A stretch of DNA of 64,000 nt. Origin: Sulfurospirillum sp. 1612. GTDB lineage: Bacteria > Campylobacterota > Campylobacteria > Campylobacterales > Sulfurospirillaceae. Below the pieces are notes generated by a model. That model was not told the origin of the DNA. It did no database searches and saw only the letters and a program-made list of their open reading frames with translations. Shown piece after piece: positions 1-64,000 of this stretch (within the stretch, counting starts at the first letter, position 1; every line of letters begins with the position of its first letter). The translations under genes and the position numbers were made by a program. The DNA is taken from contig NZ_CP140614.1 in assembly GCF_036556685.1 (NCBI RefSeq), positions 1,922,001-1,986,000 of the forward strand, in the 5' to 3' direction.

Positions 1-926
1 ATATCAAGTCCGCGTGCTGCGACATCGGTAGCCACGAGGATGGGGCAACTATGGTTAGCAAATTGCACCAGTACATCGACACGCTCATACTGTTCTAAAT
101 CACCATGTAATGCGAGGGCATCAATATTTTTGCTACGAAGCGCTTTTGCAATCTCATCGGTTTCAATCTTCGTATTACAAAAGATAATCACGTTCTTAGG
201 TTGATACTCATAGAGAATCTTCATCAAATTTGCCAACTTGCTTCGTGATGGCATGTGATAGAAATACTGCTTGACGTTATTAGCCACCTCTTCACTTGCC
301 GCTTTAACCATTTCTGGATTGTTTTGTATGGTGCTTGCAAATCCTACTATTTCATCTGGAAATGTTGCGGAAAACAACAAAGTTTGTCTCTGCTTTGGAA
401 CGTGGGAGATGACTTTTTCAATCTCTTCAATAAATCCCATATCGAGCATGCGATCGGCTTCATCGAGTACCAGAGTTTTGACATGGTTGAGATTCAAAGA
501 TTCCTTTTTGAGATGTTGCAAAATACGCCCCGGTGTCCCAACGACGATATGAGCACCATGTCGCAAGGAACCCAGTTGCGGACCAAATGCCACACCACCG
601 CATAGAGTGAGAATCTTGATGTTGTGTTTAAATTTGGCAATATTTCGCAACTCATGCGCCACTTGTTCGGCTAATTCACGTGTCGGACACAAGATGAGAG
701 ATTGGATTTTGAAGTTTTTGACATCGAGTTTTGAGAGTAGCCCGATACCAAAGGCAGCGGTTTTACCACTGCCCGTTTTTGCCTCAGCGATGACATCTTT
801 GCCTGAGAGAATATGTGGCAAACTCAAAGCTTGTACCGGAGTCATCTGCTCATATCCCAATGCCGCAAGATTGTCCCGCATTGAAGGGGAGAGTCCTAAC
901 GTTGCAAAATCGTGTGAATCAGACAT
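1..926 (-). CDS. DEAD-box ATP-dependent RNA helicase, DbpA-like (3' end outside window)
   Basis: 308 codons are visible; the C-terminal part lies beyond position 1. DEAD-box motifs appear in order: AEAKTGSGKT (Walker A), PTRELA, TPGR, DEAD, SAT, and ARGLD right at the window edge. The ALHGDLEQ stretch in the second RecA domain is typical of DbpA-type helicases, which remodel 23S rRNA during large-subunit assembly. The C-terminal RNA-binding domain that would separate DbpA from other DEAD-box enzymes is not in view, so the subfamily is an inference. The ATG overlaps the stop of the upstream YwbE gene by 8 bases, so the two are probably translationally coupled at the end of a long minus-strand operon. 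Confidence 0.9.
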   Translation of the reverse strand, partial: MSDSHDFATLGLSPSMRDNLAALGYEQMTPVQALSLPHILSGKDVIAEAKTGSGKTAAFGIGLLSKLDVKNFKIQSLILCPTRELAEQVAHELRNIAKFKHNIKILTLCGGVAFGPQLGSLRHGAHIVVGTPGRILQHLKKESLNLNHVKTLVLDEADRMLDMGFIEEIEKVISHVPKQRQTLLFSATFPDEIVGFASTIQNNPEMVKAASEEVANNVKQYFYHMPSRSKLANLMKILYEYQPKNVIIFCNTKIETDEIAKALRSKNIDALALHGDLEQYERVDVLVQFANHSCPILVATDVAARGLD

Positions 927-1116
927 CCATAATCTTTTGTACGCGTCCGACTTGACCCTCTTCAAGTCGAACCTTGATTCCATGTGGATGGGTAGGAGAG
1001 TTTGTCAAAATATCTTTGACAATACCCTCGGTGAGTTTACCACTGCGTTGGTCTTGTTTTAAAACAATAGCGACTTTTAGGCCACTTCTTATATCTTTTC
1101 TATTTTTTCCATTCAA
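919..1116 (-). CDS. YwbE family protein
   Basis: A 65-residue basic protein matching the YwbE family (GLKVAIVLKQDQRSGKLTEG, then HPHGIKVRLEEGQVGRVQ), a short KOW/SH3-like fold found in many bacteria with no settled function. The start is TTG, with AAAGGA six bases upstream; no ATG in frame fits the family length. It lies 10 bases after the AsmA-like gene and its stop overlaps the start of the DEAD-box helicase by 8 bases. The basic composition and helicase partner make an RNA-related role plausible, but that is inference. Confidence 0.85.
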   Translation of the reverse strand: MNGKNRKDIRSGLKVAIVLKQDQRSGKLTEGIVKDILTNSPTHPHGIKVRLEEGQVGRVQKIMDV

Positions 1117-1126
1117 TGGGATTCCT

Positions 1127-2614
1127 TTAGGGTTGTTTCACCACGCCGTTATAAAATACGCTGCATTTTTTATTCTCTTTTTTCGCCGGTGCTACGACTC
1201 CTGAAATCTTTCCAAAGAGTGAGGTAGCCATATTGGTGACGGTGCTGATCATAGATTCATCTACTTTAACACTCGGTTTGCTAAAAGTGCCTTCTATGGT
1301 TTGTGAAAATTTTGCGCAATTATTTGCTTCTAATACACCCAGTTGCACATTTAAAAATCGCTCATTTATCAAATTTAACTGACCTTTAATCGCGACTCTA
1401 TTTTTACCTGTTGCCATAGCAACATCACTCAAATCGGCGATGCCTTTGGCGATTTTCGTCTCGATGTGCAAGTGCTTCAAGAGTGTCGTCCCACTATTTG
1501 CACCACCATAAATCCCTGACATGTCACTCGATTTTGAGAGCAAGAAGCCAAGAGGTCCCGCTACTAAAGAAGCGCCCACATCTGTCAAGTCAACATTTTT
1601 AGCTTTATCATACCCGCTCAAGATTTTATCCAGATCAAATCCTTTGATTCCGACATCTTTACCATCGATAATCGCTACGCCATTAAGAGTACGCTTGATG
1701 GTATTCATGTCACCCAAACTGAGAGTAAATTTCTTATGTACGCTAACTGATCCACTTAAAATATCTTTTTTGATATATTCTTTTGAGAAATTGGCTAATT
1801 TAAAATCAGGCACATCGGCTTCAATTTCTAAATATGGTACTTTTTTATTGAGATCTAGCTTCCCTTTTGCCGTTGCGAGAGAGTCATACATCGTAAGTTT
1901 GAGATTTTTCAAGTTTGCAATCGCATCTTTTAAATCCAAATCCACCGATATATCTTTGATTTTATATTGATTAAAAATCACCGCTTTAATCTGAGTGTTC
2001 GCCTCAAATGAGAGTGCATTTAACCCTTTTTTAGAAGCATCATATCCGATGTTATCGATAGCTACATTGATATCTTGTACTGTTGCTTTCGACTTTGTTT
2101 TCAAATCTTCAAAATTAATATTGGCGTTTTTCAACCTTACTTCTGAGATATTTACCTTCGGTAGTGTGCTCTCTTTGGCTTCGCTCTTCTCTTGTTTTGG
2201 TGCCTCTTTTTCTGCTTTCGGAGTGCTTGGTTGTGTTACTTCAAAGTTAAATTTTCCATTTTTAAATTTTGTAATATCTAATGAGAGGTTATTGAGTGTG
2301 ATGTATTTCACTTTGATTTCTTTACTTAAAAGTGGCATCAATTCAACCGCCACACCAATTTTTTGGAGCGCCATGATCTCTTGTTTTGATTTTATCTCAG
2401 GATTTTTCACAATCACATTTTCGATACTAATACCGATAGGCGAGAATGATGTCCCGATGTCACCGTTGATTTTCAATTCATATCCAGAATGCTCTTTTAC
2501 GGCTTGTTCGATTTGTGGCTTGTATTTATTTAAATTCACCATACTGATGGCAATCACCAGACCGATGATGATGAATGCAAAAAGTGCGACAATTCCTATC
2601 AATAATTTTTTCAT
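1127..2614 (-). CDS. AsmA family protein
   Basis: 495 residues. A single N-terminal membrane segment (about residues 5-26) is followed by a long beta-rich periplasmic region typical of AsmA/TamB-like proteins, which act in inner-to-outer membrane lipid transport or outer-membrane homeostasis. A lysine/glutamate-rich linker at about residues 130-150 (KAEKEAPKQEKSEAKES) interrupts the domain. The C-terminal part has the usual AsmA features (GxxDLxDV, repeated short beta-strand motifs). The start overlaps the pyrF stop by 4 bases (ATGA), so it is co-translated with pyrF. The exact lipid substrate cannot be told. Confidence 0.85.
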   Translation of the reverse strand: MKKLLIGIVALFAFIIIGLVIAISMVNLNKYKPQIEQAVKEHSGYELKINGDIGTSFSPIGISIENVIVKNPEIKSKQEIMALQKIGVAVELMPLLSKEIKVKYITLNNLSLDITKFKNGKFNFEVTQPSTPKAEKEAPKQEKSEAKESTLPKVNISEVRLKNANINFEDLKTKSKATVQDINVAIDNIGYDASKKGLNALSFEANTQIKAVIFNQYKIKDISVDLDLKDAIANLKNLKLTMYDSLATAKGKLDLNKKVPYLEIEADVPDFKLANFSKEYIKKDILSGSVSVHKKFTLSLGDMNTIKRTLNGVAIIDGKDVGIKGFDLDKILSGYDKAKNVDLTDVGASLVAGPLGFLLSKSSDMSGIYGGANSGTTLLKHLHIETKIAKGIADLSDVAMATGKNRVAIKGQLNLINERFLNVQLGVLEANNCAKFSQTIEGTFSKPSVKVDESMISTVTNMATSLFGKISGVVAPAKKENKKCSVFYNGVVKQP

Positions 2615-3300
2615 GCTTGTATCCTCTTTAGAATATTCTCAACGACTCCTAAAGGGTCGTTTGAATTGTAAATGGGTCTGCCGACAACGATGATATTGGA
2701 TTGCTCGCTTTGTGCTAATTCCAAAGTAGCGACGCGTTTTTGGTCGTCTTGTCTATCATGATCTATTTTGATTCCAGGCGTGAGCGTGATGAAGTTTGGA
2801 TCGGTTTTTGATTTAATCATGCGACTCTCAAAAACAGAACATACCACACCATTGAGCCCGCTTTCATAAGCATCTTTTGCAAATTTTTCTGCTTTTTCTT
2901 CTATGGTTTCGTTGTAAATGCTATAGAAATTTTTCTCATCAAAAGAGGTCAAAGCCGTCACCGCTAAGACCAAGGGAGGATGCTCTAAATGGGCCAATCG
3001 TTTCATGACACCGCTCATCGCGATTTTACCACTACTAGCATGCACATTGAACATATCGACCCCGAGATTTGCCATCGACTCCGCTGCATCTGCCATAGTA
3101 TTGGGAATATCATAAATCTTCAAATCTAAAAAAAGTTTAAATTTTGGATTGATTGCTTTGATCTCTTTCAATAATGCTTCACCATCGCGTATAAACGAGC
3201 GAAGTCCAACTTTGAGCCAAATATCATGATCTTTCAAACTTTTGACAAGCTTGAGATTTGACTGGGCTGTGGGAAGATCAAGTGCAACACAAAGTTCCAT
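2611..3300 (-). CDS. pyrF: Orotidine 5'-phosphate decarboxylase
   Basis: 229 residues, normal for the bacterial enzyme that converts OMP to UMP in de novo pyrimidine synthesis. Visible motifs are FLDLKIYDIPNTMADA (catalytic Asp-x-Lys-x-x-Asp region, residues about 58-72), TPGIK near residue 175, and the phosphate-binding end VVGRPIYNSNDP. It sits 3 bases after nusB and overlaps the AsmA-like gene by 4 bases. The order kdsA-ribH-nusB-pyrF is, from memory, the same as in Campylobacter jejuni. Confidence 0.96.
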   Translation of the reverse strand: MELCVALDLPTAQSNLKLVKSLKDHDIWLKVGLRSFIRDGEALLKEIKAINPKFKLFLDLKIYDIPNTMADAAESMANLGVDMFNVHASSGKIAMSGVMKRLAHLEHPPLVLAVTALTSFDEKNFYSIYNETIEEKAEKFAKDAYESGLNGVVCSVFESRMIKSKTDPNFITLTPGIKIDHDRQDDQKRVATLELAQSEQSNIIVVGRPIYNSNDPLGVVENILKRIQA

Positions 3301-3303
3301 CTT

Positions 3304-3705
3304 TTAGGCCCTTTCTTTTAATACTGCATCCAAAACGCCATTGATGAATTTTGGACTGGTTTCATTGCAAAGCTGTTTTGCCAGCTCAATCGCTTCGTTG
3401 ATAATCACCGCGCTATCGAGGTCCGAATAGAGTAATTCATAAGTACCCAACCTCAAAATCGCTCGTTCAATATTGCCAATTTTTTCTAGATTCCACTCTT
3501 TGAGATGGCGATCTAAAGCGATGTCAATCTTTTCGATATTTTCTTGAATCCCTTTGTACAAAGAGAGTGCGAAATCTTTTTGTTTATTGCGAATCTTTTT
3601 TTCTTCAAAAATTTCATCTATGAATTTAATATTTTCGATATTGCCGATATCCTCAGCATATAATAATCCTACGATACTCTCACGTACCTGATGTCGTGTT
3701 GCCAA
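3304..3705 (-). CDS. nusB: Transcription antitermination factor NusB
   Basis: 133 residues, an all-helical protein of the NusB family that joins NusA, NusE (S10) and NusG on boxA RNA in rRNA antitermination. Characteristic features are the N-terminal ATRHQVRESIVGLLYAED, the central IGNIERAILRLGTYELLY motif, and the C-terminal VIINEAIELAKQ..ETSPKFINGVLD. The gene follows ribH by 9 bases and precedes pyrF by 3. The ribH-nusB neighbourhood is conserved across many bacteria. Confidence 0.96.
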   Translation of the reverse strand: MATRHQVRESIVGLLYAEDIGNIENIKFIDEIFEEKKIRNKQKDFALSLYKGIQENIEKIDIALDRHLKEWNLEKIGNIERAILRLGTYELLYSDLDSAVIINEAIELAKQLCNETSPKFINGVLDAVLKERA

Positions 3706-3714
3706 TAAAAATCC

Positions 3715-4179
3715 TTATATCTTTTTGTAAAGGCTGATAAGCTCTATCAAACCCGTCATCGATTCAAAACCTTTGTTTCCCGCTTTGCTTCCGGCTCGTT
3801 CAATCGCTTGTTCAATCGTATCAGTGGTCAATACGCCAAAAGTGACTGGTTTTTGATATTTAAGAGCGGTATTGGCGATTCCTTTGGTCGCTTCTGCTGA
3901 GATAAAATCAAAATGTGGGGTACTCCCTCGAATCACAGCACCCACACAGCAGATACCGTCATATTTATTTTGTGCTAAGATTTTGTCCAAAACAAATGGA
4001 ATCTCATAAGCACCCGGAACTAAAACCAGCTCCAAATTTGACTCATCACCCCCATGTCTTAGAAATGAATCTTTAGCTCCTTCCACCAAACGATCGGTGA
4101 TGATATGATTAAATCTTGCGTTGATAATCGCAATCTTTTCATCGCCATTGAGAGCGAGATTTCCTTCGATAATTTTCAT
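3715..4179 (-). CDS. ribH: 6,7-dimethyl-8-ribityllumazine synthase
   Basis: 154 residues, the usual size for lumazine synthase, which condenses 5-amino-6-ribitylaminouracil with dihydroxybutanone phosphate in riboflavin synthesis. Motifs seen are the N-terminal [41 protein letters not shown] (substrate pocket with catalytic His), and [25 protein letters not shown] 68-base gap to kdsA holds a TATAAT at 4208-4213 reading toward ribH, so an internal promoter is possible. The next enzyme of the pathway, ribE, is elsewhere in this window (46110-46718). Confidence 0.96.
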
Positions 4180-4247
4180 ATGAATCCTTATTTCTAATTT
4201 ATCTTTTATTATACTATATTTTCAATTTTTTTTAATTTAATGCTTTT

Positions 4248-5045
4248 TTAGCTTAAACTTTTTTGTATCTTGTTGATATCCTCTATCGCTTTTTTGAGCT
4301 GTTCTAGCGTTAGCATATTGGGGCCATCACACAAGGCAACATCAGGATTGGTGTGCGTTTCAAAGAAAAATCCATCCACACCGATTGCGGCGGCGGCACG
4401 TGAGAGTGGTGCGACAAATTCTCGCTTTCCACCGCTACTTCCTCCCGCGGCTCCTGGCATCTGTACCGAATGGGTTGCATCAAAGATAACCGGTGCAAAT
4501 TCGCTCATGATAATAAAACTGCGCATATCCACAACCAAATTGCCATATCCAAAAGTGCTCCCGCGCTCTGTCAACCACACTTTGGCAGCGCGCGCTACCT
4601 CTTTGCCTTCTTCTTGGATTCCTCTGGTTTCTAAAACTTTTTTGACCGAGTAGCGCATATCCGCGGGGTTTAAAAACTGCCCTTTTTTGATATTCACCAC
4701 TGCATCGGTTTTGGCACTTGCTACGAGCAAATCTGTCTGACGGCACAAAAATGCTGGGATTTGCAATACATCCGCAACTTCTGCGACGATAGGCGGCTGA
4801 TAGCTTTCATGAACATCGGTCAAAATCTTGAATCCAAACTCTTTCTTTACCGCTTCTAAGAGTTTCAACCCCTCATCCAAACCCGGCCCTCTAAAGCTAC
4901 TAATACTCGTTCTATTGGCTTTATCAAAACTGGATTTAAAATAAAAATCGATATTTTTGTCTTCATGATAAACACGTAATTTCTCTGCTACTTTAAAAAG
5001 TAAATCCTTGCTTTCAATGGAACAAGGTCCGGCTATTAAAATCAA
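4248..5045 (-). CDS. kdsA: 3-deoxy-D-manno-octulosonate 8-phosphate (KDO8P) synthase
   Basis: 265 residues. Condenses phosphoenolpyruvate with arabinose 5-phosphate to make KDO8P for the lipopolysaccharide inner core. The start [10 protein letters not shown], the [18 protein letters not shown] block, and the C-terminal [17 protein letters not shown] are diagnostic of KdsA. The Cys-x-x-His positions of the metal-dependent class appear to be present (GPCSIES early). The start overlaps the stop of the upstream EamA transporter by 4 bases (ATGA). Confidence 0.96.
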
Positions 5046-5941
5046 TTTTTCTCCTTATGGAAGGCTACTAAAATGCCTCCTAATATAACAAGCAGTATAC
5101 CAAATGTTCCTGCAAAATCCGGTAAAGCATCGCCCAATGCCACGCCGACTAAAATCGAGAAGAGAATCACGGTATAACTCACCGCCCCCACGATTCCGGC
5201 TTTGGTGACGCCATAGGCTTTGGTCATGTAAATTTGTGCCAACGTGGCAAATCCACCAAGAAATAAAATATAAAGCCAAGAGAGCGCACTTGGCATCACA
5301 AATTTACCACTGATAACCCCAATATAGGGGATATCATAAAAAGAAGCAATCCACATCATGATAGCCGGTACAATGGTGCCTACAATCATAAAAGAGAGCA
5401 CAATCGAGCGCGTATCATAAAAGCGTCGCAACTCTCGCACACTCGTATAAGCAAGTGCAGCAGCAATACCGCTAATCAAACCGATGATATCAGTCTCATC
5501 AAAGGCAAGTCCACTTGGCTTCATGATAAAAATAATCCCGATAAATCCTATAAAAATAGCAATCCAGCCTTTTTTACCCACGCGCTCACCCAAAAACATA
5601 TAGGCAAAAACTGCCGTCCAAATCGGAGAAGTGCGCGAAAAGGTCATGGCATCGGCGAGTGAAATATGCGCGATATTATAAAAAAAGGCCAACAGGCCAA
5701 TCAATCCAGCTAATCCACGAAACAAGAGTAGATATATCCTGCCGCCTTGTTGGACGATAGGCATCTTATACAGTGACATCATGATAAAAACTACTCCGAT
5801 GAGATTCCTGAAAAATGCCACTTCGATGGAGGGCATCTCACGGGAGAGCAACTTTGCAAATGCTCCTACTATGGCAAAGAAAAAGGACGCCATCACCATA
5901 TAGATGACACCTTGGTCAATCTTACTTAATACTTTTTTCAA
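5042..5941 (-). CDS. EamA/DMT-superfamily transporter
   Basis: 299 residues with about ten hydrophobic segments arranged as two EamA repeats, as in drug/metabolite transporters of the inner membrane. The first repeat holds the typical [10 protein letters not shown] and [27 protein letters not shown]; the second ends with [23 protein letters not shown]. Substrate unknown. It overlaps both neighbours (20 bases with the DUF3108 gene upstream, 4 with kdsA downstream), which fits one co-translated transcript. Confidence 0.88.
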
Positions 5942-6701
5942 TCAATTCCCCTCTAATATCTCCAAAAAATACGACATCTTTGAGTACTGCTTTTTCGCAA
6001 ATCCCCTCTTTATCAAGGGCGATATAAAGTTCCCCTTTTTTACTCGAAAATATCTTGTCATCTAGGATAACTTTCATAAAATAAAGATGACTCATATCTC
6101 CACTGACCAAGTTTTGAAACTCTTTTTTAGACAGTGGCAAGATGTCGATTTTACCATTGTCTTTGTTCGCACCAATCGCATGAAGAATTGTATGTTTCGT
6201 AATATTTAAATCCGGAAAAAGATGCTTAAAATTAAAAAACAGACTCAAGATATCATTATCTGTGTAGAATTTTGCCCTCTCTTCCTCTTGGCTTTTTTGC
6301 GCACCTTTTTCTCGTATTTTTTTTATCATGACACTTTTTTTATCATGATCAAACGAGAACAAAAGCGTATAAATCTTCATCACGATTTTATTCGTATGCT
6401 CAAAAGGGTCGCCGATATTCATTTTGTTTTTGACAATTTTCGAGTAATGATTGGGAATCAAACGCGTCCCTTGAACCACCCCTTCACTTTCATAGAACTC
6501 TTCTCGTCCTCCACTGACAAAAGATGCAAATCCTGTCGATTTGGCATGCACTTTGATCTGGTAGTGATTTTTTTCTATATGTAGCGATGTTTTGGCCGTA
6601 CCGATTTGTCCAAAAATACCAAAACTGACTTTATAAGTCGCCGTAATATCTTTGGCAAAAGCAAGATTGAAACACAATAATAGCAACCATAAATACTTCA
6701 T
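5922..6701 (-). CDS. DUF3108-like exported protein
   Basis: 259 residues with a clear signal peptide (MKYLWLLLLCFNLAFA, cleavage likely after AFA). The mature part begins with a YKVSFGIFGQIGTAKTSL-type strand pattern and a Ser/Thr-Phe-Gly-rich beta region like DUF3108 periplasmic proteins of Proteobacteria, which have no established function. A lysine-rich loop follows near residues 120-145. The family call is by pattern only. The gene starts one base after the TauE/SafE gene and its end overlaps the EamA transporter by 20 bases. Confidence 0.65.
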   Translation of the reverse strand: MKYLWLLLLCFNLAFAKDITATYKVSFGIFGQIGTAKTSLHIEKNHYQIKVHAKSTGFASFVSGGREEFYESEGVVQGTRLIPNHYSKIVKNKMNIGDPFEHTNKIVMKIYTLLFSFDHDKKSVMIKKIREKGAQKSQEEERAKFYTDNDILSLFFNFKHLFPDLNITKHTILHAIGANKDNGKIDILPLSKKEFQNLVSGDMSHLYFMKVILDDKIFSSKKGELYIALDKEGICEKAVLKDVVFFGDIRGELIEKSIK

Positions 6702-6702
6702 T

Positions 6703-7458
6703 TTAGCCTTTCAAATAAGGTGAGAGTATGGAGACAACAGAGGTGAGTATCAACAACGAGATGACGATTTTACGCAACATTTCTCGGTCTAAAAAATCCC
6801 CCAATTTGACACCGATGAGCGTTCCGATAATCACAACGGGAGAAAAGAATAACCCTAGCAAAAAATCATTCAACAATGTCGCCCCAAAATGATAATATAA
6901 TAACGCAATTTGCATGGGCGCAGCAAAGAAGAAAAGAGCGCTTAAAAACGCACGAGATGTAATCGCACTCCATTTATGTGCCATCACCCAAAGCACAGCA
7001 GGTGGTCCTCCCATGGATACCATACCAAGAGTAATACCACTGGTGAAAAATGACAAAAATGTCCAAAAGAAGTGGATATGTTCTCGTGGTTTTACCTTGA
7101 GAAAAAGTTGCGATGCCACGACCAACAATATGGCAATACCAACAAATTGTTTGATGGTTTCTTTGTCAAACCCACTGATAAGTGTCAAGAGATAAATACC
7201 AATGGGAATACTCAAATAGCGAAATACGCTGGCAATTCCCACATCTTTCCACTCCACATGGGCACGTAATTTGTATGTTGATGTAGCCGATTGTACCAAA
7301 ATAGGAATCGAGGTGATAGAAATAGCCTCAGACAACTCCAAACCGCTCCAAATCAACAGCGGAATAGCAAAGATATTAAAAGCAAAACCCACGATGCCTT
7401 GTATGGTACTACAAAAGAGAAGAATACATCCAATAATGATGATAATAGAGATGCTCAA
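6703..7458 (-). CDS. TauE/SafE family membrane permease
   Basis: 251 residues, about eight membrane segments. N-terminal GIVGFAFNIFAIPLLIW and central TSGITLGMVSMGGPPAVLWVMAHKW are hallmarks of TauE/SafE (DUF81) permeases, linked in different bacteria to export of sulfite, sulfoacetate or other organosulfur anions. The substrate here is unknown. First gene of the long minus-strand run; the 94 bases to the divergent mechanosensitive channel gene probably hold promoters for both. Confidence 0.88.
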   Translation of the reverse strand: MSISIIIIIGCILLFCSTIQGIVGFAFNIFAIPLLIWSGLELSEAISITSIPILVQSATSTYKLRAHVEWKDVGIASVFRYLSIPIGIYLLTLISGFDKETIKQFVGIAILLVVASQLFLKVKPREHIHFFWTFLSFFTSGITLGMVSMGGPPAVLWVMAHKWSAITSRAFLSALFFFAAPMQIALLYYHFGATLLNDFLLGLFFSPVVIIGTLIGVKLGDFLDREMLRKIVISLLILTSVVSILSPYLKG

Positions 7459-7552
7459 TCTTTGCCTTTCTGATAGAAATACTCATTTTAATAAAAGTAT
7501 AGCTTATGATATGTTAAAATCCGATAATTTATTACGTGCAAGGATCACGAAC

Positions 7553-8641
7553 ATGAATATCAATACCCTACTTCACTATACAATTTTTCAGATGAGCGTC
7601 CAGAATATTCTCATCTCTATTGGCATCTTTGGCATTGCGCTTTTAACCAGCAATCTCTTTAGCAAACTCACGATTAGATTATTACAAAGAATGACTCAAA
7701 AAACCAAAAGCAAGGCCGATGATAAATTGCTCTCAATCATCGAAGCACCTCTTCGTATGAGTATCATACTTTTTGGTTTTTATCTCGCAAAAGAGTGGTT
7801 GAAAGTCCCCAAATTAGACCTATTTTTAAACGGTGTCATCAAAACATTCGTCACCATTATCATCTTTTGGATTCTCTACAAACTGGTCCACAAATTTTCC
7901 TATATCTTGAGCAAATTTTCTTCAAAATTTGGCAGAGAGATGGGGGATGATATCAAAAACTTTATCATCAAAACATTGAAAATCTTCATCATTATCATCG
8001 GTTCAATGAGCGTGCTCCAGGGTTGGGGTATCAATGTCAGCGCTTTTATCGCTTCTCTGGGTTTGGTCGGTATGGCTTTTGCACTCGCGGCCAAAGATAC
8101 TGCAGCCAACCTTTTTGGCTCCCTTGTCATCTTCACCGACCGTCCTTTTAAAGTGGGCGATTGGATTCAAACGCCTGATGTTCAAGGAATTGTCGAACGT
8201 ATCGGTATTCGCTCGACTAAAGTGCGAGATTTTGCACAAGCGCTCACCAGTGTGCCTAATGCTATTATTGCCAATTCTGCGATTATCAATTGGTCGAAGA
8301 TGGGCAAAAGAAGAATCAAAATGCGCATTGGTCTCACCTACGACACGAGCAGTGAACAGATGCAAAAAATCTTGGATGAAATTCGTGAGATGCTCAATAA
8401 TCATGAGGGCGTTCACAAAGGGTTAATTATGGTCAATTTCGATGAATTTGAAGACAGCGCCCTTAGTATTTTTTGTTATTTTTTCACCATTACTACCAAT
8501 TGGAAAACATTTCTTGCTACACGCGAAGATATCAACTTGAAAATCATGAAAATTGTCGAAGAGAATAAAGCCAGCTTTGCCTTTCCTTCTCAATCTTTGT
8601 ATATTGAGAGTTTACCGAAAACAACAGAGGCAACGCTTTGA
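7553..8641 (+). CDS. Small-conductance mechanosensitive channel (MscS family)
   Basis: 362 residues from the ATG at 7553, chosen because AAGGA lies 8 bases upstream; in-frame starts further 5' would run into the divergent permease gene. Membrane segments at about residues 15-40, 66-85, 93-115 and 137-160 precede the pore helix LGLVGMAFALAAKDTAANLFGS and the beta-domain FKVGDWIQ..VQGIVERIGIRSTKVRDF of MscS. It gates turgor-driven solute release. The reading frame ends at 8641 and the convergent phosphatase ends at 8642, with no base between them. Confidence 0.92.
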   Translation: MNINTLLHYTIFQMSVQNILISIGIFGIALLTSNLFSKLTIRLLQRMTQKTKSKADDKLLSIIEAPLRMSIILFGFYLAKEWLKVPKLDLFLNGVIKTFVTIIIFWILYKLVHKFSYILSKFSSKFGREMGDDIKNFIIKTLKIFIIIIGSMSVLQGWGINVSAFIASLGLVGMAFALAAKDTAANLFGSLVIFTDRPFKVGDWIQTPDVQGIVERIGIRSTKVRDFAQALTSVPNAIIANSAIINWSKMGKRRIKMRIGLTYDTSSEQMQKILDEIREMLNNHEGVHKGLIMVNFDEFEDSALSIFCYFFTITTNWKTFLATREDINLKIMKIVEENKASFAFPSQSLYIESLPKTTEATL

Positions 8642-9334
8642 TTATTTGATGTCTCTTTTATCTGTTTTTTGTTGTATTGTTTTTAGAGTGCCGAGATTGA
8701 GTGCGGTGAGTTTGTTGCCATAACAACATCCTGTGTCGATACAGATGAACCGCTTCTCTCTAAGCACCTCATTAAAATTACAATGACCAAAAATATTGAT
8801 GACATCATACCCCCTAAAATCTTCCCAATCTTGCATAAATGTCGTATTATTGAGTCGATTCATAAATAAAGCATGTGAATTTTTCTGATTTTTTCTTTTG
8901 TAATAAGGCAATCCAAAACCATGGGTTATGAAATACTGATCAATCTCTAAATAGAGTGGCAAACTCGCAATCCAATCCAAATGTTTTGTGAGATGTTCGG
9001 GATTTTTTTTATAGCTTTGTAGTGTTTTTTGACCGCCTATGCCTTTTTTCAACAGCCATTTGCTACAGAGGTCTTTTTTTTGTAATGCCTTTTTCATGAA
9101 GTGATGCATCAAATATTCATGATTGCCTTTGACGCATTGATGGTTGTGTTCGATGACGTATTCAATGACTTCTTTGGAAAAATTTCCCTTATCACATAAA
9201 TCTCCGAGAAAAATCAGTGTCGCTTTTTTGGGCAACTTCTCGATTAATCCCATCAGAGTATAATAACACCCATGAACATCACCAATCAAAAAAATTTCAT
9301 TTAAATCAGCAGATATCCCATGCTTATGATTCAT
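8642..9334 (-). CDS. Calcineurin-like metallophosphoesterase
   Basis: 230 residues of the PPP/ApaH-like fold: GDVHGCYYTL, FLGDLCDKG, VKGNHEYLM, ITHGFGLPYY and a late FGHCNFNEV supply the Asp/His/Asn ligands for a two-metal centre. These are serine/threonine-type or bis(nucleosyl) polyphosphatases; which substrate is used cannot be told. Single gene or monocistron: the next minus-strand gene upstream is 46 bases away. A 3' end abutting the MscS gene suggests overlapping transcript ends. Confidence 0.88.
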   Translation of the reverse strand: MNHKHGISADLNEIFLIGDVHGCYYTLMGLIEKLPKKATLIFLGDLCDKGNFSKEVIEYVIEHNHQCVKGNHEYLMHHFMKKALQKKDLCSKWLLKKGIGGQKTLQSYKKNPEHLTKHLDWIASLPLYLEIDQYFITHGFGLPYYKRKNQKNSHALFMNRLNNTTFMQDWEDFRGYDVINIFGHCNFNEVLREKRFICIDTGCCYGNKLTALNLGTLKTIQQKTDKRDIK

Positions 9335-9380
9335 TTGATACCTGCCTTGGAGTACAAAACATCACGATTGCATACTCAAA

Positions 9381-9704
9381 TTAAAGCTTTCCTAACACAT
9401 AATAGGTCTCTTTGTTGGGAACTTTTTCTAGTGCAATTTTGTATTTTTCTGACCATTTTTGGATCATGTCATTCGTGCTTTTTATGAGTTCTGGGGCTTG
9501 GGCTTCGTTTTTGATTTTAAAATAATCATACGAACTTGATATCGCCACAAAAGAGAGGTGAGATTTCAGCGCATCATGAAGCGCAATCAAATGTTTTTCA
9601 ACATAATCAAAATCTTTTGTATTGGCAATGACTCTTTTGACTTGAGACAAAGAACTCTCAGTCACACTATAACCTAATTGATTTAAAATGGCATCGCTTC
9701 TCAT
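9381..9704 (-). CDS. Hypothetical protein downstream of prfB
   Basis: 107 residues, soluble, helical, no cysteines and no recognised motif. It reads as a real gene: a good ribosome-binding site (AAAGGA, five bases before the ATG), codon use like its neighbours, and a position 12 bases after prfB in the same direction. I do not recognise the family; a small Campylobacterota-restricted protein is likely. Coupling with release factor 2 may be incidental. Confidence 0.7.
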   Translation of the reverse strand: MRSDAILNQLGYSVTESSLSQVKRVIANTKDFDYVEKHLIALHDALKSHLSFVAISSSYDYFKIKNEAQAPELIKSTNDMIQKWSEKYKIALEKVPNKETYYVLGKL

Positions 9705-9716
9705 GTTTATCCTTTT

Positions 9717-10814
9717 TTATTTTGTTTTGGTACTAATAAGTACGTCTTCCATCACTTTTGTCAAATCGCCATCAAGGATGTGATTGACTTGGGAATACGC
9801 AATTCCACTTCGGTTGTCTTTCACTTGTTGGTACGGCGCTAAGACATAACTTCGTATCTGATGACCCCATCCGATATCACTCTTTTCTACACCATCTTTG
9901 ATGGCTTGTTGTTTTGCACGTTCGTGTTCATAAAGTCTTGACTTTAACATTTTCATCGCATTGGCTTTGTTTTTGTGCTGACTTCTGTCGTTTTGACATT
10001 GTACGACGATTCCTGTCTCAATGTGAGTGATTCTAATAGCCGATTCGGTTTTATTGACATGCTGTCCTCCCGCACCACTTGAGCGATACGTATCGATTCG
10101 GATATCTTTATCCTCCACCACAATATCAATATCATCATCTATTTCCGGACTTACCATCACCGAACTAAAGGAGGTATGTCTTTTGGCATTGGAATCAAAA
10201 GGTGAGATACGCACCAAGCGATGTACGCCATTTTCTACTTTGAGATACCCATAGGCGTTGTCCCCTTTGATGATAAAACTCACATCTTTCAATCCCGCTT
10301 CATCCCCTTCTTGATAATCTAATACTTCAACTTTAAAATTATTACGCTCGCACCATCTTAAATACATACGGTACAGCATACTCGCCCAATCTTGCGATTC
10401 AGTGCCTCCGGCTCCGGGGTGAATGCTAATAATGGCATTATTGTCATCATCATCTCCGCTTAACATCATCGAAATCTCCAAATCCGTAATGACCTGTTCT
10501 AAATGTTCTGCTTCACCAAAGAGTTCCTCAATCGAATCTTCATCGCCCTCATCTTTCGCCATTTCATATAAATCTGCGGCATCATCCACCGTTTTTTTGG
10601 CTTCGGTGTATTTTTTCAATACCGAAGTAATTTTAGTTTTCTCTTTTTGGATGAGACTGGCCGCTTTTGCATCTTCCCAAAACGTTGGATTTTGCTCAAT
10701 CGTATTAATCTCAGCCAATCGCTCTGTGATAGACTCTGGTTTAATGATTTGCGCTATATTGTCAATTTTTGTTGAAAGTTTTTTTAAAAGTTCTGTATAC
10801 TCATAACTGTCCAA
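9717..10814 (-). CDS. prfB: Peptide chain release factor 2
   Basis: 365 residues, full length. The peptidyl-tRNA hydrolysis motif GGQ lies in [15 protein letters not shown], and the stop-codon recognition loop [13 protein letters not shown] carries the SPF tripeptide that reads UGA and UAA. The frame is continuous from the first ATG, so the programmed +1 frameshift that controls prfB in many bacteria is absent here. Divergent from panC with 54 bases between, containing TATAAT-like boxes. Confidence 0.97.
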
Positions 10815-10868
10815 ATTTAATTCCTTTTAGATATAATAGCAAATCTATTTTACTATAAAGTGCCTAAA

Positions 10869-11690
10869 ATGAAAATATTTAATAATCCAAATGATTTAAA
10901 AGAATACAGAAAAGGTGTGAAAGGAAACATCGGATTCGTGCCAACTATGGGTGCGCTTCATAAAGGTCACCTTTCACTAATGGAACGCTCTAAAAAAGAG
11001 AATGATATCACCATCGTCTCGATTTTTGTAAATCCAACACAATTTCTCCCCGGAGAAGATTTAGACCAATATCCTAGCCGCATTGATGCAGATAAAAGAA
11101 TTTGTGAATTGGCCGGTGTTGATGCGCTTTTTATCCCGACCAGTGAAGTCATGTACGCGCACACTGAGCCGATGATTACGGTCCCAAATATGCCAGGATA
11201 CATCCTAGAGGGACTCAAACGCCCAGGACATTTTAACGGGGTCTTGCGCGTGGTGATGAAATTGCTCAATATCACCCAACCCACGCATGCATATTTTGGG
11301 AAAAAAGATGCCCAACAACTCTATCTCATCACCAATATGGTGCAATCTTTCTTTATGGATACGATTATCGTGCCGTGTGAAATCGTACGTGAAAGTGAAG
11401 GCTTAGCGCTCTCAAGTCGCAATGCATATTTGAGTGATGATGAAAAAAAACAGGCGCTCAAAATCTCTAAATCACTCAAAGTTGCCACGCGCGCCTTGAT
11501 GAAAAAAGAGTTTAGCGCTGCGAACATCAAAGCCATCATGATGGAAACGATGGAAGGATTAGATGTGGAATATATCGCCATCGTAGATCGCGATTTTAAT
11601 GAAATTGAGACCATTGTGCTCAAACACAGTATCATCTTGGTTGCCGCACGCGTCGGCAAGACTCGATTGATCGATAATTTATGGATATAA
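10869..11690 (+). CDS. panC: Pantothenate synthetase
   Basis: 273 residues. Joins pantoate and beta-alanine with ATP in pantothenate/CoA synthesis. Motifs: [15 protein letters not shown] (HIGH-like nucleotide site), [29 protein letters not shown] (KMSKS-equivalent region) and [11 protein letters not shown]. The ATG at 10869 is preferred, with AAAG about nine bases upstream; a GTG at 10860 would add three residues. rimO follows after one base, so the two are co-transcribed. Confidence 0.96.
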
Positions 11691-11691
11691 C

Positions 11692-13005
11692 ATGGAAAAA
11701 ACACTCTATCTCGTCTCACTAGGTTGCAACAAAAACTTAGTAGATTCCGAAGTCATGCTGGGCAGACTCAAGGATTATAAACTCATCAACGACCCCACAA
11801 CTGCTGATGTTTTGATTGTCAATACCTGCGGCTTCATCGGCGCAGCAAAAGAAGAGAGTCTCAATACAATATTCTCGCTTCATGATCAAAGGAAAAAAGA
11901 TTCTCTACTTGTGGTGAGTGGTTGTCTGACGCAACGCTATCAAGAGCAACTCACCCAAGAATTAAAAGAAGTAGATATCTTCACCGGTGTGGGAGATTAT
12001 GATAAGATTGATGAAATTATAGAAGAGAGAAAAAACAGATTTTCAAACTCCACTTACCTCATCAATGAAGCCCAACGCGTCGTCACGGGTTCTTCGTATC
12101 ATGCGTATGTCAAGCTCAGTGAAGGATGCAATCAACGTTGTAGTTTTTGTGCCATTCCTGGATTTAAAGGGAAGCTAAAATCACGTGAATTATCCTCTAT
12201 CAAAAAAGAGTTGGAAACTTTGGTAGCACAAGGTTTTTATGATTTTAGTTTTATCTCACAAGATAGCAGTTCGTATCTTCGAGACCAAGGTAAGAAAGAA
12301 GGTTTGATTGATTTTATTGATATGGTCGAAAGCATAAAAGGCGTCAAAAGTGCACGAATTTTATATCTGTATCCTACCACAGCTAGCAATGCACTCATCC
12401 AAAAAATCATCGACTCTACAGTATTTCACAACTATTTTGATATGCCAATCCAACACATCAGCGATACCATGCTCAAAAGAATGCGACGGGGAGCAGGAAA
12501 AGAGCGGATTATGGAACAACTTCACATGATGCGCCATGCGAAAGATAGCTTTTTAAGAACGGGCTTTATCGTCGGACATCCCGGTGAGACGGAAGAAGAA
12601 TTTGAAGAGTTGTGTGCTTTTGTCGAGGATTTTGATTTTGATCGTATCAGTATCTTTGCCTATTCTGATGAGGAAGATACCCTCGCCTATGAGATGGAAG
12701 AGAAAATCGACAAAAAAACGATTAACAAACGCATCAAAAAACTCAACAAAATCGTAGAAGATAAAATCCAAAAAAGTCTCGAAACAGAGATTGGCAAAGA
12801 GATTGCCCTAGTCGCAGAACACGAGAGTAGCGAGCATGAGTTTTTTATCGGCGCCAAAAAGTTATCGTGGGATCGTGATATCGATGGGGAAATTCTCATC
12901 AATGAGTCATTGATAGGTGACCTGAAATTTGGACAATGCTACATGGCAACCATCACACAATTAGCCGGAGATAAACTTCTTGCAACCGTTACCCAGCCTG
13001 CATGA
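11692..13005 (+). CDS. rimO: Ribosomal protein S12 methylthiotransferase RimO
   Basis: 437 residues: N-terminal MTTase domain with [13 protein letters not shown] and NTCGFI cysteines, radical-SAM domain with [12 protein letters not shown] (CxxxCxxC cluster), and a C-terminal TRAM domain. It adds a methylthio group to an Asp of ribosomal protein S12. [15 protein letters not shown] and the [11 protein letters not shown] block favour RimO over MiaB; the real MiaB is at 17241-18545. It starts one base after panC and its end overlaps tilS by 26 bases. Confidence 0.95.
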
Positions 13006-13993
13006 AACGACTGTTTCGGTATTAAAACAGGGCAAAAATCTACTCGCCTTCTCAGGGGGTGTGGATTCTAGTGCATTGTTTTTTATCTTGAAATATCATG
13101 ATATCCCTTTTGATCTTGCGATGGTTGATTATAATATGCGCGCACAAAGCAAACAAGAAGTGGCCTACGCCAAGACTTTGTGCGCGCATCATGATAAAAC
13201 ACTCTTCTTGCATACATGTCAATTAGAAGCATCCAATTTTGAAGATCATGCTCGAGCGGAGCGATATGGGTTTTTTGAAAAAATTATAGAACAACACCAC
13301 TACGACCACCTCATCACCGCCCACCATTTGAATGATAAAGTAGAATGGCTTTTGATGCAATTAGGAAAAGGAAGTGGCGTGGTGGAAATGTTAGGATTTG
13401 ATGAAATCGAAACGCGTGATACCTTTGATATCATCCGACCACTCTCACACATCAGCAAGCAAACATTGCTAGATTTCTTACAGGCGCAAGAACTTCAATA
13501 TTTTCAAGATGAGAGTAATGATTGTGATGATTACACTCGCAACAAAATACGCCACAAATACGCCACGGCATTGGTCCAAGAATTTGAAAAAGGGTTGGTC
13601 AAAAGTTTTGAATATTTGAGAAATGATGCACAGCTTTTGATGCCACGGCAATACCAAAATATCAAAGATTTATATGTATGCAAACGCGATGCTCATGATT
13701 TGAAAAATATAAGGCAAATTGATCACATCTTGAAAAAACTAGGTATTTTGATGAGCAGCGCCCAAAGGAAAGAAGTCATCAGAACCAAAGAGTGCGTCGT
13801 CTCACACAAGATTGCGGTCGTTTTTGATGATGCCTTGATTTACATCGCACCGTTTCAAACGCACACCATGCCAAAAGATTTCAAAGAATTATGCAGAATC
13901 CACAAAATACCGCCAAAAATCCGTGCTTATGTCTATTCTAGCGAGATTGACATTACTGCTTTGGTGGCGCTATCTTATAAACTTTTATCTTAA
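12980..13993 (+). CDS. tilS: tRNA(Ile)-lysidine synthase
   Basis: 337 residues. PP-loop ATPase ([15 protein letters not shown], residues about 21-35) that converts C34 of the AUA-reading tRNA-Ile to lysidine; the [15 protein letters not shown] motif is the TilS specificity block. Translation appears to begin at a TTG inside rimO, with GGAG nine bases upstream, the only start that keeps the conserved N-terminal helix. Shorter than E. coli TilS, as usual in Campylobacterota. Its last 41 bases overlap the 3' end of the convergent PilO-like gene. Confidence 0.93.
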
Positions 13994-14504
13994 ATGACGC
14001 ATCAATAACATTATCTTTAGCATTGAGTTCAATAGGAAAATCTGCTTGGACAATATTTTGATAACGATTGAGTCCTTCTAAAAATTTGTAAAATTTCACG
14101 GGAGTATTGAGCGAGGATGTGACATTGAGTTCATAAACCTTGAATTCTTTTTTATAATCACTTTGTTGCACCTCTTTTAATGTCACATGATGGAAAAACT
14201 GATTGGCAAAACTCACAAATTCCTCTTTTGAGAATTGATGTTTAAAGGCATCAAATATCTTTCTATTTTTCACTTGAAGATTTTTGAGCTCTTTTTCTCT
14301 ACCCGCTAGGACATGTTCCACGCGTGCTTTGTACACATTAGCGCGGTTATAATCATTGCGACTGCTACGATATTGTTTGACATTAGGCACAATCAAAGTA
14401 AACAATAACACCAAAGTAATGGTGATAAAAATAGCAAAGAATATCAGCAACTTGACGTAATTTATTTTTTCAATACTTCTATCTATCTTACTCACTGAAG
14501 CCAT
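13953..14504 (-). CDS. PilO-like inner-membrane protein
   Basis: 183 residues: one membrane segment (about residues 19-40), then a coiled-coil (about 45-85) and a small alpha/beta domain, the architecture of PilO/GspM. It follows PilN-like and PilM-like genes in the order pilM-pilN-pilO, so an alignment-complex role for a type IV pilus or competence system is likely. Sequence similarity to known PilO is weak by eye; the call rests on topology and order. The 3' end overlaps tilS by 41 bases. Confidence 0.6.
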   Translation of the reverse strand: MASVSKIDRSIEKINYVKLLIFFAIFITITLVLLFTLIVPNVKQYRSSRNDYNRANVYKARVEHVLAGREKELKNLQVKNRKIFDAFKHQFSKEEFVSFANQFFHHVTLKEVQQSDYKKEFKVYELNVTSSLNTPVKFYKFLEGLNRYQNIVQADFPIELNAKDNVIDASFKIKVYKIAPPKQ

Positions 14505-15009
14505 CCGTTTGTGTTATTTTATTGGTACTGATAAAATTGTACCAACCGTTTTTTGTTAGATAAAACATCGTACTGTTGGTGCTAAAGATAGATTTTAACG
14601 GGGCAGCAAGAAGAAAATTATAGGTATCTTTTGTTGGCGTTTTACCGTAAATAATCAAAGAATCTTTTTTGATAACCACACGCTTGAGCGTAATTTGGTC
14701 AGGAACCAAATCAAAAAGATTTTTGATACTATCTTTTAAGAGGGTATTGCGAGAATATATCTCTTCACCTTGTGCTTTTTGGCGCAAGAGATACTCAATA
14801 TTCTGATCCATCTGTGAGACTTTAGACTCCAAGACGATGCGCTGGGCATGTTCGACTTTGGTCTCTTTTTTGTAACTGTGTATTTGAAATAACAAGAAAA
14901 GTCCAAATGTAATCAAGATAAAGGAGACAAAAAGAATAAAAATAATCCATATTTTAGTAAAGAGTGACACCAATGGTTTTGGGTGAGGTTTAGTAAAACT
15001 ATAACGCAT
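14488..15009 (-). CDS. PilN-like inner-membrane protein
   Basis: 173 residues: short cytoplasmic tail, one membrane segment (about residues 20-42), coiled-coil (about 45-80) and a small C-terminal domain (VPDQITLKRVVIKKDSLIIYGKTPT), matching the PilN/GspL-C layout. The start at 15009 is chosen over an ATG at 15027 because AGAGG lies six bases before it. It overlaps the PilM-like gene by 11 bases and the PilO-like gene by 17. Function in pilus or DNA uptake is inferred from order. Confidence 0.6.
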   Translation of the reverse strand: MRYSFTKPHPKPLVSLFTKIWIIFILFVSFILITFGLFLLFQIHSYKKETKVEHAQRIVLESKVSQMDQNIEYLLRQKAQGEEIYSRNTLLKDSIKNLFDLVPDQITLKRVVIKKDSLIIYGKTPTKDTYNFLLAAPLKSIFSTNSTMFYLTKNGWYNFISTNKITQTDGFSE

Positions 15010-16063
15010 TGTTCGCCTCTTTGACACTCATATCACAAATTGTTTCTCCAATATTGATTTTGTGAACATCGACACTGAGAAACAGCTCATTTTCAATACT
15101 TTGTATGATCTCTTGGCTCATCTCATAGCCATCGAAGAGTACCATTTTACTGACAAAATCACTCTCGTATATGGGATTATCATAATATTCTCTCAGCGCT
15201 CTACTTAAAAATTTATAAATCTTCATATCTCTACCATACAGTTCGATTCCCATGATATCAATATCATCCTCTTCATCTTCATGTTCGAGTGCTGCGTTAG
15301 AAGATTCTGCGTCTACCTCATCCAAAAAACTCTCTTTTGGACTTTCTTCATCATTATCCAGACTCGCCAAATCATCCAGTGCAAGAAATTCATCCTCCTC
15401 TTCTTTAGGAGCTTCGGGAGCTTTGACATCGTCTATGACATCAACAGCCTCTTCTTCCTCTTCCCAGTCACTGACGGCGTTGAGTTCATCCATATTGGTG
15501 TCATCTTCTATTTTACTAAAGACCCCAAAACATAAAACACCGTGCTGAAAAATACCCAATGCAATAGAATTTTGTTGATTTAATAAATACAGTACGGTCT
15601 TTTTTTGCGGACGTTGTTGAGAGAGGAGATAATACAAAACAACAAAAGGAGAATAGATAAAATCCAAACCGATATTTTTATATACATTATTCGCCCAATT
15701 GATATCGATGAAAGAAGCATATGCAGACCATGTGCCAAAGGAAGCTGTTTTGACATTTTTAGAATCCACACTAAATTTTTCAAAATCTTTGGCTTCTGTA
15801 CCTTTGATGGCACCCTGCCCCAAAGAGTCCAAGAAGAGTGAAACATAAGCAAATTGATACTTTTCTTGAAGGGATAAAAGATACTCTTCAATCGCTTCAT
15901 CTAAGTGATTCGACTCTCTATTGACCTCAAAGTCCTTTTCAAATGTCGCAATGACTTTAGCACGTTTGATTACCTTACCATAGACAGCATAAGCACCATC
16001 TCTTGGGACAATAGAAATAAAAAGATTCGAAAAATATCTCCGGATTATATTTGAAAAACTCAT
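14999..16063 (-). CDS. PilM-like protein with acidic insert
   Basis: 354 residues. The N-terminal part (DGAYAVYGKVIKRAKV, then SLQEKYQFAYVSLFLDSLGQGAIKG) resembles the actin-like ATPase fold of PilM. A strongly acidic, probably disordered segment (about residues 205-275, runs of Glu/Asp) splits the protein. No secretin or pilin gene is present nearby, so this would be one fragment of a dispersed system, as is common for Campylobacterota competence genes. The PilM assignment is by position and general pattern. Confidence 0.55.
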   Translation of the reverse strand: MSFSNIIRRYFSNLFISIVPRDGAYAVYGKVIKRAKVIATFEKDFEVNRESNHLDEAIEEYLLSLQEKYQFAYVSLFLDSLGQGAIKGTEAKDFEKFSVDSKNVKTASFGTWSAYASFIDINWANNVYKNIGLDFIYSPFVVLYYLLSQQRPQKKTVLYLLNQQNSIALGIFQHGVLCFGVFSKIEDDTNMDELNAVSDWEEEEEAVDVIDDVKAPEAPKEEEDEFLALDDLASLDNDEESPKESFLDEVDAESSNAALEHEDEEDDIDIMGIELYGRDMKIYKFLSRALREYYDNPIYESDFVSKMVLFDGYEMSQEIIQSIENELFLSVDVHKINIGETICDMSVKEANNAL

Positions 16064-16139
16064 ATGCCCTTTTCTTGCCTTTATCGTTGCATCTTGTGAT
16101 ACACTCTTTGATTTTAGGATACTCTGTATGTATTTTAAG

Positions 16140-16169
16140 CTACATTTGCTTAATTATAAGCAAATGTAG
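16140..16169 (-). terminator. Perfect 13-bp hairpin between two minus-strand genes
   Basis: Arms 16140-16152 and 16157-16169 (CTACATTTGCTTA and its complement) with a 4-base loop. It begins 8 bases after the stop of the 150-residue gene (16177-16629) and before the PilM-like gene. There is no long U-run on either side, so it may be a weak or Rho-assisted terminator, or an RNA-stabilising 3' stem. Confidence 0.5.
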
Positions 16170-16176
16170 TACCAAC

Positions 16177-16629
16177 TCAAAACAATTCCTTGTATAATTG
16201 TGCAAACTTATCATTTATTTTTTTTGAATTTTCGATTAAATCTTGATTGGTCAACTTAGTAGGAGATAATTTTTCATACTCCCCAAGGACGATTTGACAC
16301 ATCATTTTGATACGAATTTTATCATCATTACTATATTTTTTTTTGGTGCTAATGTTTTCTATTTTTTCAAGATAGTTACTGCCCAGTTGGATAAAATTTT
16401 CATAAGCAAGAGCTATCTTGCTTTGTGCCAAAACAGTAGAAGCCATTTTGTTATATTGGTCTTGATGGTACGCTTCTTGTGCCAGTTCGTATGCTTTTGT
16501 ATAATTGCCCACAAAGTAATAAAATCTTGCTTGAAAGGAGTCTTGGTAGGAGGAATTGTAGGTAAAATAAATACCGCTAATCACAAGAATCATCCCCACA
16601 AACAGTACCAATATCACTTTAGATAGCAT
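16177..16629 (-). CDS. Small membrane-anchored TPR-like protein
   Basis: 150 residues: an N-terminal membrane segment (about residues 4-24) followed by helices with a TPR-like pattern (ARFYYFVGNYTKAYELAQEAYHQDQYNK). I do not recognise a named family. It overlaps the acyltransferase gene by 11 bases and ends at the hairpin at 16140-16169, so it is the last gene of the HP0268-miaB transcript. The equivalent position in Campylobacter also carries a hypothetical gene, from memory. Confidence 0.65.
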   Translation of the reverse strand: MLSKVILVLFVGMILVISGIYFTYNSSYQDSFQARFYYFVGNYTKAYELAQEAYHQDQYNKMASTVLAQSKIALAYENFIQLGSNYLEKIENISTKKKYSNDDKIRIKMMCQIVLGEYEKLSPTKLTNQDLIENSKKINDKFAQLYKELF

Positions 16630-17251
16630 GATGCATCATCCTCTCTTTTACAACTTGCTTTGCGGCTTTTATGGAGAGATTATCCAGCAAAAACGGTTCG
16701 CCAAAATAATACTCTACTGTCGCAAAAGGTTTTGGGATAATAAAGCCATCCCAACTGTTTATCCTCCAAAATGAGGAGGGTTTGAAATTAAGTGTCATGA
16801 TAGGCACATGTTTTTTTTGTGCCAACACAACCACACCATCGGCCACGCTGTATCGTGGACCTTTGGGGCCATCGGGGGTAATTCCGATATCTTTTTTTGT
16901 ATCCAATGTCTTCATGGCCGCACGTAGCGCTTTGATACCGCCTCGTGTCGAACTGCCACGAATACTGCCCACACCAAAATACGATGCGATTGTCGCAATT
17001 ATCTCACCATCTTTGTGTTCGCTGATAAAAAAATCAATCGGTCGCTGTTTATTAAAAATACCATAACCACCAAAAACCGATAGCAACTCTCCATGCCAGA
17101 CCGTGATAATGAGAGGCGAAGGCAGCGAGGCAAGAGGCGTTGCAAAATGCACCTTTTTTTTATAGGTGACATACAACAGCTTCATGATAACATAGCCTAG
17201 CTTGGGCATGATTTTTATCATGAAGCTTTTTTTGAATTCCTTAGAAAACAA
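16619..17251 (-). CDS. DUF374 / lysophospholipid acyltransferase-like protein
   Basis: 210 residues. The [12 protein letters not shown] motif carries the catalytic-type His of the DUF374 branch of acyltransferases; [25 protein letters not shown] and [18 protein letters not shown] complete the usual pattern. Probably transfers an acyl group at the inner membrane, for lipid A or phospholipid synthesis; the substrate is not known. Overlaps miaB upstream by 11 bases and the TPR-like gene downstream by 11 bases. Confidence 0.85.
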
Positions 17252-18545
17252 CTTCGCCGTACAAAGAGAGACGCTTTGGATTAGTAATTTTGATGCGCAT
17301 TGTTTTACCTAACCACTCTTCTTTGCCCTTTATTTGAACCAGCGCATTATTATCGCTTTTTCCTGCCAACATACCATTGCTGCGAAGCTCTTCAAAATAG
17401 ACCATATACTCTTTATTTAGTCTAGTTTTTGAGATCTCATCGAGTATTTTTTCTTGTTTATCTTGCAATATTTGCAAACGTTTTGATGCCACTTCGCTCT
17501 CAACTTGATCAGTGAATTCAGCTGCTTTGGTGAGGGGTCTTGGAGAGTATTTAAATGAAAAAATTTGTTCAAATTTTACCTGTTCCATCACATCTAAGGT
17601 ATCTTGAAAATCGGCCTCACTCTCACCAGGAAATCCGACGATGATATCGGTGCTGATAGAAACATCAGGGCACAAAGCTCTGAGTTTCAGCGCACGATTT
17701 AAAAACCACTCTTTGGTATAGCCCCGTTTCATTTTTTCCAGCAATGATGTCGAACCACTTTGGAGGGGCATGTGCATCGATTTACAAACTTTTGGATTAT
17801 TGACAAATGTCTCTAGAAACTTGTCATCCATATGAAGGGGATGAGGCGAAGTAAAACGAATCCGCTCGACTCCCTCAACCTCGCTGACTCGATTCAGTAA
17901 GTCGCTAAAGTCCATCTTTTCATGCGTTGACATAGAGAATCTTCTGCCATAATTATTGACATTTTGTCCTAATAAAAAGATCTCTTTTGCACCGTTTTGA
18001 GCGGCTTTTCGCGCTTCATTGACAATCAAATCTGCGGGTATTGAAATCTCTTCACCCCGCGTATGTGGCACGATACAATAGGTGCATTTTTTATCACAAC
18101 CTATTGAAATATTGATAAAGGCTTTGTAGGGATTGTTGCGAAATTCACTAAAGGCATAAGCGCTCTCATCATAATCAATATCGGTGCTGATAAACTTATC
18201 CTTACGCACCGCTTGGGTGATTTTTGAGACATTCCTCGCCCCTAAGACAAAATTGACTTCAGGCGCTCGTTTAAAAACTTCATCGCCGAGATGACTCGCC
18301 GTACATCCACATACACCGATTTTCGCACCCTCTTTTTTCTTCTTATTAAAAACACCGATTTCAGAAAATAGCTTACTGACAGGTTTTTCACGCACACTGC
18401 ACGTGTTGATAAGAATCAAATCCGCTTCATCGATGTTTGGTGTCACATCATAATCTTCTTTATCATGAAGCTCTGCAATCATATGTTCACTGTCTCGCGT
18501 ATTCATCGCGCAACCTAGTGTTTCAATATATAATTTTTTAGACAA
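17241..18545 (-). CDS. miaB: tRNA-2-methylthio-N6-dimethylallyladenosine synthase MiaB
   Basis: 434 residues with the MTTase domain ([24 protein letters not shown]), radical-SAM cluster ([18 protein letters not shown]) and C-terminal TRAM domain. It methylthiolates i6A37 of tRNAs reading UNN codons. CxxxCxxC and TRGxE separate it from RimO, whose gene is also in this window. It starts 8 bases after the HP0268 gene and overlaps the acyltransferase gene by 11 bases. Confidence 0.96.
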
Positions 18546-18553
18546 TTTGCATC

Positions 18554-18796
18554 CTAAAGTATGTGTACTTCATACATGTAATCATCATCCCCAAGACCAT
18601 ATTTCACTTCTCTAAGATACACACTGCAATCATTTGCTTCAAAATGTTCTACGAGTGCCACAAGATCTTTATGGGAATTCTCTTTATCAAAATAGAATAT
18701 TTTTTGTCCCTCTTTTTGTACGCTCTCCATAATTTTTTCTAATTTTATAATTTTTGGTTTAGCGTCTAACTCTTTTCTTGCTAATTTAAGTTCCAT
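18554..18796 (-). CDS. HP0268-family protein
   Basis: 80 residues, matching the Campylobacterota-restricted HP0268 family: an [32 protein letters not shown] core and a YMYEVHIL end. The Helicobacter pylori member has been described as a nicking nuclease/ribonuclease; whether this one is active is unknown. First gene of the run leading into miaB and divergent from nusA. Its presence is one of the best taxonomic markers in the window. Confidence 0.85.
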
Positions 18797-18900
18797 TTTT
18801 ACCTTCTTTGTTGAACAAAATTATATCCCCAAATAGGAGACATAGAATCACGATATTTTATCTTTATTTGTATAAATTGATGATTAAAGCAACATATTGC

Positions 18901-18929
18901 TTGAATAAAAAGAATTTTTTAGGTATAAT
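18901..18929 (+). promoter_or_regulatory. Sigma-70-type promoter for nusA
   Basis: TTGAAT at 18901-18906, a 17-base spacer and TATAAT at 18924-18929, reading toward nusA. Transcription would begin near 18936, leaving an untranslated leader of about 117 bases. The leader contains a short TGTAAG...CTTACA inverted repeat (18942-18969) but no recognised riboswitch. Confidence 0.65.
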
Positions 18930-19052
18930 CATTCCCTTCATGTAAGTTTTAAATTTGTAATTCTTACACTCGCAATTCCAGAAATTCCATAGTATTACGT
19001 GTTATATTGCGAAAAGATTTCAGCATGAATATGCAAAAAAAAGAGGTATCCA

Positions 19053-20159
19053 TTGAGTAAAATATTAGACATTATCGAATCCATCGCCAACGAAAAAGGG
19101 TTGGACATTAAAGAGGTTAAAGAGACCGTCACCACGGCGCTCATCAACACTGCTAAAAAAGTTTACGGCAGAGAGTACGAATACGGTGCTGAGATTAATC
19201 CCGAGACAAAAAGTCTAAAACTTTACCAGAAAGTCATCGTGTTGCAAGATGATGATGAACGATTGCAAGAAGAAAATGAAAATTTTATCGCACTAAAAGA
19301 AGCCAAAGAAGTGGATCCAGAAATCGAAGTCAATGACGAATTAACTTATGAATTGCCTCTTGATAATTTGGGTAGAACTGCAGCGGCCACCTTACAAAAA
19401 GAATTGGAATTTCACATACAAAGATTATTAGAAACCAAGATATTTGATAAATACAAAAACATGATAAATCGTCGTGTATTTGGCACCGTAGTCAGAGTCG
19501 ACAATGAAGAAAATACTTATATTGAGATCGATGAAGTCCGTGCAATACTTCCACGAAAAAGCAGAATCAAAGGTGAAAAATTTAAAGTGGGCGATGTCGT
19601 AAAAAGTGTCATCAGAAAAGTTTTTATTGAGCGTTCACAAGGGATTGTGGTCGAACTCTCAAGAACCAGTCCAAAGTTTTTGGAAGCCCTATTACAACTT
19701 GAAGTCCCTGAAATCAAAGATGGTCTGATCGAGATCAACTCATCGGCAAGAATTCCCGGAGAGCGTGCCAAAGTAGCACTCACATCACTCCACCAAAATG
19801 TTGATGCTGTTGGAGCTACGGTAGGAACGCGAGGTGTGCGCATTAATTCTATTAGTAAAGAGTTACACGGCGAAAATATCGACTGCATTGAGTACTCTAG
19901 CATTCCAGAGATTTTTATCGCCAAAGCGCTTAGCCCGGCTATCATCTCCAGCGTTAAAGTCGTCGGCGACAAAAAAGCCGTCGTCACCTTGCTAGCAGAT
20001 CAAAAATCCAAAGCTATCGGTAAAAATGGTATCAATATCCGATTAACCTCCATGCTCACCGGCTATGAAATCGAACTCCGAGAGAAAGATGGCTCAAGCA
20101 CATCAAGCGCAAGTGAAGTCAAAGATCCAAACGCATTAAAAAATCTATTTGGCAGTTAA
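19053..20159 (+). CDS. nusA: Transcription termination/antitermination factor NusA
   Basis: 368 residues: N-terminal RNA-polymerase-binding domain, S1 domain (FGTVVRVDNEENTYIEIDEVRAILPRK), then two KH domains (EIKDGLIEINSSARIPGERAKVAL; VVGDKKAVVTLLADQKSKAIGKNGINI). The acidic C-terminal repeats of the E. coli protein are missing, as in most short NusA proteins. The start is TTG with AGAGG six bases upstream; nearby ATGs are out of frame. Monocistronic, ending in a clear terminator. Confidence 0.96.
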   Translation: MSKILDIIESIANEKGLDIKEVKETVTTALINTAKKVYGREYEYGAEINPETKSLKLYQKVIVLQDDDERLQEENENFIALKEAKEVDPEIEVNDELTYELPLDNLGRTAAATLQKELEFHIQRLLETKIFDKYKNMINRRVFGTVVRVDNEENTYIEIDEVRAILPRKSRIKGEKFKVGDVVKSVIRKVFIERSQGIVVELSRTSPKFLEALLQLEVPEIKDGLIEINSSARIPGERAKVALTSLHQNVDAVGATVGTRGVRINSISKELHGENIDCIEYSSIPEIFIAKALSPAIISSVKVVGDKKAVVTLLADQKSKAIGKNGINIRLTSMLTGYEIELREKDGSSTSSASEVKDPNALKNLFGS

Positions 20160-20168
20160 GCTATTGGT

Positions 20169-20197
20169 AAATCCCTCAGTAAAACCTGAGGGATTTT
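20169..20197 (+). terminator. Intrinsic terminator of nusA
   Basis: An 11-bp stem (AAATCCCTCAG at 20169-20179 with CTGAGGGATTT at 20186-20196), loop TAAAAC, and a short T run. The arms are near-symmetrical in A/T flanks, so it can also serve the convergent entericidin-like gene ending at 20203. Confidence 0.85.
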
Positions 20198-20202
20198 ATG
20201 GG

Positions 20203-20352
20203 TTACTCTGTTTTTTGCTCGACGTAAGAGGCGCCATCATGAACTTTTTCTTTCGTCCAATTTGCTCCCGCTTTCGTATCCTCTTTGATACCGTTCCACG
20301 TCGCACAACCCGCAAAAATTAGCATCATTGTTATCATTAAAATATATTTCAT
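20203..20352 (-). CDS. Entericidin-like small lipoprotein
   Basis: 49 residues. MKYILMITMMLIFAGCATWNG is a lipoprotein signal with the lipobox IFAGC, so the mature lipoprotein is only about 34 residues; the CATWNGIKEDTKAGANWTKEKV pattern fits the EcnA/EcnB (entericidin) family, small cell-envelope lipoproteins linked to bacteriolysis/toxin-antidote behaviour in Enterobacteria. GGAG lies six bases before this ATG; another ATG at 20355 would add one Met and overlaps the permease stop as ATGA. Too short for most gene callers. The function here is unknown. Confidence 0.75.
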   Translation of the reverse strand: MKYILMITMMLIFAGCATWNGIKEDTKAGANWTKEKVHDGASYVEQKTE

Positions 20353-21317
20353 CATGATCTCCTATTTGAAAATGGATTGATTTTTAAGAGCACTAAGTCG
20401 GCTATAATATTACCTAAAAGTGTCAAAAAAGCAGAAATAATCAAGATGCCCATAATCACCGGATAATCTCTGCTTAATGCACTTTGAAAAAACAACAATC
20501 CCATCCCGTTAATCGAAAAGATAGATTCTAAAATCACACTCCCGCCAATCAATCCAGGCAAAGAGAGTCCTAAAATTGTGACAACAGAAGGCGAAAGATT
20601 GGGGAGGATATAGCGCCAAAGAATCTGTTTTTGACTCAACCCTCGAGATTTCGCAAAAAAGATATAATCACTCTTTAGAATATTGATACTCAAACTGCGC
20701 ACATACATGACCAAACTTCCCACACCACCAAACACCATCACAAAAATAGGTAAGCACAAATGCCAGGCCATATCTAAATAATAATCCATGCCTGATAACT
20801 TTACAGGAGAATGCAGTCCCGATATGGGGAAAATCTTGAAATGAACGGCTAAGAGAATCACCAACAACAAAGCCAAATAAAATGATGGCATGGCATAACT
20901 GGCTAAAGAGAAATTTTTCACCATAACATCGTAGCGACTGCTTTGTTTGAGTGCTGATTTGATACCCAAATACAAAGAGATTATAAAAACCAAAATCATA
21001 CTGATGATGTTCATAATCAAGGTGATGGAAATGCGTGAGAGAATCTCATCTTTGACCAATTTCCCACTGGCAAAAGAGATACCAAAATCGAGGTGAATCA
21101 ACGCATTAAGCCACGATATGAATTGCATACTCAGCGTCTTATCCAATCCATAAACATGCTTTAATTGTGCGATGGATTCGGGGGTGATATTGGGGTTTAG
21201 TTCCCCACTTGCAAAAAATGAGTTTGGTGCCAGATGAATGGCACCAAATGAGATAATCGATATAATAAAAAGCATTAGCACAATATAAGAAATCTGCTTG
21301 AGTGCTAATGTCATCAT
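20352..21317 (-). CDS. ABC transporter permease, OppB/DppB-like
   Basis: 321 residues with about six membrane segments. N-terminal SYIVLMLFIISIISFGAIHLAPN and HVYGLDKTLSMQFISWL, and the C-terminal LPNLSPSVVTILGLSLPGLIGGSVILESIFSINGMGLL, are classic for the first permease of dipeptide/oligopeptide/nickel ABC importers. No partner permease, ATPase or binding protein is adjacent; they must be elsewhere if the system works. It begins 3 bases after fabI and shares a base with the entericidin-like start. Confidence 0.88.
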   Translation of the reverse strand: MMTLALKQISYIVLMLFIISIISFGAIHLAPNSFFASGELNPNITPESIAQLKHVYGLDKTLSMQFISWLNALIHLDFGISFASGKLVKDEILSRISITLIMNIISMILVFIISLYLGIKSALKQSSRYDVMVKNFSLASYAMPSFYLALLLVILLAVHFKIFPISGLHSPVKLSGMDYYLDMAWHLCLPIFVMVFGGVGSLVMYVRSLSINILKSDYIFFAKSRGLSQKQILWRYILPNLSPSVVTILGLSLPGLIGGSVILESIFSINGMGLLFFQSALSRDYPVIMGILIISAFLTLLGNIIADLVLLKINPFSNRRS

Positions 21318-21320
21318 TAT

Positions 21321-22847
<1,527 letters not shown>

Positions 22848-22851
<4 letters not shown>

Positions 22852-24047
22852 TCGATCTCCTTACTATAAAGGGGTTTAACGCCCGGTAATTCTTTGCCTT
22901 CTATCAATTCTAAACTCGCACCACCACCGGTTGATATGAATGTCATCTCATCGGTATCACCCGCACGTGCTACCACATCGGCCGTATCACCTCCACCGAT
23001 GACTGTTGTCGCATGTGCTTCAGCGATGGTATGGGACATTTTGACACTACCTCTGGAGAATTTTTCAATTTCAAAAACCCCCATCGGGCCATTCCACAGA
23101 ATCGTTTGGGCATCATTGAGTGCTTCTCTAAAAAGTCGTGAAGTCGCCGGTCCGACATCCAGCCCCATCCATCCTGGAGGAATCTCTTGTGTTGTGACAA
23201 ACTTCAGCGTTGATTCTTGAGAACACGCTTGTGCTGCGACAACATCAACAGGAAGATAGAGTTTGACTCCCAATCGCTTGGCCTCAGCCAAAACATGGTG
23301 CGCCTCAGGGATAAGATCCTCTTCAAGCAGTGAATTTCCCACATCAATATCGAGTGCTTTTAAGAACGTAAAGGCCATCCCGCCACCGATAATCAATTTA
23401 TCGATGCGTGGTAAAAGATTTCTGAGTGCTTGAAGTTTCCCACTGACCTTACTCCCACCAACAACCGCGACAAAAGGTCGTGCCGGTGCTTTGAGTAAAT
23501 TTCTTGAAAATTCAATCTCTTTTTGAAGTAAAAAGCCAGCAGCACTGTGCTCTTCATCAAAAAAACCTGTGATAGCTTCCACAGAAGCATGCGCTCTGTG
23601 ACACACACCAAAGGCATCATTGATATAATAATCTGCTAAATTTGCCAGTTTTTTGGCAAATACAATATCATTTTTCGTTTCACCTTTATCAAATCTAAGA
23701 TTTTCCAAAAGCAATACTTCACCGCATTTTAAATTTTTTGCTTTTTCGACGGCATCAGGACCTACGACATCATTGGCCATTTCGATTTCAGGAACCAAGA
23801 GTCTTGATAATCTTTTTTTGACCGTCTTCATGGAGTATTTTTCGTTATAGACGCCACCGGGTCTTCTGAGGTGACTGGCTAAAATCACAGCACAATTATT
23901 ATCTAAACAATATTTAATTGTAGGGATAGCTGAAATAATTCTTCTATCATCTGTGATATTTAAAAACTCATCCAAAGGAACATTAAAATCACATCGAATA
24001 AAAACTTTTTTGCCCTCTATATCCAAATCTCTTACGGATCTTACCAT
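22848..24047 (-). CDS. pgk: Phosphoglycerate kinase
   Basis: 399 residues. [15 protein letters not shown] (N-terminal substrate site), [31 protein letters not shown], and WNGPMGVFE with GGGDTADV near the C-terminus are diagnostic. It transfers phosphate between 1,3-bisphosphoglycerate and ADP, reversibly; in many Campylobacterota the pathway runs mainly in the gluconeogenic direction. Follows gap by 9 bases and overlaps tpiA by 4. Confidence 0.97.
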
Positions 24048-24056
24048 AGATTTTCC

Positions 24057-25052
24057 TTATTTACTTACGTGCAAAGCCATATCAATCAATCGTGATGAAT
24101 AGCCCCATTCATTGTCGTACCACGACATCACTTTAACCATATTGCCACAGATAACCTGAGTCAAATCGGCGGCAACAAAAGAGCTATAGGTTGATGTCAT
24201 AAAATCAGATGAGACGCGTTTCTCAACATCATATCCGAGGATTCCTTGGAGTTCATTTTCTGCTTTTTCTTTAAAGAGGGCATTAATCTCTTCAATACTG
24301 GTCTCTTTTTTCACAAGCACATTTAAATCGACCATAGAGACATTAGGGACGGGGACTCTCACGCTTTGACCGTGAAGTCTGCCTTGCAGTTGTGGCAATA
24401 CTAAGCCAATCGCTTTGGCCGCACCGGTAGTGGTTGGGATAATATTAACAGCCGCAGCCCGTGCACGTCTTGGGTCTTTGTGCTTGACATCTACTAAACT
24501 TTGCCCATTGGTATAGGCATGTACGGTGGTCATCAAACCTTTGTCAATACCAAAGGCATCATCAATGATTTTTGCAACCGGTCCGAGACAGTTTGTCGTA
24601 CAACTGGCGTTGGAGACAATCGCTTGATTTGCATAATTTTGTTCATTAACACCCATCACAAAAGTCGGTGTATCATCCTTCGCAGGGGCAGACATAACCA
24701 CTCTTTTGATACCACTATCAATAAAAACTTGTGCTTTTTCTCTAGTCAAAAATGCGCCCGTACACTCTAAGACAACATCCACACCATAATCAGCAAAATT
24801 CAGCTCTTTGGGATCTCTTGTTGAGAACATTTTGACTTTTGATGAACCCATTTGCATATAATCATCTTCGAGTATTTCTACATCTCCAGCAAAGGTACTA
24901 TGTACGCTATCATACTTGAGCAAGTGCTTGGTCATCTCCCTAGCAGCTGTATCATTAACACAAACCAACTCGACATCATCACGAGTATCGATAATCCTCG
25001 CAACACATCGTCCTATTCTTCCAAATCCGTTGATGGCAATTTTTAGTGACAT
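24057..25052 (-). CDS. gap: Glyceraldehyde-3-phosphate dehydrogenase, type I
   Basis: 331 residues. NAD-binding INGFGRIGR at residues 6-14, catalytic SNASCTTNCL (Cys near residue 150), TVHAYTNGQ, and SWYDNEWGYSSR at the end. First gene of the gap-pgk-tpiA-fabI transcript. The 199-base upstream gap to the divergent ferritin-like gene contains AT-rich boxes but no clear operator. Confidence 0.97.
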   Translation of the reverse strand: MSLKIAINGFGRIGRCVARIIDTRDDVELVCVNDTAAREMTKHLLKYDSVHSTFAGDVEILEDDYMQMGSSKVKMFSTRDPKELNFADYGVDVVLECTGAFLTREKAQVFIDSGIKRVVMSAPAKDDTPTFVMGVNEQNYANQAIVSNASCTTNCLGPVAKIIDDAFGIDKGLMTTVHAYTNGQSLVDVKHKDPRRARAAAVNIIPTTTGAAKAIGLVLPQLQGRLHGQSVRVPVPNVSMVDLNVLVKKETSIEEINALFKEKAENELQGILGYDVEKRVSSDFMTSTYSSFVAADLTQVICGNMVKVMSWYDNEWGYSSRLIDMALHVSK

Positions 25053-25251
25053 CTCTATTCCTTTTGGTATAATCTGACTAATTTTAGCAAAAATGAGATA
25101 TATAAAAGTTTAAGTGAGGCCGCTAACATTGTCTATTTGATGTGTTTCATATTGATATCATTTAGAATGACTCTCTCTTGTGAATTCTTGATTTTGACTT
25201 CAAAATAACAAACTTGTGATATAATCAATGAAAGCTCATAAAGGAGATGTG

Positions 25252-26103
25252 ATGTTACAGAATATTTTTGCAAAAAAACATATCCTATGGATACAATTAA
25301 TGTATGCCAGTGTCATGGCGAAAAGTGGAGAAAGTGTCAGGATGTTTGAGACCTTTGAGGCTGTCGAATTTCGACATCTAAAATGGTTGGCAGATATTAT
25401 GCTCACAAAATACCGAGAGTTTGATTACCAAACCAATGCACAAGTTTTTGACTTTAATCGGGATATCCCCCCTATTGATCATGATTTTAATATTTTTGTA
25501 ACACAAATCAAAACAGATTTGCAAACACTCAGCACTTCATATACAGATGATTTGAGTTATCATGAGCGCTTTGCTAGTGATGAAATTCACTTTGCACATC
25601 GCATCGAAAAATTGCAAGAGAGCAAAGGTTTTGAGGCCTTTGATTCCTTTTGCGCCACTACTGAAGATATCGCTAAAAAATACAATATTGATATCCAAGA
25701 AGCCACATTCGTACAAGAAGCCCTCGGTGATTTGGTGGATAAAGAGTATCAGAGTGTTTTGAGTTTCTTTTATCTCATCACGCATCTCGATAATAAAAAA
25801 TTTGCCGAATCTCTCAGCGATTTGATGTATGAATCCATGTCTCATATGAAGTATTATGCTATTTTGATGTCTTCTCTGGGAATCTTACGGTTACCACGAT
25901 GCGTCGATAAAAAAGAGTATATGATTAGTAATTTAGCTAATTTTCTGGATAAAAATATCCAAGATGAGATTGACGAAGTCGCATATATGGAACAAATCGC
26001 ACACAAAACACAACTTGCCGAATTCAAAAATCTTCTCGAATTTATACAACGACAAGAAGAGCATCATATCATGATATTAAAAAGTATTAGAGAAAATATC
26101 TAA
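25252..26103 (+). CDS. Putative ferritin-like helical protein
   Basis: 283 residues from the ATG at 25252, chosen for AAGGAG five bases upstream (an ATG at 25228 lacks a site). All-helical, with several E..H pairs spaced like carboxylate/His metal ligands: FEAVEFRH (about residue 35-42), DEIHFAHRIE, YESMSHMKYY and QRQEEHHIMIL. This suggests two ferritin- or rubrerythrin-like four-helix bundles in tandem. I cannot name the family. Standing alone between gap and the SocA-like gene; a role in iron binding or oxidative stress is only a guess. Confidence 0.5.
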   Translation: MLQNIFAKKHILWIQLMYASVMAKSGESVRMFETFEAVEFRHLKWLADIMLTKYREFDYQTNAQVFDFNRDIPPIDHDFNIFVTQIKTDLQTLSTSYTDDLSYHERFASDEIHFAHRIEKLQESKGFEAFDSFCATTEDIAKKYNIDIQEATFVQEALGDLVDKEYQSVLSFFYLITHLDNKKFAESLSDLMYESMSHMKYYAILMSSLGILRLPRCVDKKEYMISNLANFLDKNIQDEIDEVAYMEQIAHKTQLAEFKNLLEFIQRQEEHHIMILKSIRENI

Positions 26104-26198
26104 ATCATATCGTGAAAATTTATAGATTTTTTTGAGATATTAGCAATATTTTAATCTTTTAATGCTACTATCTCATACTATAAAAAACAAGGAATGAT

Positions 26199-26693
26199 AT
26201 GCGTCTTGATATAACCAAAATAGCTCATGTAATCTTATATTTACTAGATGAAGAGGTTCAATATCTCAATGATAAAAAACTCTCAATACTACTTTTTTTG
26301 ATGGATTACAACCACATGACACACTGTGGCGAAAAGATTTTTGGTGAGACTTATATCAAAGCCGCCCGACAACCCGAACCGGTAGTCTTGGCAGAATTAT
26401 TTGATATTATTGCTAATGAAGAAGATTTGGACGAAGAAGACCCAAGACTCTTTTTAATACAAGAATTACTCAATTTTTTGGATATTGAATTGATAGCAAA
26501 ACGCAATCACATCGCACTTGAATTTATCAAAATGGAAGAGAGTTTTGATGCCTCTTTATTCTCAAAAGAAGAACTCAAAACCATACAAAAAGTCACCACC
26601 AAGTATCATGATATCAGTCCTAGAAATATTGCCAATGAATGTTTCAAGATTGAAAAAGTCCGAGAGAGTGCGCTCACAGAAGTCATCATCTAA
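26199..26693 (+). CDS. Panacea / SocA-type antitoxin domain protein (DUF4065-like)
   Basis: 164 residues. The order KKLSILLFLMDYNHMTHCGEKIFGET...PEPVVLAELFDII matches the DUF4065 (Panacea/SocA) fold, in which KL.KLLYF..., a Gly-x-x-hydrophobic-Phe turn and a Gly-Pro-Val element are usual; here the last is EPVV. SocA is a proteolytic-adaptor antitoxin in Caulobacter, and Panacea domains neutralise many toxins. No toxin-like partner lies beside it: the neighbours are a ferritin-like gene and flavodoxin. The role is unassigned. Confidence 0.65.
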   Translation: MRLDITKIAHVILYLLDEEVQYLNDKKLSILLFLMDYNHMTHCGEKIFGETYIKAARQPEPVVLAELFDIIANEEDLDEEDPRLFLIQELLNFLDIELIAKRNHIALEFIKMEESFDASLFSKEELKTIQKVTTKYHDISPRNIANECFKIEKVRESALTEVII

Positions 26694-26811
26694 TCTACAT
26701 CTCATCTGATTAGTCCACATAGTGCCAAAAATCACTCCATTTTTTGCTGAGAAATGTTCCTAAAGTATGACGTACAACATGTTGATTGCTTGTTGGTCTC
26801 TTATTGCTAAA

Positions 26812-26826
26812 TGATAATGATTATTA
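26812..26826 (+). promoter_or_regulatory. Fur box upstream of flavodoxin
   Basis: TGATAATGATTATTA matches the 7-1-7 Fur consensus TGATAATNATTATCA at 14 of 15 positions counting the free central base. It lies 58 bases before the flavodoxin ATG, where it would block a promoter. The rest of the 190-base gap after the SocA-like gene holds nothing else recognised. Confidence 0.7.
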
Positions 26827-26883
26827 TTTATATATTTTTAAGGCAAAACATTATATAAAGAAATAAAAAAGAAAGGATAACTC

Positions 26884-27387
26884 ATGAAAACAGCAATATT
26901 TTATGGAAGCGACACCGGACATACAGAAGATATCGCCAAACGAATCGCTGAAAAATTAGGCAACTTAGAAATATTTGACATTGCTGAGACTCCCATCGAA
27001 AAAATGAAAGAGTACGATGCACTGATATTGGGAATCGCTACTTGGGGTGAAGGTGATTTGCCAAACGATTGGGATGATCATATTGATGCCTTTAACGCGA
27101 TTGATTTCAGTGGCAAAACCGTCGCACTCTTTGGACTCGGTGACCAAGAGGGATACGGTGATACTTTTGTCGATGCGATGGGATTATTGTATGAAAAACT
27201 CACCGCCATGGGAGCAAAAATCATCGGAGAATTTGAAATCGACAGTGATTATGACTATGATGACTCCACAGCGATTATCGATGGAAAATTTGTCGGATTA
27301 GCACTAGATGAAGATAATCAAGAAGAGCTCACCGATGAGAGAATTGATCGTTGGGTCGCACAAATCAAAGGGACATTAAACCAATAA
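26884..27387 (+). CDS. fldA: Flavodoxin
   Basis: 167 residues, long-chain flavodoxin. FYGSDTGHTEDIAKRI at the N-terminus is the FMN phosphate loop; TWGEGDLPNDWDDH and LGDQEGYGDTF line the isoalloxazine ring. It carries one or two electrons, usually replacing ferredoxin under iron shortage, and in Campylobacterota accepts electrons from pyruvate/2-oxoglutarate oxidoreductases and Complex I-like NuoEF variants. AAGGA lies before the ATG. The upstream Fur box supports iron-starvation induction. Confidence 0.95.
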   Translation: MKTAIFYGSDTGHTEDIAKRIAEKLGNLEIFDIAETPIEKMKEYDALILGIATWGEGDLPNDWDDHIDAFNAIDFSGKTVALFGLGDQEGYGDTFVDAMGLLYEKLTAMGAKIIGEFEIDSDYDYDDSTAIIDGKFVGLALDEDNQEELTDERIDRWVAQIKGTLNQ

Positions 27388-27407
27388 ACCTAAAAAGGTA
27401 TCATATC

Positions 27408-27467
27408 TCGCGTCATTTTCTTTTCTATCTATGGTTTTTTAACGCAATTCATAGTAAAATGACGCGA
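27408..27467. repeat. Nested inverted repeat between flavodoxin and PhyH genes
   Basis: Perfect 12-bp arms, TCGCGTCATTTT (27408-27419) and AAAATGACGCGA (27456-27467), enclose a second pair, CTATG (27429-27433) and CATAG (27450-27454). No T run follows, so it is not a classical terminator. It ends 20 bases before the PhyH start and could be an operator, an RNA stem in the 5' leader, or a shared 3' element of flavodoxin. Confidence 0.6.
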
Positions 27468-27487
27468 AATTATTGATAAGAGAGATG

Positions 27488-28222
27488 ATGACATTAACAC
27501 AAACTCAAATAGATACCTTTAACAAAGATGGATTTCTCGTCCTTAAACATTTTGCCGATGCCCAGTTGTGTGATGATATCTTGGCCAAAGCCAATGCTCA
27601 CCTTGCTAACAAAACAGCACCCATAGAGAGTGAGCAAGAGTATCTACAACAAAAAGTTTCGCAAATAACACTGCGTCGCTTGCGTCAAGTCTATGCTAGA
27701 GAAGAAATTTTTAGAACTTGGATGAAAAATCAAAATATTCGAGACATTTTAAAAGGGCTGTTGAGGGATACCCCGGTCTTGGTACTGGCACATCACAACT
27801 CTATCATGACAAAAATGCCACAAATCAGTTCACGAACTTTTTGGCATCAAGATGCGAGGTATTGGCATTATGAAAATGATAATCTCGTCTCTGTCTGGTT
27901 GGCTTTAGGAGATGAATATTTGGAAAATGGACTCTTAGAATTTATTCCTGGTTCTCATCACATCCACTTTGAAAAAGAGCGTTTTGATGCACAGAGTAAT
28001 TTTGTCGATGAACATCCTCAAAATCAAGCCTTGATTGCAACCAAAACACATACCAATCTCTCAAAAGGTGATGTGGTGCTTTTTCATTGCAAAACACTCC
28101 ATCATGCCAACAAAAATACTACTGATAAGCCTAAGATATCATTTGTTTATACAGTTCGAGGGCAACAAAACAAACCCATCAAAAACACTCGTAGTGATTT
28201 TGATGAAGTCGTTTTACCATAA
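27488..28222 (+). CDS. Phytanoyl-CoA dioxygenase (PhyH) family protein
   Basis: 244 residues of the Fe(II)/2-oxoglutarate-dependent PhyH type. FNKDGFLVLKHF at the N-terminus, FWHQDARYWHY (HxD iron ligands), and CKTLHHANKN (distal His) with FVYTVRG (2-oxoglutarate Arg) are visible. Such enzymes hydroxylate small molecules; the substrate is unknown. Two in-frame ATGs (27485, 27488) follow AAGAGAG; the second has a better spacing. Ends 40 bases from a convergent monooxygenase-like gene. Confidence 0.8.
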   Translation: MTLTQTQIDTFNKDGFLVLKHFADAQLCDDILAKANAHLANKTAPIESEQEYLQQKVSQITLRRLRQVYAREEIFRTWMKNQNIRDILKGLLRDTPVLVLAHHNSIMTKMPQISSRTFWHQDARYWHYENDNLVSVWLALGDEYLENGLLEFIPGSHHIHFEKERFDAQSNFVDEHPQNQALIATKTHTNLSKGDVVLFHCKTLHHANKNTTDKPKISFVYTVRGQQNKPIKNTRSDFDEVVLP

Positions 28223-28262
28223 GATAGATGCCCTCGAACTGATTTTATATCATGAAGAAAAT

Positions 28263-28577
28263 CTACTCTATGGTTTCGTAAACTTCCACTTCAGGGCGAC
28301 CACTGAACCAATCTTTTGGTGGCATATTTTCATGAGATTTTGAAAAAGCTTCACTTCTTGTATAATCCAAGAAACTTTTCATATCTTTCCAAGTTGTCTC
28401 TATTGTAAAATTGTTTGCTTCTGAGACATGGGGCATGTGTTGGGGTGCCAACAGTCTCATTTCTATGAAACCGGGTTGTTCTTCTACTTGATGTTTTGTC
28501 ACCGCATCTTTAAGATGGGCGGCATATTGCTCATTAAACTCAAGTTTAATTGGGAATTTGGTCAAAACTATTACCAT
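28263..28577 (-). CDS. Antibiotic biosynthesis monooxygenase (ABM)-domain protein
   Basis: 104 residues from the ATG at 28577, chosen because AAAGGA precedes it by five bases; an upstream in-frame ATG would add an unlikely Met-rich tail. A dimeric alpha+beta-barrel pattern (QPGFIEMRLLAPQ..., FTIETTWKDMKSFLDYTRSEAFSKSH) is typical of ABM-domain proteins, which include haem-degrading monooxygenases (IsdG-like) and others. Which activity applies here cannot be told. Divergent from the CopD-like gene. Confidence 0.7.
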   Translation of the reverse strand: MVIVLTKFPIKLEFNEQYAAHLKDAVTKHQVEEQPGFIEMRLLAPQHMPHVSEANNFTIETTWKDMKSFLDYTRSEAFSKSHENMPPKDWFSGRPEVEVYETIE

Positions 28578-28719
28578 TGTAATCCTTTGGTGAAATGTAC
28601 TAGGTGCCATCATTTGCAACCTGTTGAAAAATTATAACGCAACACTGCAAATAAAATATAAATCAACATAAATTAAACATAATTGTCATAAAATCACACT
28701 ATTATATATGAGGATTATC

Positions 28720-29169
28720 ATGAACTGGATACTATACATTCACCTAATCGCCGCCATGGCATGGATTGGCGGCTCCATCTTTTTATTCGTTTTAGGCATC
28801 ACATTAAGAGACAAAGAACAACAACATGCCATCTACCCCGTAATTGGGCCTATATTTGGATATTTTGAGATAGTCGCACTGATTATTTTGCTTCTCAGTG
28901 GTACGTGGTTGGCTTACGATAGTGGCTTGCTCAATGCTCTAGCGATTGGAGACCACAGTAAAATTGTCGATTTATTAAGAATCAAGTTGTGGTTTGTGTT
29001 ACTCATCATCATCGCTTCCTTACTGCATTTTTATATCGCGCTGAAAACCAACACAAAAGCAAGAAGTTTATTAGAAAACCTTATCTCTAGAGGCTCCTCT
29101 TTACTCATCTTCTTTTTGAATTTAGTAGTGGTTTATTATGCAATCTTGATTCGAGGTATCATTCATTAG
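28720..29169 (+). CDS. CopD-like four-TM membrane protein
   Basis: 149 residues with four membrane segments. The first, ILYIHLIAAMAWIGGSIFLFVLG, has the His and WxGG pattern of CopD/YcnJ-C-type and related b-haem-like proteins; a second His sits in ASLLHFYIAL. Often seen with copper or haem handling, but no metal partner is adjacent. The ATG at 28720 is preferred over 28708 because GAGG lies six bases upstream. Confidence 0.6.
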   Translation: MNWILYIHLIAAMAWIGGSIFLFVLGITLRDKEQQHAIYPVIGPIFGYFEIVALIILLLSGTWLAYDSGLLNALAIGDHSKIVDLLRIKLWFVLLIIIASLLHFYIALKTNTKARSLLENLISRGSSLLIFFLNLVVVYYAILIRGIIH

Positions 29170-29232
29170 CCTCTCTTTATTAATAATTTGTACTTCCTGG
29201 GGTATAATGAGCAAAAAACAGGGGATGGGAAT

Positions 29233-30108
29233 ATGAAAATAGCGATTTTTGGTGGGAGTTTTGATCCGCCACATATCGGTCATGAGATGATTGTACACGA
29301 GGCATTACGCCATTTGGATATCGACACACTTTTTGTTATTCCTACCTATCTCAACCCGCTAAAATGTGATTTTGTAGCTCCAGCCACCAAGCGTATCACT
29401 TGGCTTACCCAGCTTTTTGAGACGCAACAAAAGGTGAAAATTTGTGACTATGAAGTCAAACAACAACGTCGTGTTTATACGATAGAAACGATTGAGTACT
29501 TACTCAAAACGTATGAAATCTCCAAAATATATCTCATCATCGGAGCCGATAACTACAAAATATTTGACCAATGGAGAGATCATGATAAGATACAATCCCA
29601 TTGTGAGCTCGTCGTCGCATCACGAGATGATACGATTTATCCCAAGGACTTGAAAAAATTGAATATAAATGCTAAGATAAGCTCCTCCAAACTTCGGGCC
29701 CATATGGATGGGGCTTTTATACCAAAAATGATAAGAAATGAAGTTATAGAGTATTACACAAGGAACATAATGGAAAAAAGAATAGAAAGAATCGTCAGCA
29801 TTTTAGATACCAACAAAGCAGAAAGTATTCAAACTTTTGATATGAGCAACAAAGACTATATCGTCGATGCTGTTGTCATCGCAACAACACTAGGAGAACG
29901 CCATGGGGCAGCCTTGCTTGAAACACTCAAAACGGAGTTAAAAGATAAAGGAGAAATCTTTTTAAATATCGATGAATCCAGTGATTGGGCGATTTTAGAT
30001 ATGGGAGATATTCTGGTTCACTTGATGAGCCCTGCTTATAGAGAAAAGTATAATATCGAAGAGTTCTTAACCAATCGAGAGTTAGAACTCAACCAAGAAG
30101 ACCATTAA
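29233..30108 (+). CDS. nadD-rsfS: Fused nicotinate-nucleotide adenylyltransferase / ribosome silencing factor
   Basis: One continuous 291-residue frame. Residues 1-179 are NadD (FGGSFDPPHIGH at 6-16; IGADNYKIF; ISSSKLRAHM), which adenylates nicotinate mononucleotide in NAD synthesis. Residues 180-291 are RsfS (SNKDYIVDAVVIATTLGERH; DILVHLMSPAYREKYNIEEF), which binds L14 and prevents subunit joining. The ATG at 29770 opens the RsfS part and follows AAGGA five bases upstream, so free RsfS could also be made by internal initiation. Many genomes have nadD and rsfS as adjacent separate genes. Confidence 0.88.
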   Translation: MKIAIFGGSFDPPHIGHEMIVHEALRHLDIDTLFVIPTYLNPLKCDFVAPATKRITWLTQLFETQQKVKICDYEVKQQRRVYTIETIEYLLKTYEISKIYLIIGADNYKIFDQWRDHDKIQSHCELVVASRDDTIYPKDLKKLNINAKISSSKLRAHMDGAFIPKMIRNEVIEYYTRNIMEKRIERIVSILDTNKAESIQTFDMSNKDYIVDAVVIATTLGERHGAALLETLKTELKDKGEIFLNIDESSDWAILDMGDILVHLMSPAYREKYNIEEFLTNRELELNQEDH

Positions 30109-30129
30109 GATGTAGCCCTGCTACATCTT
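30107..30129. terminator. Bidirectional hairpin between nadD-rsfS and argS
   Basis: A 9-bp stem (AAGATGTAG at 30107-30115, CTACATCTT at 30121-30129) with a five-base loop. It begins within the TAA of the plus-strand gene and holds the argS stop codon in its other arm. T-rich sequence follows on the plus side only weakly. Confidence 0.55.
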
Positions 30130-31707
30130 ATCTTTGGCTTCAATTCCCATCAAGCGAAGGCCCACGCGAAGACTCAACGCTACCATAGCAAATATTTTTA
30201 GATATTTGTCTTCATTGATTTCACCGACCACGCGATTTTCATTGTAAAATTTATGCAAACTTGCCGCTAGACTCTTGAGATAATCACTCAAGCGTTGTAC
30301 TTGTCTGCTTGTGAAAGCATCGTCTAAAACTTCAGGCAATAACAAGGCACTATAGAGTAAATTGGTCGCATCATCACTTAAATTTTCTAGTTTTACCGAT
30401 AAAATGTCTTCGACCTTTTTACCACTTTTTTCAAAAATTTGATTGATTCTTGCATGCGCATAATTGATATAAAAGATAGGATTGGTGCTGTCTTGTTGTT
30501 TGAGCATATCGACATCAAACTCAAGGTGTGTATCGGCTTTTTTGCTCAAAAACACAAACCGCAAAGCATCTTTGCCAATTTCATCAACAACATCACTCAT
30601 CAAAATAAAATTACCGCTTCGCTTACTCATCTTATAAGGCTCACCGCCTTTTAGTAAGGAGACCATCTGCGCTAAAATAATCTCTAACTTTGTCTCATCA
30701 TATCCCAAGAAATTAATCGCTGCTTTGACCCGTGCAATATAGCCGTGGTGATCAGCGCCCCAGATATTGATATAGCGATCATATTGGCGTTGAAATTTGT
30801 TATCATGATAGATAATATCACCGGCAAGATACGTCGGTCTGCCATCATCTCGCACCACAACACGATCTTTTTCATCACCGTGTTCGCTGGATTTAATCCA
30901 AACCTTACCATCTTTTTCATACGTTTTATCATGATCACGTAACCGTTTAAAACTCGCATCCCATTTTGAATAGAGCGATTTTTCACTTACAAAATAGTCA
31001 AATGTAATACCCACTTGTGCTAGATTTTCACGAATTAAATCCAACATCATCTCTTTTCCCCAATCGGAAAGAATTTCGATATTTTTTTCATCTTTAAAGA
31101 TGTCAGGACTAAAATCTTCACTGGCACGAACGGCAAGCTCTTGTATGTATTCTCCCCGATAAAATTCTTCTGGCCAGGTTGTCTCTAGTTTTAGAATCTG
31201 TTCACGACCGGAGAGGTAGATAGAAAGTCCGAGCAATCGTATCTGATTACCCGCATCATTGACATAATACTCACTATCAATCTTGTAACCGAGATGATTT
31301 CCGATTTTGCATAAGGCATCTCCTATGACGGCACCTCTAGCATGACCGATGTGAAGGGGGCCTGTAGGGTTGGCACTCACAAATTCCAATAGAATAGTCT
31401 CATGATGCTCATCTTTGGCAAATAATTCTTCATGAGCTATGGCCCATGAGGCATACTCATCCAAAAATGACTCACTCAATTTGAAGTTAATGTAACCCTT
31501 CACAGCCGTAACTTCGTGAAAGATACTACACTCTTCGAACTGATGGCACAACTCTTCGGCGATAAGAATCGGGGATTTTCTAAACTCTTTTGCAAGGGAA
31601 AATGCTACAGGTGTAGCATAATGTCCAAAAGAGAGGTCCTTTGGTTTCTCCAAAGAGAACTCTCTGTTTAACTTATCTTGAATACTGTTTATGATTTTTT
31701 TTTTCAA
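30121..31707 (-). CDS. argS: Arginyl-tRNA synthetase
   Basis: 528 residues, class I synthetase. The FVSANPTGPLHIGHARGAVIGD block carries the HIGH motif; KMSKRSGNFILMSDVVDEIG carries the KMSKS-equivalent; the helical C-terminal anticodon-binding domain ends in LRVGLRLMGIEAKDKM, typical of ArgS. It follows tatA by 11 bases. The order gmk-tatA-argS is that of Campylobacter, from memory. Confidence 0.97.
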   Translation of the reverse strand: MKKKIINSIQDKLNREFSLEKPKDLSFGHYATPVAFSLAKEFRKSPILIAEELCHQFEECSIFHEVTAVKGYINFKLSESFLDEYASWAIAHEELFAKDEHHETILLEFVSANPTGPLHIGHARGAVIGDALCKIGNHLGYKIDSEYYVNDAGNQIRLLGLSIYLSGREQILKLETTWPEEFYRGEYIQELAVRASEDFSPDIFKDEKNIEILSDWGKEMMLDLIRENLAQVGITFDYFVSEKSLYSKWDASFKRLRDHDKTYEKDGKVWIKSSEHGDEKDRVVVRDDGRPTYLAGDIIYHDNKFQRQYDRYINIWGADHHGYIARVKAAINFLGYDETKLEIILAQMVSLLKGGEPYKMSKRSGNFILMSDVVDEIGKDALRFVFLSKKADTHLEFDVDMLKQQDSTNPIFYINYAHARINQIFEKSGKKVEDILSVKLENLSDDATNLLYSALLLPEVLDDAFTSRQVQRLSDYLKSLAASLHKFYNENRVVGEINEDKYLKIFAMVALSLRVGLRLMGIEAKDKM

Positions 31708-31718
31708 ATTTCTAAGCC

Positions 31719-31946
31719 TTAAGCTTTTGTATGATCTTCTACATTAGTTTGTTCTGCAGTTTTTTCTGCAGTTTTTTTCTCTTCTTCAATTTTTGCTTCT
31801 TCTGCTTCTTCTTCTCTCATAGCTTTCTTGAAGTTTTTGATCCCTTTTCCCATACCTTGTGCAAGATCTGGTATCTTTTTAGCGCCAAATAGTAACACTA
31901 CTATCGCTAAAACTACTAATAATTCAGGCATACTTGGCATACCCAT
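31719..31946 (-). CDS. tatA: Sec-independent (twin-arginine) translocase subunit TatA
   Basis: 75 residues: one membrane segment (about residues 6-21, [29 protein letters not shown]) with the FG at the hinge and an amphipathic helix, then an acidic/Lys-rich tail. Forms the pore of the Tat pathway; one likely substrate, the Rieske protein with a twin-arginine signal, is in this window (62366). GGxGI and KxxPDL features separate TatA from TatB here. Confidence 0.95.
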
Positions 31947-32011
31947 GTTGACTCCTTTGTATTGTCTTCTGTTGCATAGGCATTAGAAGAGTATTTTAAT
32001 TCTCGATGGAA

Positions 32012-32656
32012 TTATATCGTATTAAAATTAAATGAAGAAACATTTGACTCATTTGTCCACGAACATATGAATTCTTCTTCATTTATTGAGGCCACTTTAT
32101 ATTGAGACGTGCGAGCGATACAAACCAAAGCTTCCAAAGTTTTTTGAAAATCTCCGTTAATCAGCACATAATCATACTCTTTGATTCGCGTCATCTCTGA
32201 AATGGCATTGTTTAATCTTCGCTCAATTGTTTCTTTGGTATCAGTACCTCGCTGAATCAATCGCTCCTTCAAAATCTCTTGATTTGGAGTCGTTAAAAAG
32301 ACTGAGGTGATAATATTACCAAATTTCTCTTGGGCAATTTTATGTCCCTGAACATCAATATCAAAGATGACCAATTTACCATTTTTCAATTCTCGCAATA
32401 TGGGTTTCAAACTGGTGCCGTAATAATTATTGTGAACATGCGCCCATTCAAGGAAGTTACCGTTTTCGATATCTTGTTTAAACTGTTCTTTCCCAATAAA
32501 AAAGTAATCTTTCCCCTCCACTTCGCCCGCGCGTTTTTCACGTGTCGTCGTTGAAATAGAGAAATAGGTATTATCGATGCGCTTCATCATCTCATGCATC
32601 AAAGAGCTTTTTCCTGAACCACTAGGTCCAGATATCACCAAAATACTACCCTTCAT
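32012..32656 (-). CDS. gmk: Guanylate kinase
   Basis: 214 residues. P-loop ISGPSGSGKSSLM at the N-terminus, STTTREKRAGEVEGKDYFF and FLEWAHVHNNYYGTS for GMP binding, FDIDVQGHKIAQEKF. It phosphorylates GMP to GDP. The C-terminal tail (about residues 185-214) is slightly longer than in E. coli. It follows the acidic protein gene by 3 bases and precedes tatA by a 65-base gap. Confidence 0.96.
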   Translation of the reverse strand: MKGSILVISGPSGSGKSSLMHEMMKRIDNTYFSISTTTREKRAGEVEGKDYFFIGKEQFKQDIENGNFLEWAHVHNNYYGTSLKPILRELKNGKLVIFDIDVQGHKIAQEKFGNIITSVFLTTPNQEILKERLIQRGTDTKETIERRLNNAISEMTRIKEYDYVLINGDFQKTLEALVCIARTSQYKVASINEEEFICSWTNESNVSSFNFNTI

Positions 32657-32659
32657 ATA

Positions 32660-33751
32660 CTATAACTCATCAATTGAAATCGAAATATTGACTTTGAAGT
32701 CTTTCAGCGCTGCTTTGAGCTCTTCTTTGCCCAAAACTTTTTTCACATCATCCATAATCGCTGTTTGAAGTGACGCTTGTGCTTGTTTTAAATCTTCTTC
32801 AAAGATGCCAGCCAAATCCTCTTCGCTCAAATCATCGATACTATTTTTCTCAGCGCTTTCTTCGGTATTAGGCAGTGATAATTCTGGCAATTCTTCTTCA
32901 AATTCAAGAGGTGATTCTGCATCAGTATTTTCGAAATCAAACATCGATTCAGATTCATCATCTTCTTCAAATTTTAGTGAGTCATCCTCATCTACATCCT
33001 CATCCATCTGAGCAATTTGAATGCCCTCATCCTCATCTTCTGTCTCTAATACTTCATCATTTTGAAAGGTTTCTTCATCTTCTAACAATTGTTTGACCTG
33101 ATCCACATCGTCGCGATCTAAGATAGAAGGAGCAGGCGTGGTATCTTCTTGGTAATCTTGATTGATGGCTTCTATCGTTTCATCCTCTATTTTATAATTT
33201 TCTTCTACGTCTTGGGTATCTAAATCATCCTCTTCATAAGGGTGCAAATCATCGTCAAATTTCAACAATTCATTGGGAACTGAAGCAATGATATCTAAAT
33301 CATCTAAATCCAATCCCTCCTTGGCATCTTCCATCTCTTTTGGTTCTGTCATTTCTGAATCATCAACATAAGCTTCCACAGGAAAATCATCAATGACATC
33401 TTCTTGCGCAGTCGTATCACCCGTCTCATCTTCTATTGTTTTGCCAATCTGTTTTAATAATTCAACAAAATCTGTCGGTAAAAAAGGCTTATAGAGCATA
33501 TAATCTGCAAATTCCGGTTTTTCGATGCCACGTGAACCAATGTAGACCACTTTTCCTAAACTACCACTCTCTTTTAGTAACAAAAATGAACTCTCATCCA
33601 CTGAATCACTGTCTGTTATGGTAATATCAAAAGATTTTTCCAAATCTACACTATCATCACTTATCTCGTCAATCTCATAACCCAGTTTCTCAGCACTGAG
33701 ATTAATAAGCTTTGAGACAGCCGGATTGTTATTTATCAGAAGAAGGTGCAC
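32660..33751 (-). CDS. Highly acidic protein with receiver-like N-terminus
   Basis: 363 residues from the GTG at 33751 (AGGAG five bases upstream). The first ~110 residues look like a receiver fold without a normal phospho-acceptor (HLLLINNNPAVSKLINLSAEK... then VVYIGSRG..ADYMLYKPFLPTDFVELLKQI). The middle (about residues 110-320) is an extreme Asp/Glu-rich low-complexity tract, and the end (KKVLGKEELKAALKDFKVNISISID) is helical. It occupies the slot between fliR and gmk that in C. jejuni holds a gene annotated only as a highly acidic protein. Confidence 0.7.
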   Translation of the reverse strand: MHLLLINNNPAVSKLINLSAEKLGYEIDEISDDSVDLEKSFDITITDSDSVDESSFLLLKESGSLGKVVYIGSRGIEKPEFADYMLYKPFLPTDFVELLKQIGKTIEDETGDTTAQEDVIDDFPVEAYVDDSEMTEPKEMEDAKEGLDLDDLDIIASVPNELLKFDDDLHPYEEDDLDTQDVEENYKIEDETIEAINQDYQEDTTPAPSILDRDDVDQVKQLLEDEETFQNDEVLETEDEDEGIQIAQMDEDVDEDDSLKFEEDDESESMFDFENTDAESPLEFEEELPELSLPNTEESAEKNSIDDLSEEDLAGIFEEDLKQAQASLQTAIMDDVKKVLGKEELKAALKDFKVNISISIDEL

Positions 33752-33812
33752 AATAACTCCTTTATAATTTGGTACCATTTTATTATAATCTTGATTATGA
33801 TTGCATTAATAT

Positions 33813-36215
33813 CTAAAAATTATTTTTAAAATATTGTTCCATCTCAGCAACGCAAAGAGGCTCACTGTAATAGTATCCTTGTACAATATCACAGCCATTT
33901 TCCCTCAGATAATTGAGTTGTGCCTCTGTCTCAACTCCCACTGCAATGCTTTTATTATGGAGATTTTTTGCCAATGCGATCATGGTCTTGACGATGGCAC
34001 ACGCATTACTATCATGAGGTATTCCTTCGATGAATGATTGGTCGATTTTCCATTGATTCACAAGATTCTGTCGAAGATAATGCAAAGAAGAGAATCCTCT
34101 CCCAAAATCATCAATCGCGACATTCACACCAAGGTTTTTAATCTTATCAAGAAATCCAATATTACTCTTCCAATAATTCATCAAAATAGACTCAGTAATC
34201 TCCAAATTCACATACTTTGTCTCCAATCCACTCGCTTGCAATACCTGATGCAACAGCGCACTAAGATTGTCGTTGGTAATTTGAACATTGGAGATATTAA
34301 TACCGATATTACCACTATAAATCCCCATATCGTGCCATTTTTTCACTTGTTTACACGCAGTTTCAAGTACCCATCGCCCCAGCGGAATGACCAGCTGCAT
34401 CTTCTCAGCTATCGCAATAAAATCTGTTGGCTTAGTAAATCCTAACTCTGGACTGCTCCAACGAATCAGTGCTTCCAATCCCACAATTTTTGAAGTTTTT
34501 ACAGAAATTTGAGGTTGATAATAGAGTTCAAACTCTTTCTTTTCAATAGCACTACGAAGTAGGTTTTTAATATGTTCTTCTTTTTCTATCTTACGCCCCA
34601 ATGCCTTTTTATAAAATTCATAGGTATTTTTACCTCCCATCTTAGCTTTATAAACTGCGGCATCGGCATTTTTAATCAAATCTTCAGTAGTTAAAGCATC
34701 ATCAGGATATAAAGCGATTCCAATGCTACAACCAAGATAGTGAACATGAGAATCCGTACGTATGGGATCATCAAAAATATGATTGATTTTCTGAGCCACA
34801 TTGATAATATCTTGTACCTGGGTGATATGTTCTAACACGATGACAAACTCATCTCCACCAAATCTGTAAACCATATCATCTAATCTTAGGATTTTTTTGA
34901 ACTGTTCTGCTGCAATAATCAAAACACGATCTCCCTCGATATGCCCAAAACTGTCATTAATATTTTTGAAATTATCCAAATCTAAAAATAAAACGGCAAT
35001 CTTCTCTTTCCGTCTCTTGCTCGCTTGTATAGAGTGTGCTAGCATACTTGAGAGCATCGCGCGATTGGGCAAATTTGTCAAACTATCATGAAGTGCCATG
35101 TGCTCAATCTTTTCTTGGGAACATTTGAGCTCTGTGATATCTTTTGCAAAATTATCACTTCCGGCATACTCATGATTAGAATCAAATCGCGGTGTGATAT
35201 TGGTGTCAAAATACCGAACTGAGCCATTTTTATGCACAATGGCTATCTCTATATTTTTTAGGGGTTCTAATTTTTGTAGATAGGCTTCTTTTTGTTCTCG
35301 TGCTGCTGTTACATCATAATAAAAAGCGTCAATATTCTTGCCAAGTACTTCATCGACGTCATAGCCTGTGACGTTTTTGATAGAAGGGGAGACTTTAATG
35401 ATTTTTCCCTCTTTGTCCGTTTGCAAAAAAATATCTTGCATATTGTCAATGATAGATTTCCACTCTTCGCGCGATTTTTCCAAATTCAAGAGTGCTTTTG
35501 TTTTGATGGTCTGATCTTCCAATGACGCCGTCACAGAGGTAATCTTTCCCTCTTCATCCAAAATGGCATTAAAAAAGACTTCCAGATAGATTGTTTTTTT
35601 CTTAATCACCGTATGATACAAACCTTTGTAATGAGCCTTGCCCTCTTTGAGACTTTTTTTTACGGCATTTTTGAGGTGTTCGTCTTTTAATTGTTTTAAC
35701 AAATCAAAACCGATAAATTGTTTTTTGGTGACGCCAAAGGTCTTTAATGCAGGCTTATTACTCTCGATAATGATGCCATTGGAGTCAAAATAGATAATAC
35801 CACTGGGTGAATTTTCAAAAATCGTTCGATATCGTTTTTCACTATTAATAAGGCGGTCTTTGACATCGCGTTCCCCGCCTATGACTTTAATCAACAAAGT
35901 ATAACCGCGAACGTGCTCCTCATGATCTTTAAGAAAATGCAAATGTGCCGAGACCAAAACCTCGACTCCACCTTTGTGCCATAGAGTGAGATCAAGCATC
36001 ACATCATCAAAAATCTTATCTTTTTTATTAATCTGCGATTGAAAGCATTGTGGATGGGCGCACAATTTCTCGAGTTTTGTTCCAATAAGCTCATCTTGGC
36101 GATATCCAAGTAAATGAAAGATTGAAGGAGATATCTCTAAAATTTTGCCAGACTCATCTAGTGTCGCGTAGATGTCATCTAAAAAACAAAGATTTGAAAT
36201 ATTAATATCTTGCAT
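33813..36215 (-). CDS. PAS-PAS-PAS-GGDEF-EAL c-di-GMP signalling protein
   Basis: 800 residues from the ATG at 36215, which has GAAGG about eight bases upstream. Three PAS sensor repeats (about residues 5-110, 125-240, 250-365) are followed by an intact GGDEF domain (FLDLDNFKNINDSFGH; YRFGGDEFVIVLE) and an EAL domain (VGLEALIRWSSPELGFTKP; NLEITESIL; AIDDFGRGFSSLHYL; AVGVETEAQLNYL). Both catalytic motifs look intact, so it could make and break c-di-GMP; the usual PVDxLKID is LVNQWKID. No membrane segment: cytoplasmic. Inserted between the acidic-protein gene and fliR. Confidence 0.92.
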   Translation of the reverse strand: MQDINISNLCFLDDIYATLDESGKILEISPSIFHLLGYRQDELIGTKLEKLCAHPQCFQSQINKKDKIFDDVMLDLTLWHKGGVEVLVSAHLHFLKDHEEHVRGYTLLIKVIGGERDVKDRLINSEKRYRTIFENSPSGIIYFDSNGIIIESNKPALKTFGVTKKQFIGFDLLKQLKDEHLKNAVKKSLKEGKAHYKGLYHTVIKKKTIYLEVFFNAILDEEGKITSVTASLEDQTIKTKALLNLEKSREEWKSIIDNMQDIFLQTDKEGKIIKVSPSIKNVTGYDVDEVLGKNIDAFYYDVTAAREQKEAYLQKLEPLKNIEIAIVHKNGSVRYFDTNITPRFDSNHEYAGSDNFAKDITELKCSQEKIEHMALHDSLTNLPNRAMLSSMLAHSIQASKRRKEKIAVLFLDLDNFKNINDSFGHIEGDRVLIIAAEQFKKILRLDDMVYRFGGDEFVIVLEHITQVQDIINVAQKINHIFDDPIRTDSHVHYLGCSIGIALYPDDALTTEDLIKNADAAVYKAKMGGKNTYEFYKKALGRKIEKEEHIKNLLRSAIEKKEFELYYQPQISVKTSKIVGLEALIRWSSPELGFTKPTDFIAIAEKMQLVIPLGRWVLETACKQVKKWHDMGIYSGNIGINISNVQITNDNLSALLHQVLQASGLETKYVNLEITESILMNYWKSNIGFLDKIKNLGVNVAIDDFGRGFSSLHYLRQNLVNQWKIDQSFIEGIPHDSNACAIVKTMIALAKNLHNKSIAVGVETEAQLNYLRENGCDIVQGYYYSEPLCVAEMEQYFKNNF

Positions 36216-36310
36216 TGATTGACCTTCCATGAACATTCGCCCAATTCGTGTAAAACAATAGTATAGGAATCTTCTTTAAATATTGTTTAAGCTTATGCCC
36301 GATATGTGGG

Positions 36311-37078
36311 TCAAAACAGCAAAGAAAGGTGATTGAGCGCTTTGGTAAATTCTCGTGAAAAGATAAACATAATCGGGGAAAGTACGGCAATCAATACCAC
36401 AAAAGCAACCATAATCTTAATAGGAAATCCCACAACCAAAAGATTAAACTGTGGCATGGTTTTCATGAGCATCCCAAAAACCAAATCCGAAAGCAATGAG
36501 AGTCCCACGATAGGAAAGGAGAGGATAAAACCATAAACAAAGAGGCTGGACATTGATTTTAATAAATACTCCCACAACGCACCGCCAGGATAGAATTGTC
36601 CTAAGGGAAGCATGTGTAAGGATTTGACCATAAATACAATCATGAGATGGTGAGCATTGAGGGCTAATAGCACCATCAATCCGATGAGTGTCAAGATTTG
36701 GGAAATAATAGGCGTTGATACATTGGATTGGGGGTCAATGACACTGGCCATCGTAAAACCCATAACAAACGAAATCTGCATTCCTGCCATCTGGAGCATC
36801 GCAAATATAAGATTGAGAATCAAACCCGCAATCAAGCCCATAAACAGCTCACTCACAATAGCAAGTGCGACGGTGTACATATTGATTTCCATGTGAGGCA
36901 TCGTCGCAAAAGGAAATAAGAAAATGACCATGAAAATGACCAAAGCTGTCTTAGCCGCAGTCGGAATAGTCATATGTGAAAAGAAGGGAAAAAAGGCAAA
37001 TAATCCAGAAATTCGAGCAAACAAAAGCAAGAACAAAATCACTTGATTTTGATTAATAAATTCTAGTAACGATTGCAT
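36311..37078 (-). CDS. fliR: Flagellar biosynthetic protein FliR
   Basis: 255 residues, about six membrane segments. FARISGLFAFFPFFSHMTIPTAAKTALVIFMVIFLFP is the FliR N-terminal signature; GQFYPGGALWEYLLKSMSSLFVYGFILSFPIVG is conserved. Part of the FliPQR export gate of the flagellar type III secretion apparatus. It follows the ABC ATPase gene by 7 bases. Confidence 0.93.
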   Translation of the reverse strand: MQSLLEFINQNQVILFLLLFARISGLFAFFPFFSHMTIPTAAKTALVIFMVIFLFPFATMPHMEINMYTVALAIVSELFMGLIAGLILNLIFAMLQMAGMQISFVMGFTMASVIDPQSNVSTPIISQILTLIGLMVLLALNAHHLMIVFMVKSLHMLPLGQFYPGGALWEYLLKSMSSLFVYGFILSFPIVGLSLLSDLVFGMLMKTMPQFNLLVVGFPIKIMVAFVVLIAVLSPIMFIFSREFTKALNHLSLLF

Positions 37079-37085
37079 TCGTACC

Positions 37086-37721
37086 TCAGAGTAATCCTTC
37101 TTGATTCAGATGTTTATGAAATTTACATTTCTGTGCCAAATCATCATCATGTGTCACCATCAACAACACGCCATCGACCATTTTGATGTAATCAAACAAG
37201 ATATCCATCACTTCAGAAGCCGTTTTATGGTCTAAATTGCCCGTGGGTTCATCTGCAAAGATAATACGTGGTTTTTTTGACAAAACTCTTGCGATTGAAA
37301 CCCGCTGTTGTTGTCCGCCAGATAATTCACCAACCTTTTGATGAATTGCTTTTTTGATTTGAAATCTCTCGAGTAATTCCTCATCAATCTTTGCATCCAC
37401 CATCAAAGTAGATAACTCAATATTTTCAAATGCGTTGAAACCTTTAAAAAGATAATGAGATTGAAATATTATACCCAATTTTTTTCGTCTTAGGGCGATA
37501 AGTTCTTTGGTGGGAAGATTGTAAATATCTTGGTCAAAAAGTTTGACAGTGCCATGATTGGGCTTGAGAAGTGTGGAGCAAATATTTAAAAGTGTAGATT
37601 TACCACTTCCGCTCACACCAGTAATCGACATTGATTCAGAAGGCATTAAAGAAAAATTGATATCTTCAAAAAGTGGGTAATCAAAAGAGTGGGAAATATT
37701 TTGAACCTCCAAAAGGGGCAT
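37086..37721 (-). CDS. ABC transporter ATP-binding protein, LolD-like
   Basis: 211 residues. Walker A GVSGSGKSTLL, Q-loop GIIFQSHYLF, signature LSGGQQQR and Walker B IIFADEPTGNLD. The layout fits the MacB/LolD group that drives lipoprotein release or other envelope functions; FtsE is a second possibility. No LolC/LolE-type permease is adjacent. It lies between tsf and fliR, in the slot occupied in Campylobacter by a gene of the same kind. Confidence 0.8.
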   Translation of the reverse strand: MPLLEVQNISHSFDYPLFEDINFSLMPSESMSITGVSGSGKSTLLNICSTLLKPNHGTVKLFDQDIYNLPTKELIALRRKKLGIIFQSHYLFKGFNAFENIELSTLMVDAKIDEELLERFQIKKAIHQKVGELSGGQQQRVSIARVLSKKPRIIFADEPTGNLDHKTASEVMDILFDYIKMVDGVLLMVTHDDDLAQKCKFHKHLNQEGLL

Positions 37722-37742
37722 GCATATCCTTTTAGAAAAGAG

Positions 37743-37764
37743 GACTGAGGGCGCACCCTCAGTC
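37743..37764 (-). terminator. Intrinsic terminator after tsf
   Basis: A perfect 9-bp GC-rich stem (GACTGAGGG 37743-37751, CCCTCAGTC 37756-37764), 4-base loop, followed on the minus strand by a T-rich stretch (CCTCTTTTCT). It starts 16 bases after the tsf stop and probably separates rpsB-tsf from the downstream ABC ATPase. Confidence 0.8.
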
Positions 37765-37779
37765 TATTGTTTTAGTTAA

Positions 37780-38847
37780 TTATTTTAATTGCTCTGCTAC
37801 TTCATCCGCGAAATCAGCATCTTTTTTCTCTAAACCTTCACCAAGTTCAAATCTTACGTAATCAACAAGTTCAATCGTACCACCTAATTCGGCAGCTTTT
37901 TCACTGATAACTTCAGCGACTGTTTTCTTGTCATCCATAACATAAAATTGGCTAAGTAGTGTAAATTGTTGATCCAACATCGTGTTGTCAGCAATAAATC
38001 GTGCGATTTGTCCTGGGATGATTTTATCCCAGATTTTTTCTGGTTTATTTTGCTCTTTCAATGTTGCTTCGATATTGGCTCTTGCTTCTTTCATAACCGC
38101 ATCGCTCAATTGCAATTGGCTACCATAAAGTGGCACTTTTTTCAAAGGTTTTTTTAATCTATGAAGTTCTTCATTCTCTTTTTCGATGTCCGCCTTTAAA
38201 GCAATTGTCTCTTTTTCGATGAAATCAGGATCTAGTTCAGTATAGCTAAGATACATCGGTTTCATCGCCGCTGCATGCATACATAGTTGTCTAATAAATT
38301 CAGCACTTGCTGCTGCTGTTTTTTCGCTGTCACATTTCGCAGCCAATAAAACACCAACACGGCCATTTGAGTGAACGTATCCATTAACAACACCACTCTC
38401 ACCGGCTTTTAGAGTTGCAAATCTTCTCAATACAAGGTTTTCACCGATTGTTGCGATATGTGAATTAAAATATTCTTCAAATTTCACGCCATCTACAGTA
38501 GTAGACATCAACTCTTCTGTTGTGTTCACTTGTGTATTCATAATATGTTTAGTAGTACTTTGAGTGAAATTGACAAATTTTTCATTTTTGGCAACAAAAT
38601 CGGTTTCTGAGTTGATTTCACTGATAGTTGCTTCTTTATGATTTGGATTGATTTCAACACTAACCAAACCCTCACTAGCAAGTCTATCTGATTTTTTCGC
38701 AGCTTTACCCAGACCTTTTTCTCTTAAAATATCAACAGCATTATCAATATTACCTTCAGTCTCAGTCAGTGCTTTTTTGCAATCCATCATACCTGCACCG
38801 GTCATGTCTCTTAATTGTTTTACTAATTTTGCAGTAATTTCAGCCAT
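37780..38847 (-). CDS. tsf: Translation elongation factor Ts
   Basis: 355 residues, the longer form common in Campylobacterota. N-terminal UBA-like domain VKQLRDMTGAGMMDCKKALTETEGNIDNAVDILREKGL, then EINSETDFVAKNEKF (EF-Tu contact). Exchanges GDP for GTP on EF-Tu. Its ATG shares one base with the rpsB stop (TAATG), so the two are coupled. Confidence 0.97.
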   Translation of the reverse strand: MAEITAKLVKQLRDMTGAGMMDCKKALTETEGNIDNAVDILREKGLGKAAKKSDRLASEGLVSVEINPNHKEATISEINSETDFVAKNEKFVNFTQSTTKHIMNTQVNTTEELMSTTVDGVKFEEYFNSHIATIGENLVLRRFATLKAGESGVVNGYVHSNGRVGVLLAAKCDSEKTAAASAEFIRQLCMHAAAMKPMYLSYTELDPDFIEKETIALKADIEKENEELHRLKKPLKKVPLYGSQLQLSDAVMKEARANIEATLKEQNKPEKIWDKIIPGQIARFIADNTMLDQQFTLLSQFYVMDDKKTVAEVISEKAAELGGTIELVDYVRFELGEGLEKKDADFADEVAEQLK

Positions 38848-39671
38848 TATTTTACCTCTTCGTTATCTTTTTCAGCACTAGTTTCTTCTTCTGTCACTTC
38901 TTGAGCATCTTTATCATTCACTGCTTCTTCGATGACTTCATTTTTTTCTTCTTCGCTTACAACGATTTCTTCTTCTTTTGCCGCATCTTGATTTCTGATT
39001 TCTTGTCCTTCAATCATCGCTTCACTCATCTCTTTACAGAACAATCTCACAGAACGAATCGCGTCATCATTACCTGGAATTGGATAATCAACCAAATCAG
39101 GGTCACAGTTTGTATCAAGCGGGGCAACGACTTTGATACCAAGTCTTCTTGCTTCTTGAACTGCAATTTTTTCTTTTACGGTATCGATGACAAAAATCAT
39201 ATCAGGGATATTTTTCATTTCTCTAATACCGCCAAGATAATCTAATAGTTTTGCTTTTTTTCTTTTCAACATTAACGCTTCTTTTTTCGTCAATAACTCT
39301 ATTTGTCCATCTTCTTCCATTTTTTCAATGATATCAAGTTTTCTGATTGATTGTTTGATGGTTTGATAATTTGTCAACATTCCACCCAACCATCTGTGAT
39401 TAACATATGGCATACCACATTTTTCAGCGTATTCTTTCACTGCTTGGCTGGCTTGTTTTTTTGTTCCGACAAACAGCATGGTTTGACCTTCTGCTGCTGC
39501 ATCTTTGACTACATTATAAGTATATCTGAAAAAACGAAGGGTTTTTTGTAAATCTATAATATAGATATTTTTTCTTTCACCAAAAATGTATTTTTTCATT
39601 TTTGGATTCCATCTTCTTGTTTGGTGTCCGAAGTGTACACCACATTCTAATAAGTCTTTCATGGCTACCAT
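38847..39671 (-). CDS. rpsB: Small ribosomal subunit protein S2
   Basis: 274 residues from the ATG at 39671, preceded by AAGGAG seven bases upstream; longer in-frame starts have no homology and lie in the leader. [38 protein letters not shown] and the P-loop-like [11 protein letters not shown] and [14 protein letters not shown] regions are diagnostic. A Glu-rich tail (about residues 230-274) is extra compared with E. coli. A leader stem may serve autoregulation. Confidence 0.97.
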
Positions 39672-39707
39672 GAAGCGCTCCTTTGTGTAAAATTTTGGTT
39701 TAGCCTC

Positions 39708-39774
39708 CACGCCCATCAACAGCCGAAACTGCAACCTAAAAGGATTGGCGTGTGAGAAATAGAGAAGGATTATA
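39708..39774 (-). promoter_or_regulatory. rpsB promoter and structured leader
   Basis: TATAAT (minus strand) at 39769-39774 would start a leader of about 90 bases. In it CACGCC (39747-39752 on the plus strand as GGCGTG) can pair with GGCGTG (plus 39708-39713 as CACGCC), enclosing a second small stem region. S2 leaders are autoregulated in several bacterial groups; this fold is only inferred here. Confidence 0.4.
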
Positions 39775-39905
39775 CTCAAATTTATATTAAAAATTGCTTC
39801 ATTGACTTTGAGAATAGAAGCAATAGGCTTTCTTAAGAGAATTATCAATACTATTGTGATAAAGTAATGAGAAGTTTACAATACTATAGAATAAGGCAAA
39901 TCAAT

Positions 39906-41699
39906 ATGTCTAAGACCACTAAATTATTTTTTGATTCTTTTTTGATCCTCTTAGCTATTTGTCTATTTATCTCCATTGAAAATGCTCTTGAAACCCTTTC
40001 TATTGGTCTTATTATTGCACTCATGTGTGCAATCTTGTTTGATTTTATCACCACAATCGCCAAACCCATCATATTGAAAACCCCTGATGACAGTGCACAT
40101 AAAGCATACATGGAAGTCTTTGAAAACAGTGCTTCTATCGCAAAATTAGGGCTTGATTTTCATATAAAATACGTCAATCGTTCTTTTTCTCAATTAACAC
40201 TCAGCACCAAAGAGGAGTGTCTGCAGAAAAAATTAGATAGTTTTTTAGAAGGACAAAACGAAGTCGTGAGTGAAATACATGAAACATTACGCCAAAACCA
40301 AACGTGGGATGGCGTGATTACATTGACGACGAAACACAACAATCATGCGCATATCAAGTGTACTATCAAACCCATCCCCAACGAAATCGGTGATGCGGCT
40401 GAATATTTACTCGTCGCTCATGATCTCACAGAACTCACTATCAGCAAGCAACTTGTGCGCACCAAGATGTACCGTGACAATCATACACAATTACCCAATA
40501 GAGTCCAACTCATTGAAGACAAGGTTGCATTACTCAATAAACAAGAGATGACATTGATGCTCTTTAATATCGACTCATTTCAAGCCATCAACAGTATCTA
40601 TGGCAATCAAATTGGTGATGAAGTACTGATAGCGACGGCTCATTGGCTCAAAATGCATATGCCATGCAAACTGGCAAAATTGTATAAATTTGAAGCCGAT
40701 GTTTTTGCTATCTTTATCCCTGCACACTACGACAATGACGCACTCAAAAATTATCTGAATGATGTCTCTAAAAAAATCTCAGAAGAAGGACTCGTCTGCT
40801 CAGGAATCGGCATCAATATCACCTTTACTATCGGTGCGGTACAGAGTAAAACAGACCTGTTAAAGTTTGCATCTATCGCATACAAAGTAGCCAAAAAAGA
40901 GCAGAAAGCTTTCTGGATTTATGACATTGCAAGCAACAAGGATGAAGAATATTTACAAAATGTCAAGATTATCAATATCATCAAAAAATCTTTATCACAC
41001 AATGGCATCGTCCCTTATTTCCAGCCTATATTTGATATTAAAAATAAAAAAATTGATAAATATGAAACGCTCATACGCATCAAAAAAGAGGATGGCTCGG
41101 TCCATTTACCTTATGAATTTTTGGATATTGCCAAACATTCAAAACTCTATCCCACACTCTCACGTGACATCATTGGCAAAGCCTTTGATGCGTTTCGATT
41201 TTCATCCAATGAATTCTCAATCAACCTCTCCTTTTTAGATGTATCCAATGCTCACACGATAGATTTCATCTTTAATAAGATGAATGAATATACCATAGGT
41301 TCGTGTGTCGTTTTTGAAATTTTAGAGAGCGAAGGTATTCACAACTATGCAACCGTTTTGAAGTTTATAGAAAAAGCAAAATCTTATGGAGCGAAGATTG
41401 CCATTGATGATTTTGGAAGTGGCTATTCAAACTTTGAACGATTGGTCAAACTGCAGCCTGATTACATCAAAATAGATGGAGGCTTGATTAAAAATATAGA
41501 TAAAAACGAAGATATGAAGATTATCACGCAAACAATCGTCGACTTTTCTAAAAAGCTTGGAGCAAAAACCATTGCAGAGTATGTCCATTCTAAAGAAATT
41601 TTTGATATAATCAAAGAGATGGGCGTTGACTTTGCACAAGGTTATTATATCGGGAAGCCTTCTCCTAATCTTGAGAATGACAACACTTTGAAATTTTAA
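39906..41699 (+). CDS. Membrane GGDEF-EAL protein with degenerate GGDEF
   Basis: 597 residues from the ATG at 39906 (AAGG about nine bases upstream). Two membrane segments (about residues 8-25 and 32-55), a PAS-like domain (about 60-175), then a GGDEF-type domain in which the active site reads FEADVFAIF instead of GGDEF, so cyclase activity is unlikely. The EAL domain keeps YETLIRI, EILESEG, AIDDFGSGYSNFERL, PDYIKIDGGLI and AEYVHS, so phosphodiesterase or binding activity is plausible. It precedes the CheX-like gene in the same direction. Confidence 0.88.
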   Translation: MSKTTKLFFDSFLILLAICLFISIENALETLSIGLIIALMCAILFDFITTIAKPIILKTPDDSAHKAYMEVFENSASIAKLGLDFHIKYVNRSFSQLTLSTKEECLQKKLDSFLEGQNEVVSEIHETLRQNQTWDGVITLTTKHNNHAHIKCTIKPIPNEIGDAAEYLLVAHDLTELTISKQLVRTKMYRDNHTQLPNRVQLIEDKVALLNKQEMTLMLFNIDSFQAINSIYGNQIGDEVLIATAHWLKMHMPCKLAKLYKFEADVFAIFIPAHYDNDALKNYLNDVSKKISEEGLVCSGIGINITFTIGAVQSKTDLLKFASIAYKVAKKEQKAFWIYDIASNKDEEYLQNVKIINIIKKSLSHNGIVPYFQPIFDIKNKKIDKYETLIRIKKEDGSVHLPYEFLDIAKHSKLYPTLSRDIIGKAFDAFRFSSNEFSINLSFLDVSNAHTIDFIFNKMNEYTIGSCVVFEILESEGIHNYATVLKFIEKAKSYGAKIAIDDFGSGYSNFERLVKLQPDYIKIDGGLIKNIDKNEDMKIITQTIVDFSKKLGAKTIAEYVHSKEIFDIIKEMGVDFAQGYYIGKPSPNLENDNTLKF

Positions 41700-41726
41700 A
41701 TTCATATTATACATCTGAGGTACTTG

Positions 41727-42776
41727 TTGGAAAATTACATAAATATGGGTCTTGTTATCTTCGAATACAAAGGGGTGATTAAAAAAAGCCAAAACGCTTT
41801 GCTGGTACGCTCTATTACCACTTATATCAAATCCATAGATGAAGAAGAAAAACCTGAGAATATTTTAGTTTCATTGAAATCAGCAAGCACACTGGACCAT
41901 TATGAAAGCCTCGCACTCCTCGTAAAAGCTTTGAATCTTTTATCCAAAGAATACACGATTGTTATCGCTTTGATTCACTATGATGAGACGATGTATGAGA
42001 TTTTAAAACCTCTTAGCAAAAAGACTCTGGTCAAATTATTTAAAACTTTTGACATAGCCAGACTCTATCTCAAACCCTACTCTTACAAAAAAAATTCTCA
42101 AGTATTAATTTGTGACCGTGATGCAGAAAATGCTCGAAATCTCTCATTGAAACTTTCTCTCTTTGAGAACTTCATCATTACAACTCATGATGCATCAGAG
42201 CCTGATAAACTCACCAATCTCAAACATTATCAGATTGTCGTCACTCAATCTGCATTGAATCTAGATCTTGAAAAACATAGCAATACCAATCTTTTAAAAC
42301 TCTCCAAAAAACTTATTAGTGCGTTGCCTTTTTTTATGGAGTCCGCTGTCAATGCACTAGAAACCGTCACAGAACTTAGCACATTCAAATCATCTCACGC
42401 CGTAGGCTCACTAGAAAAAGACCTCAAGCCCGATCAATATGTGTATTCTATCATGAAGTTTCGAGGTGACTTAGAAGGCACGTTTGTGCTCATCTTTCCC
42501 AAAGAAAATGCTTGGATTACGTTGATGGCCTTCTTAAAAGAAACTATCAATTCTAATGATGTTGAAACACTCAAAGATGGTATCGGAGAACTTTGTAATA
42601 TCATCACCGGAAGTACGAAAAGTGCTTTATCTAAACGGCATATTAATATTTTATTTGAAATCCCCATCACGTTTACGACACTCAAACAAACCCTTGCTGA
42701 AATTAAAAACGACAATGGCATCATCATCAATATGCTTTTAAATAACAAACCGTTTTATCTATTTGTCACGCGATAA
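41727..42776 (+). CDS. CheX-like protein with STAS-like and degenerate receiver regions
   Basis: 349 residues from a TTG at 41727 (GAGG six bases upstream). Residues 1-110 have the alternating strand-helix pattern of a STAS domain (GLVIFEYKGVI; ILVSLKSASTLDHYESLALLVKAL); about 120-195 look like a receiver without a clear acceptor (QVLICDRDAENARNL); about 205-349 match CheX (GDLEGTFVLIFPKENAWITLM; DGIGELCNIITGSTKSAL with the ExxN phosphatase pair). CheX/CheC proteins dephosphorylate CheY-P. The mix links chemotaxis to the adjacent c-di-GMP protein. Confidence 0.75.
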   Translation: MENYINMGLVIFEYKGVIKKSQNALLVRSITTYIKSIDEEEKPENILVSLKSASTLDHYESLALLVKALNLLSKEYTIVIALIHYDETMYEILKPLSKKTLVKLFKTFDIARLYLKPYSYKKNSQVLICDRDAENARNLSLKLSLFENFIITTHDASEPDKLTNLKHYQIVVTQSALNLDLEKHSNTNLLKLSKKLISALPFFMESAVNALETVTELSTFKSSHAVGSLEKDLKPDQYVYSIMKFRGDLEGTFVLIFPKENAWITLMAFLKETINSNDVETLKDGIGELCNIITGSTKSALSKRHINILFEIPITFTTLKQTLAEIKNDNGIIINMLLNNKPFYLFVTR

Positions 42777-42843
42777 TTACCTTTTTAAGTCCTTTTTATA
42801 CTAATGCTTGTTACAATCCACCTTTTATTATTGTCAAAACTGT

Positions 42844-44847
<2,004 letters not shown>

Positions 44848-44853
44848 CCTCTA

Positions 44854-44890
44854 GCAGCTCAGCATATTCTATCTTTATTTGCTGAGCTGC
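44854..44890. terminator. Bidirectional terminator between thiC and FlhB-C-like gene
   Basis: An 11-bp perfect stem (GCAGCTCAGCA 44854-44864, TGCTGAGCTGC 44880-44890) around a T/A-rich loop. T-rich sequence follows in the plus direction (CCTCTTTTTC). The stop of the minus-strand gene (44875) lies in the loop. Confidence 0.75.
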
Positions 44891-45132
44891 GCCTCTTTTT
44901 CGATATGAACAAAAAATTTCAACAACATCGTGATGGTTTGGCGTTCATTTTGAGACAGTTTATCCACCGCGTCACAATTTAACAAACGTGCCCTTAACGC
45001 TTCGTTTTCAAAAAATGGAATATGATATCGTGCAGCAATTTGTGCAATTTTCAGAGTCGTCTCATTGTCACAAGTATGCGTGGCCTCTGTTTCTTGTAGA
45101 TAGTGTTTGATAATCTGTTTTTTATTTATCAT
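44875..45132 (-). CDS. FlhB C-terminal-domain-like small protein
   Basis: 85 residues. TTLKIAQIAARYHIPFFENEALRARLLNCDAVDKLSQNERQTITMLLKFF resembles the cytoplasmic domain of FlhB/EscU (A.KI.EIA..H.IPI.EN..LA..L), a domain that occurs alone as FlhB-like (FlhX) proteins in Campylobacterota. The autocleavage NPTH loop is not present, as in those paralogues. Overlaps the upstream cupin by 11 bases. If not FlhB-like, it is an unassigned small protein. Confidence 0.45.
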   Translation of the reverse strand: MINKKQIIKHYLQETEATHTCDNETTLKIAQIAARYHIPFFENEALRARLLNCDAVDKLSQNERQTITMLLKFFVHIEKEAQLSK

Positions 45133-45430
45133 GATGTTTCAGATGCACACACAACCACAGTGTGCCTTTTGTTGTCTCTAATACTTGATGCCTGATGCCT
45201 TGTTTTATGAGAAGCCAATCACCTTTTTTGAGGCGTTTTCGCTCTTTTTCCAATTGCAAAAGCGCTTCGCCTTGAGCGATCATGACCCACTCATCATGAT
45301 CTTGTTTGTAAAGCTTTTTTTCTTGTTTATCCGAACTAATAATCCGCTCAATCAACACCTCTTTACTCTCAAATAAGGTTTCAAAAATCTCACCATTTTG
45401 GGGCGCATCACTATTGTCAAACAAATTCAT
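45122..45430 (-). CDS. Cupin-domain protein
   Basis: 102 residues. A small single cupin: HDEWVMIAQGEALLQLEKERKRLKKGDWLLIKQGIRHQVLETT carries the two cupin motifs with His/Glu ligands. Such proteins bind a metal and may be isomerases, dioxygenases or sensors; the activity is unknown. Start at 45430, whose ATG overlaps the YfiH stop (ATGA), indicating coupled translation. Confidence 0.75.
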   Translation of the reverse strand: MNLFDNSDAPQNGEIFETLFESKEVLIERIISSDKQEKKLYKQDHDEWVMIAQGEALLQLEKERKRLKKGDWLLIKQGIRHQVLETTKGTLWLCVHLKHHDK

Positions 45431-46107
45431 AAAACTATCGCTCCACAAAATCTTCCCGTCACCCCGTCTCTTCGGTAGGAGAAATAATTCTCTTCACAAC
45501 AGGTACAAATCTGAGCGTTATTGATGTGTTGAGCGCTCACGCCCCCCTCACACATATCATCCAAACATTTTTGCATGATATCCAAGTAAATACGCCCTTC
45601 GTGATGGCGCACATATCCCTCAAATCCTGCGGTGACATCTTCTTTGACTTCATAACAACAAGACCCAATCGCTGGACCTAAAAATACTTGAATATCCTCA
45701 GGGCTACTCCCATAGGTCTCTTGCATTGCTTGTATTGTTTTGTTGACAATCTTTTTCGCCACACCATTGCGCCCTGCATGTATGGCCGCGATAGCTTGTG
45801 TATGGCTATCGTGTAACAGAACAGGAATACAATCTGCCACCATCACGCACAAAGCAACATCGGGTAAATTGGTAATCAAAGCATCGCATCTACGTATTTT
45901 AGGAGAAGAGACATCCCGAACGATTGAGATACTATCACCATGAACTTGTTCCATAAACACAAGATTTTCACAAGCTATTTTTTGAGATAAGAGTGCGCGA
46001 TTTTGCGCTACGATGAGGGGATCATCACCAACATGCAACGCCAGATTAAAACTCTCATAACGCCCCTCGCTCCTGCCGCCAAAGCGGTCTGTGAAACAAT
46101 ACCGCAT
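45427..46107 (-). CDS. Laccase-domain purine nucleoside phosphorylase YfiH (PgeF-type)
   Basis: 226 residues. FMEQVHGDSISIV, VADCIPVLLHDSHTQAIAAIHAGRNGVAKKIV and FLGPAIGSCCYEV include the His/Cys ligands of the YfiH family, described as purine nucleoside phosphorylases and as editors of misincorporated serine in peptidoglycan precursors. Starts 2 bases after ribE and overlaps the cupin by 4 bases. Confidence 0.9.
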   Translation of the reverse strand: MRYCFTDRFGGRSEGRYESFNLALHVGDDPLIVAQNRALLSQKIACENLVFMEQVHGDSISIVRDVSSPKIRRCDALITNLPDVALCVMVADCIPVLLHDSHTQAIAAIHAGRNGVAKKIVNKTIQAMQETYGSSPEDIQVFLGPAIGSCCYEVKEDVTAGFEGYVRHHEGRIYLDIMQKCLDDMCEGGVSAQHINNAQICTCCEENYFSYRRDGVTGRFCGAIVL

Positions 46108-46109
46108 CG

Positions 46110-46718
46110 CTAATAACGCGCCATCATATGATCTACATCATCCCAGCTGAGACTCTTTTTGGCATGAATCATGTGGTAGATATAGCGGGCAAACATATCG
46201 GTTTCGATGTTGACATGAGTGCCGACTTTGTATTCGCCAAAGAGCGTTTGGCTGAAGGTGTGGGGGATAATGGTGAGTCTAAAACGCGCATCATTGACCT
46301 CATTGATGGTCAAACTCACCCCATCAATCGCGATACTGCCTTTGGGTGCAATATAGGGTGCAAACTCTTTGGGATACGTGATATAAAAATCGGTCGCATT
46401 TTGATTTTTGTGAATCGATTCAATCACACCCACACAATCAACATGCCCTTGCACGATATGTCCCTCTAAGCGTTCATCAAGCTTCATAGCCGGCTCGATG
46501 TGAACACGTCCTTTGAGGTTTTCTACGGCCATCACCCCTCTGGTTTCGTTGGAGAGTTCAACTGAGAAGGTTTGATTGCCGATGGAAATCACGGTCAAAC
46601 AGACGCCATTAACAGCAATGCTATCTCCAATATTGGGTTTATAATTGGCTTTTAGCGTCAATACACTGTTTTGATAACTAATAACGGTTGCAAATTCTCT
46701 GATAAGTCCTGTAAACAT
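46110..46718 (-). CDS. ribE: Riboflavin synthase, alpha subunit
   Basis: 202 residues made of two similar barrels: MFTGLIREFATVI...NGVCLTVISIGNQTFSVELSNET and a second GHIVQGHVDCVGVIESIH...DGVSLTINEVNDARFRLTIIPHT. Dismutates lumazine to riboflavin, the product of RibH elsewhere in the window. The gene starts 33 bases after the FmdE-like gene ends. Confidence 0.95.
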   Translation of the reverse strand: MFTGLIREFATVISYQNSVLTLKANYKPNIGDSIAVNGVCLTVISIGNQTFSVELSNETRGVMAVENLKGRVHIEPAMKLDERLEGHIVQGHVDCVGVIESIHKNQNATDFYITYPKEFAPYIAPKGSIAIDGVSLTINEVNDARFRLTIIPHTFSQTLFGEYKVGTHVNIETDMFARYIYHMIHAKKSLSWDDVDHMMARY

Positions 46719-46751
46719 TACTACTCTTTTTTGCCATATTATACCAAAAGA

Positions 46752-47366
46752 TTAGCGTACTTTTATCAATGCCTCATTATTAAAATTGTCAATCAAAATG
46801 CGTTTGACTCTCTCTTGCCACAAGGTACCAAACTCTTTTATCTGTGCTTCATTTGCTTTTTGATTCACAACAAGCAACATCAACTCTTGCAGGGCTTTAC
46901 TCGGTGGCACGACATTGGGATTATAAAACACATCGACACTTTTTTGTGTATCCAACCTCGTAAAACGCGCACTTGATTGAATCGGCGCATTGAAAAACAT
47001 CAAAGAGTGTCGTGCAAATCTGCCATTTAATCCTTTAAACCCACTCTTTTGGGTCGCTGCTGTGATATTGCTTATGACATTGCCAATCACACCGGCGACG
47101 CCCTCTTTTTCATCCTCTTTAAATTCTACTTTAATCTCGCCTCGAATGGGATTGCTATCAGGATACAGAGCATCTAAGGCTTTGAGTGTCATGATATAAG
47201 CGCCTGCAACCGTGGGACAACTGTGTCCGGCGGCTTTGACGATTTGTCGATAATTAAATACAATAATACCATCGCTCACGGTACCGAGTGTCAATGCCAA
47301 AGGATCAAAAGTAGTAATACTTGGTACCTCATCAAAAAATTTAGGAAATGCGCTCATATCTTTCAT
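46752..47366 (-). CDS. FmdE-domain protein
   Basis: 204 residues. AAGHSCPTVAGAYIMTLKALDALYP matches the FmdE domain first seen in formylmethanofuran dehydrogenase subunit E, here with a Cys-Pro pair and one upstream His; other usual zinc-ribbon parts are not seen. The molecular role in bacteria is unknown. Its ATG overlaps the stop of the MIP18-type gene (ATGA), so the two are made together, and it ends the four-gene cluster behind the FNR-type promoter. Confidence 0.65.
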   Translation of the reverse strand: MKDMSAFPKFFDEVPSITTFDPLALTLGTVSDGIIVFNYRQIVKAAGHSCPTVAGAYIMTLKALDALYPDSNPIRGEIKVEFKEDEKEGVAGVIGNVISNITAATQKSGFKGLNGRFARHSLMFFNAPIQSSARFTRLDTQKSVDVFYNPNVVPPSKALQELMLLVVNQKANEAQIKEFGTLWQERVKRILIDNFNNEALIKVR

Positions 47367-47662
47367 ATTGCCCCCAATGCTTTTTTTACTTCATCACTTG
47401 CCATCGTGATATTCCACGCCGGCTCCCATACAATCTCAACGTCACAACTACTGATGCCATCAATGCGCTCAACGGCCTCTTTTGTCCACTGTTTCATCAT
47501 CTCATGCAAAGGACATCCTCGTGTCGAGAGTGTCATCGTGACATGCGCATGGTCATCCTCTACGCGCACGCCATAAATCAAACCCAAAGAGTAGATATCA
47601 AATCCCACTTCAGGGTCGATAACTGTTTTAATTGCATCATACACATTTTCTTCACTCACCAT
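47363..47662 (-). CDS. MIP18/SufT-type metal-sulfur cluster assembly protein (DUF59)
   Basis: 99 residues. IDPEVGFDIYSLGLIYGVRVEDDHAHVTMTLSTRGCPLHEMM is the DUF59 core with a conserved Cys that handles Fe-S cluster transfer. In several bacteria such genes accompany DUF2249 and nitrosative-stress genes. Overlaps the membrane protein gene upstream by 11 bases and the FmdE-like gene downstream by 4. Confidence 0.9.
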   Translation of the reverse strand: MVSEENVYDAIKTVIDPEVGFDIYSLGLIYGVRVEDDHAHVTMTLSTRGCPLHEMMKQWTKEAVERIDGISSCDVEIVWEPAWNITMASDEVKKALGAI

Positions 47663-48926
47663 CTTGAACTCCTAAATTAACTTTATAATTTAATGTAAAA
47701 TAGATATTATATATCACCAAAAGGGTTCCCACTCCCATAATCGTAGCTCCGATTTGAAATGCCAATGGAATGGAGAATAAAATCGCCATCAAACTCACCA
47801 AAAATCCCAAGAGCGTGACCCAAAATTGCACATCGGCAATCTTCTCTTTTATCATCTCGCCCAGCATGGGCACTTTGATTTTACCCACAAGAGGGGAATA
47901 GCGCTGATACCAGACCAAAAAGGGCAAAATTTTATAGATATGTCCCACAATAAAAAAGGTAAAAAATCCAAAAAATAGCGTAAATCCAAACGCCAGATAG
48001 AGCGTAGCACTTTGGGTTACAATGGCCGTGATTAAAATCACAAAAGTGAGTAATAATGCCACAAATGAAGCAATCATATTCTTGGCCCAAAAGTCATTTT
48101 GTTTGCGAATTCTTGTACTAAAAATCAGCCACATTTGATACAATGCTAAAAATACAGAGACCATCACAAAAAATGATCCGAGTAATTCTAATGTCTCAAA
48201 CTGCAATGTTGCTCCTAATAATAACAACACTAACCCTAGGATAATGGTATAAAAGGCGATTTCAATCGCACGTTGTTTAAAGCCATGAGAGAGTGAAAAC
48301 ATCGGTAGAAGAATCATCCCCACTCCCATAATCGTCATCAATACATATCCAAAAATCGTCGCACCCACATGCATGCGTACAAGGTTTTCAATATCTGGAT
48401 AAAATCCATAAATCAGATTTAAAGCAATCACCAATCCAATGCTCACCCCCACAAACAAAAAGATATTGGAGACAAAGATAAATTTCGCGACAATATCCCA
48501 GCGTTTGAGCTCCTTATACGTCATCATGATATTCACGACGAAAATCAACATCGAGAGATACATCATCAAAGCGCCATAAGGCATCATAGCGATAAAATTG
48601 GTATCAAAAAGCCCCAACACAAAGAGAATAATACCCCCTATGAAGATATAAAACTGAACATAGGCAAAGTCTTTGGAGAATATTGGGATTTCCAATACAA
48701 CGGGAATCAATTGATACATCGCGCCAAAGATTACCATCATGACAAAACCTAGCAGATACAGATGTATCAGTGAGGCGATGGATGTGGAGAGAAAATACCC
48801 ACTAATATCATTCGCAAAAAAGGGCAAGATAAAAGCACTCAGTGCATAAAAAAAAGCCCCCGCGATAAAATAATGTGCCACCAGTACAAAAGGGGGCGCC
48901 ATCTCTGTGGCTAAATTTTTTGCCAT
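47652..48926 (-). CDS. Haem-copper-oxidase subunit I-like / NnrS-like membrane protein
   Basis: 424 residues, about twelve membrane segments. HYFIAGAFFYALSAF and HLYLLGFVMMVIFGAMYQLIPVVLE near the N-terminus, and MHVGATIFGYVLMTIMGVGMILLPMFSLSHGF in the middle, show His spacing like a truncated subunit I of haem-copper oxidases or the NnrS family. Full copper ligands are not evident. NnrS-type proteins protect against NO. It starts 3 bases after the TusA/DUF2249-like gene. Confidence 0.6.
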   Translation of the reverse strand: MAKNLATEMAPPFVLVAHYFIAGAFFYALSAFILPFFANDISGYFLSTSIASLIHLYLLGFVMMVIFGAMYQLIPVVLEIPIFSKDFAYVQFYIFIGGIILFVLGLFDTNFIAMMPYGALMMYLSMLIFVVNIMMTYKELKRWDIVAKFIFVSNIFLFVGVSIGLVIALNLIYGFYPDIENLVRMHVGATIFGYVLMTIMGVGMILLPMFSLSHGFKQRAIEIAFYTIILGLVLLLLGATLQFETLELLGSFFVMVSVFLALYQMWLIFSTRIRKQNDFWAKNMIASFVALLLTFVILITAIVTQSATLYLAFGFTLFFGFFTFFIVGHIYKILPFLVWYQRYSPLVGKIKVPMLGEMIKEKIADVQFWVTLLGFLVSLMAILFSIPLAFQIGATIMGVGTLLVIYNIYFTLNYKVNLGVQDGE

Positions 48927-48929
48927 GAT

Positions 48930-49289
48930 TTAACCATCACACGTTTTGTCACTAAGGTCAGCTTGCTCGCTCGCACCCTCAATATAAGAGAAGACAAGTT
49001 TGACCCTGCCATCTTCTAGTGTGCTCTCTTGAATATCAAAATTTTCACGAATCTTCGGCAACAAACCCGCAGGGCTTTTGTGATTGATCATGATAACTTT
49101 AGTCTTGGCATCTTTAATCAATCCCACCGCCAACATGGCATTGACCATAGGCTCAGGAGGACCGCAACGTGAAGTATCAAACTCGATATACGTCACTCCA
49201 TTGACTTGGAACTGATAAAAAGGGACACTACTCCCTTCTACTGTGATAATTTGGGCATCTTCAGGTCGCTGTACTGTTAAATCCGACAT
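48930..49289 (-). CDS. TusA/DUF2249-like protein
   Basis: 119 residues. ITYIEFDTSRCGPPEPMVNAMLAVGLIKDAKTKVIMINHKSPAGLLPKI follows the TusA/DUF2249 pattern (strand - Cys-x-P-x-P - helix - strand), though with CGPPEP in place of the usual CPxP. TusA carries sulfur; DUF2249 relatives often stand near nitrosative-stress genes. First gene of the cluster behind the class II FNR-type promoter. The name of the family is by pattern. Confidence 0.55.
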   Translation of the reverse strand: MSDLTVQRPEDAQIITVEGSSVPFYQFQVNGVTYIEFDTSRCGPPEPMVNAMLAVGLIKDAKTKVIMINHKSPAGLLPKIRENFDIQESTLEDGRVKLVFSYIEGASEQADLSDKTCDG

Positions 49290-49313
49290 ACTAACTCCTA
49301 TTTGTTTTTAGGA

Positions 49314-49355
49314 ATTATATATTAGATTTCACTCAAGATTCTTGATTTAAATCAA
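49314..49355 (-). promoter_or_regulatory. Class II FNR/CRP-type promoter
   Basis: A perfect TTGAT-TTAA-ATCAA palindrome at 49342-49355 precedes a TATAAT (minus strand, 49314-49319). If transcription starts seven bases after TATAAT (near 49307), the site is centred at -41.5, the canonical activating position for FNR/CRP-family regulators. It lies upstream of the TusA-like gene at 48930-49289. Confidence 0.8.
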
Positions 49356-49357
49356 GC

Positions 49358-49900
49358 TTATTTAATCAATGCGCTTATTGCCCTAAAAGCGGAGTGTTTT
49401 GCACTACCGCAGAGTTCAAAAAGTAACGATTCATAGGTCGTAGGGATGGCGCCTGCTTGCATCATTCGTGAAATTGCTACATTTTTATCATTTTCCTTGC
49501 GTGAGCCAATACAATCGGTGACCAAAATAGGCACCAATCGCGCATCAATCAAATCAAGTACGGTTTGCAAAACACAAACGTGCGCTTCAATACCAAATAC
49601 GATGACAAACTTCCGACCTTCTTTTTTAATCAAATCCATCGTCTCTTCAGTTTGGCAACAACTAAAGGTCACCTTTTCATGAGCCACATCATTTTGCAAT
49701 AATTCTTTGATAGGTGCAATCGTATGTCCAATCCCCTTAGGATACTGCTCATTTAGTACAAAATCCACTTCCAAAAGCTTCAACCCTTTGATGAGTTTGA
49801 GCATATTTTCCAATAAAATTTCATGGTTGTTGATGTGCGGAAAAAGTTTCTCCTGCACATCCACCGCCAAAGCAAACACATTGTCCATAGGTATTTTCAT
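49358..49900 (-). CDS. Isochorismatase-family cysteine hydrolase
   Basis: 180 residues. AVDVQEKLFPHI (Asp), EQYPKGIGHTI (Lys region) and GIEAHVCVLQTVLDL (catalytic Cys) form the triad of the family, which includes nicotinamidases, isochorismatases and YcaC-like hydrolases. The substrate is unknown. Its ATG overlaps the stop of the M3 peptidase by 4 bases. Confidence 0.85.
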   Translation of the reverse strand: MKIPMDNVFALAVDVQEKLFPHINNHEILLENMLKLIKGLKLLEVDFVLNEQYPKGIGHTIAPIKELLQNDVAHEKVTFSCCQTEETMDLIKKEGRKFVIVFGIEAHVCVLQTVLDLIDARLVPILVTDCIGSRKENDKNVAISRMMQAGAIPTTYESLLFELCGSAKHSAFRAISALIK

Positions 49901-51858
49901 GATGCCTCCGATTTTGATGTTAATCCACTCAAGCGAAGCAAACTTTCTACTTTTGCATCCGCACCTTTTAACTCTTTATACAAGGCTTTCATACTTCTGC
50001 TTCCACCTTGCGCTAAGACAATATTGAGATAATCTTTACCAAATTTTGTATTAAAAATTCCCTGATCTACGATTGCAAAGAAGGCATCGGCACTGAGCAC
50101 TTCTGCCCACTTGTAGCTGTAATACCCTGCCGCATAACCTCCTGCAAAGATGTGCGAGAAACCATTTTGAAATTTATTATAAGCAGGTGGCTGAATCAGT
50201 GAATTTTCCGCTCTTACTTGATTAAGTAAATCTTGTACCTCTTGACCTTGGTGAAGTTTTTGATGCAATTTAAAATCAAAAAGTGAAAACTCGACTTGTC
50301 GCAAGATGCCCAATGCTGATTGGAAGTTTTTGACCGCTACAATTTTATCAATCATCGCATCACTGAGGATTTCTCCGCTTTTGTAATGTGCGGCAAAAAT
50401 TTTCAAGACTTTAGGTTCGTATGCAAAATTTTCCAAAAATTGTGACGGAAACTCGACCGCATCCCACTCAACCCCACTAATACCACTCACGCCCACTTCT
50501 GAGACATTTGAGAGCATATGATGCAAGGCATGACCCATCTCATGAAAGAGTGTCACGACATCATCATGACGCAACAAGGAAGGCGATTTCTCAGAAGAAG
50601 GAAAGTTACACACGATGAAAGCAGAAGCGAGATGTTCGGTGCCACCCTCTTTGTAGTGACTCTGCCAGTTGTGCATCCACGCGCCACCGCTTTTACCTTG
50701 GCGTGACTCCAAATCCAAATACAAACGCGCCGTGAGTTTATCCCCGACCATGACATTATAAGCACTGGCTTTTTCATCCCAAAGTGGTACTTCAACCTTT
50801 TCAAAGCGAATACCAAAAAGAAGATTTAAAAATTTAAAAAGTCCCGCTACCACAGAGTGTTGTTCAAAATAGGGACGATAGAGATCTTGGTCGAAATCAT
50901 AGGTCTCTTTTTTGAGTTTTTCGGAATAAAATGCAAGATCATAACTCTGTAAATCTTCTTGTTTTGCAAACGTTCGCAGTGTGGCTAACTCTTGCTTGGC
51001 GATGGGTTTGGCCGCATGGGCTAATTTTTCTAAAAAAGAGATGACCGCTTCTTCTTTTTCTGCCATTTTAGGAGCCAGCGAATACGCCGCATAATTTTCA
51101 AACCCCAAGATATGAGACATCTCTTGACGTAATTGCATCAATTCATCAATAATAGCCGCATTTTGTGGGGCTTTTGTCGTATAGGCTTTGTAGAGTTTTT
51201 CGCGAATTTCACGATTTTGGCCATAGGTCATGTAGGTAATGTAAGGGGGCATTTGCAAGGTAAATCGATACTTTTTAGCCCCATCTACGTCGATCTCATA
51301 ACTTTTTTTATCCTCTTCACTCAATCCCTTCACATCATCTTCATCGAGTATCAACTCATAATCATTCACTGCGTTGATGAGATTTTGTGAAAAATCATTG
51401 GCCAGTTCGCTCATCCGCAAATTGATGGCCTCTAAGCGCTTCTTTTTCTTTTCGTCCAAATTCGCACCGCTGAGTTCAAAACTTTGGATATTGAGTTCCA
51501 ACACGCGAAGTTGCTCTTGATTTAGCTGTGCTTTTTCACTAGCCTCAATACTTTTAAAAGCATTGTAAATATCAAGATTTTGAGATAATTTTGTCGCATA
51601 TTCTGTAATAATAGGTAAAGATTGGCTATAAACCTTTTGGGTTGTTTCGCTATTTTTTACAGAATTTAGATGTGACATGGGAGTAAAGAATTCATCCATC
51701 TTCTCTTCTAAGATCTCTAACGGTCTGACAAAGTTATCATAAGTTTTATGTTCAATCTTTAATAATTTTTCGATAGTTTGGTTGTTTTGGTTGATTTTTT
51801 CTTGTAGTTTTTCGATAAAATGATCGAAATCTACTTCAAATTTTAAAAATTTATTCAT
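49897..51858 (-). CDS. M3-family oligopeptidase (OpdA/PrlC-like)
   Basis: 653 residues from the ATG at 51858 (GGAG five bases upstream). The zinc site is TLFHEMGHALHHML (HExxH) with a distal Glu in GVEWDAVEFPSQFLENFAYEP. Cleaves short peptides in the cytoplasm, including released signal peptides in related systems. Overlaps the cysteine hydrolase gene by 4 bases. Confidence 0.94.
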   Translation of the reverse strand: MNKFLKFEVDFDHFIEKLQEKINQNNQTIEKLLKIEHKTYDNFVRPLEILEEKMDEFFTPMSHLNSVKNSETTQKVYSQSLPIITEYATKLSQNLDIYNAFKSIEASEKAQLNQEQLRVLELNIQSFELSGANLDEKKKKRLEAINLRMSELANDFSQNLINAVNDYELILDEDDVKGLSEEDKKSYEIDVDGAKKYRFTLQMPPYITYMTYGQNREIREKLYKAYTTKAPQNAAIIDELMQLRQEMSHILGFENYAAYSLAPKMAEKEEAVISFLEKLAHAAKPIAKQELATLRTFAKQEDLQSYDLAFYSEKLKKETYDFDQDLYRPYFEQHSVVAGLFKFLNLLFGIRFEKVEVPLWDEKASAYNVMVGDKLTARLYLDLESRQGKSGGAWMHNWQSHYKEGGTEHLASAFIVCNFPSSEKSPSLLRHDDVVTLFHEMGHALHHMLSNVSEVGVSGISGVEWDAVEFPSQFLENFAYEPKVLKIFAAHYKSGEILSDAMIDKIVAVKNFQSALGILRQVEFSLFDFKLHQKLHQGQEVQDLLNQVRAENSLIQPPAYNKFQNGFSHIFAGGYAAGYYSYKWAEVLSADAFFAIVDQGIFNTKFGKDYLNIVLAQGGSRSMKALYKELKGADAKVESLLRLSGLTSKSEAS

Positions 51859-51981
51859 TATCGCTCCATTTTTTTTGAAATTATAGCAATAAAAGAGTAA
51901 AATAGTCATCTTACTTTAAAAATGGTTAACAAATTTTAAGCTAATTATGATATCTTACGCAAAAAATAAAGGATGAGAAGG

Positions 51982-52359
51982 ATGGAAGTAAAAGACTACC
52001 TTACTAGGAACAGAATACTCGCTTTTTTGAAGTTTTTTGTTGCGGCCTTACTCTTTGTACTCGTCAAAGACCTCAAAGAAGTCAACTCTTTTTCGACCTT
52101 GATTGTGGCATTGTTGGAGTTTATTATCGTATTGGAAATCGTCAGAATGCTGATTGGATTTTTATTTAGCGATGAAAACAACATCAAACTGCGCTTCATG
52201 ATAGACTCAACCATTATTTTTTTCATCAGAGATATCATGTTGATTGCAAATTCACACTTTGATTTTACGAAAATCGGCTCGGTCCTTGTGATCATCGCCG
52301 TACTATTTTTATTTAGAGGATTGACTATAAAATTTAGTCCATCAAACACACATCAATGA
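51982..52359 (+). CDS. PsiE-family membrane protein
   Basis: 125 residues with about four membrane segments: LAFLKFFVAALLFVLVKDL, LIVALLEFIIVLEIVRMLIGFLF, and the RFMIDSTIIFFIRDIMLIAN repeat. Matches the phosphate-starvation-inducible PsiE family, of unknown function. The start at 51982 has a suitable AAAGG site. mnmG starts 15 bases after it. Confidence 0.75.
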   Translation: MEVKDYLTRNRILAFLKFFVAALLFVLVKDLKEVNSFSTLIVALLEFIIVLEIVRMLIGFLFSDENNIKLRFMIDSTIIFFIRDIMLIANSHFDFTKIGSVLVIIAVLFLFRGLTIKFSPSNTHQ

Positions 52360-52374
52360 TTTTAAAGGCACATT

Positions 52375-54246
52375 ATGAAATATGACATTATCGTCGTCGG
52401 TGGCGGTCATGCAGGTATCGAGGCATCACTTGCGGCCGCACGACTTGGAAAGAAAACATTACTCATCACCATACTCGCAGAACAAATCGGCGCAGCGAGT
52501 TGTAATCCCGCAGTCGGAGGTTTGGCCAAAGGACATCTGGTTAAAGAACTCGATGCCCTCGGCGGACAAATGGGTCTTACAACTGATGCCACTGGTATTC
52601 AATTTAGAATCCTCAACCAATCCAAAGGCCCAGCAGTCCAAGGAAGTCGCGCACAAATTGATATGGATCGTTATCGTATCTATATGCGAAACATCGTCTT
52701 AAATACTGAAAATCTCAGTGTCACCCAAGAGATTGTCAAAGATCTCATCAGTGACAATCAAGTCGTCACAGGAGTCAAAACCCATTTGGGCAATATTTAT
52801 AATGCCAAAAAGGTGATTTTGACAACAGGAACCTTTATGAAAGGTTTGATTCACGTCGGTGAATTCAAACAAGATGCCGGACGATTTGGTGAATTTCCTT
52901 CGGTTCACCTCTCTGATTCTCTAAGAGATTTAGGCTTAGACTTAGGACGATTGAAAACCGGAACGTGTGCGAGAATCGATGCTAAAAGTATCGATTTTTC
53001 TAAGATGGAAATCCAACACGGTGATGAAAAGCCACAACCTTTCAGCTTTAGAACCGATAGTGAGACATTCCAACCGCATCAACTCCCTTGTTACATCACC
53101 TATACCAATGAATCAACCCATACGATTATCGAGAGTAACTTTTATAGAGCCCCATTGTTCACCGGACAAATTCACGGCTCAGGTCCACGATACTGCCCAA
53201 GTATCGAAGACAAAGTCAATCGCTTCCGAGACAAAGATCGCCATCATCTCTTTATCGAACCCCAAACTAAAGAAGCCACAGAATATTATATTAATGGACT
53301 CACCACATCACTACCACCAGATACGCAACTCTCAATGCTCCACTCTATCGTAGGATTAGAAAATGCAAAAATCGTCCGATACGGTTATGCTATCGAATAT
53401 GATTATATCAATCCCACCCAATTGCGTCATACTTTGGAGACGAAAAAGGTTTCTGGACTCTATCTTGCAGGACAGATCAATGGAACGACAGGATATGAAG
53501 AGGCTGCGGCGCAAGGTTTGATGGCAGGGATAAATGCTAGTTTGAGTATTGAAGAAAAAGAGCCATTGATTCTACGACGTGATGAGGCGTATATCGGTGT
53601 TTTGATTGATGATTTAGTCACAAAAGGCACCAAAGAACCCTATCGTATGTTCACCAGCCGTGCGGAATATCGCCTGCTCTTAAGAGAAGACAATGCTGAC
53701 ATCAGACTGAGCCATTATGGCTATAAACTCGGACTTATTGATGAGGAGACTTATGAGAAGGTTATCAAAAAGCAACGAGAAACCAAAGAGGGTTTGGCAT
53801 ATTTAGAAGAGACCGAACTCACTCCATCCAAAGAGAATATCGCTTATCTAGCCTCAATTGATGAAGACAAAATCACCGATAAAGTAAGTTTACAAAAAAT
53901 CGTAGCACGAAAATCATTTGATATGGAAAAGCTAGACAAGCTTTCACCAATCTTTTCACAATTTTCACTCGATGCAAAAAAACAGATTCTTGTGGAAGCG
54001 AAATATAAAAATTATATTGAAAAACAGAAACAACAAATCGACAAGATGAAAGACCTCATGAATGTCAAAATACCACCAATGATGGATTTCGCTTCCATTT
54101 CAGGTCTCAGCAACGAAGTCGTAGAAAAGTTACAAAAACACAATCCACCCACACTATTTGCCGCCAGTGAAATCAGTGGCATCACGCCAGCAGCTTTAGA
54201 TATCCTGCATATCTACGTCAAAATCGGCAGCAAACGACAAAAATAA
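52375..54246 (+). CDS. mnmG: tRNA uridine-5-carboxymethylaminomethyl modification enzyme MnmG
   Basis: 623 residues. FAD-binding [19 protein letters not shown] at the N-terminus, [56 protein letters not shown] and the C-terminal helical MnmE-binding domain. With MnmE it makes cmnm5U34 in certain tRNAs. Monocistronic, or with the PsiE gene 15 bases upstream. Confidence 0.97.
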
Positions 54247-54253
54247 GTATCAT

Positions 54254-54273
54254 GAGATTCCTATAAGAATCTC
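54254..54273 (+). terminator. Possible mnmG terminator hairpin
   Basis: A 7-bp stem (GAGATTC 54254-54260, GAATCTC 54267-54273) with a six-base loop starts 8 bases after the mnmG stop. The T run is short (ACTTTT some bases on), so a weak terminator. Confidence 0.45.
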
Positions 54274-54292
54274 CTACCACTTTTACCAATCT

Positions 54293-54337
54293 TGCGTGTA
54301 TTCAAAGAGTATTGGCCTCAATACCATGATACACGCA
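54293..54337. repeat. Two-tier nested palindrome after mnmG
   Basis: TGCGTGTAT (54293-54301) pairs with ATACACGCA (54329-54337); inside it GTATTG (54309-54314) pairs with CAATAC (54319-54324) around GCCT. The 7- and 4-base internal loop gives a folded shape rather than a plain terminator. The rest of the 251-base gap (54247-54497) holds the peroxiredoxin promoter at 54413. Confidence 0.55.
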
Positions 54338-54412
54338 GCTTGATTATCATCTCTAACACCCTTTTCATTTTTATCTCACTCTTCTTTTGATTCAACATTA
54401 TTATCATGATGC

Positions 54413-54441
54413 TTGACATTATAGAACAATTATTCTACAAT
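54413..54441 (+). promoter_or_regulatory. Strong promoter with embedded dyad before peroxiredoxin gene
   Basis: TTGACA (54413-54418), 17-base spacer, TACAAT (54436-54441). A dyad ATTaTAGAA / TTCTAcAAT (54418-54426 and 54433-54441) with a six-base centre fills the spacer and -10, the usual place for a repressor. Probably a redox- or metal-responsive regulator site; which regulator is unknown. Confidence 0.75.
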
Positions 54442-54497
54442 GTTGCATTAGGTCATTTATTATAAAAAAATCTAATATAAAAAAACAAAGGATACCT

Positions 54498-55142
54498 ATG
54501 TCAAGATTAATTGATGCGATCAAAGAATACCAAGTTGGCTTTAGAAAAAAAGCTCCAAAAGAAGTTCAAGATATTATGCTGCAAGCAACAAAACAACTCG
54601 AAAAGATGCACCTCAGCCAGAATGCACTCACAGTAGGAGCGCGCGCCAAAGCCTTTACCCTACCCAATGCCGTAGGAAATCTTGTATCTTTAGATGATGT
54701 TTTAGACAAAAATGATTTTGCGATTGTGAGTTTTTATAGAGGAGCTTGGTGTGCTTATTGTAATCTTGAATTAAAAGCACTACAAGAGAGAAATGATGAA
54801 TTTAAAGCATTGGGGGCCCAGCTCATTGCTATCTCTCCTCAAACTCCTGATGCCAGTTTATCGACGCAAGAAAAACATAATTTGCAGTTTGAAGTACTCA
54901 GTGATGCACAGAATACAGTAGCGAAGTCCTATGGCTTGGTCTTTTCTCTAGCCCAAGAGCTAAGACCAATCTATCTGAGTTTTGGTATTGATATCCCTGC
55001 AAGCAATGAAGAAGAGAGTTACGAACTCCCCATGCCCGCTACGTATGTCATCAATAAAGAGAAAACAATCATCTTTTCATATGTCAATGAAGATTACACA
55101 AAAAGGTGCGAACCGCAAGATATCATTGATATCATTAAATAA
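54498..55142 (+). CDS. Peroxiredoxin-like (AhpC/TSA) thiol-redox protein
   Basis: 214 residues. An N-terminal helical extension (about residues 1-45) precedes a thioredoxin-fold domain: GARAKAFTLPNAVGNLVSL, then VSFYRGAWCAYCNLELKAL with a CAYC active site. The YRGxWCxYC type belongs to the AhpC/TSA redoxins that resemble atypical peroxiredoxins. Likely peroxide or disulfide handling. AAAGGA precedes the ATG by five bases. A strong promoter with a dyad lies upstream. Confidence 0.88.
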   Translation: MSRLIDAIKEYQVGFRKKAPKEVQDIMLQATKQLEKMHLSQNALTVGARAKAFTLPNAVGNLVSLDDVLDKNDFAIVSFYRGAWCAYCNLELKALQERNDEFKALGAQLIAISPQTPDASLSTQEKHNLQFEVLSDAQNTVAKSYGLVFSLAQELRPIYLSFGIDIPASNEEESYELPMPATYVINKEKTIIFSYVNEDYTKRCEPQDIIDIIK

Positions 55143-55176
55143 AATGAAATTATTTGTAAAATAACTTGAAAATATA

Positions 55177-55224
55177 TTGACTTTTGAACATATGTGCGTT
55201 ATAATTCTGCACATATGTTCAAAA
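55177..55224 (+). promoter_or_regulatory. Promoter inside a perfect 16-bp-arm inverted repeat (DUF134 operon)
   Basis: TTGACT (55177-55182), a 17-base spacer and TATAAT (55200-55205). The arms TTTTGAACATATGTGC (55182-55197) and its exact complement (55209-55224) flank an 11-base centre that contains the -10 box. A dimeric regulator bound here would cover the promoter; the first gene downstream is the DUF134 HTH protein, so autoregulation is the simplest reading. Confidence 0.85.
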
Positions 55225-55234
55225 AGGAGTCAAG

Positions 55235-55531
55235 ATGCCCTGTTGTGGAAGACGACGCAAAGATAGAGTTATAGATGTCAATCACTGCGAGATTTGTTTC
55301 AAACCTCGAGGTATTCGTAGTGATACCCTTGAATCAATTATCCTTTACGAAGATGAGATGGAAGCCATCCGACTCTCAGATTATGAATCCCTATACCAAC
55401 AAGATTGTGCTGACAAAATGCAAATATCTCGTACAACGTTTTCGAGACTCATTGATTCAGCACGAAAAAAAATCGCTGATGCCCTTTTGAACAATAAAAT
55501 CTTAGAAGTAAAAGAAAGGAAACAATCATGA
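55235..55531 (+). CDS. DUF134 family helix-turn-helix protein
   Basis: 98 residues. The Cys-rich N-terminus (PCCGRRRKDRVIDVNHCEICFKPRG) and the DEMEAIRLSDYESLYQQDCADKMQISRTTFSRLIDSARKKIADAL sigma-factor-like HTH are the DUF134 pattern. Family members sit beside NifX-type and MinD-ferredoxin genes in anaerobes and are presumed regulators. Here it heads the operon under the palindromic promoter. The ATG of the next small gene overlaps its stop (ATGA). Confidence 0.9.
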   Translation: MPCCGRRRKDRVIDVNHCEICFKPRGIRSDTLESIILYEDEMEAIRLSDYESLYQQDCADKMQISRTTFSRLIDSARKKIADALLNNKILEVKERKQS

Positions 55532-55674
55532 TACTAGCATGTAACAACGGACGATGCATCAATAAAGATCGATGCGAACGCTATCGACTTTTCAAAGATG
55601 GTGCCAAAGAGTACTCCACCAATGGCGGTACTCCAGAAAAAGGCTGTAAAAAATTTATACCGATTCAAAAATAA
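55528..55674 (+). CDS. 48-residue four-cysteine protein
   Basis: 48 residues: MILACNNGRCINKDRCERYR..., with Cys at 5, 10, 16 and 40 and many basic residues. It is too short for normal gene calls but overlaps the DUF134 stop by 4 bases, is followed by a good Shine-Dalgarno (AAGGAG) for the next gene, and reads in the operon direction. The cysteines could bind zinc or an Fe-S cluster. Family not recognised. Confidence 0.75.
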   Translation: MILACNNGRCINKDRCERYRLFKDGAKEYSTNGGTPEKGCKKFIPIQK

Positions 55675-55684
55675 GGAGATTATT

Positions 55685-55894
55685 ATGAGAAGAAACGGAC
55701 AAGGACAAGGTCAAGGACAAGGTCAAGGTCAAGGTCAAGGTCAAGGTCGAGGAAGAAACTGCGCTCATTCCCCTCGTCATGAAGGACGCGGAATGAATAA
55801 AAATACACATGCATGCCAAGGAAACGGTGTCGGATTTGGACAAGGTAATGGTCGAGGTCATGGCGTAAACCGCTACAGACATGAAGAAAAATAA
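55685..55894 (+). CDS. Gly-Gln repeat peptide of the MinD-ferredoxin operon
   Basis: 69 residues, start chosen for AAGGAG seven bases upstream. MRRN is followed by eight Gly-Gln dipeptides and Gly-Arg pairs, then a Cys/His-containing tail (RNCAHSPRHEGRG..THACQGNGVGFGQGNGRGH). It may be the local counterpart of the small Gly/Met-rich DUF5320 proteins often found with DUF134 and MinD-ferredoxin genes; that link is by context only. Its end overlaps the first ATPase by 14 bases. Confidence 0.7.
   Translation: MRRNGQGQGQGQGQGQGQGQGRGRNCAHSPRHEGRGMNKNTHACQGNGVGFGQGNGRGHGVNRYRHEEK
55697..55750 (+). repeat. Tandem hexamer repeat (GGWCAA) inside the Gly-Gln gene
   Basis: Nine 6-base units: GGACAA or GGTCAA, the last GGTCGA, encoding Gly-Gln and Gly-Arg. 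Unit number could change by slippage without shifting the frame, so repeat length rather than expression would vary. Confidence 0.9.
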
Positions 55895-56747
55895 CCTTAA
55901 AATCACCATCGCAAGTGGAAAAGGTGGAACCGGAAAAACAACGGTTTCCACCAATCTTAGCTCCTATCTTGCCAGTAACAATCACGCGGTAGTACTGACA
56001 GATTTGGATGTAGAAGAGCCTAATTCTGCACTCTTTATCGATGCTAAACTCAAAGAGACAACAATCTGCAATAAAATGGTTCCAAAATGGGAACGTGCTG
56101 ATTGTACCTTGTGTGGAAAATGTGCAAAGATTTGTAATTTTAATGCCATTGTCGCACTGCCTTCTGAGGTCTTAGTATTCCCTGAACTGTGTCACAGTTG
56201 TTATGCATGTAGCGAACTCTGCCCCACAAATTCTTTGCCGATGAATCCTGTCAGAATAGGAGAAATTAAAACATTTGAAGCGACTGATTTTCATTTTGTC
56301 GAAGGACGGTTAGATTTAGGCCAAGAGATGGCCGTACCACTCATCTCACAAACGATTGATTATGTAGATGAAAATTTTAAAGATACAATCAAAATTTATG
56401 ACGCACCTCCGGGGACCAGTTGCCCGGTCATTGAAGCCAGTAGAGAGAGTGATTTTGTCATCTTAATCACAGAATCCACCCCTTTTGGGCTCAATGATTT
56501 GCGCTTGGCCGTCGAAACAATGCGCGTCCTCAAACAAAATTTTGGTGTCATCATCAACCGTTATGGTATTGGCAATAATGATGTTGAAGCGTATTGTCAG
56601 CAAGAGGGAATCCCAATTATCACAAAAATCAAAAATGACAAAGCCCTCGCCACTCTTTATTCAAAAGGAGCGTTAATTTATCCCAAAATCGAACACTTCA
56701 AAAATTCACTCGATGACATTGCAACATTTATAGGAGCGATAAAATGA
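55881..56747 (+). CDS. MinD-type ATPase with inserted two-cluster ferredoxin domain (first)
   Basis: 288 residues. Deviant Walker A ASGKGGTGKTTVSTNL (about residues 11-26), then an inserted ferredoxin, CTLCGKCAKIC and CHSCYACSELCP (two [4Fe-4S] sites, about residues 75-115), then the ATPase core (DAPPGTSCPVIEAS; ILITESTPFGLNDL). Such proteins accompany NifX/ORP-type proteins and probably assemble or move a metal cluster using ATP. Overlaps the second paralogue by 4 bases. Confidence 0.93.
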   Translation: MKKNNLKITIASGKGGTGKTTVSTNLSSYLASNNHAVVLTDLDVEEPNSALFIDAKLKETTICNKMVPKWERADCTLCGKCAKICNFNAIVALPSEVLVFPELCHSCYACSELCPTNSLPMNPVRIGEIKTFEATDFHFVEGRLDLGQEMAVPLISQTIDYVDENFKDTIKIYDAPPGTSCPVIEASRESDFVILITESTPFGLNDLRLAVETMRVLKQNFGVIINRYGIGNNDVEAYCQQEGIPIITKIKNDKALATLYSKGALIYPKIEHFKNSLDDIATFIGAIK

Positions 56748-57637
56748 AAGAAATCGTCGTAATTTCAGGTAAAGGAGGTACTGGGAAAACCTCACTGAGT
56801 GCTTCCTTTGCATATCTTGCTGGAGCGGAATCTCTGATTTGTGATTGTGATGTGGATGCGGCCAATATGCACCTACTTTTAGATGCAGATTTTGACAAAA
56901 GAGAAGATTTTATGAGTGGGGAAATCGCCAAAATCGATGCCGATTTATGTAGCAATTGTGGTGCATGCGAAGCAGCGTGTCGTTTTGATGCCATCCATCG
57001 CATAGAAGACCAATATGAAGTTGATCCAATTTCCTGTGAGGGATGTTGGTATTGTAGTCGTGTTTGTCCTAGCCATGCCATTACGATGGAAACACAAAAA
57101 GCCGGTGATCTTTTTGTCTCACATATCAAAAATAATGCACAAATGGTACATGCCAAGCTGGGATTTGGAGCAGAAAATTCTGGTAAACTCGTCGCAAAAG
57201 TCAAACAAACAGCCCGAAATATCACTAAAGATAGTGCCATCAAGTACATCATCACAGATGGTAGTCCGGGAATTGGATGTCCGGTCATCTCTTCTTTAAG
57301 TGGTGCTGATTTGGTCGTACTAGTAACTGAGGCTACGATATCGGGAATTCATGATTTAAAAAGAGTTCATAAACTCATCAAAACGTTCAATCTACAAGCG
57401 GTATGTATTATTAACAAATATGACCTCAATCTCGAAATGACGCAAGAGATTGAAGCATTTTTACATGATGAAGATATCAAACTGATTGCAAAATTACCTT
57501 ATGATGAAACCTTTACCAAAGCACTTTCATTAGCACAGCCAATTGTAGAATATGATAAAGATTGCGCACTTTCACATCTTGTGAAACAGGCATGGGAAAC
57601 GATAAAAGAGAATATTTTAATAAAAAAAGGAATATAA
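56744..57637 (+). CDS. MinD-type ATPase with inserted two-cluster ferredoxin domain (second)
   Basis: 297 residues, paralogue of the preceding gene. Walker A ISGKGGTGKTSLSASF, ferredoxin insert CSNCGACEAAC and CEGCWYCSRVC (about residues 67-110), then DGSPGIGCPVISSLSGADLVVLVTEAT. The pair probably forms a heterodimer, since MinD-type ATPases dimerise on ATP. Starts within the 3' end of the first paralogue (ATGA overlap). Confidence 0.93.
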   Translation: MKEIVVISGKGGTGKTSLSASFAYLAGAESLICDCDVDAANMHLLLDADFDKREDFMSGEIAKIDADLCSNCGACEAACRFDAIHRIEDQYEVDPISCEGCWYCSRVCPSHAITMETQKAGDLFVSHIKNNAQMVHAKLGFGAENSGKLVAKVKQTARNITKDSAIKYIITDGSPGIGCPVISSLSGADLVVLVTEATISGIHDLKRVHKLIKTFNLQAVCIINKYDLNLEMTQEIEAFLHDEDIKLIAKLPYDETFTKALSLAQPIVEYDKDCALSHLVKQAWETIKENILIKKGI

Positions 57638-57638
57638 T

Positions 57639-57980
57639 ATGAAAATAGTATTTACAGCAAAAGGGGGCGATTGGGAGAGCTCTATGGATCCAAGATTTGG
57701 ACGTATGGAGATGTTGGTCGTTTATGATGACGTCGCCAAGACACTCACATCAGTACCAAACAACGAGACAGAGGGCATGGAACATGGTGCAGGACTACAA
57801 ACTGCAAAAAAAGTTTTGGAATTAACCCCCGATATCATTATCACGGGCAACGGTGCAGGGGAGAAGGCATTAGCCATCTTAAAACGCTCCAATGTGAAAA
57901 TGTACATCGGTGCGGGCAATATGAGCATAAAAGAAGCATATGATGCATACCAAAACAATCAATTAGAATTACAATATTAA
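57639..57980 (+). CDS. NifX/ORP-like protein (dinitrogenase iron-molybdenum cofactor domain), first
   Basis: 113 residues. DPRFGRMEMLVVYDD, NNETEGMEHGAGLQTAKKVLEL and PDIIITGNGAGEKALAILKRSNVKMYIG follow the NifX/NafY/NifB-C fold used to hold Mo-Fe or Mo-Cu clusters. Orange Protein of Desulfovibrio has this fold and a Mo-Cu sulfide cluster. No nitrogenase gene is in the window. It starts one base after the second ATPase. Confidence 0.9.
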   Translation: MKIVFTAKGGDWESSMDPRFGRMEMLVVYDDVAKTLTSVPNNETEGMEHGAGLQTAKKVLELTPDIIITGNGAGEKALAILKRSNVKMYIGAGNMSIKEAYDAYQNNQLELQY

Positions 57981-57989
57981 GGACAGAAA

Positions 57990-58355
57990 ATGAAACTCGT
58001 TTTCCCAACAGATACCAATGAAGGGTATCTATCACCAAGAGGTGCTCACTTCGGTAGAGCCAATTTTTATACCATTGTCACACTGGAAGATGGAAAAATT
58101 GTCGAAGTAGAAGGAGCACAAAATCCAGGTCATAAAACTGGTGGTTGTAGCAATGCTATTACCAATATTTTGAATTTTAAACCCGATGCACTCATCGTCA
58201 GCGGCATCGGTGGTGCTCCCGCACAAGGTTTTGCAAAAGCGGGATTGGACGTCTATTTTGATCGCGTTTCTCGTACCGTAGAAGAGAGTATCAAAATGTT
58301 TCTTGAAGGAAAACTAGAACAAAGTACCGGACAAGGAACCTGTTCAACACACTAA
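57990..58355 (+). CDS. NifX/ORP-like protein, second, with Cys motifs
   Basis: 121 residues, second copy of the same fold: GAHFGRANFYTIVTLEDGKIVEVE, HKTGGCSNAITNIL and GIGGAPAQGFAKAGLDVYF. It differs from the first by a Cys in GGCSNAI and a Cys/His end (QGTCSTH), possible cluster ligands. The two may be partners or one carrier with its acceptor. Lies 9 bases after the first. Confidence 0.88.
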   Translation: MKLVFPTDTNEGYLSPRGAHFGRANFYTIVTLEDGKIVEVEGAQNPGHKTGGCSNAITNILNFKPDALIVSGIGGAPAQGFAKAGLDVYFDRVSRTVEESIKMFLEGKLEQSTGQGTCSTH

Positions 58356-58371
58356 AAACAATGGGGGCTAC

Positions 58372-59076
58372 ATGAAATTTAAACCACTCGCCACACTGAT
58401 CTCATTGGCGCCCCTGCTTTTTATAGGCTGTGGCGAGGACCAAAGTCTCAAGCTTGATGGTAAAACACTACTAACACAAAAGTGCAGCAGTTGTCATAAT
58501 CTTGATATGCCAGCACACTCAACAGAAGATGAAAAAGCACCACCTATGATGGCTGTTAGCTTTCATGTTTATGATTTTATCGATGCGGTTTCATTGCCAG
58601 ATCGACGCTCAAAAAGCATTGAATTTGTCGTAGACTTCGTAGAAAATCCCAGCGTTTCAAAATCATTTTGTGATAAAAAAAGTCTCGCATCTTATGGACT
58701 CATGCCCTCCCTTAAAGGCAAAGTCAGTACCGATGAAGTACGTGCGATTGCACGATATATGTTTTCACACTACACACAAAAAAATCTTCTTGCTATCATG
58801 AAGCGTAATCGTGAACTTAAAGCCATGCCACAAGGTAGGCGAATAGCCGCTCAAAGCGGTTGTTTGAGCTGTCATGCAATCAAAAAGAAAAAAGTCGGCC
58901 CATCTTTTCATGATATTGCGCTAAAAAAAGATGCAACGCAGATTGATCATTCGATTCGTGAGGGGAGCAAAGGAATGTGGGAAGAAAGTCGCAATATCCC
59001 CATGCCAGCATTTGGGAAAAAACTAAGCAATAGCGATATTAAAATAGTATCAGATTGGATTTTAGAACAAAAATAA
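58372..59076 (+). CDS. Di-haem cytochrome c lipoprotein
   Basis: 234 residues. A lipobox (LLFIGC, Cys 20) suggests a membrane-anchored periplasmic protein. Two haem c sites, CSSCH (38-42) and CLSCH (164-168), with possible Met ligands in GLMPSL and NIPMPAF. Two cytochrome c domains could pass electrons across the periplasm. It is the last gene of the DUF134 operon, 16 bases after the second NifX-like gene, and not a usual part of such clusters. Confidence 0.88.
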   Translation: MKFKPLATLISLAPLLFIGCGEDQSLKLDGKTLLTQKCSSCHNLDMPAHSTEDEKAPPMMAVSFHVYDFIDAVSLPDRRSKSIEFVVDFVENPSVSKSFCDKKSLASYGLMPSLKGKVSTDEVRAIARYMFSHYTQKNLLAIMKRNRELKAMPQGRRIAAQSGCLSCHAIKKKKVGPSFHDIALKKDATQIDHSIREGSKGMWEESRNIPMPAFGKKLSNSDIKIVSDWILEQK

Positions 59077-59105
59077 TCCACATGCAACCTGCGTTGCACG
59101 TGGAT
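59076..59105 (+). terminator. Terminator of the DUF134 operon
   Basis: ATCCAC-a-TGCAAC (59076-59088) and GTTGCA-c-GTGGAT (59093-59105) form a 12-bp stem with one mismatch and a CTGC loop, right after the cytochrome stop. Only GTTTC follows, so termination may be modest; the same hairpin can serve the convergent small gene ending at 59113. Confidence 0.65.
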
Positions 59106-59112
59106 GTTTCAT

Positions 59113-59232
59113 CTATTTTAGATTCTCTTCAAAATGGTTAATATTTAATGCAATGAATTTATAAGATACAAATATCAAAGCCGGCCAAACCAAAAGCCAT
59201 ATAATCTCAGCAGTGTAATTAATCTCTTCCAT
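59113..59232 (-). CDS. 39-residue single-TM protein after cydB (CydX analogue?)
   Basis: 39 residues: MEEINYTAEIIWLLVWPALIFVSYKFIALNINHFEENLK. One membrane segment (about residues 10-28), a short acidic start and a charged end. It lies 8 bases after cydB and has its own ribosome-binding site (GGAG before the ATG), the place where CydX/CbdX-type subunits of cytochrome bd oxidases sit. No sequence match to E. coli CydX is claimed; the role rests on size, topology and position. Confidence 0.7.
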   Translation of the reverse strand: MEEINYTAEIIWLLVWPALIFVSYKFIALNINHFEENLK

Positions 59233-59240
59233 GTTATCTC

Positions 59241-60365
59241 CTAATAATGATGAGAATCCGATTGGATTTCATCTGATGTAATTTGTTTTTGATCCATTTT
59301 TCGCCATACGATAATAATATATCCCAACACAAAAGGGACCAAAAGGGACACATAACTCATCGCTACCAAAGTGTATCGACTCGCCGCAGCGTTACGAATA
59401 TCCAGAGAACTTTGTAAATCGCTCAGCGAAGGATAAATCGCCGTATTATTAAATCCCAAAAGGCTAAACAGTGCCAATACTACTAAAACCGTACCAACCC
59501 CACTAAACCAAATACCTTGTTGGCTCTTTTTAAACAATGAGATAAAGAGTGCATAAATCACCAACAAAGCCCCTACGAGAAAAATTCCCAACAGTATCGG
59601 TGATGCTAAAAAGTTGAGTAAAAATTTGTATTTTACAACCACAAAAGCATTGCCATCATACGCCACACCACTGAGTGTGAGCAACAAAATACAAAAAAGT
59701 ATAAAAAATGCTAGGAAAAGAATCGCGTCATTTCGTAACACCCTTCTTGTATTATTGATGATACCCTCATGATTGATATTATTCAAAAAATAGAGACTCG
59801 CTTGAACGCGAGCTAAGAAAAAGACGACCAATCCTAAAATCACATTGAAAGGATTCAAAACAGCTTCCAAACCACGGCTTGAGAGTGTCCATGAGGAGAG
59901 ATTCATATCACTTAATATAAAATTTCCTCCTGTAAAAAGTGTCCCCACTGCGGCACCAATGAGGATAATCCCCAAACTTCCATTGATGAATAAAAAGATT
60001 TCAAAAGTTTTTTGTCCTAGAAAATTATCCGGTTTTTTACGATATTCATAAGAGACCGCTTGGATAATAAAACAGAATAAAATCGCCATCCAGACATAAT
60101 AAGCACCGCCAAAACTCGTCGCATAAAAGAGTGGAAATGCCGCAAATAAAGCACCTCCAAACATCACTAACGAGGTAAAAGTCAATTCCCATTTTCGACC
60201 TAATGAGGCAATAACAATATCCTTTTCATCTTCACTCTTTGCCACTTTATTCAGTAGTGTCTGACCCCCTTGTACAAAAGTCATGAACACAAACAAAGCA
60301 CCCAAAAGAGCGATGAGGAACCACCAATATTCTTGTAATGCTAGATATGATAATTTTTCAAACAT
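59241..60365 (-). CDS. cydB: Cytochrome bd ubiquinol oxidase subunit II
   Basis: 374 residues, about eight to nine membrane segments. LQEYWWFLIALLGALFVFMTFVQGGQTL at the N-terminus is the usual CydB start; the rest is hydrophobic with short loops. With CydA it forms the high-affinity quinol:O2 oxidase, which does not pump protons but tolerates NO and sulfide. It follows cydA without a gap (60366). Confidence 0.92.
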   Translation of the reverse strand: MFEKLSYLALQEYWWFLIALLGALFVFMTFVQGGQTLLNKVAKSEDEKDIVIASLGRKWELTFTSLVMFGGALFAAFPLFYATSFGGAYYVWMAILFCFIIQAVSYEYRKKPDNFLGQKTFEIFLFINGSLGIILIGAAVGTLFTGGNFILSDMNLSSWTLSSRGLEAVLNPFNVILGLVVFFLARVQASLYFLNNINHEGIINNTRRVLRNDAILFLAFFILFCILLLTLSGVAYDGNAFVVVKYKFLLNFLASPILLGIFLVGALLVIYALFISLFKKSQQGIWFSGVGTVLVVLALFSLLGFNNTAIYPSLSDLQSSLDIRNAAASRYTLVAMSYVSLLVPFVLGYIIIVWRKMDQKQITSDEIQSDSHHY

Positions 60366-61892
60366 TTATGCTCCTTTGAACCCGAGTTTGATTTGAGATA
60401 ACATGATTTTGATCTCTGCTATTAATAATCCCGTAAAAAGTACAGCAAAGAGCACCAAAGTCACAGCAACTGAATTACTAGTCAGATGCGAAGTGGCTAC
60501 TTGTGTTGGTAGCATCCCTTGTATCGCCCAAGGTTGTCGCCCTACTTCTGCGACGATCCAACCGACTTCACCGGCAAGATATCCCAAAGGAATACTCCAA
60601 AGGGCTAGTTTTTGAAACAATCTTTTATCCTCTATTTTTCCAATCATTGAATAATATAACATAAAGAAAAAGAGGATTAAGAACCAAGTACCAAGACCTA
60701 CCATGATATGGAAGCTATAAAACGTCAATCCAACCGGTGGGATGATATCTACTGGATTTTTCAAATAGCCATAGCCTAGATATTTTTCATACATTCTAAA
60801 GGTCTTCAATGAAGCTTGACTTTTCTCTGCATCATTTACTTTTTGGGCATTTTTATAATCTCGCAATGATTTCAACGCGATTTTACCTTTGGCAAGCATA
60901 TCACTTGCTGGTTCAATATTCATTTTTTTGTTTCCCAATACCAAGTCATCCATACCGGGAACAAAAGCATCGATATTTCTAAATCCTAAAAATGAGAGCG
61001 CATAAGGAATTTGCACGGACCAAACAAAATCATCTTTGTTATCACCGATTTCCTTACCTGAGGTCAATTGGCCAATCGCCACAATTCCTTGACGTTTAGA
61101 ACCATCATATAAACCCTCCATAGCTGCTAGTTTTGTAGGTTGTTTGAGCGCCACTTGATGCGCCGATTCATCTCCAGTTGAGATCAAGAAGATTGACGCT
61201 AAAAGACCAAAAGAGGCAGCCACAATAATGCTACGTTTTGCAAAAACCGTATCTCTTTTTTTCAACAAATACCAGCTACTAATCCCAATAACAAACAAAG
61301 ATCCCATCACATAACCACTAGAAACGGTATGGAGGAATTTTGAAACTGCAACAGGATTGAAAAGCACATCAAAAAAGCTTTCCATTTCAAATCGTGCGGT
61401 ATCGACATTAAATTTCATACCGGTTGGGTATTGCATCCAACCATTGGCGACTAAAATCCAAAGGGCTGACAGATTGGAACCAATCGCAACAAGCCACGTG
61501 GAAAGCAAATGGGCTTTTTTGGAAACTTTATTCCATCCGAAAAACATCACAGCAAAGAATGTTGATTCCATAAAAAACGCCATAATCCCTTCGATGGCAA
61601 GTGGTGCGCCGAAGATATCGCCAACGATCCATGAATAGTTGGACCAATTGGTACCAAATTCAAATTCCATGATGATTCCCGTAGCCAAACCAATCGCGAA
61701 ATTGATGCCAAAAAGTGTCATCCAAAATTTCGTAATTTTTTTCCACTCAGGATTGCCCGTCTTGACATAAATCGTCTCCATAAATGCAATGATAAAAGAG
61801 AGCCCCAATGTCAATGGTACAAAAAGCCAGTGATACATCGCAGTCAATGCAAATTGTGATCGAGAGAGATCAACTAAAAGCGAATTATCCAT
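60366..61892 (-). CDS. cydA: Cytochrome bd ubiquinol oxidase subunit I
   Basis: 508 residues. The N-terminal SRSQFALTAMYHWLFVPLTLGLSF carries one haem ligand His; the Q-loop region (GDESAHQVALKQPTKLAAMEGL), NGWMQYPTG, and GRQPWAIQGMLPT are conserved CydA features. Binds haems b558, b595 and d. A DUF4492 gene lies 9 bases upstream. The operon DUF4492-cydA-cydB-small TM protein appears complete. Confidence 0.95.
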   Translation of the reverse strand: MDNSLLVDLSRSQFALTAMYHWLFVPLTLGLSFIIAFMETIYVKTGNPEWKKITKFWMTLFGINFAIGLATGIIMEFEFGTNWSNYSWIVGDIFGAPLAIEGIMAFFMESTFFAVMFFGWNKVSKKAHLLSTWLVAIGSNLSALWILVANGWMQYPTGMKFNVDTARFEMESFFDVLFNPVAVSKFLHTVSSGYVMGSLFVIGISSWYLLKKRDTVFAKRSIIVAASFGLLASIFLISTGDESAHQVALKQPTKLAAMEGLYDGSKRQGIVAIGQLTSGKEIGDNKDDFVWSVQIPYALSFLGFRNIDAFVPGMDDLVLGNKKMNIEPASDMLAKGKIALKSLRDYKNAQKVNDAEKSQASLKTFRMYEKYLGYGYLKNPVDIIPPVGLTFYSFHIMVGLGTWFLILFFFMLYYSMIGKIEDKRLFQKLALWSIPLGYLAGEVGWIVAEVGRQPWAIQGMLPTQVATSHLTSNSVAVTLVLFAVLFTGLLIAEIKIMLSQIKLGFKGA

Positions 61893-61901
61893 ATTATTCC
61901 T

Positions 61902-62111
61902 TTATTGTGTTATATTTTCCATGACATAGTTAGCACGTTCGTGGTCATTGGAAAATTTTGTTTGAAGTATGTCAGGAAAAAAGAAGATTTTTAAAACGAT
62001 GAAAAAAATGAAAAATTTTATAGCCAAAATGGCCCATAATTTTTTGCCCACTTTCATATTTTGAAAACCTTCAACATAAAAGCGAAATACTTTTTTGCAT
62101 AACTCTTGCAT
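61902..62111 (-). CDS. DUF4492-family protein
   Basis: 69 residues with one membrane segment. FYVEGFQNMKVGKKLWAILAIKFFIFFIVLKIFFFPDIL is the DUF4492 pattern, a small protein found before cydAB in Bacteroidota and Campylobacterota. A role in cytochrome bd assembly or stability is inferred from that partnership. AGGAT lies before the ATG; a Fur-like box is immediately upstream. Confidence 0.88.
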   Translation of the reverse strand: MQELCKKVFRFYVEGFQNMKVGKKLWAILAIKFFIFFIVLKIFFFPDILQTKFSNDHERANYVMENITQ

Positions 62112-62124
62112 ACATAATCCTATA

Positions 62125-62139
62125 CGATAATAATTATCA
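62125..62139 (-). promoter_or_regulatory. Fur-like box upstream of DUF4492-cydAB
   Basis: CGATAATAATTATCA matches the 7-1-7 Fur consensus TGATAATNATTATCA at 14 of 15 positions. It lies 14 bases from the DUF4492 ATG and 226 bases from petA. PerR recognises a similar sequence (TTATAATNATTATAA), so either regulator is possible. The rest of the 254-base gap is AT-rich, with no other clear site. Confidence 0.65.
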
Positions 62140-62365
62140 ATTTCCTTAATAGAATTATAATACTTATCAGCTAAATATGTTCTTAATTTAACCTTATTTT
62201 ATTCTGAATTCGACACACTATTACCATTGCATATCCTATTTAATAGCGTATTTGATACATTTTATATTTTTATTTCTCTCAATTCTTAAAAATTGACTTA
62301 CATCATCTTGTTTTAAAAAATAATTAGATAGAATAATTAAAAACTATTGAAAGGAAAGGAAAGCA

Positions 62366-62875
62366 ATGGCAATAAAAAAAGAGAGAAGGGATTTTCTCGG
62401 CATGGCTCTTGGTGGTTTCACTGCTCTTGGCGGAATCGCGGCATTGGGCGCAGCTAAGAGAACTTGGGATCCCTTACCAAGTGTTATGGCCGCGGGATAT
62501 TCAACCATCGATCTCAGCGCAGCAAAACCCAATGTGTTGAATGTAGAAAAATGGAGGGGAAAACCAATATTTATCTTAAAAAAATCCCCCGATATGAAAA
62601 AAGATCCTAGAGAGGTTATCGTAGGAGACAATAGATATCTTATATGCATTGGTCTTTGTACGCATCTTGGTTGTATTCCCTCTTATTTTCCAAAAGAGCA
62701 CAAATTCAAATGTGCCTGTCACGGGGGCCAATTTGATGCAAGTGGTAGAGTTTTAAAATCTCCACCTCCAATACCACTCGTAATTCCACCTTTTAAAATT
62801 GAAGGTGAAAAGGTTGTGATTGGTGAAGCCGGCGAAGAATACAAAAAATTAAAAGCCGATGGCTTAACAGTATAA
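62366..62875 (+). CDS. petA: Ubiquinol-cytochrome c reductase Rieske iron-sulfur subunit
   Basis: 169 residues. A twin-arginine signal (KKERRDFLGMALGG) targets it through the Tat system (tatA is at 31719). The [2Fe-2S] ligands are CTHLGC and CACHGGQFD (CxH and CxxH). First subunit of the bc1 complex, which passes electrons from quinol to cytochrome c. petB follows after 10 bases. Confidence 0.95.
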   Translation: MAIKKERRDFLGMALGGFTALGGIAALGAAKRTWDPLPSVMAAGYSTIDLSAAKPNVLNVEKWRGKPIFILKKSPDMKKDPREVIVGDNRYLICIGLCTHLGCIPSYFPKEHKFKCACHGGQFDASGRVLKSPPPIPLVIPPFKIEGEKVVIGEAGEEYKKLKADGLTV

Positions 62876-62885
62876 GGGAGGATTG

Positions 62886-64000
62886 ATGGCACATTTTACA
62901 AAAGCAACAAGCGTTCATGATTGGCTAAATCAAAGACTTGCTATTGATTCAGTAAGAAAAGTTTTGGCAACAGAATATTGGATCCCAAAAAATATTAACT
63001 TTTTGTGGGCCATGGGGATGATTTTAGCAGTGACATTTGGGCTCCTGTTAATCTCTGGAATCTTTTTATTGATGTATTATAAACCCGATACAAAACTTGC
63101 CTTTGATAGCGTCAATTATACTATCATGAGCCAAGTTGGTTATGGATGGTTATGGCGACATATTCATGCCGTCGCTGCATCAGTTGTCTTTTTGATTATC
63201 TATATTCACATGTTCACCGGTATCTATTATGGAAGTTACAAAAAAGGCAGAGAGATGATTTGGATCTCGGGTATGCTTTTATTCGTCACTTTTTCAGGTG
63301 AAGCCTTTAGTGGGTACATGTTACCATGGGGTCAAATGAGTTATTGGGCGGGTATGGTTATTACCGATATTTTTAGCCTTGGTGCACTTCATCTTGATGG
63401 TTTGGTTGAGTGGATTCGAGGAAATTTTGTCCCAGGTGATGCTTTCTTAAATAGATTTTTTATGCTTCATGTTGTCTTGCTACCTTTAGCCGTTATGGCG
63501 TTGATAGTACTTCACTTTGCAACATTAAGAATACCTCATGTTAATAACCAAGACGGTGAAGAGATTGATTTCAAAGAGGAATCTCAAAAATACCTATCTG
63601 GTAATACAAAAAATTCAAAAGTGATTCGATTTCAATTTGACTTCTTAAGCAAAGATATTGTAGTACTCGGTTTCTTTTTAATTTTCTTCTTTTATCTTGT
63701 TTTTTATCACTTTGAATTTGCGATGGATCCGGTAAACTTTGATCCCGCAGATGGACTTAAAACGCCAACCCATATTTATCCTGAGTGGTACTTCTTGTGG
63801 ACGTATGAGATTCTTAGACCATTCCCTAAAAATCCGGGACTTTTGGCATTTGGCTTTGCGCAAGTCATTTTCATCTTCTTGCCATTTTTAGATAGAAGTC
63901 CAAATGTGGCTCCTGCTAATAAAAGAGGTGCTTTTAAAATTTGGTTCTGGTTATTACTACTCACGATGGTAACATTGACAATATTTGGTAAATTACCGCC
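62886..64000 (+). CDS. petB: Ubiquinol-cytochrome c reductase cytochrome b (3' end outside window)
   Basis: 371 codons are visible with no stop before the window edge. GGGAGG precedes the ATG by four bases. Haem-ligand helices (WRHIHAVAASVVFLIIYIHMF; HVVLLPLAVMALIVLHF), SGYMLPWGQMSYW (Qo site) and PEWYFLWTYEILR are diagnostic, and the single chain is long enough to be bc1-type rather than the split b6f form. Cytochrome c1 should lie beyond position 64000. Confidence 0.95.
   Translation, partial: MAHFTKATSVHDWLNQRLAIDSVRKVLATEYWIPKNINFLWAMGMILAVTFGLLLISGIFLLMYYKPDTKLAFDSVNYTIMSQVGYGWLWRHIHAVAASVVFLIIYIHMFTGIYYGSYKKGREMIWISGMLLFVTFSGEAFSGYMLPWGQMSYWAGMVITDIFSLGALHLDGLVEWIRGNFVPGDAFLNRFFMLHVVLLPLAVMALIVLHFATLRIPHVNNQDGEEIDFKEESQKYLSGNTKNSKVIRFQFDFLSKDIVVLGFFLIFFFYLVFYHFEFAMDPVNFDPADGLKTPTHIYPEWYFLWTYEILRPFPKNPGLLAFGFAQVIFIFLPFLDRSPNVAPANKRGAFKIWFWLLLLTMVTLTIFGKLP

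Follow-up and report, generated by a model that had tools for sequence, protein, structure and literature searches.

The inverted repeat that overlies the promoter of a DUF134 operon in the window, the whole 64,000-nt stretch of DNA analysed here and part of a complete 2.38-Mb genome, contains two sites, O1 and O2. Our analyses indicate that these are likely the paired operators of the DUF134 protein encoded downstream, which would repress its own operon and be released by a signal related to Fe-S, metal or redox state; this account is not backed by any experiment. The sites, their conservation with DUF134 genes, the covariation between protein and DNA and the predicted helix-turn-helix (HTH) are shown by computation.

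The repeat spans 55182-55224 (no strand assigned). Its perfect 16-bp arms, TTTTGAACATATGTGC at 55182-55197 and GCACATATGTTCAAAA at 55209-55224, are 100% complementary and flank the 11-nt core GTTATAATTCT. No other perfect inverted repeat of the 64 kb with a loop of up to 40 is as long, the runner-up having arms of 14 bp, and in dinucleotide shuffles the maximum arm was at most 13 in 39 of 40 cases and 17 in the other. The core contains the -10 hexamer TATAAT (55200-55205, plus strand), preceded at a spacer of 17 by the -35 hexamer TTGACT (55177-55182, plus strand), which relatives keep as TTGACT or TTGACA. This promoter is sigma70-like, with 11 of 12 consensus matches; reading of 55143-55235 found no GG-N10-GC of a sigma54 -24/-12 promoter. 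A preliminary description had reported the 16-bp repeat with TATAAT in its 11-base core, TTGACT 17 bases upstream and a DUF134 HTH protein as the first gene downstream. All three statements held, the first exactly and the last with a PF02001 match of 73.6 bits.

Its further claim, that so large a dyad is what a dimeric repressor would need, held with one correction. Each arm contains the self-complementary octamer ACATATGT and belongs to its own palindrome of about 20 bp around CATATG, with the consensus halves TTATGARCAT and ATGYTCATAA. O1, TTTTGAACATATGTGCGTTA (55182-55201, no strand), lies in the -35/-10 spacer with its centre at 55191/55192; O2, TTCTGCACATATGTTCAAAA (55205-55224, no strand), lies over the predicted start site, its centre at 55214/55215 being 23 bp away. 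When an operator model learned from other DUF134 loci was applied to all window positions, O2 scored best (21.1) and O1 second best (18.9), the next position reaching only 9.6. The two sites are each slightly asymmetric (GAACATATGTGC) and face each other with mirrored asymmetry, so that together they look like a single long and perfect inverted repeat. We rejected the 43-bp dyad as a single dimer site, given that relatives keep both palindromes at altered spacing (22-23, 30-35 or ~53 bp) or only one of them. The repeat thus probably represents two complete near-palindromic dimer sites over a promoter; binding and dimerisation are inferred, and so is repression. In its exact form the site occurs in the window's genome at this locus only, and a pattern search of that genome with up to two mismatches gave no other convincing site that would indicate a wider regulon there. 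One further high-scoring site (17.6, locus L025) sits within a coding gene of unrelated function.

DUF134 was found in 36 of the 44 genomes of the window's bacterial family, as a short subtype (95-98 aa), one of ~150 aa and one of ~195 aa, whose C-terminal extension matches Nitro_FeMo-Co in places. All three have ACATATGT-type sites upstream, and such sites are scarce elsewhere, the reversed pattern being scarcer still. A scan of the collection added DUF134 loci in Desulfobacterota, Omnitrophota, Spirochaetota, Bacteroidota, Planctomycetota, Gammaproteobacteria and others, again with CATATG-centred palindromes, often TTATGAGCATATGCTCATAA. CATATG is the most frequent hexamer upstream of 138 non-redundant DUF134 genes and occurs at most 130 nt upstream of 112 of them (shuffles: mean 7.3, maximum 15). 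The sample was enlarged to 289 non-redundant genes with Omnitrophota- and Desulfobacterota-level samples, and an EM palindrome model placed a site with a score of at least 10 upstream of 219 of them, over many phyla, against 39, 43 and 41 genes when the EM was retrained on three shuffled sets. This model was started from a consensus, and the genomes are neither independent nor evenly sampled. The operator centre is variable (CATATG, TATATA, CAAATG, CATACG) and the outer half-site TTATGA constant. No recognisable site lay within 150 nt of 67 of the 289 genes, some of which are clearly internal to longer operons while others remain unexplained. Among Desulfobacterota loci without CATATG, L330 included, whose DUF134 genes lack a recognisable operator, several lie closely behind another gene, with a His-rich coding sequence upstream. 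The Omnitrophota sample contained as many as five DUF134 paralogues per genome, and its Q66 subgroup has operators TTATGAGTATATACTCATAA.

The operator bases also vary with the protein. Symmetric left and right bases change jointly (A/T 63, G/C 31), and the binder would therefore be a two-fold dimer. Counted by half-site over 219 loci, residue 66 covaries with base -3 (R with C in 349 of 360, Q with T in 78 of 78), residue 67 with base -4 (Q with G in 196 of 204; P, T or S with A) and residue 71 with base -6 (N with T in 52 of 52; R with G/A, being G in 322 of 386). For these three bases, the most informative variable ones, the top-ranked protein column falls in the recognition helix. The weakest pairing is that of residue 67, which barely outranks the N-terminal residue 25 for base -4 (0.65 vs 0.64) and in a smaller, earlier set ranked behind residue 70, which came first. 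Phylogeny accounts for part of the covariation. When the tree was inferred without the columns of residues 66, 67 and 71, the pairable changes on supported branches went in the same direction or showed no difference, and none was contradictory; with only 2-4 independent changes per test on well-supported branches, no sign test reached 0.05 and the tests are underpowered. The window operators fit the protein type, R66, T67 and R71 predicting C, A and G, the bases present in its TTGAAC half-sites. Because the operator bases co-vary with its recognition helix, DUF134 is the best supported binder among regulators, an assignment that we consider likely and that is predicted from conservation and covariation without binding data.

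The remaining proposals of the preliminary description can be judged against these results. That DUF134 is the binder and the repeat its operator is supported by conservation and covariation, though not by binding data. Absence of the repeat upstream of orthologous operons, which would have refuted the proposal, was not observed; the motif recurs nearly throughout, in close relatives as in other phyla. The suggested metal or redox signal remains an inference. The statement that no binding site is established for the family agrees with the open-access literature searched, where we found no description of a DUF134 operator and only passing mentions of DUF134; regulon databases and closed papers are not excluded. 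DUF134, a widespread family without assigned function, thus gains a DNA target and a recognition code, both predicted; with the conserved operator and the residue-to-base covariation, it can be predicted to be a transcription factor, and its target can be named. For anaerobes, this also provides a handle on the control of ORP/MrpORP-type Fe-S proteins, whose role is still open.

The window DUF134 (UPF0251) protein (98 aa; 55235-55531, plus strand) matches PF02001 over residues 1-93, at 73.6 bits against a gathering score of 27. Its AlphaFold model (pLDDT 84.7, pTM 0.72) predicts an HTH composed of helix 55-62, a turn and recognition helix 66-85; the recognition-helix segment begins ISRTTFSR (64-71), residue 66 being the helix start in the model. 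An alignment of 54 DUF134 sequences shows no variation at S65, P24 or E43. The closest named relatives are from Campylobacterota, several of them labelled Sulfurospirillum, from which the window probably belongs to the Sulfurospirillaceae. The best solved relative of the DUF134 profile is the DNA-binding domain of Bacillus subtilis DeoR (7bhy, E 2.8e-6), with an rmsd of 0.7 A over 41 columns. Designed PPR proteins also turned up as a sequence match in the PDB, a hit attributed to chance.

DeoR, a member of the SorC/DeoR subfamily (PDB 7bhy/8r7y) with the operator ATTGAACAAAATTTCAATTACCAATTTACATATGTTCAA, binds ATTGAACAAAATTTCAAT (PMC11229326). Its recognition helix is nearly identical to that of the window protein (ISRPTVSRLL and ISRTTFSRLI), which has a homeodomain-like HTH of the SorC/DeoR type. 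The two systems share the half-site TTGAAC, a dimer on a palindrome (predicted for DUF134) and two half-operators overlapping the promoter, and the full DeoR operator also ends in ACATATGTTCAA. In DeoR, R39 is reported to contact G4 and T14, and R34 to contact T12, the confidence being low at 3.7 A (PMC11229326). R34 and R39 are spaced by five, as are DUF134 residues 66 and 71. Aligned in this way, G4 would be base -6 and T12 would pair with base -3, the same pairings as in the covariation, an inference drawn from the spacing of two arginines. DeoR tetramerises through a sugar-phosphate effector domain of ~250 aa, whereas the 98-aa window protein has no such C-terminal domain, matching just DUF134 and, weakly, sigma region 4. 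The regulons differ as well, in that DUF134 would control Fe-S/Nitro_FeMo-Co genes. The sigma-70 region 4 HTH has a similar fold, but its Pfam match is weak (20.1 bits, under the curated cut-off of 24.1), and DUF134 sites are palindromes rather than -35 elements. A sigma factor would carry both region 2 and region 4 above cut-off; here only region 4 is matched, below it.

Downstream of the DUF134 gene, the plus strand encodes a 48-aa cysteine-containing protein without family match, whose start overlaps the DUF134 stop (55528-55674); a 69-aa low-complexity Gly/Gln-rich protein with GQGQGQ repeats, identified by frame reading, which overlaps the start of the following ATPase gene (55685-55894); an Orp3/Orp4-like MinD/Mrp-type P-loop ATPase with two 4Fe-4S ferredoxin motifs (55881-56747; Pfam CbiA, ParA, Fer4); a second MinD-type ATPase with 4Fe-4S motifs by Pfam (56744-57637); two Nitro_FeMo-Co (DiNase) proteins of 113 aa (57639-57980; PF02579, 34.8 bits) and 121 aa (57990-58355; PF02579, 52 bits); and a cytochrome c. 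The pair of MinD-type Fe-S ATPases with Nitro_FeMo-Co proteins qualifies this as an ORP operon. The Desulfovibrio vulgaris orp operons likewise have two MinD-type ATPases with ferredoxin motifs and DiNase proteins (PMC6345978). The Desulfovibrio genes are under sigma54, IHF and the activator DVU2106 (PMC3897727), whereas the window has a sigma70-like promoter with DUF134 operators. Directly upstream of the operon, on the same strand, lies an AhpC/TSA-family peroxiredoxin-like gene (54498-55142). Beyond the operon, minus-strand genes at 59241-61892 look, from sequence, like cytochrome bd oxidase subunits.

In the mechanism that we propose, O1 and O2, with the half-site TTATGARCAT, would each be bound by one DUF134 dimer through the HTH. 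The two dimers, 23 bp or about two helical turns apart, would lie on the same DNA face, one over the -35/-10 spacer and one over the start site, excluding RNA polymerase, and DUF134 would thereby repress its own operon of ORP-type Fe-S ATPases and Nitro_FeMo-Co proteins. Of 146 loci whose sigma70-like promoter is clear, 135 have an operator that overlaps the core promoter: the operator centre falls within the spacer at 52 loci and around the start at 83, leaving 11 with it elsewhere. The window has both of the former arrangements. This layout is that of a repressor, as inferred from position. Many relatives have one site only; where there are two, their distance is mostly 22-26, 30-36 or 49-54 bp, near whole helical turns. 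Such distances suggest that the dimers share one face and contact each other cooperatively, the cooperativity itself being inferred. DUF134 therefore most likely binds the window sites in dimeric form and acts as repressor of its own operon, although the binding is a strong prediction and repression is deduced from position, without binding or expression data.

The alternative that survives best, which we regard as unlikely, is that DUF134, once bound to the sites, acts as an activator, or as activator and repressor in one, like MerR-type or class II regulators acting from the spacer or -35 region. O1 lies within the -35/-10 spacer, which counts for this reading. In the DUF134-Nitro_FeMo-Co fusions, the promoter of the DUF134 gene itself has a weak -35 and the site close to its -37, an arrangement compatible with activation. 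The ~195-aa subtype (L195-L203, L047-L073) has an operator pair in a divergent promoter, one site being near -37 of the DUF134 side, where the -35 is poor and activation would fit. However, the window promoter, with its optimal 17-bp spacer and 11/12 consensus, needs no activator, O2 sits on the start site, and a site is found around the start in 83 of the 146 clear promoters.

Another possibility would be that the sites belong to a different regulator, such as a repressor of the ArsR/SmtB or DeoR type, with DUF134 merely as its target. The half-site TGAAC resembles that of DeoR (ATTGAACAAAATTTCAAT, PMC11229326). It is also like ArsR/SmtB operators. We consider this very unlikely, given that the site accompanies DUF134 over many phyla, that its variable bases track DUF134 residues 66, 67 and 71, and that its exact form occurs in the window's genome only at this locus. 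A role of the repeat as an RNA or DNA structure (terminator, cruciform or leader hairpin) is all but excluded: the perfect 16-bp arms could pair, but transcription is predicted to begin downstream of the left arm, which is therefore absent from the transcript, relatives retain the palindromes but lose the pairing between the arms, and the 5' leader folds no better than chance (z 0.16), on which ground the RNA hairpin was rejected.

Returning to autorepression by DUF134, a signal tied to Fe-S, metal or redox state may release the protein. This is no more than plausible, on account of the target genes and of cysteines near the N-terminus of many members (138 of 289 proteins have at least two among their first 28 aa), and the effector is unidentified. 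A bolder reading, toward which the evidence does not quite tip, is that DUF134 proteins are widespread, largely anaerobe-associated small autoregulators with targets readable from residues 66, 67 and 71, which would link Fe-S/metal status to ORP/Nitro_FeMo-Co genes, the N-terminal cysteines serving as sensor in part of the family.

Site positions in relatives suggest a small regulon beyond autoregulation, inferred to be local and of one theme because the extra sites precede Nitro_FeMo-Co, membrane-protein and Gly/Gln-rich genes. DUF134 operators precede lone Nitro_FeMo-Co genes at L403:364 and, more distantly, L404:590, on contigs away from the DUF134 gene; the L403 gene, with its own operator, is the orthologue of the window's 121-aa protein. 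No site was found at the Nitro_FeMo-Co loci L400 and L401 of two relatives where no DUF134 gene was detected. A small Gly/Gln-rich gene resembling that of the window also sits behind an operator pair in L410. High-scoring sites at L405:1626 and L406:2439 lie upstream of a gene for a 322-aa integral membrane protein beside a DUF134-Nitro_FeMo-Co gene. By sequence, this membrane protein resembles SLAC1/TehA.
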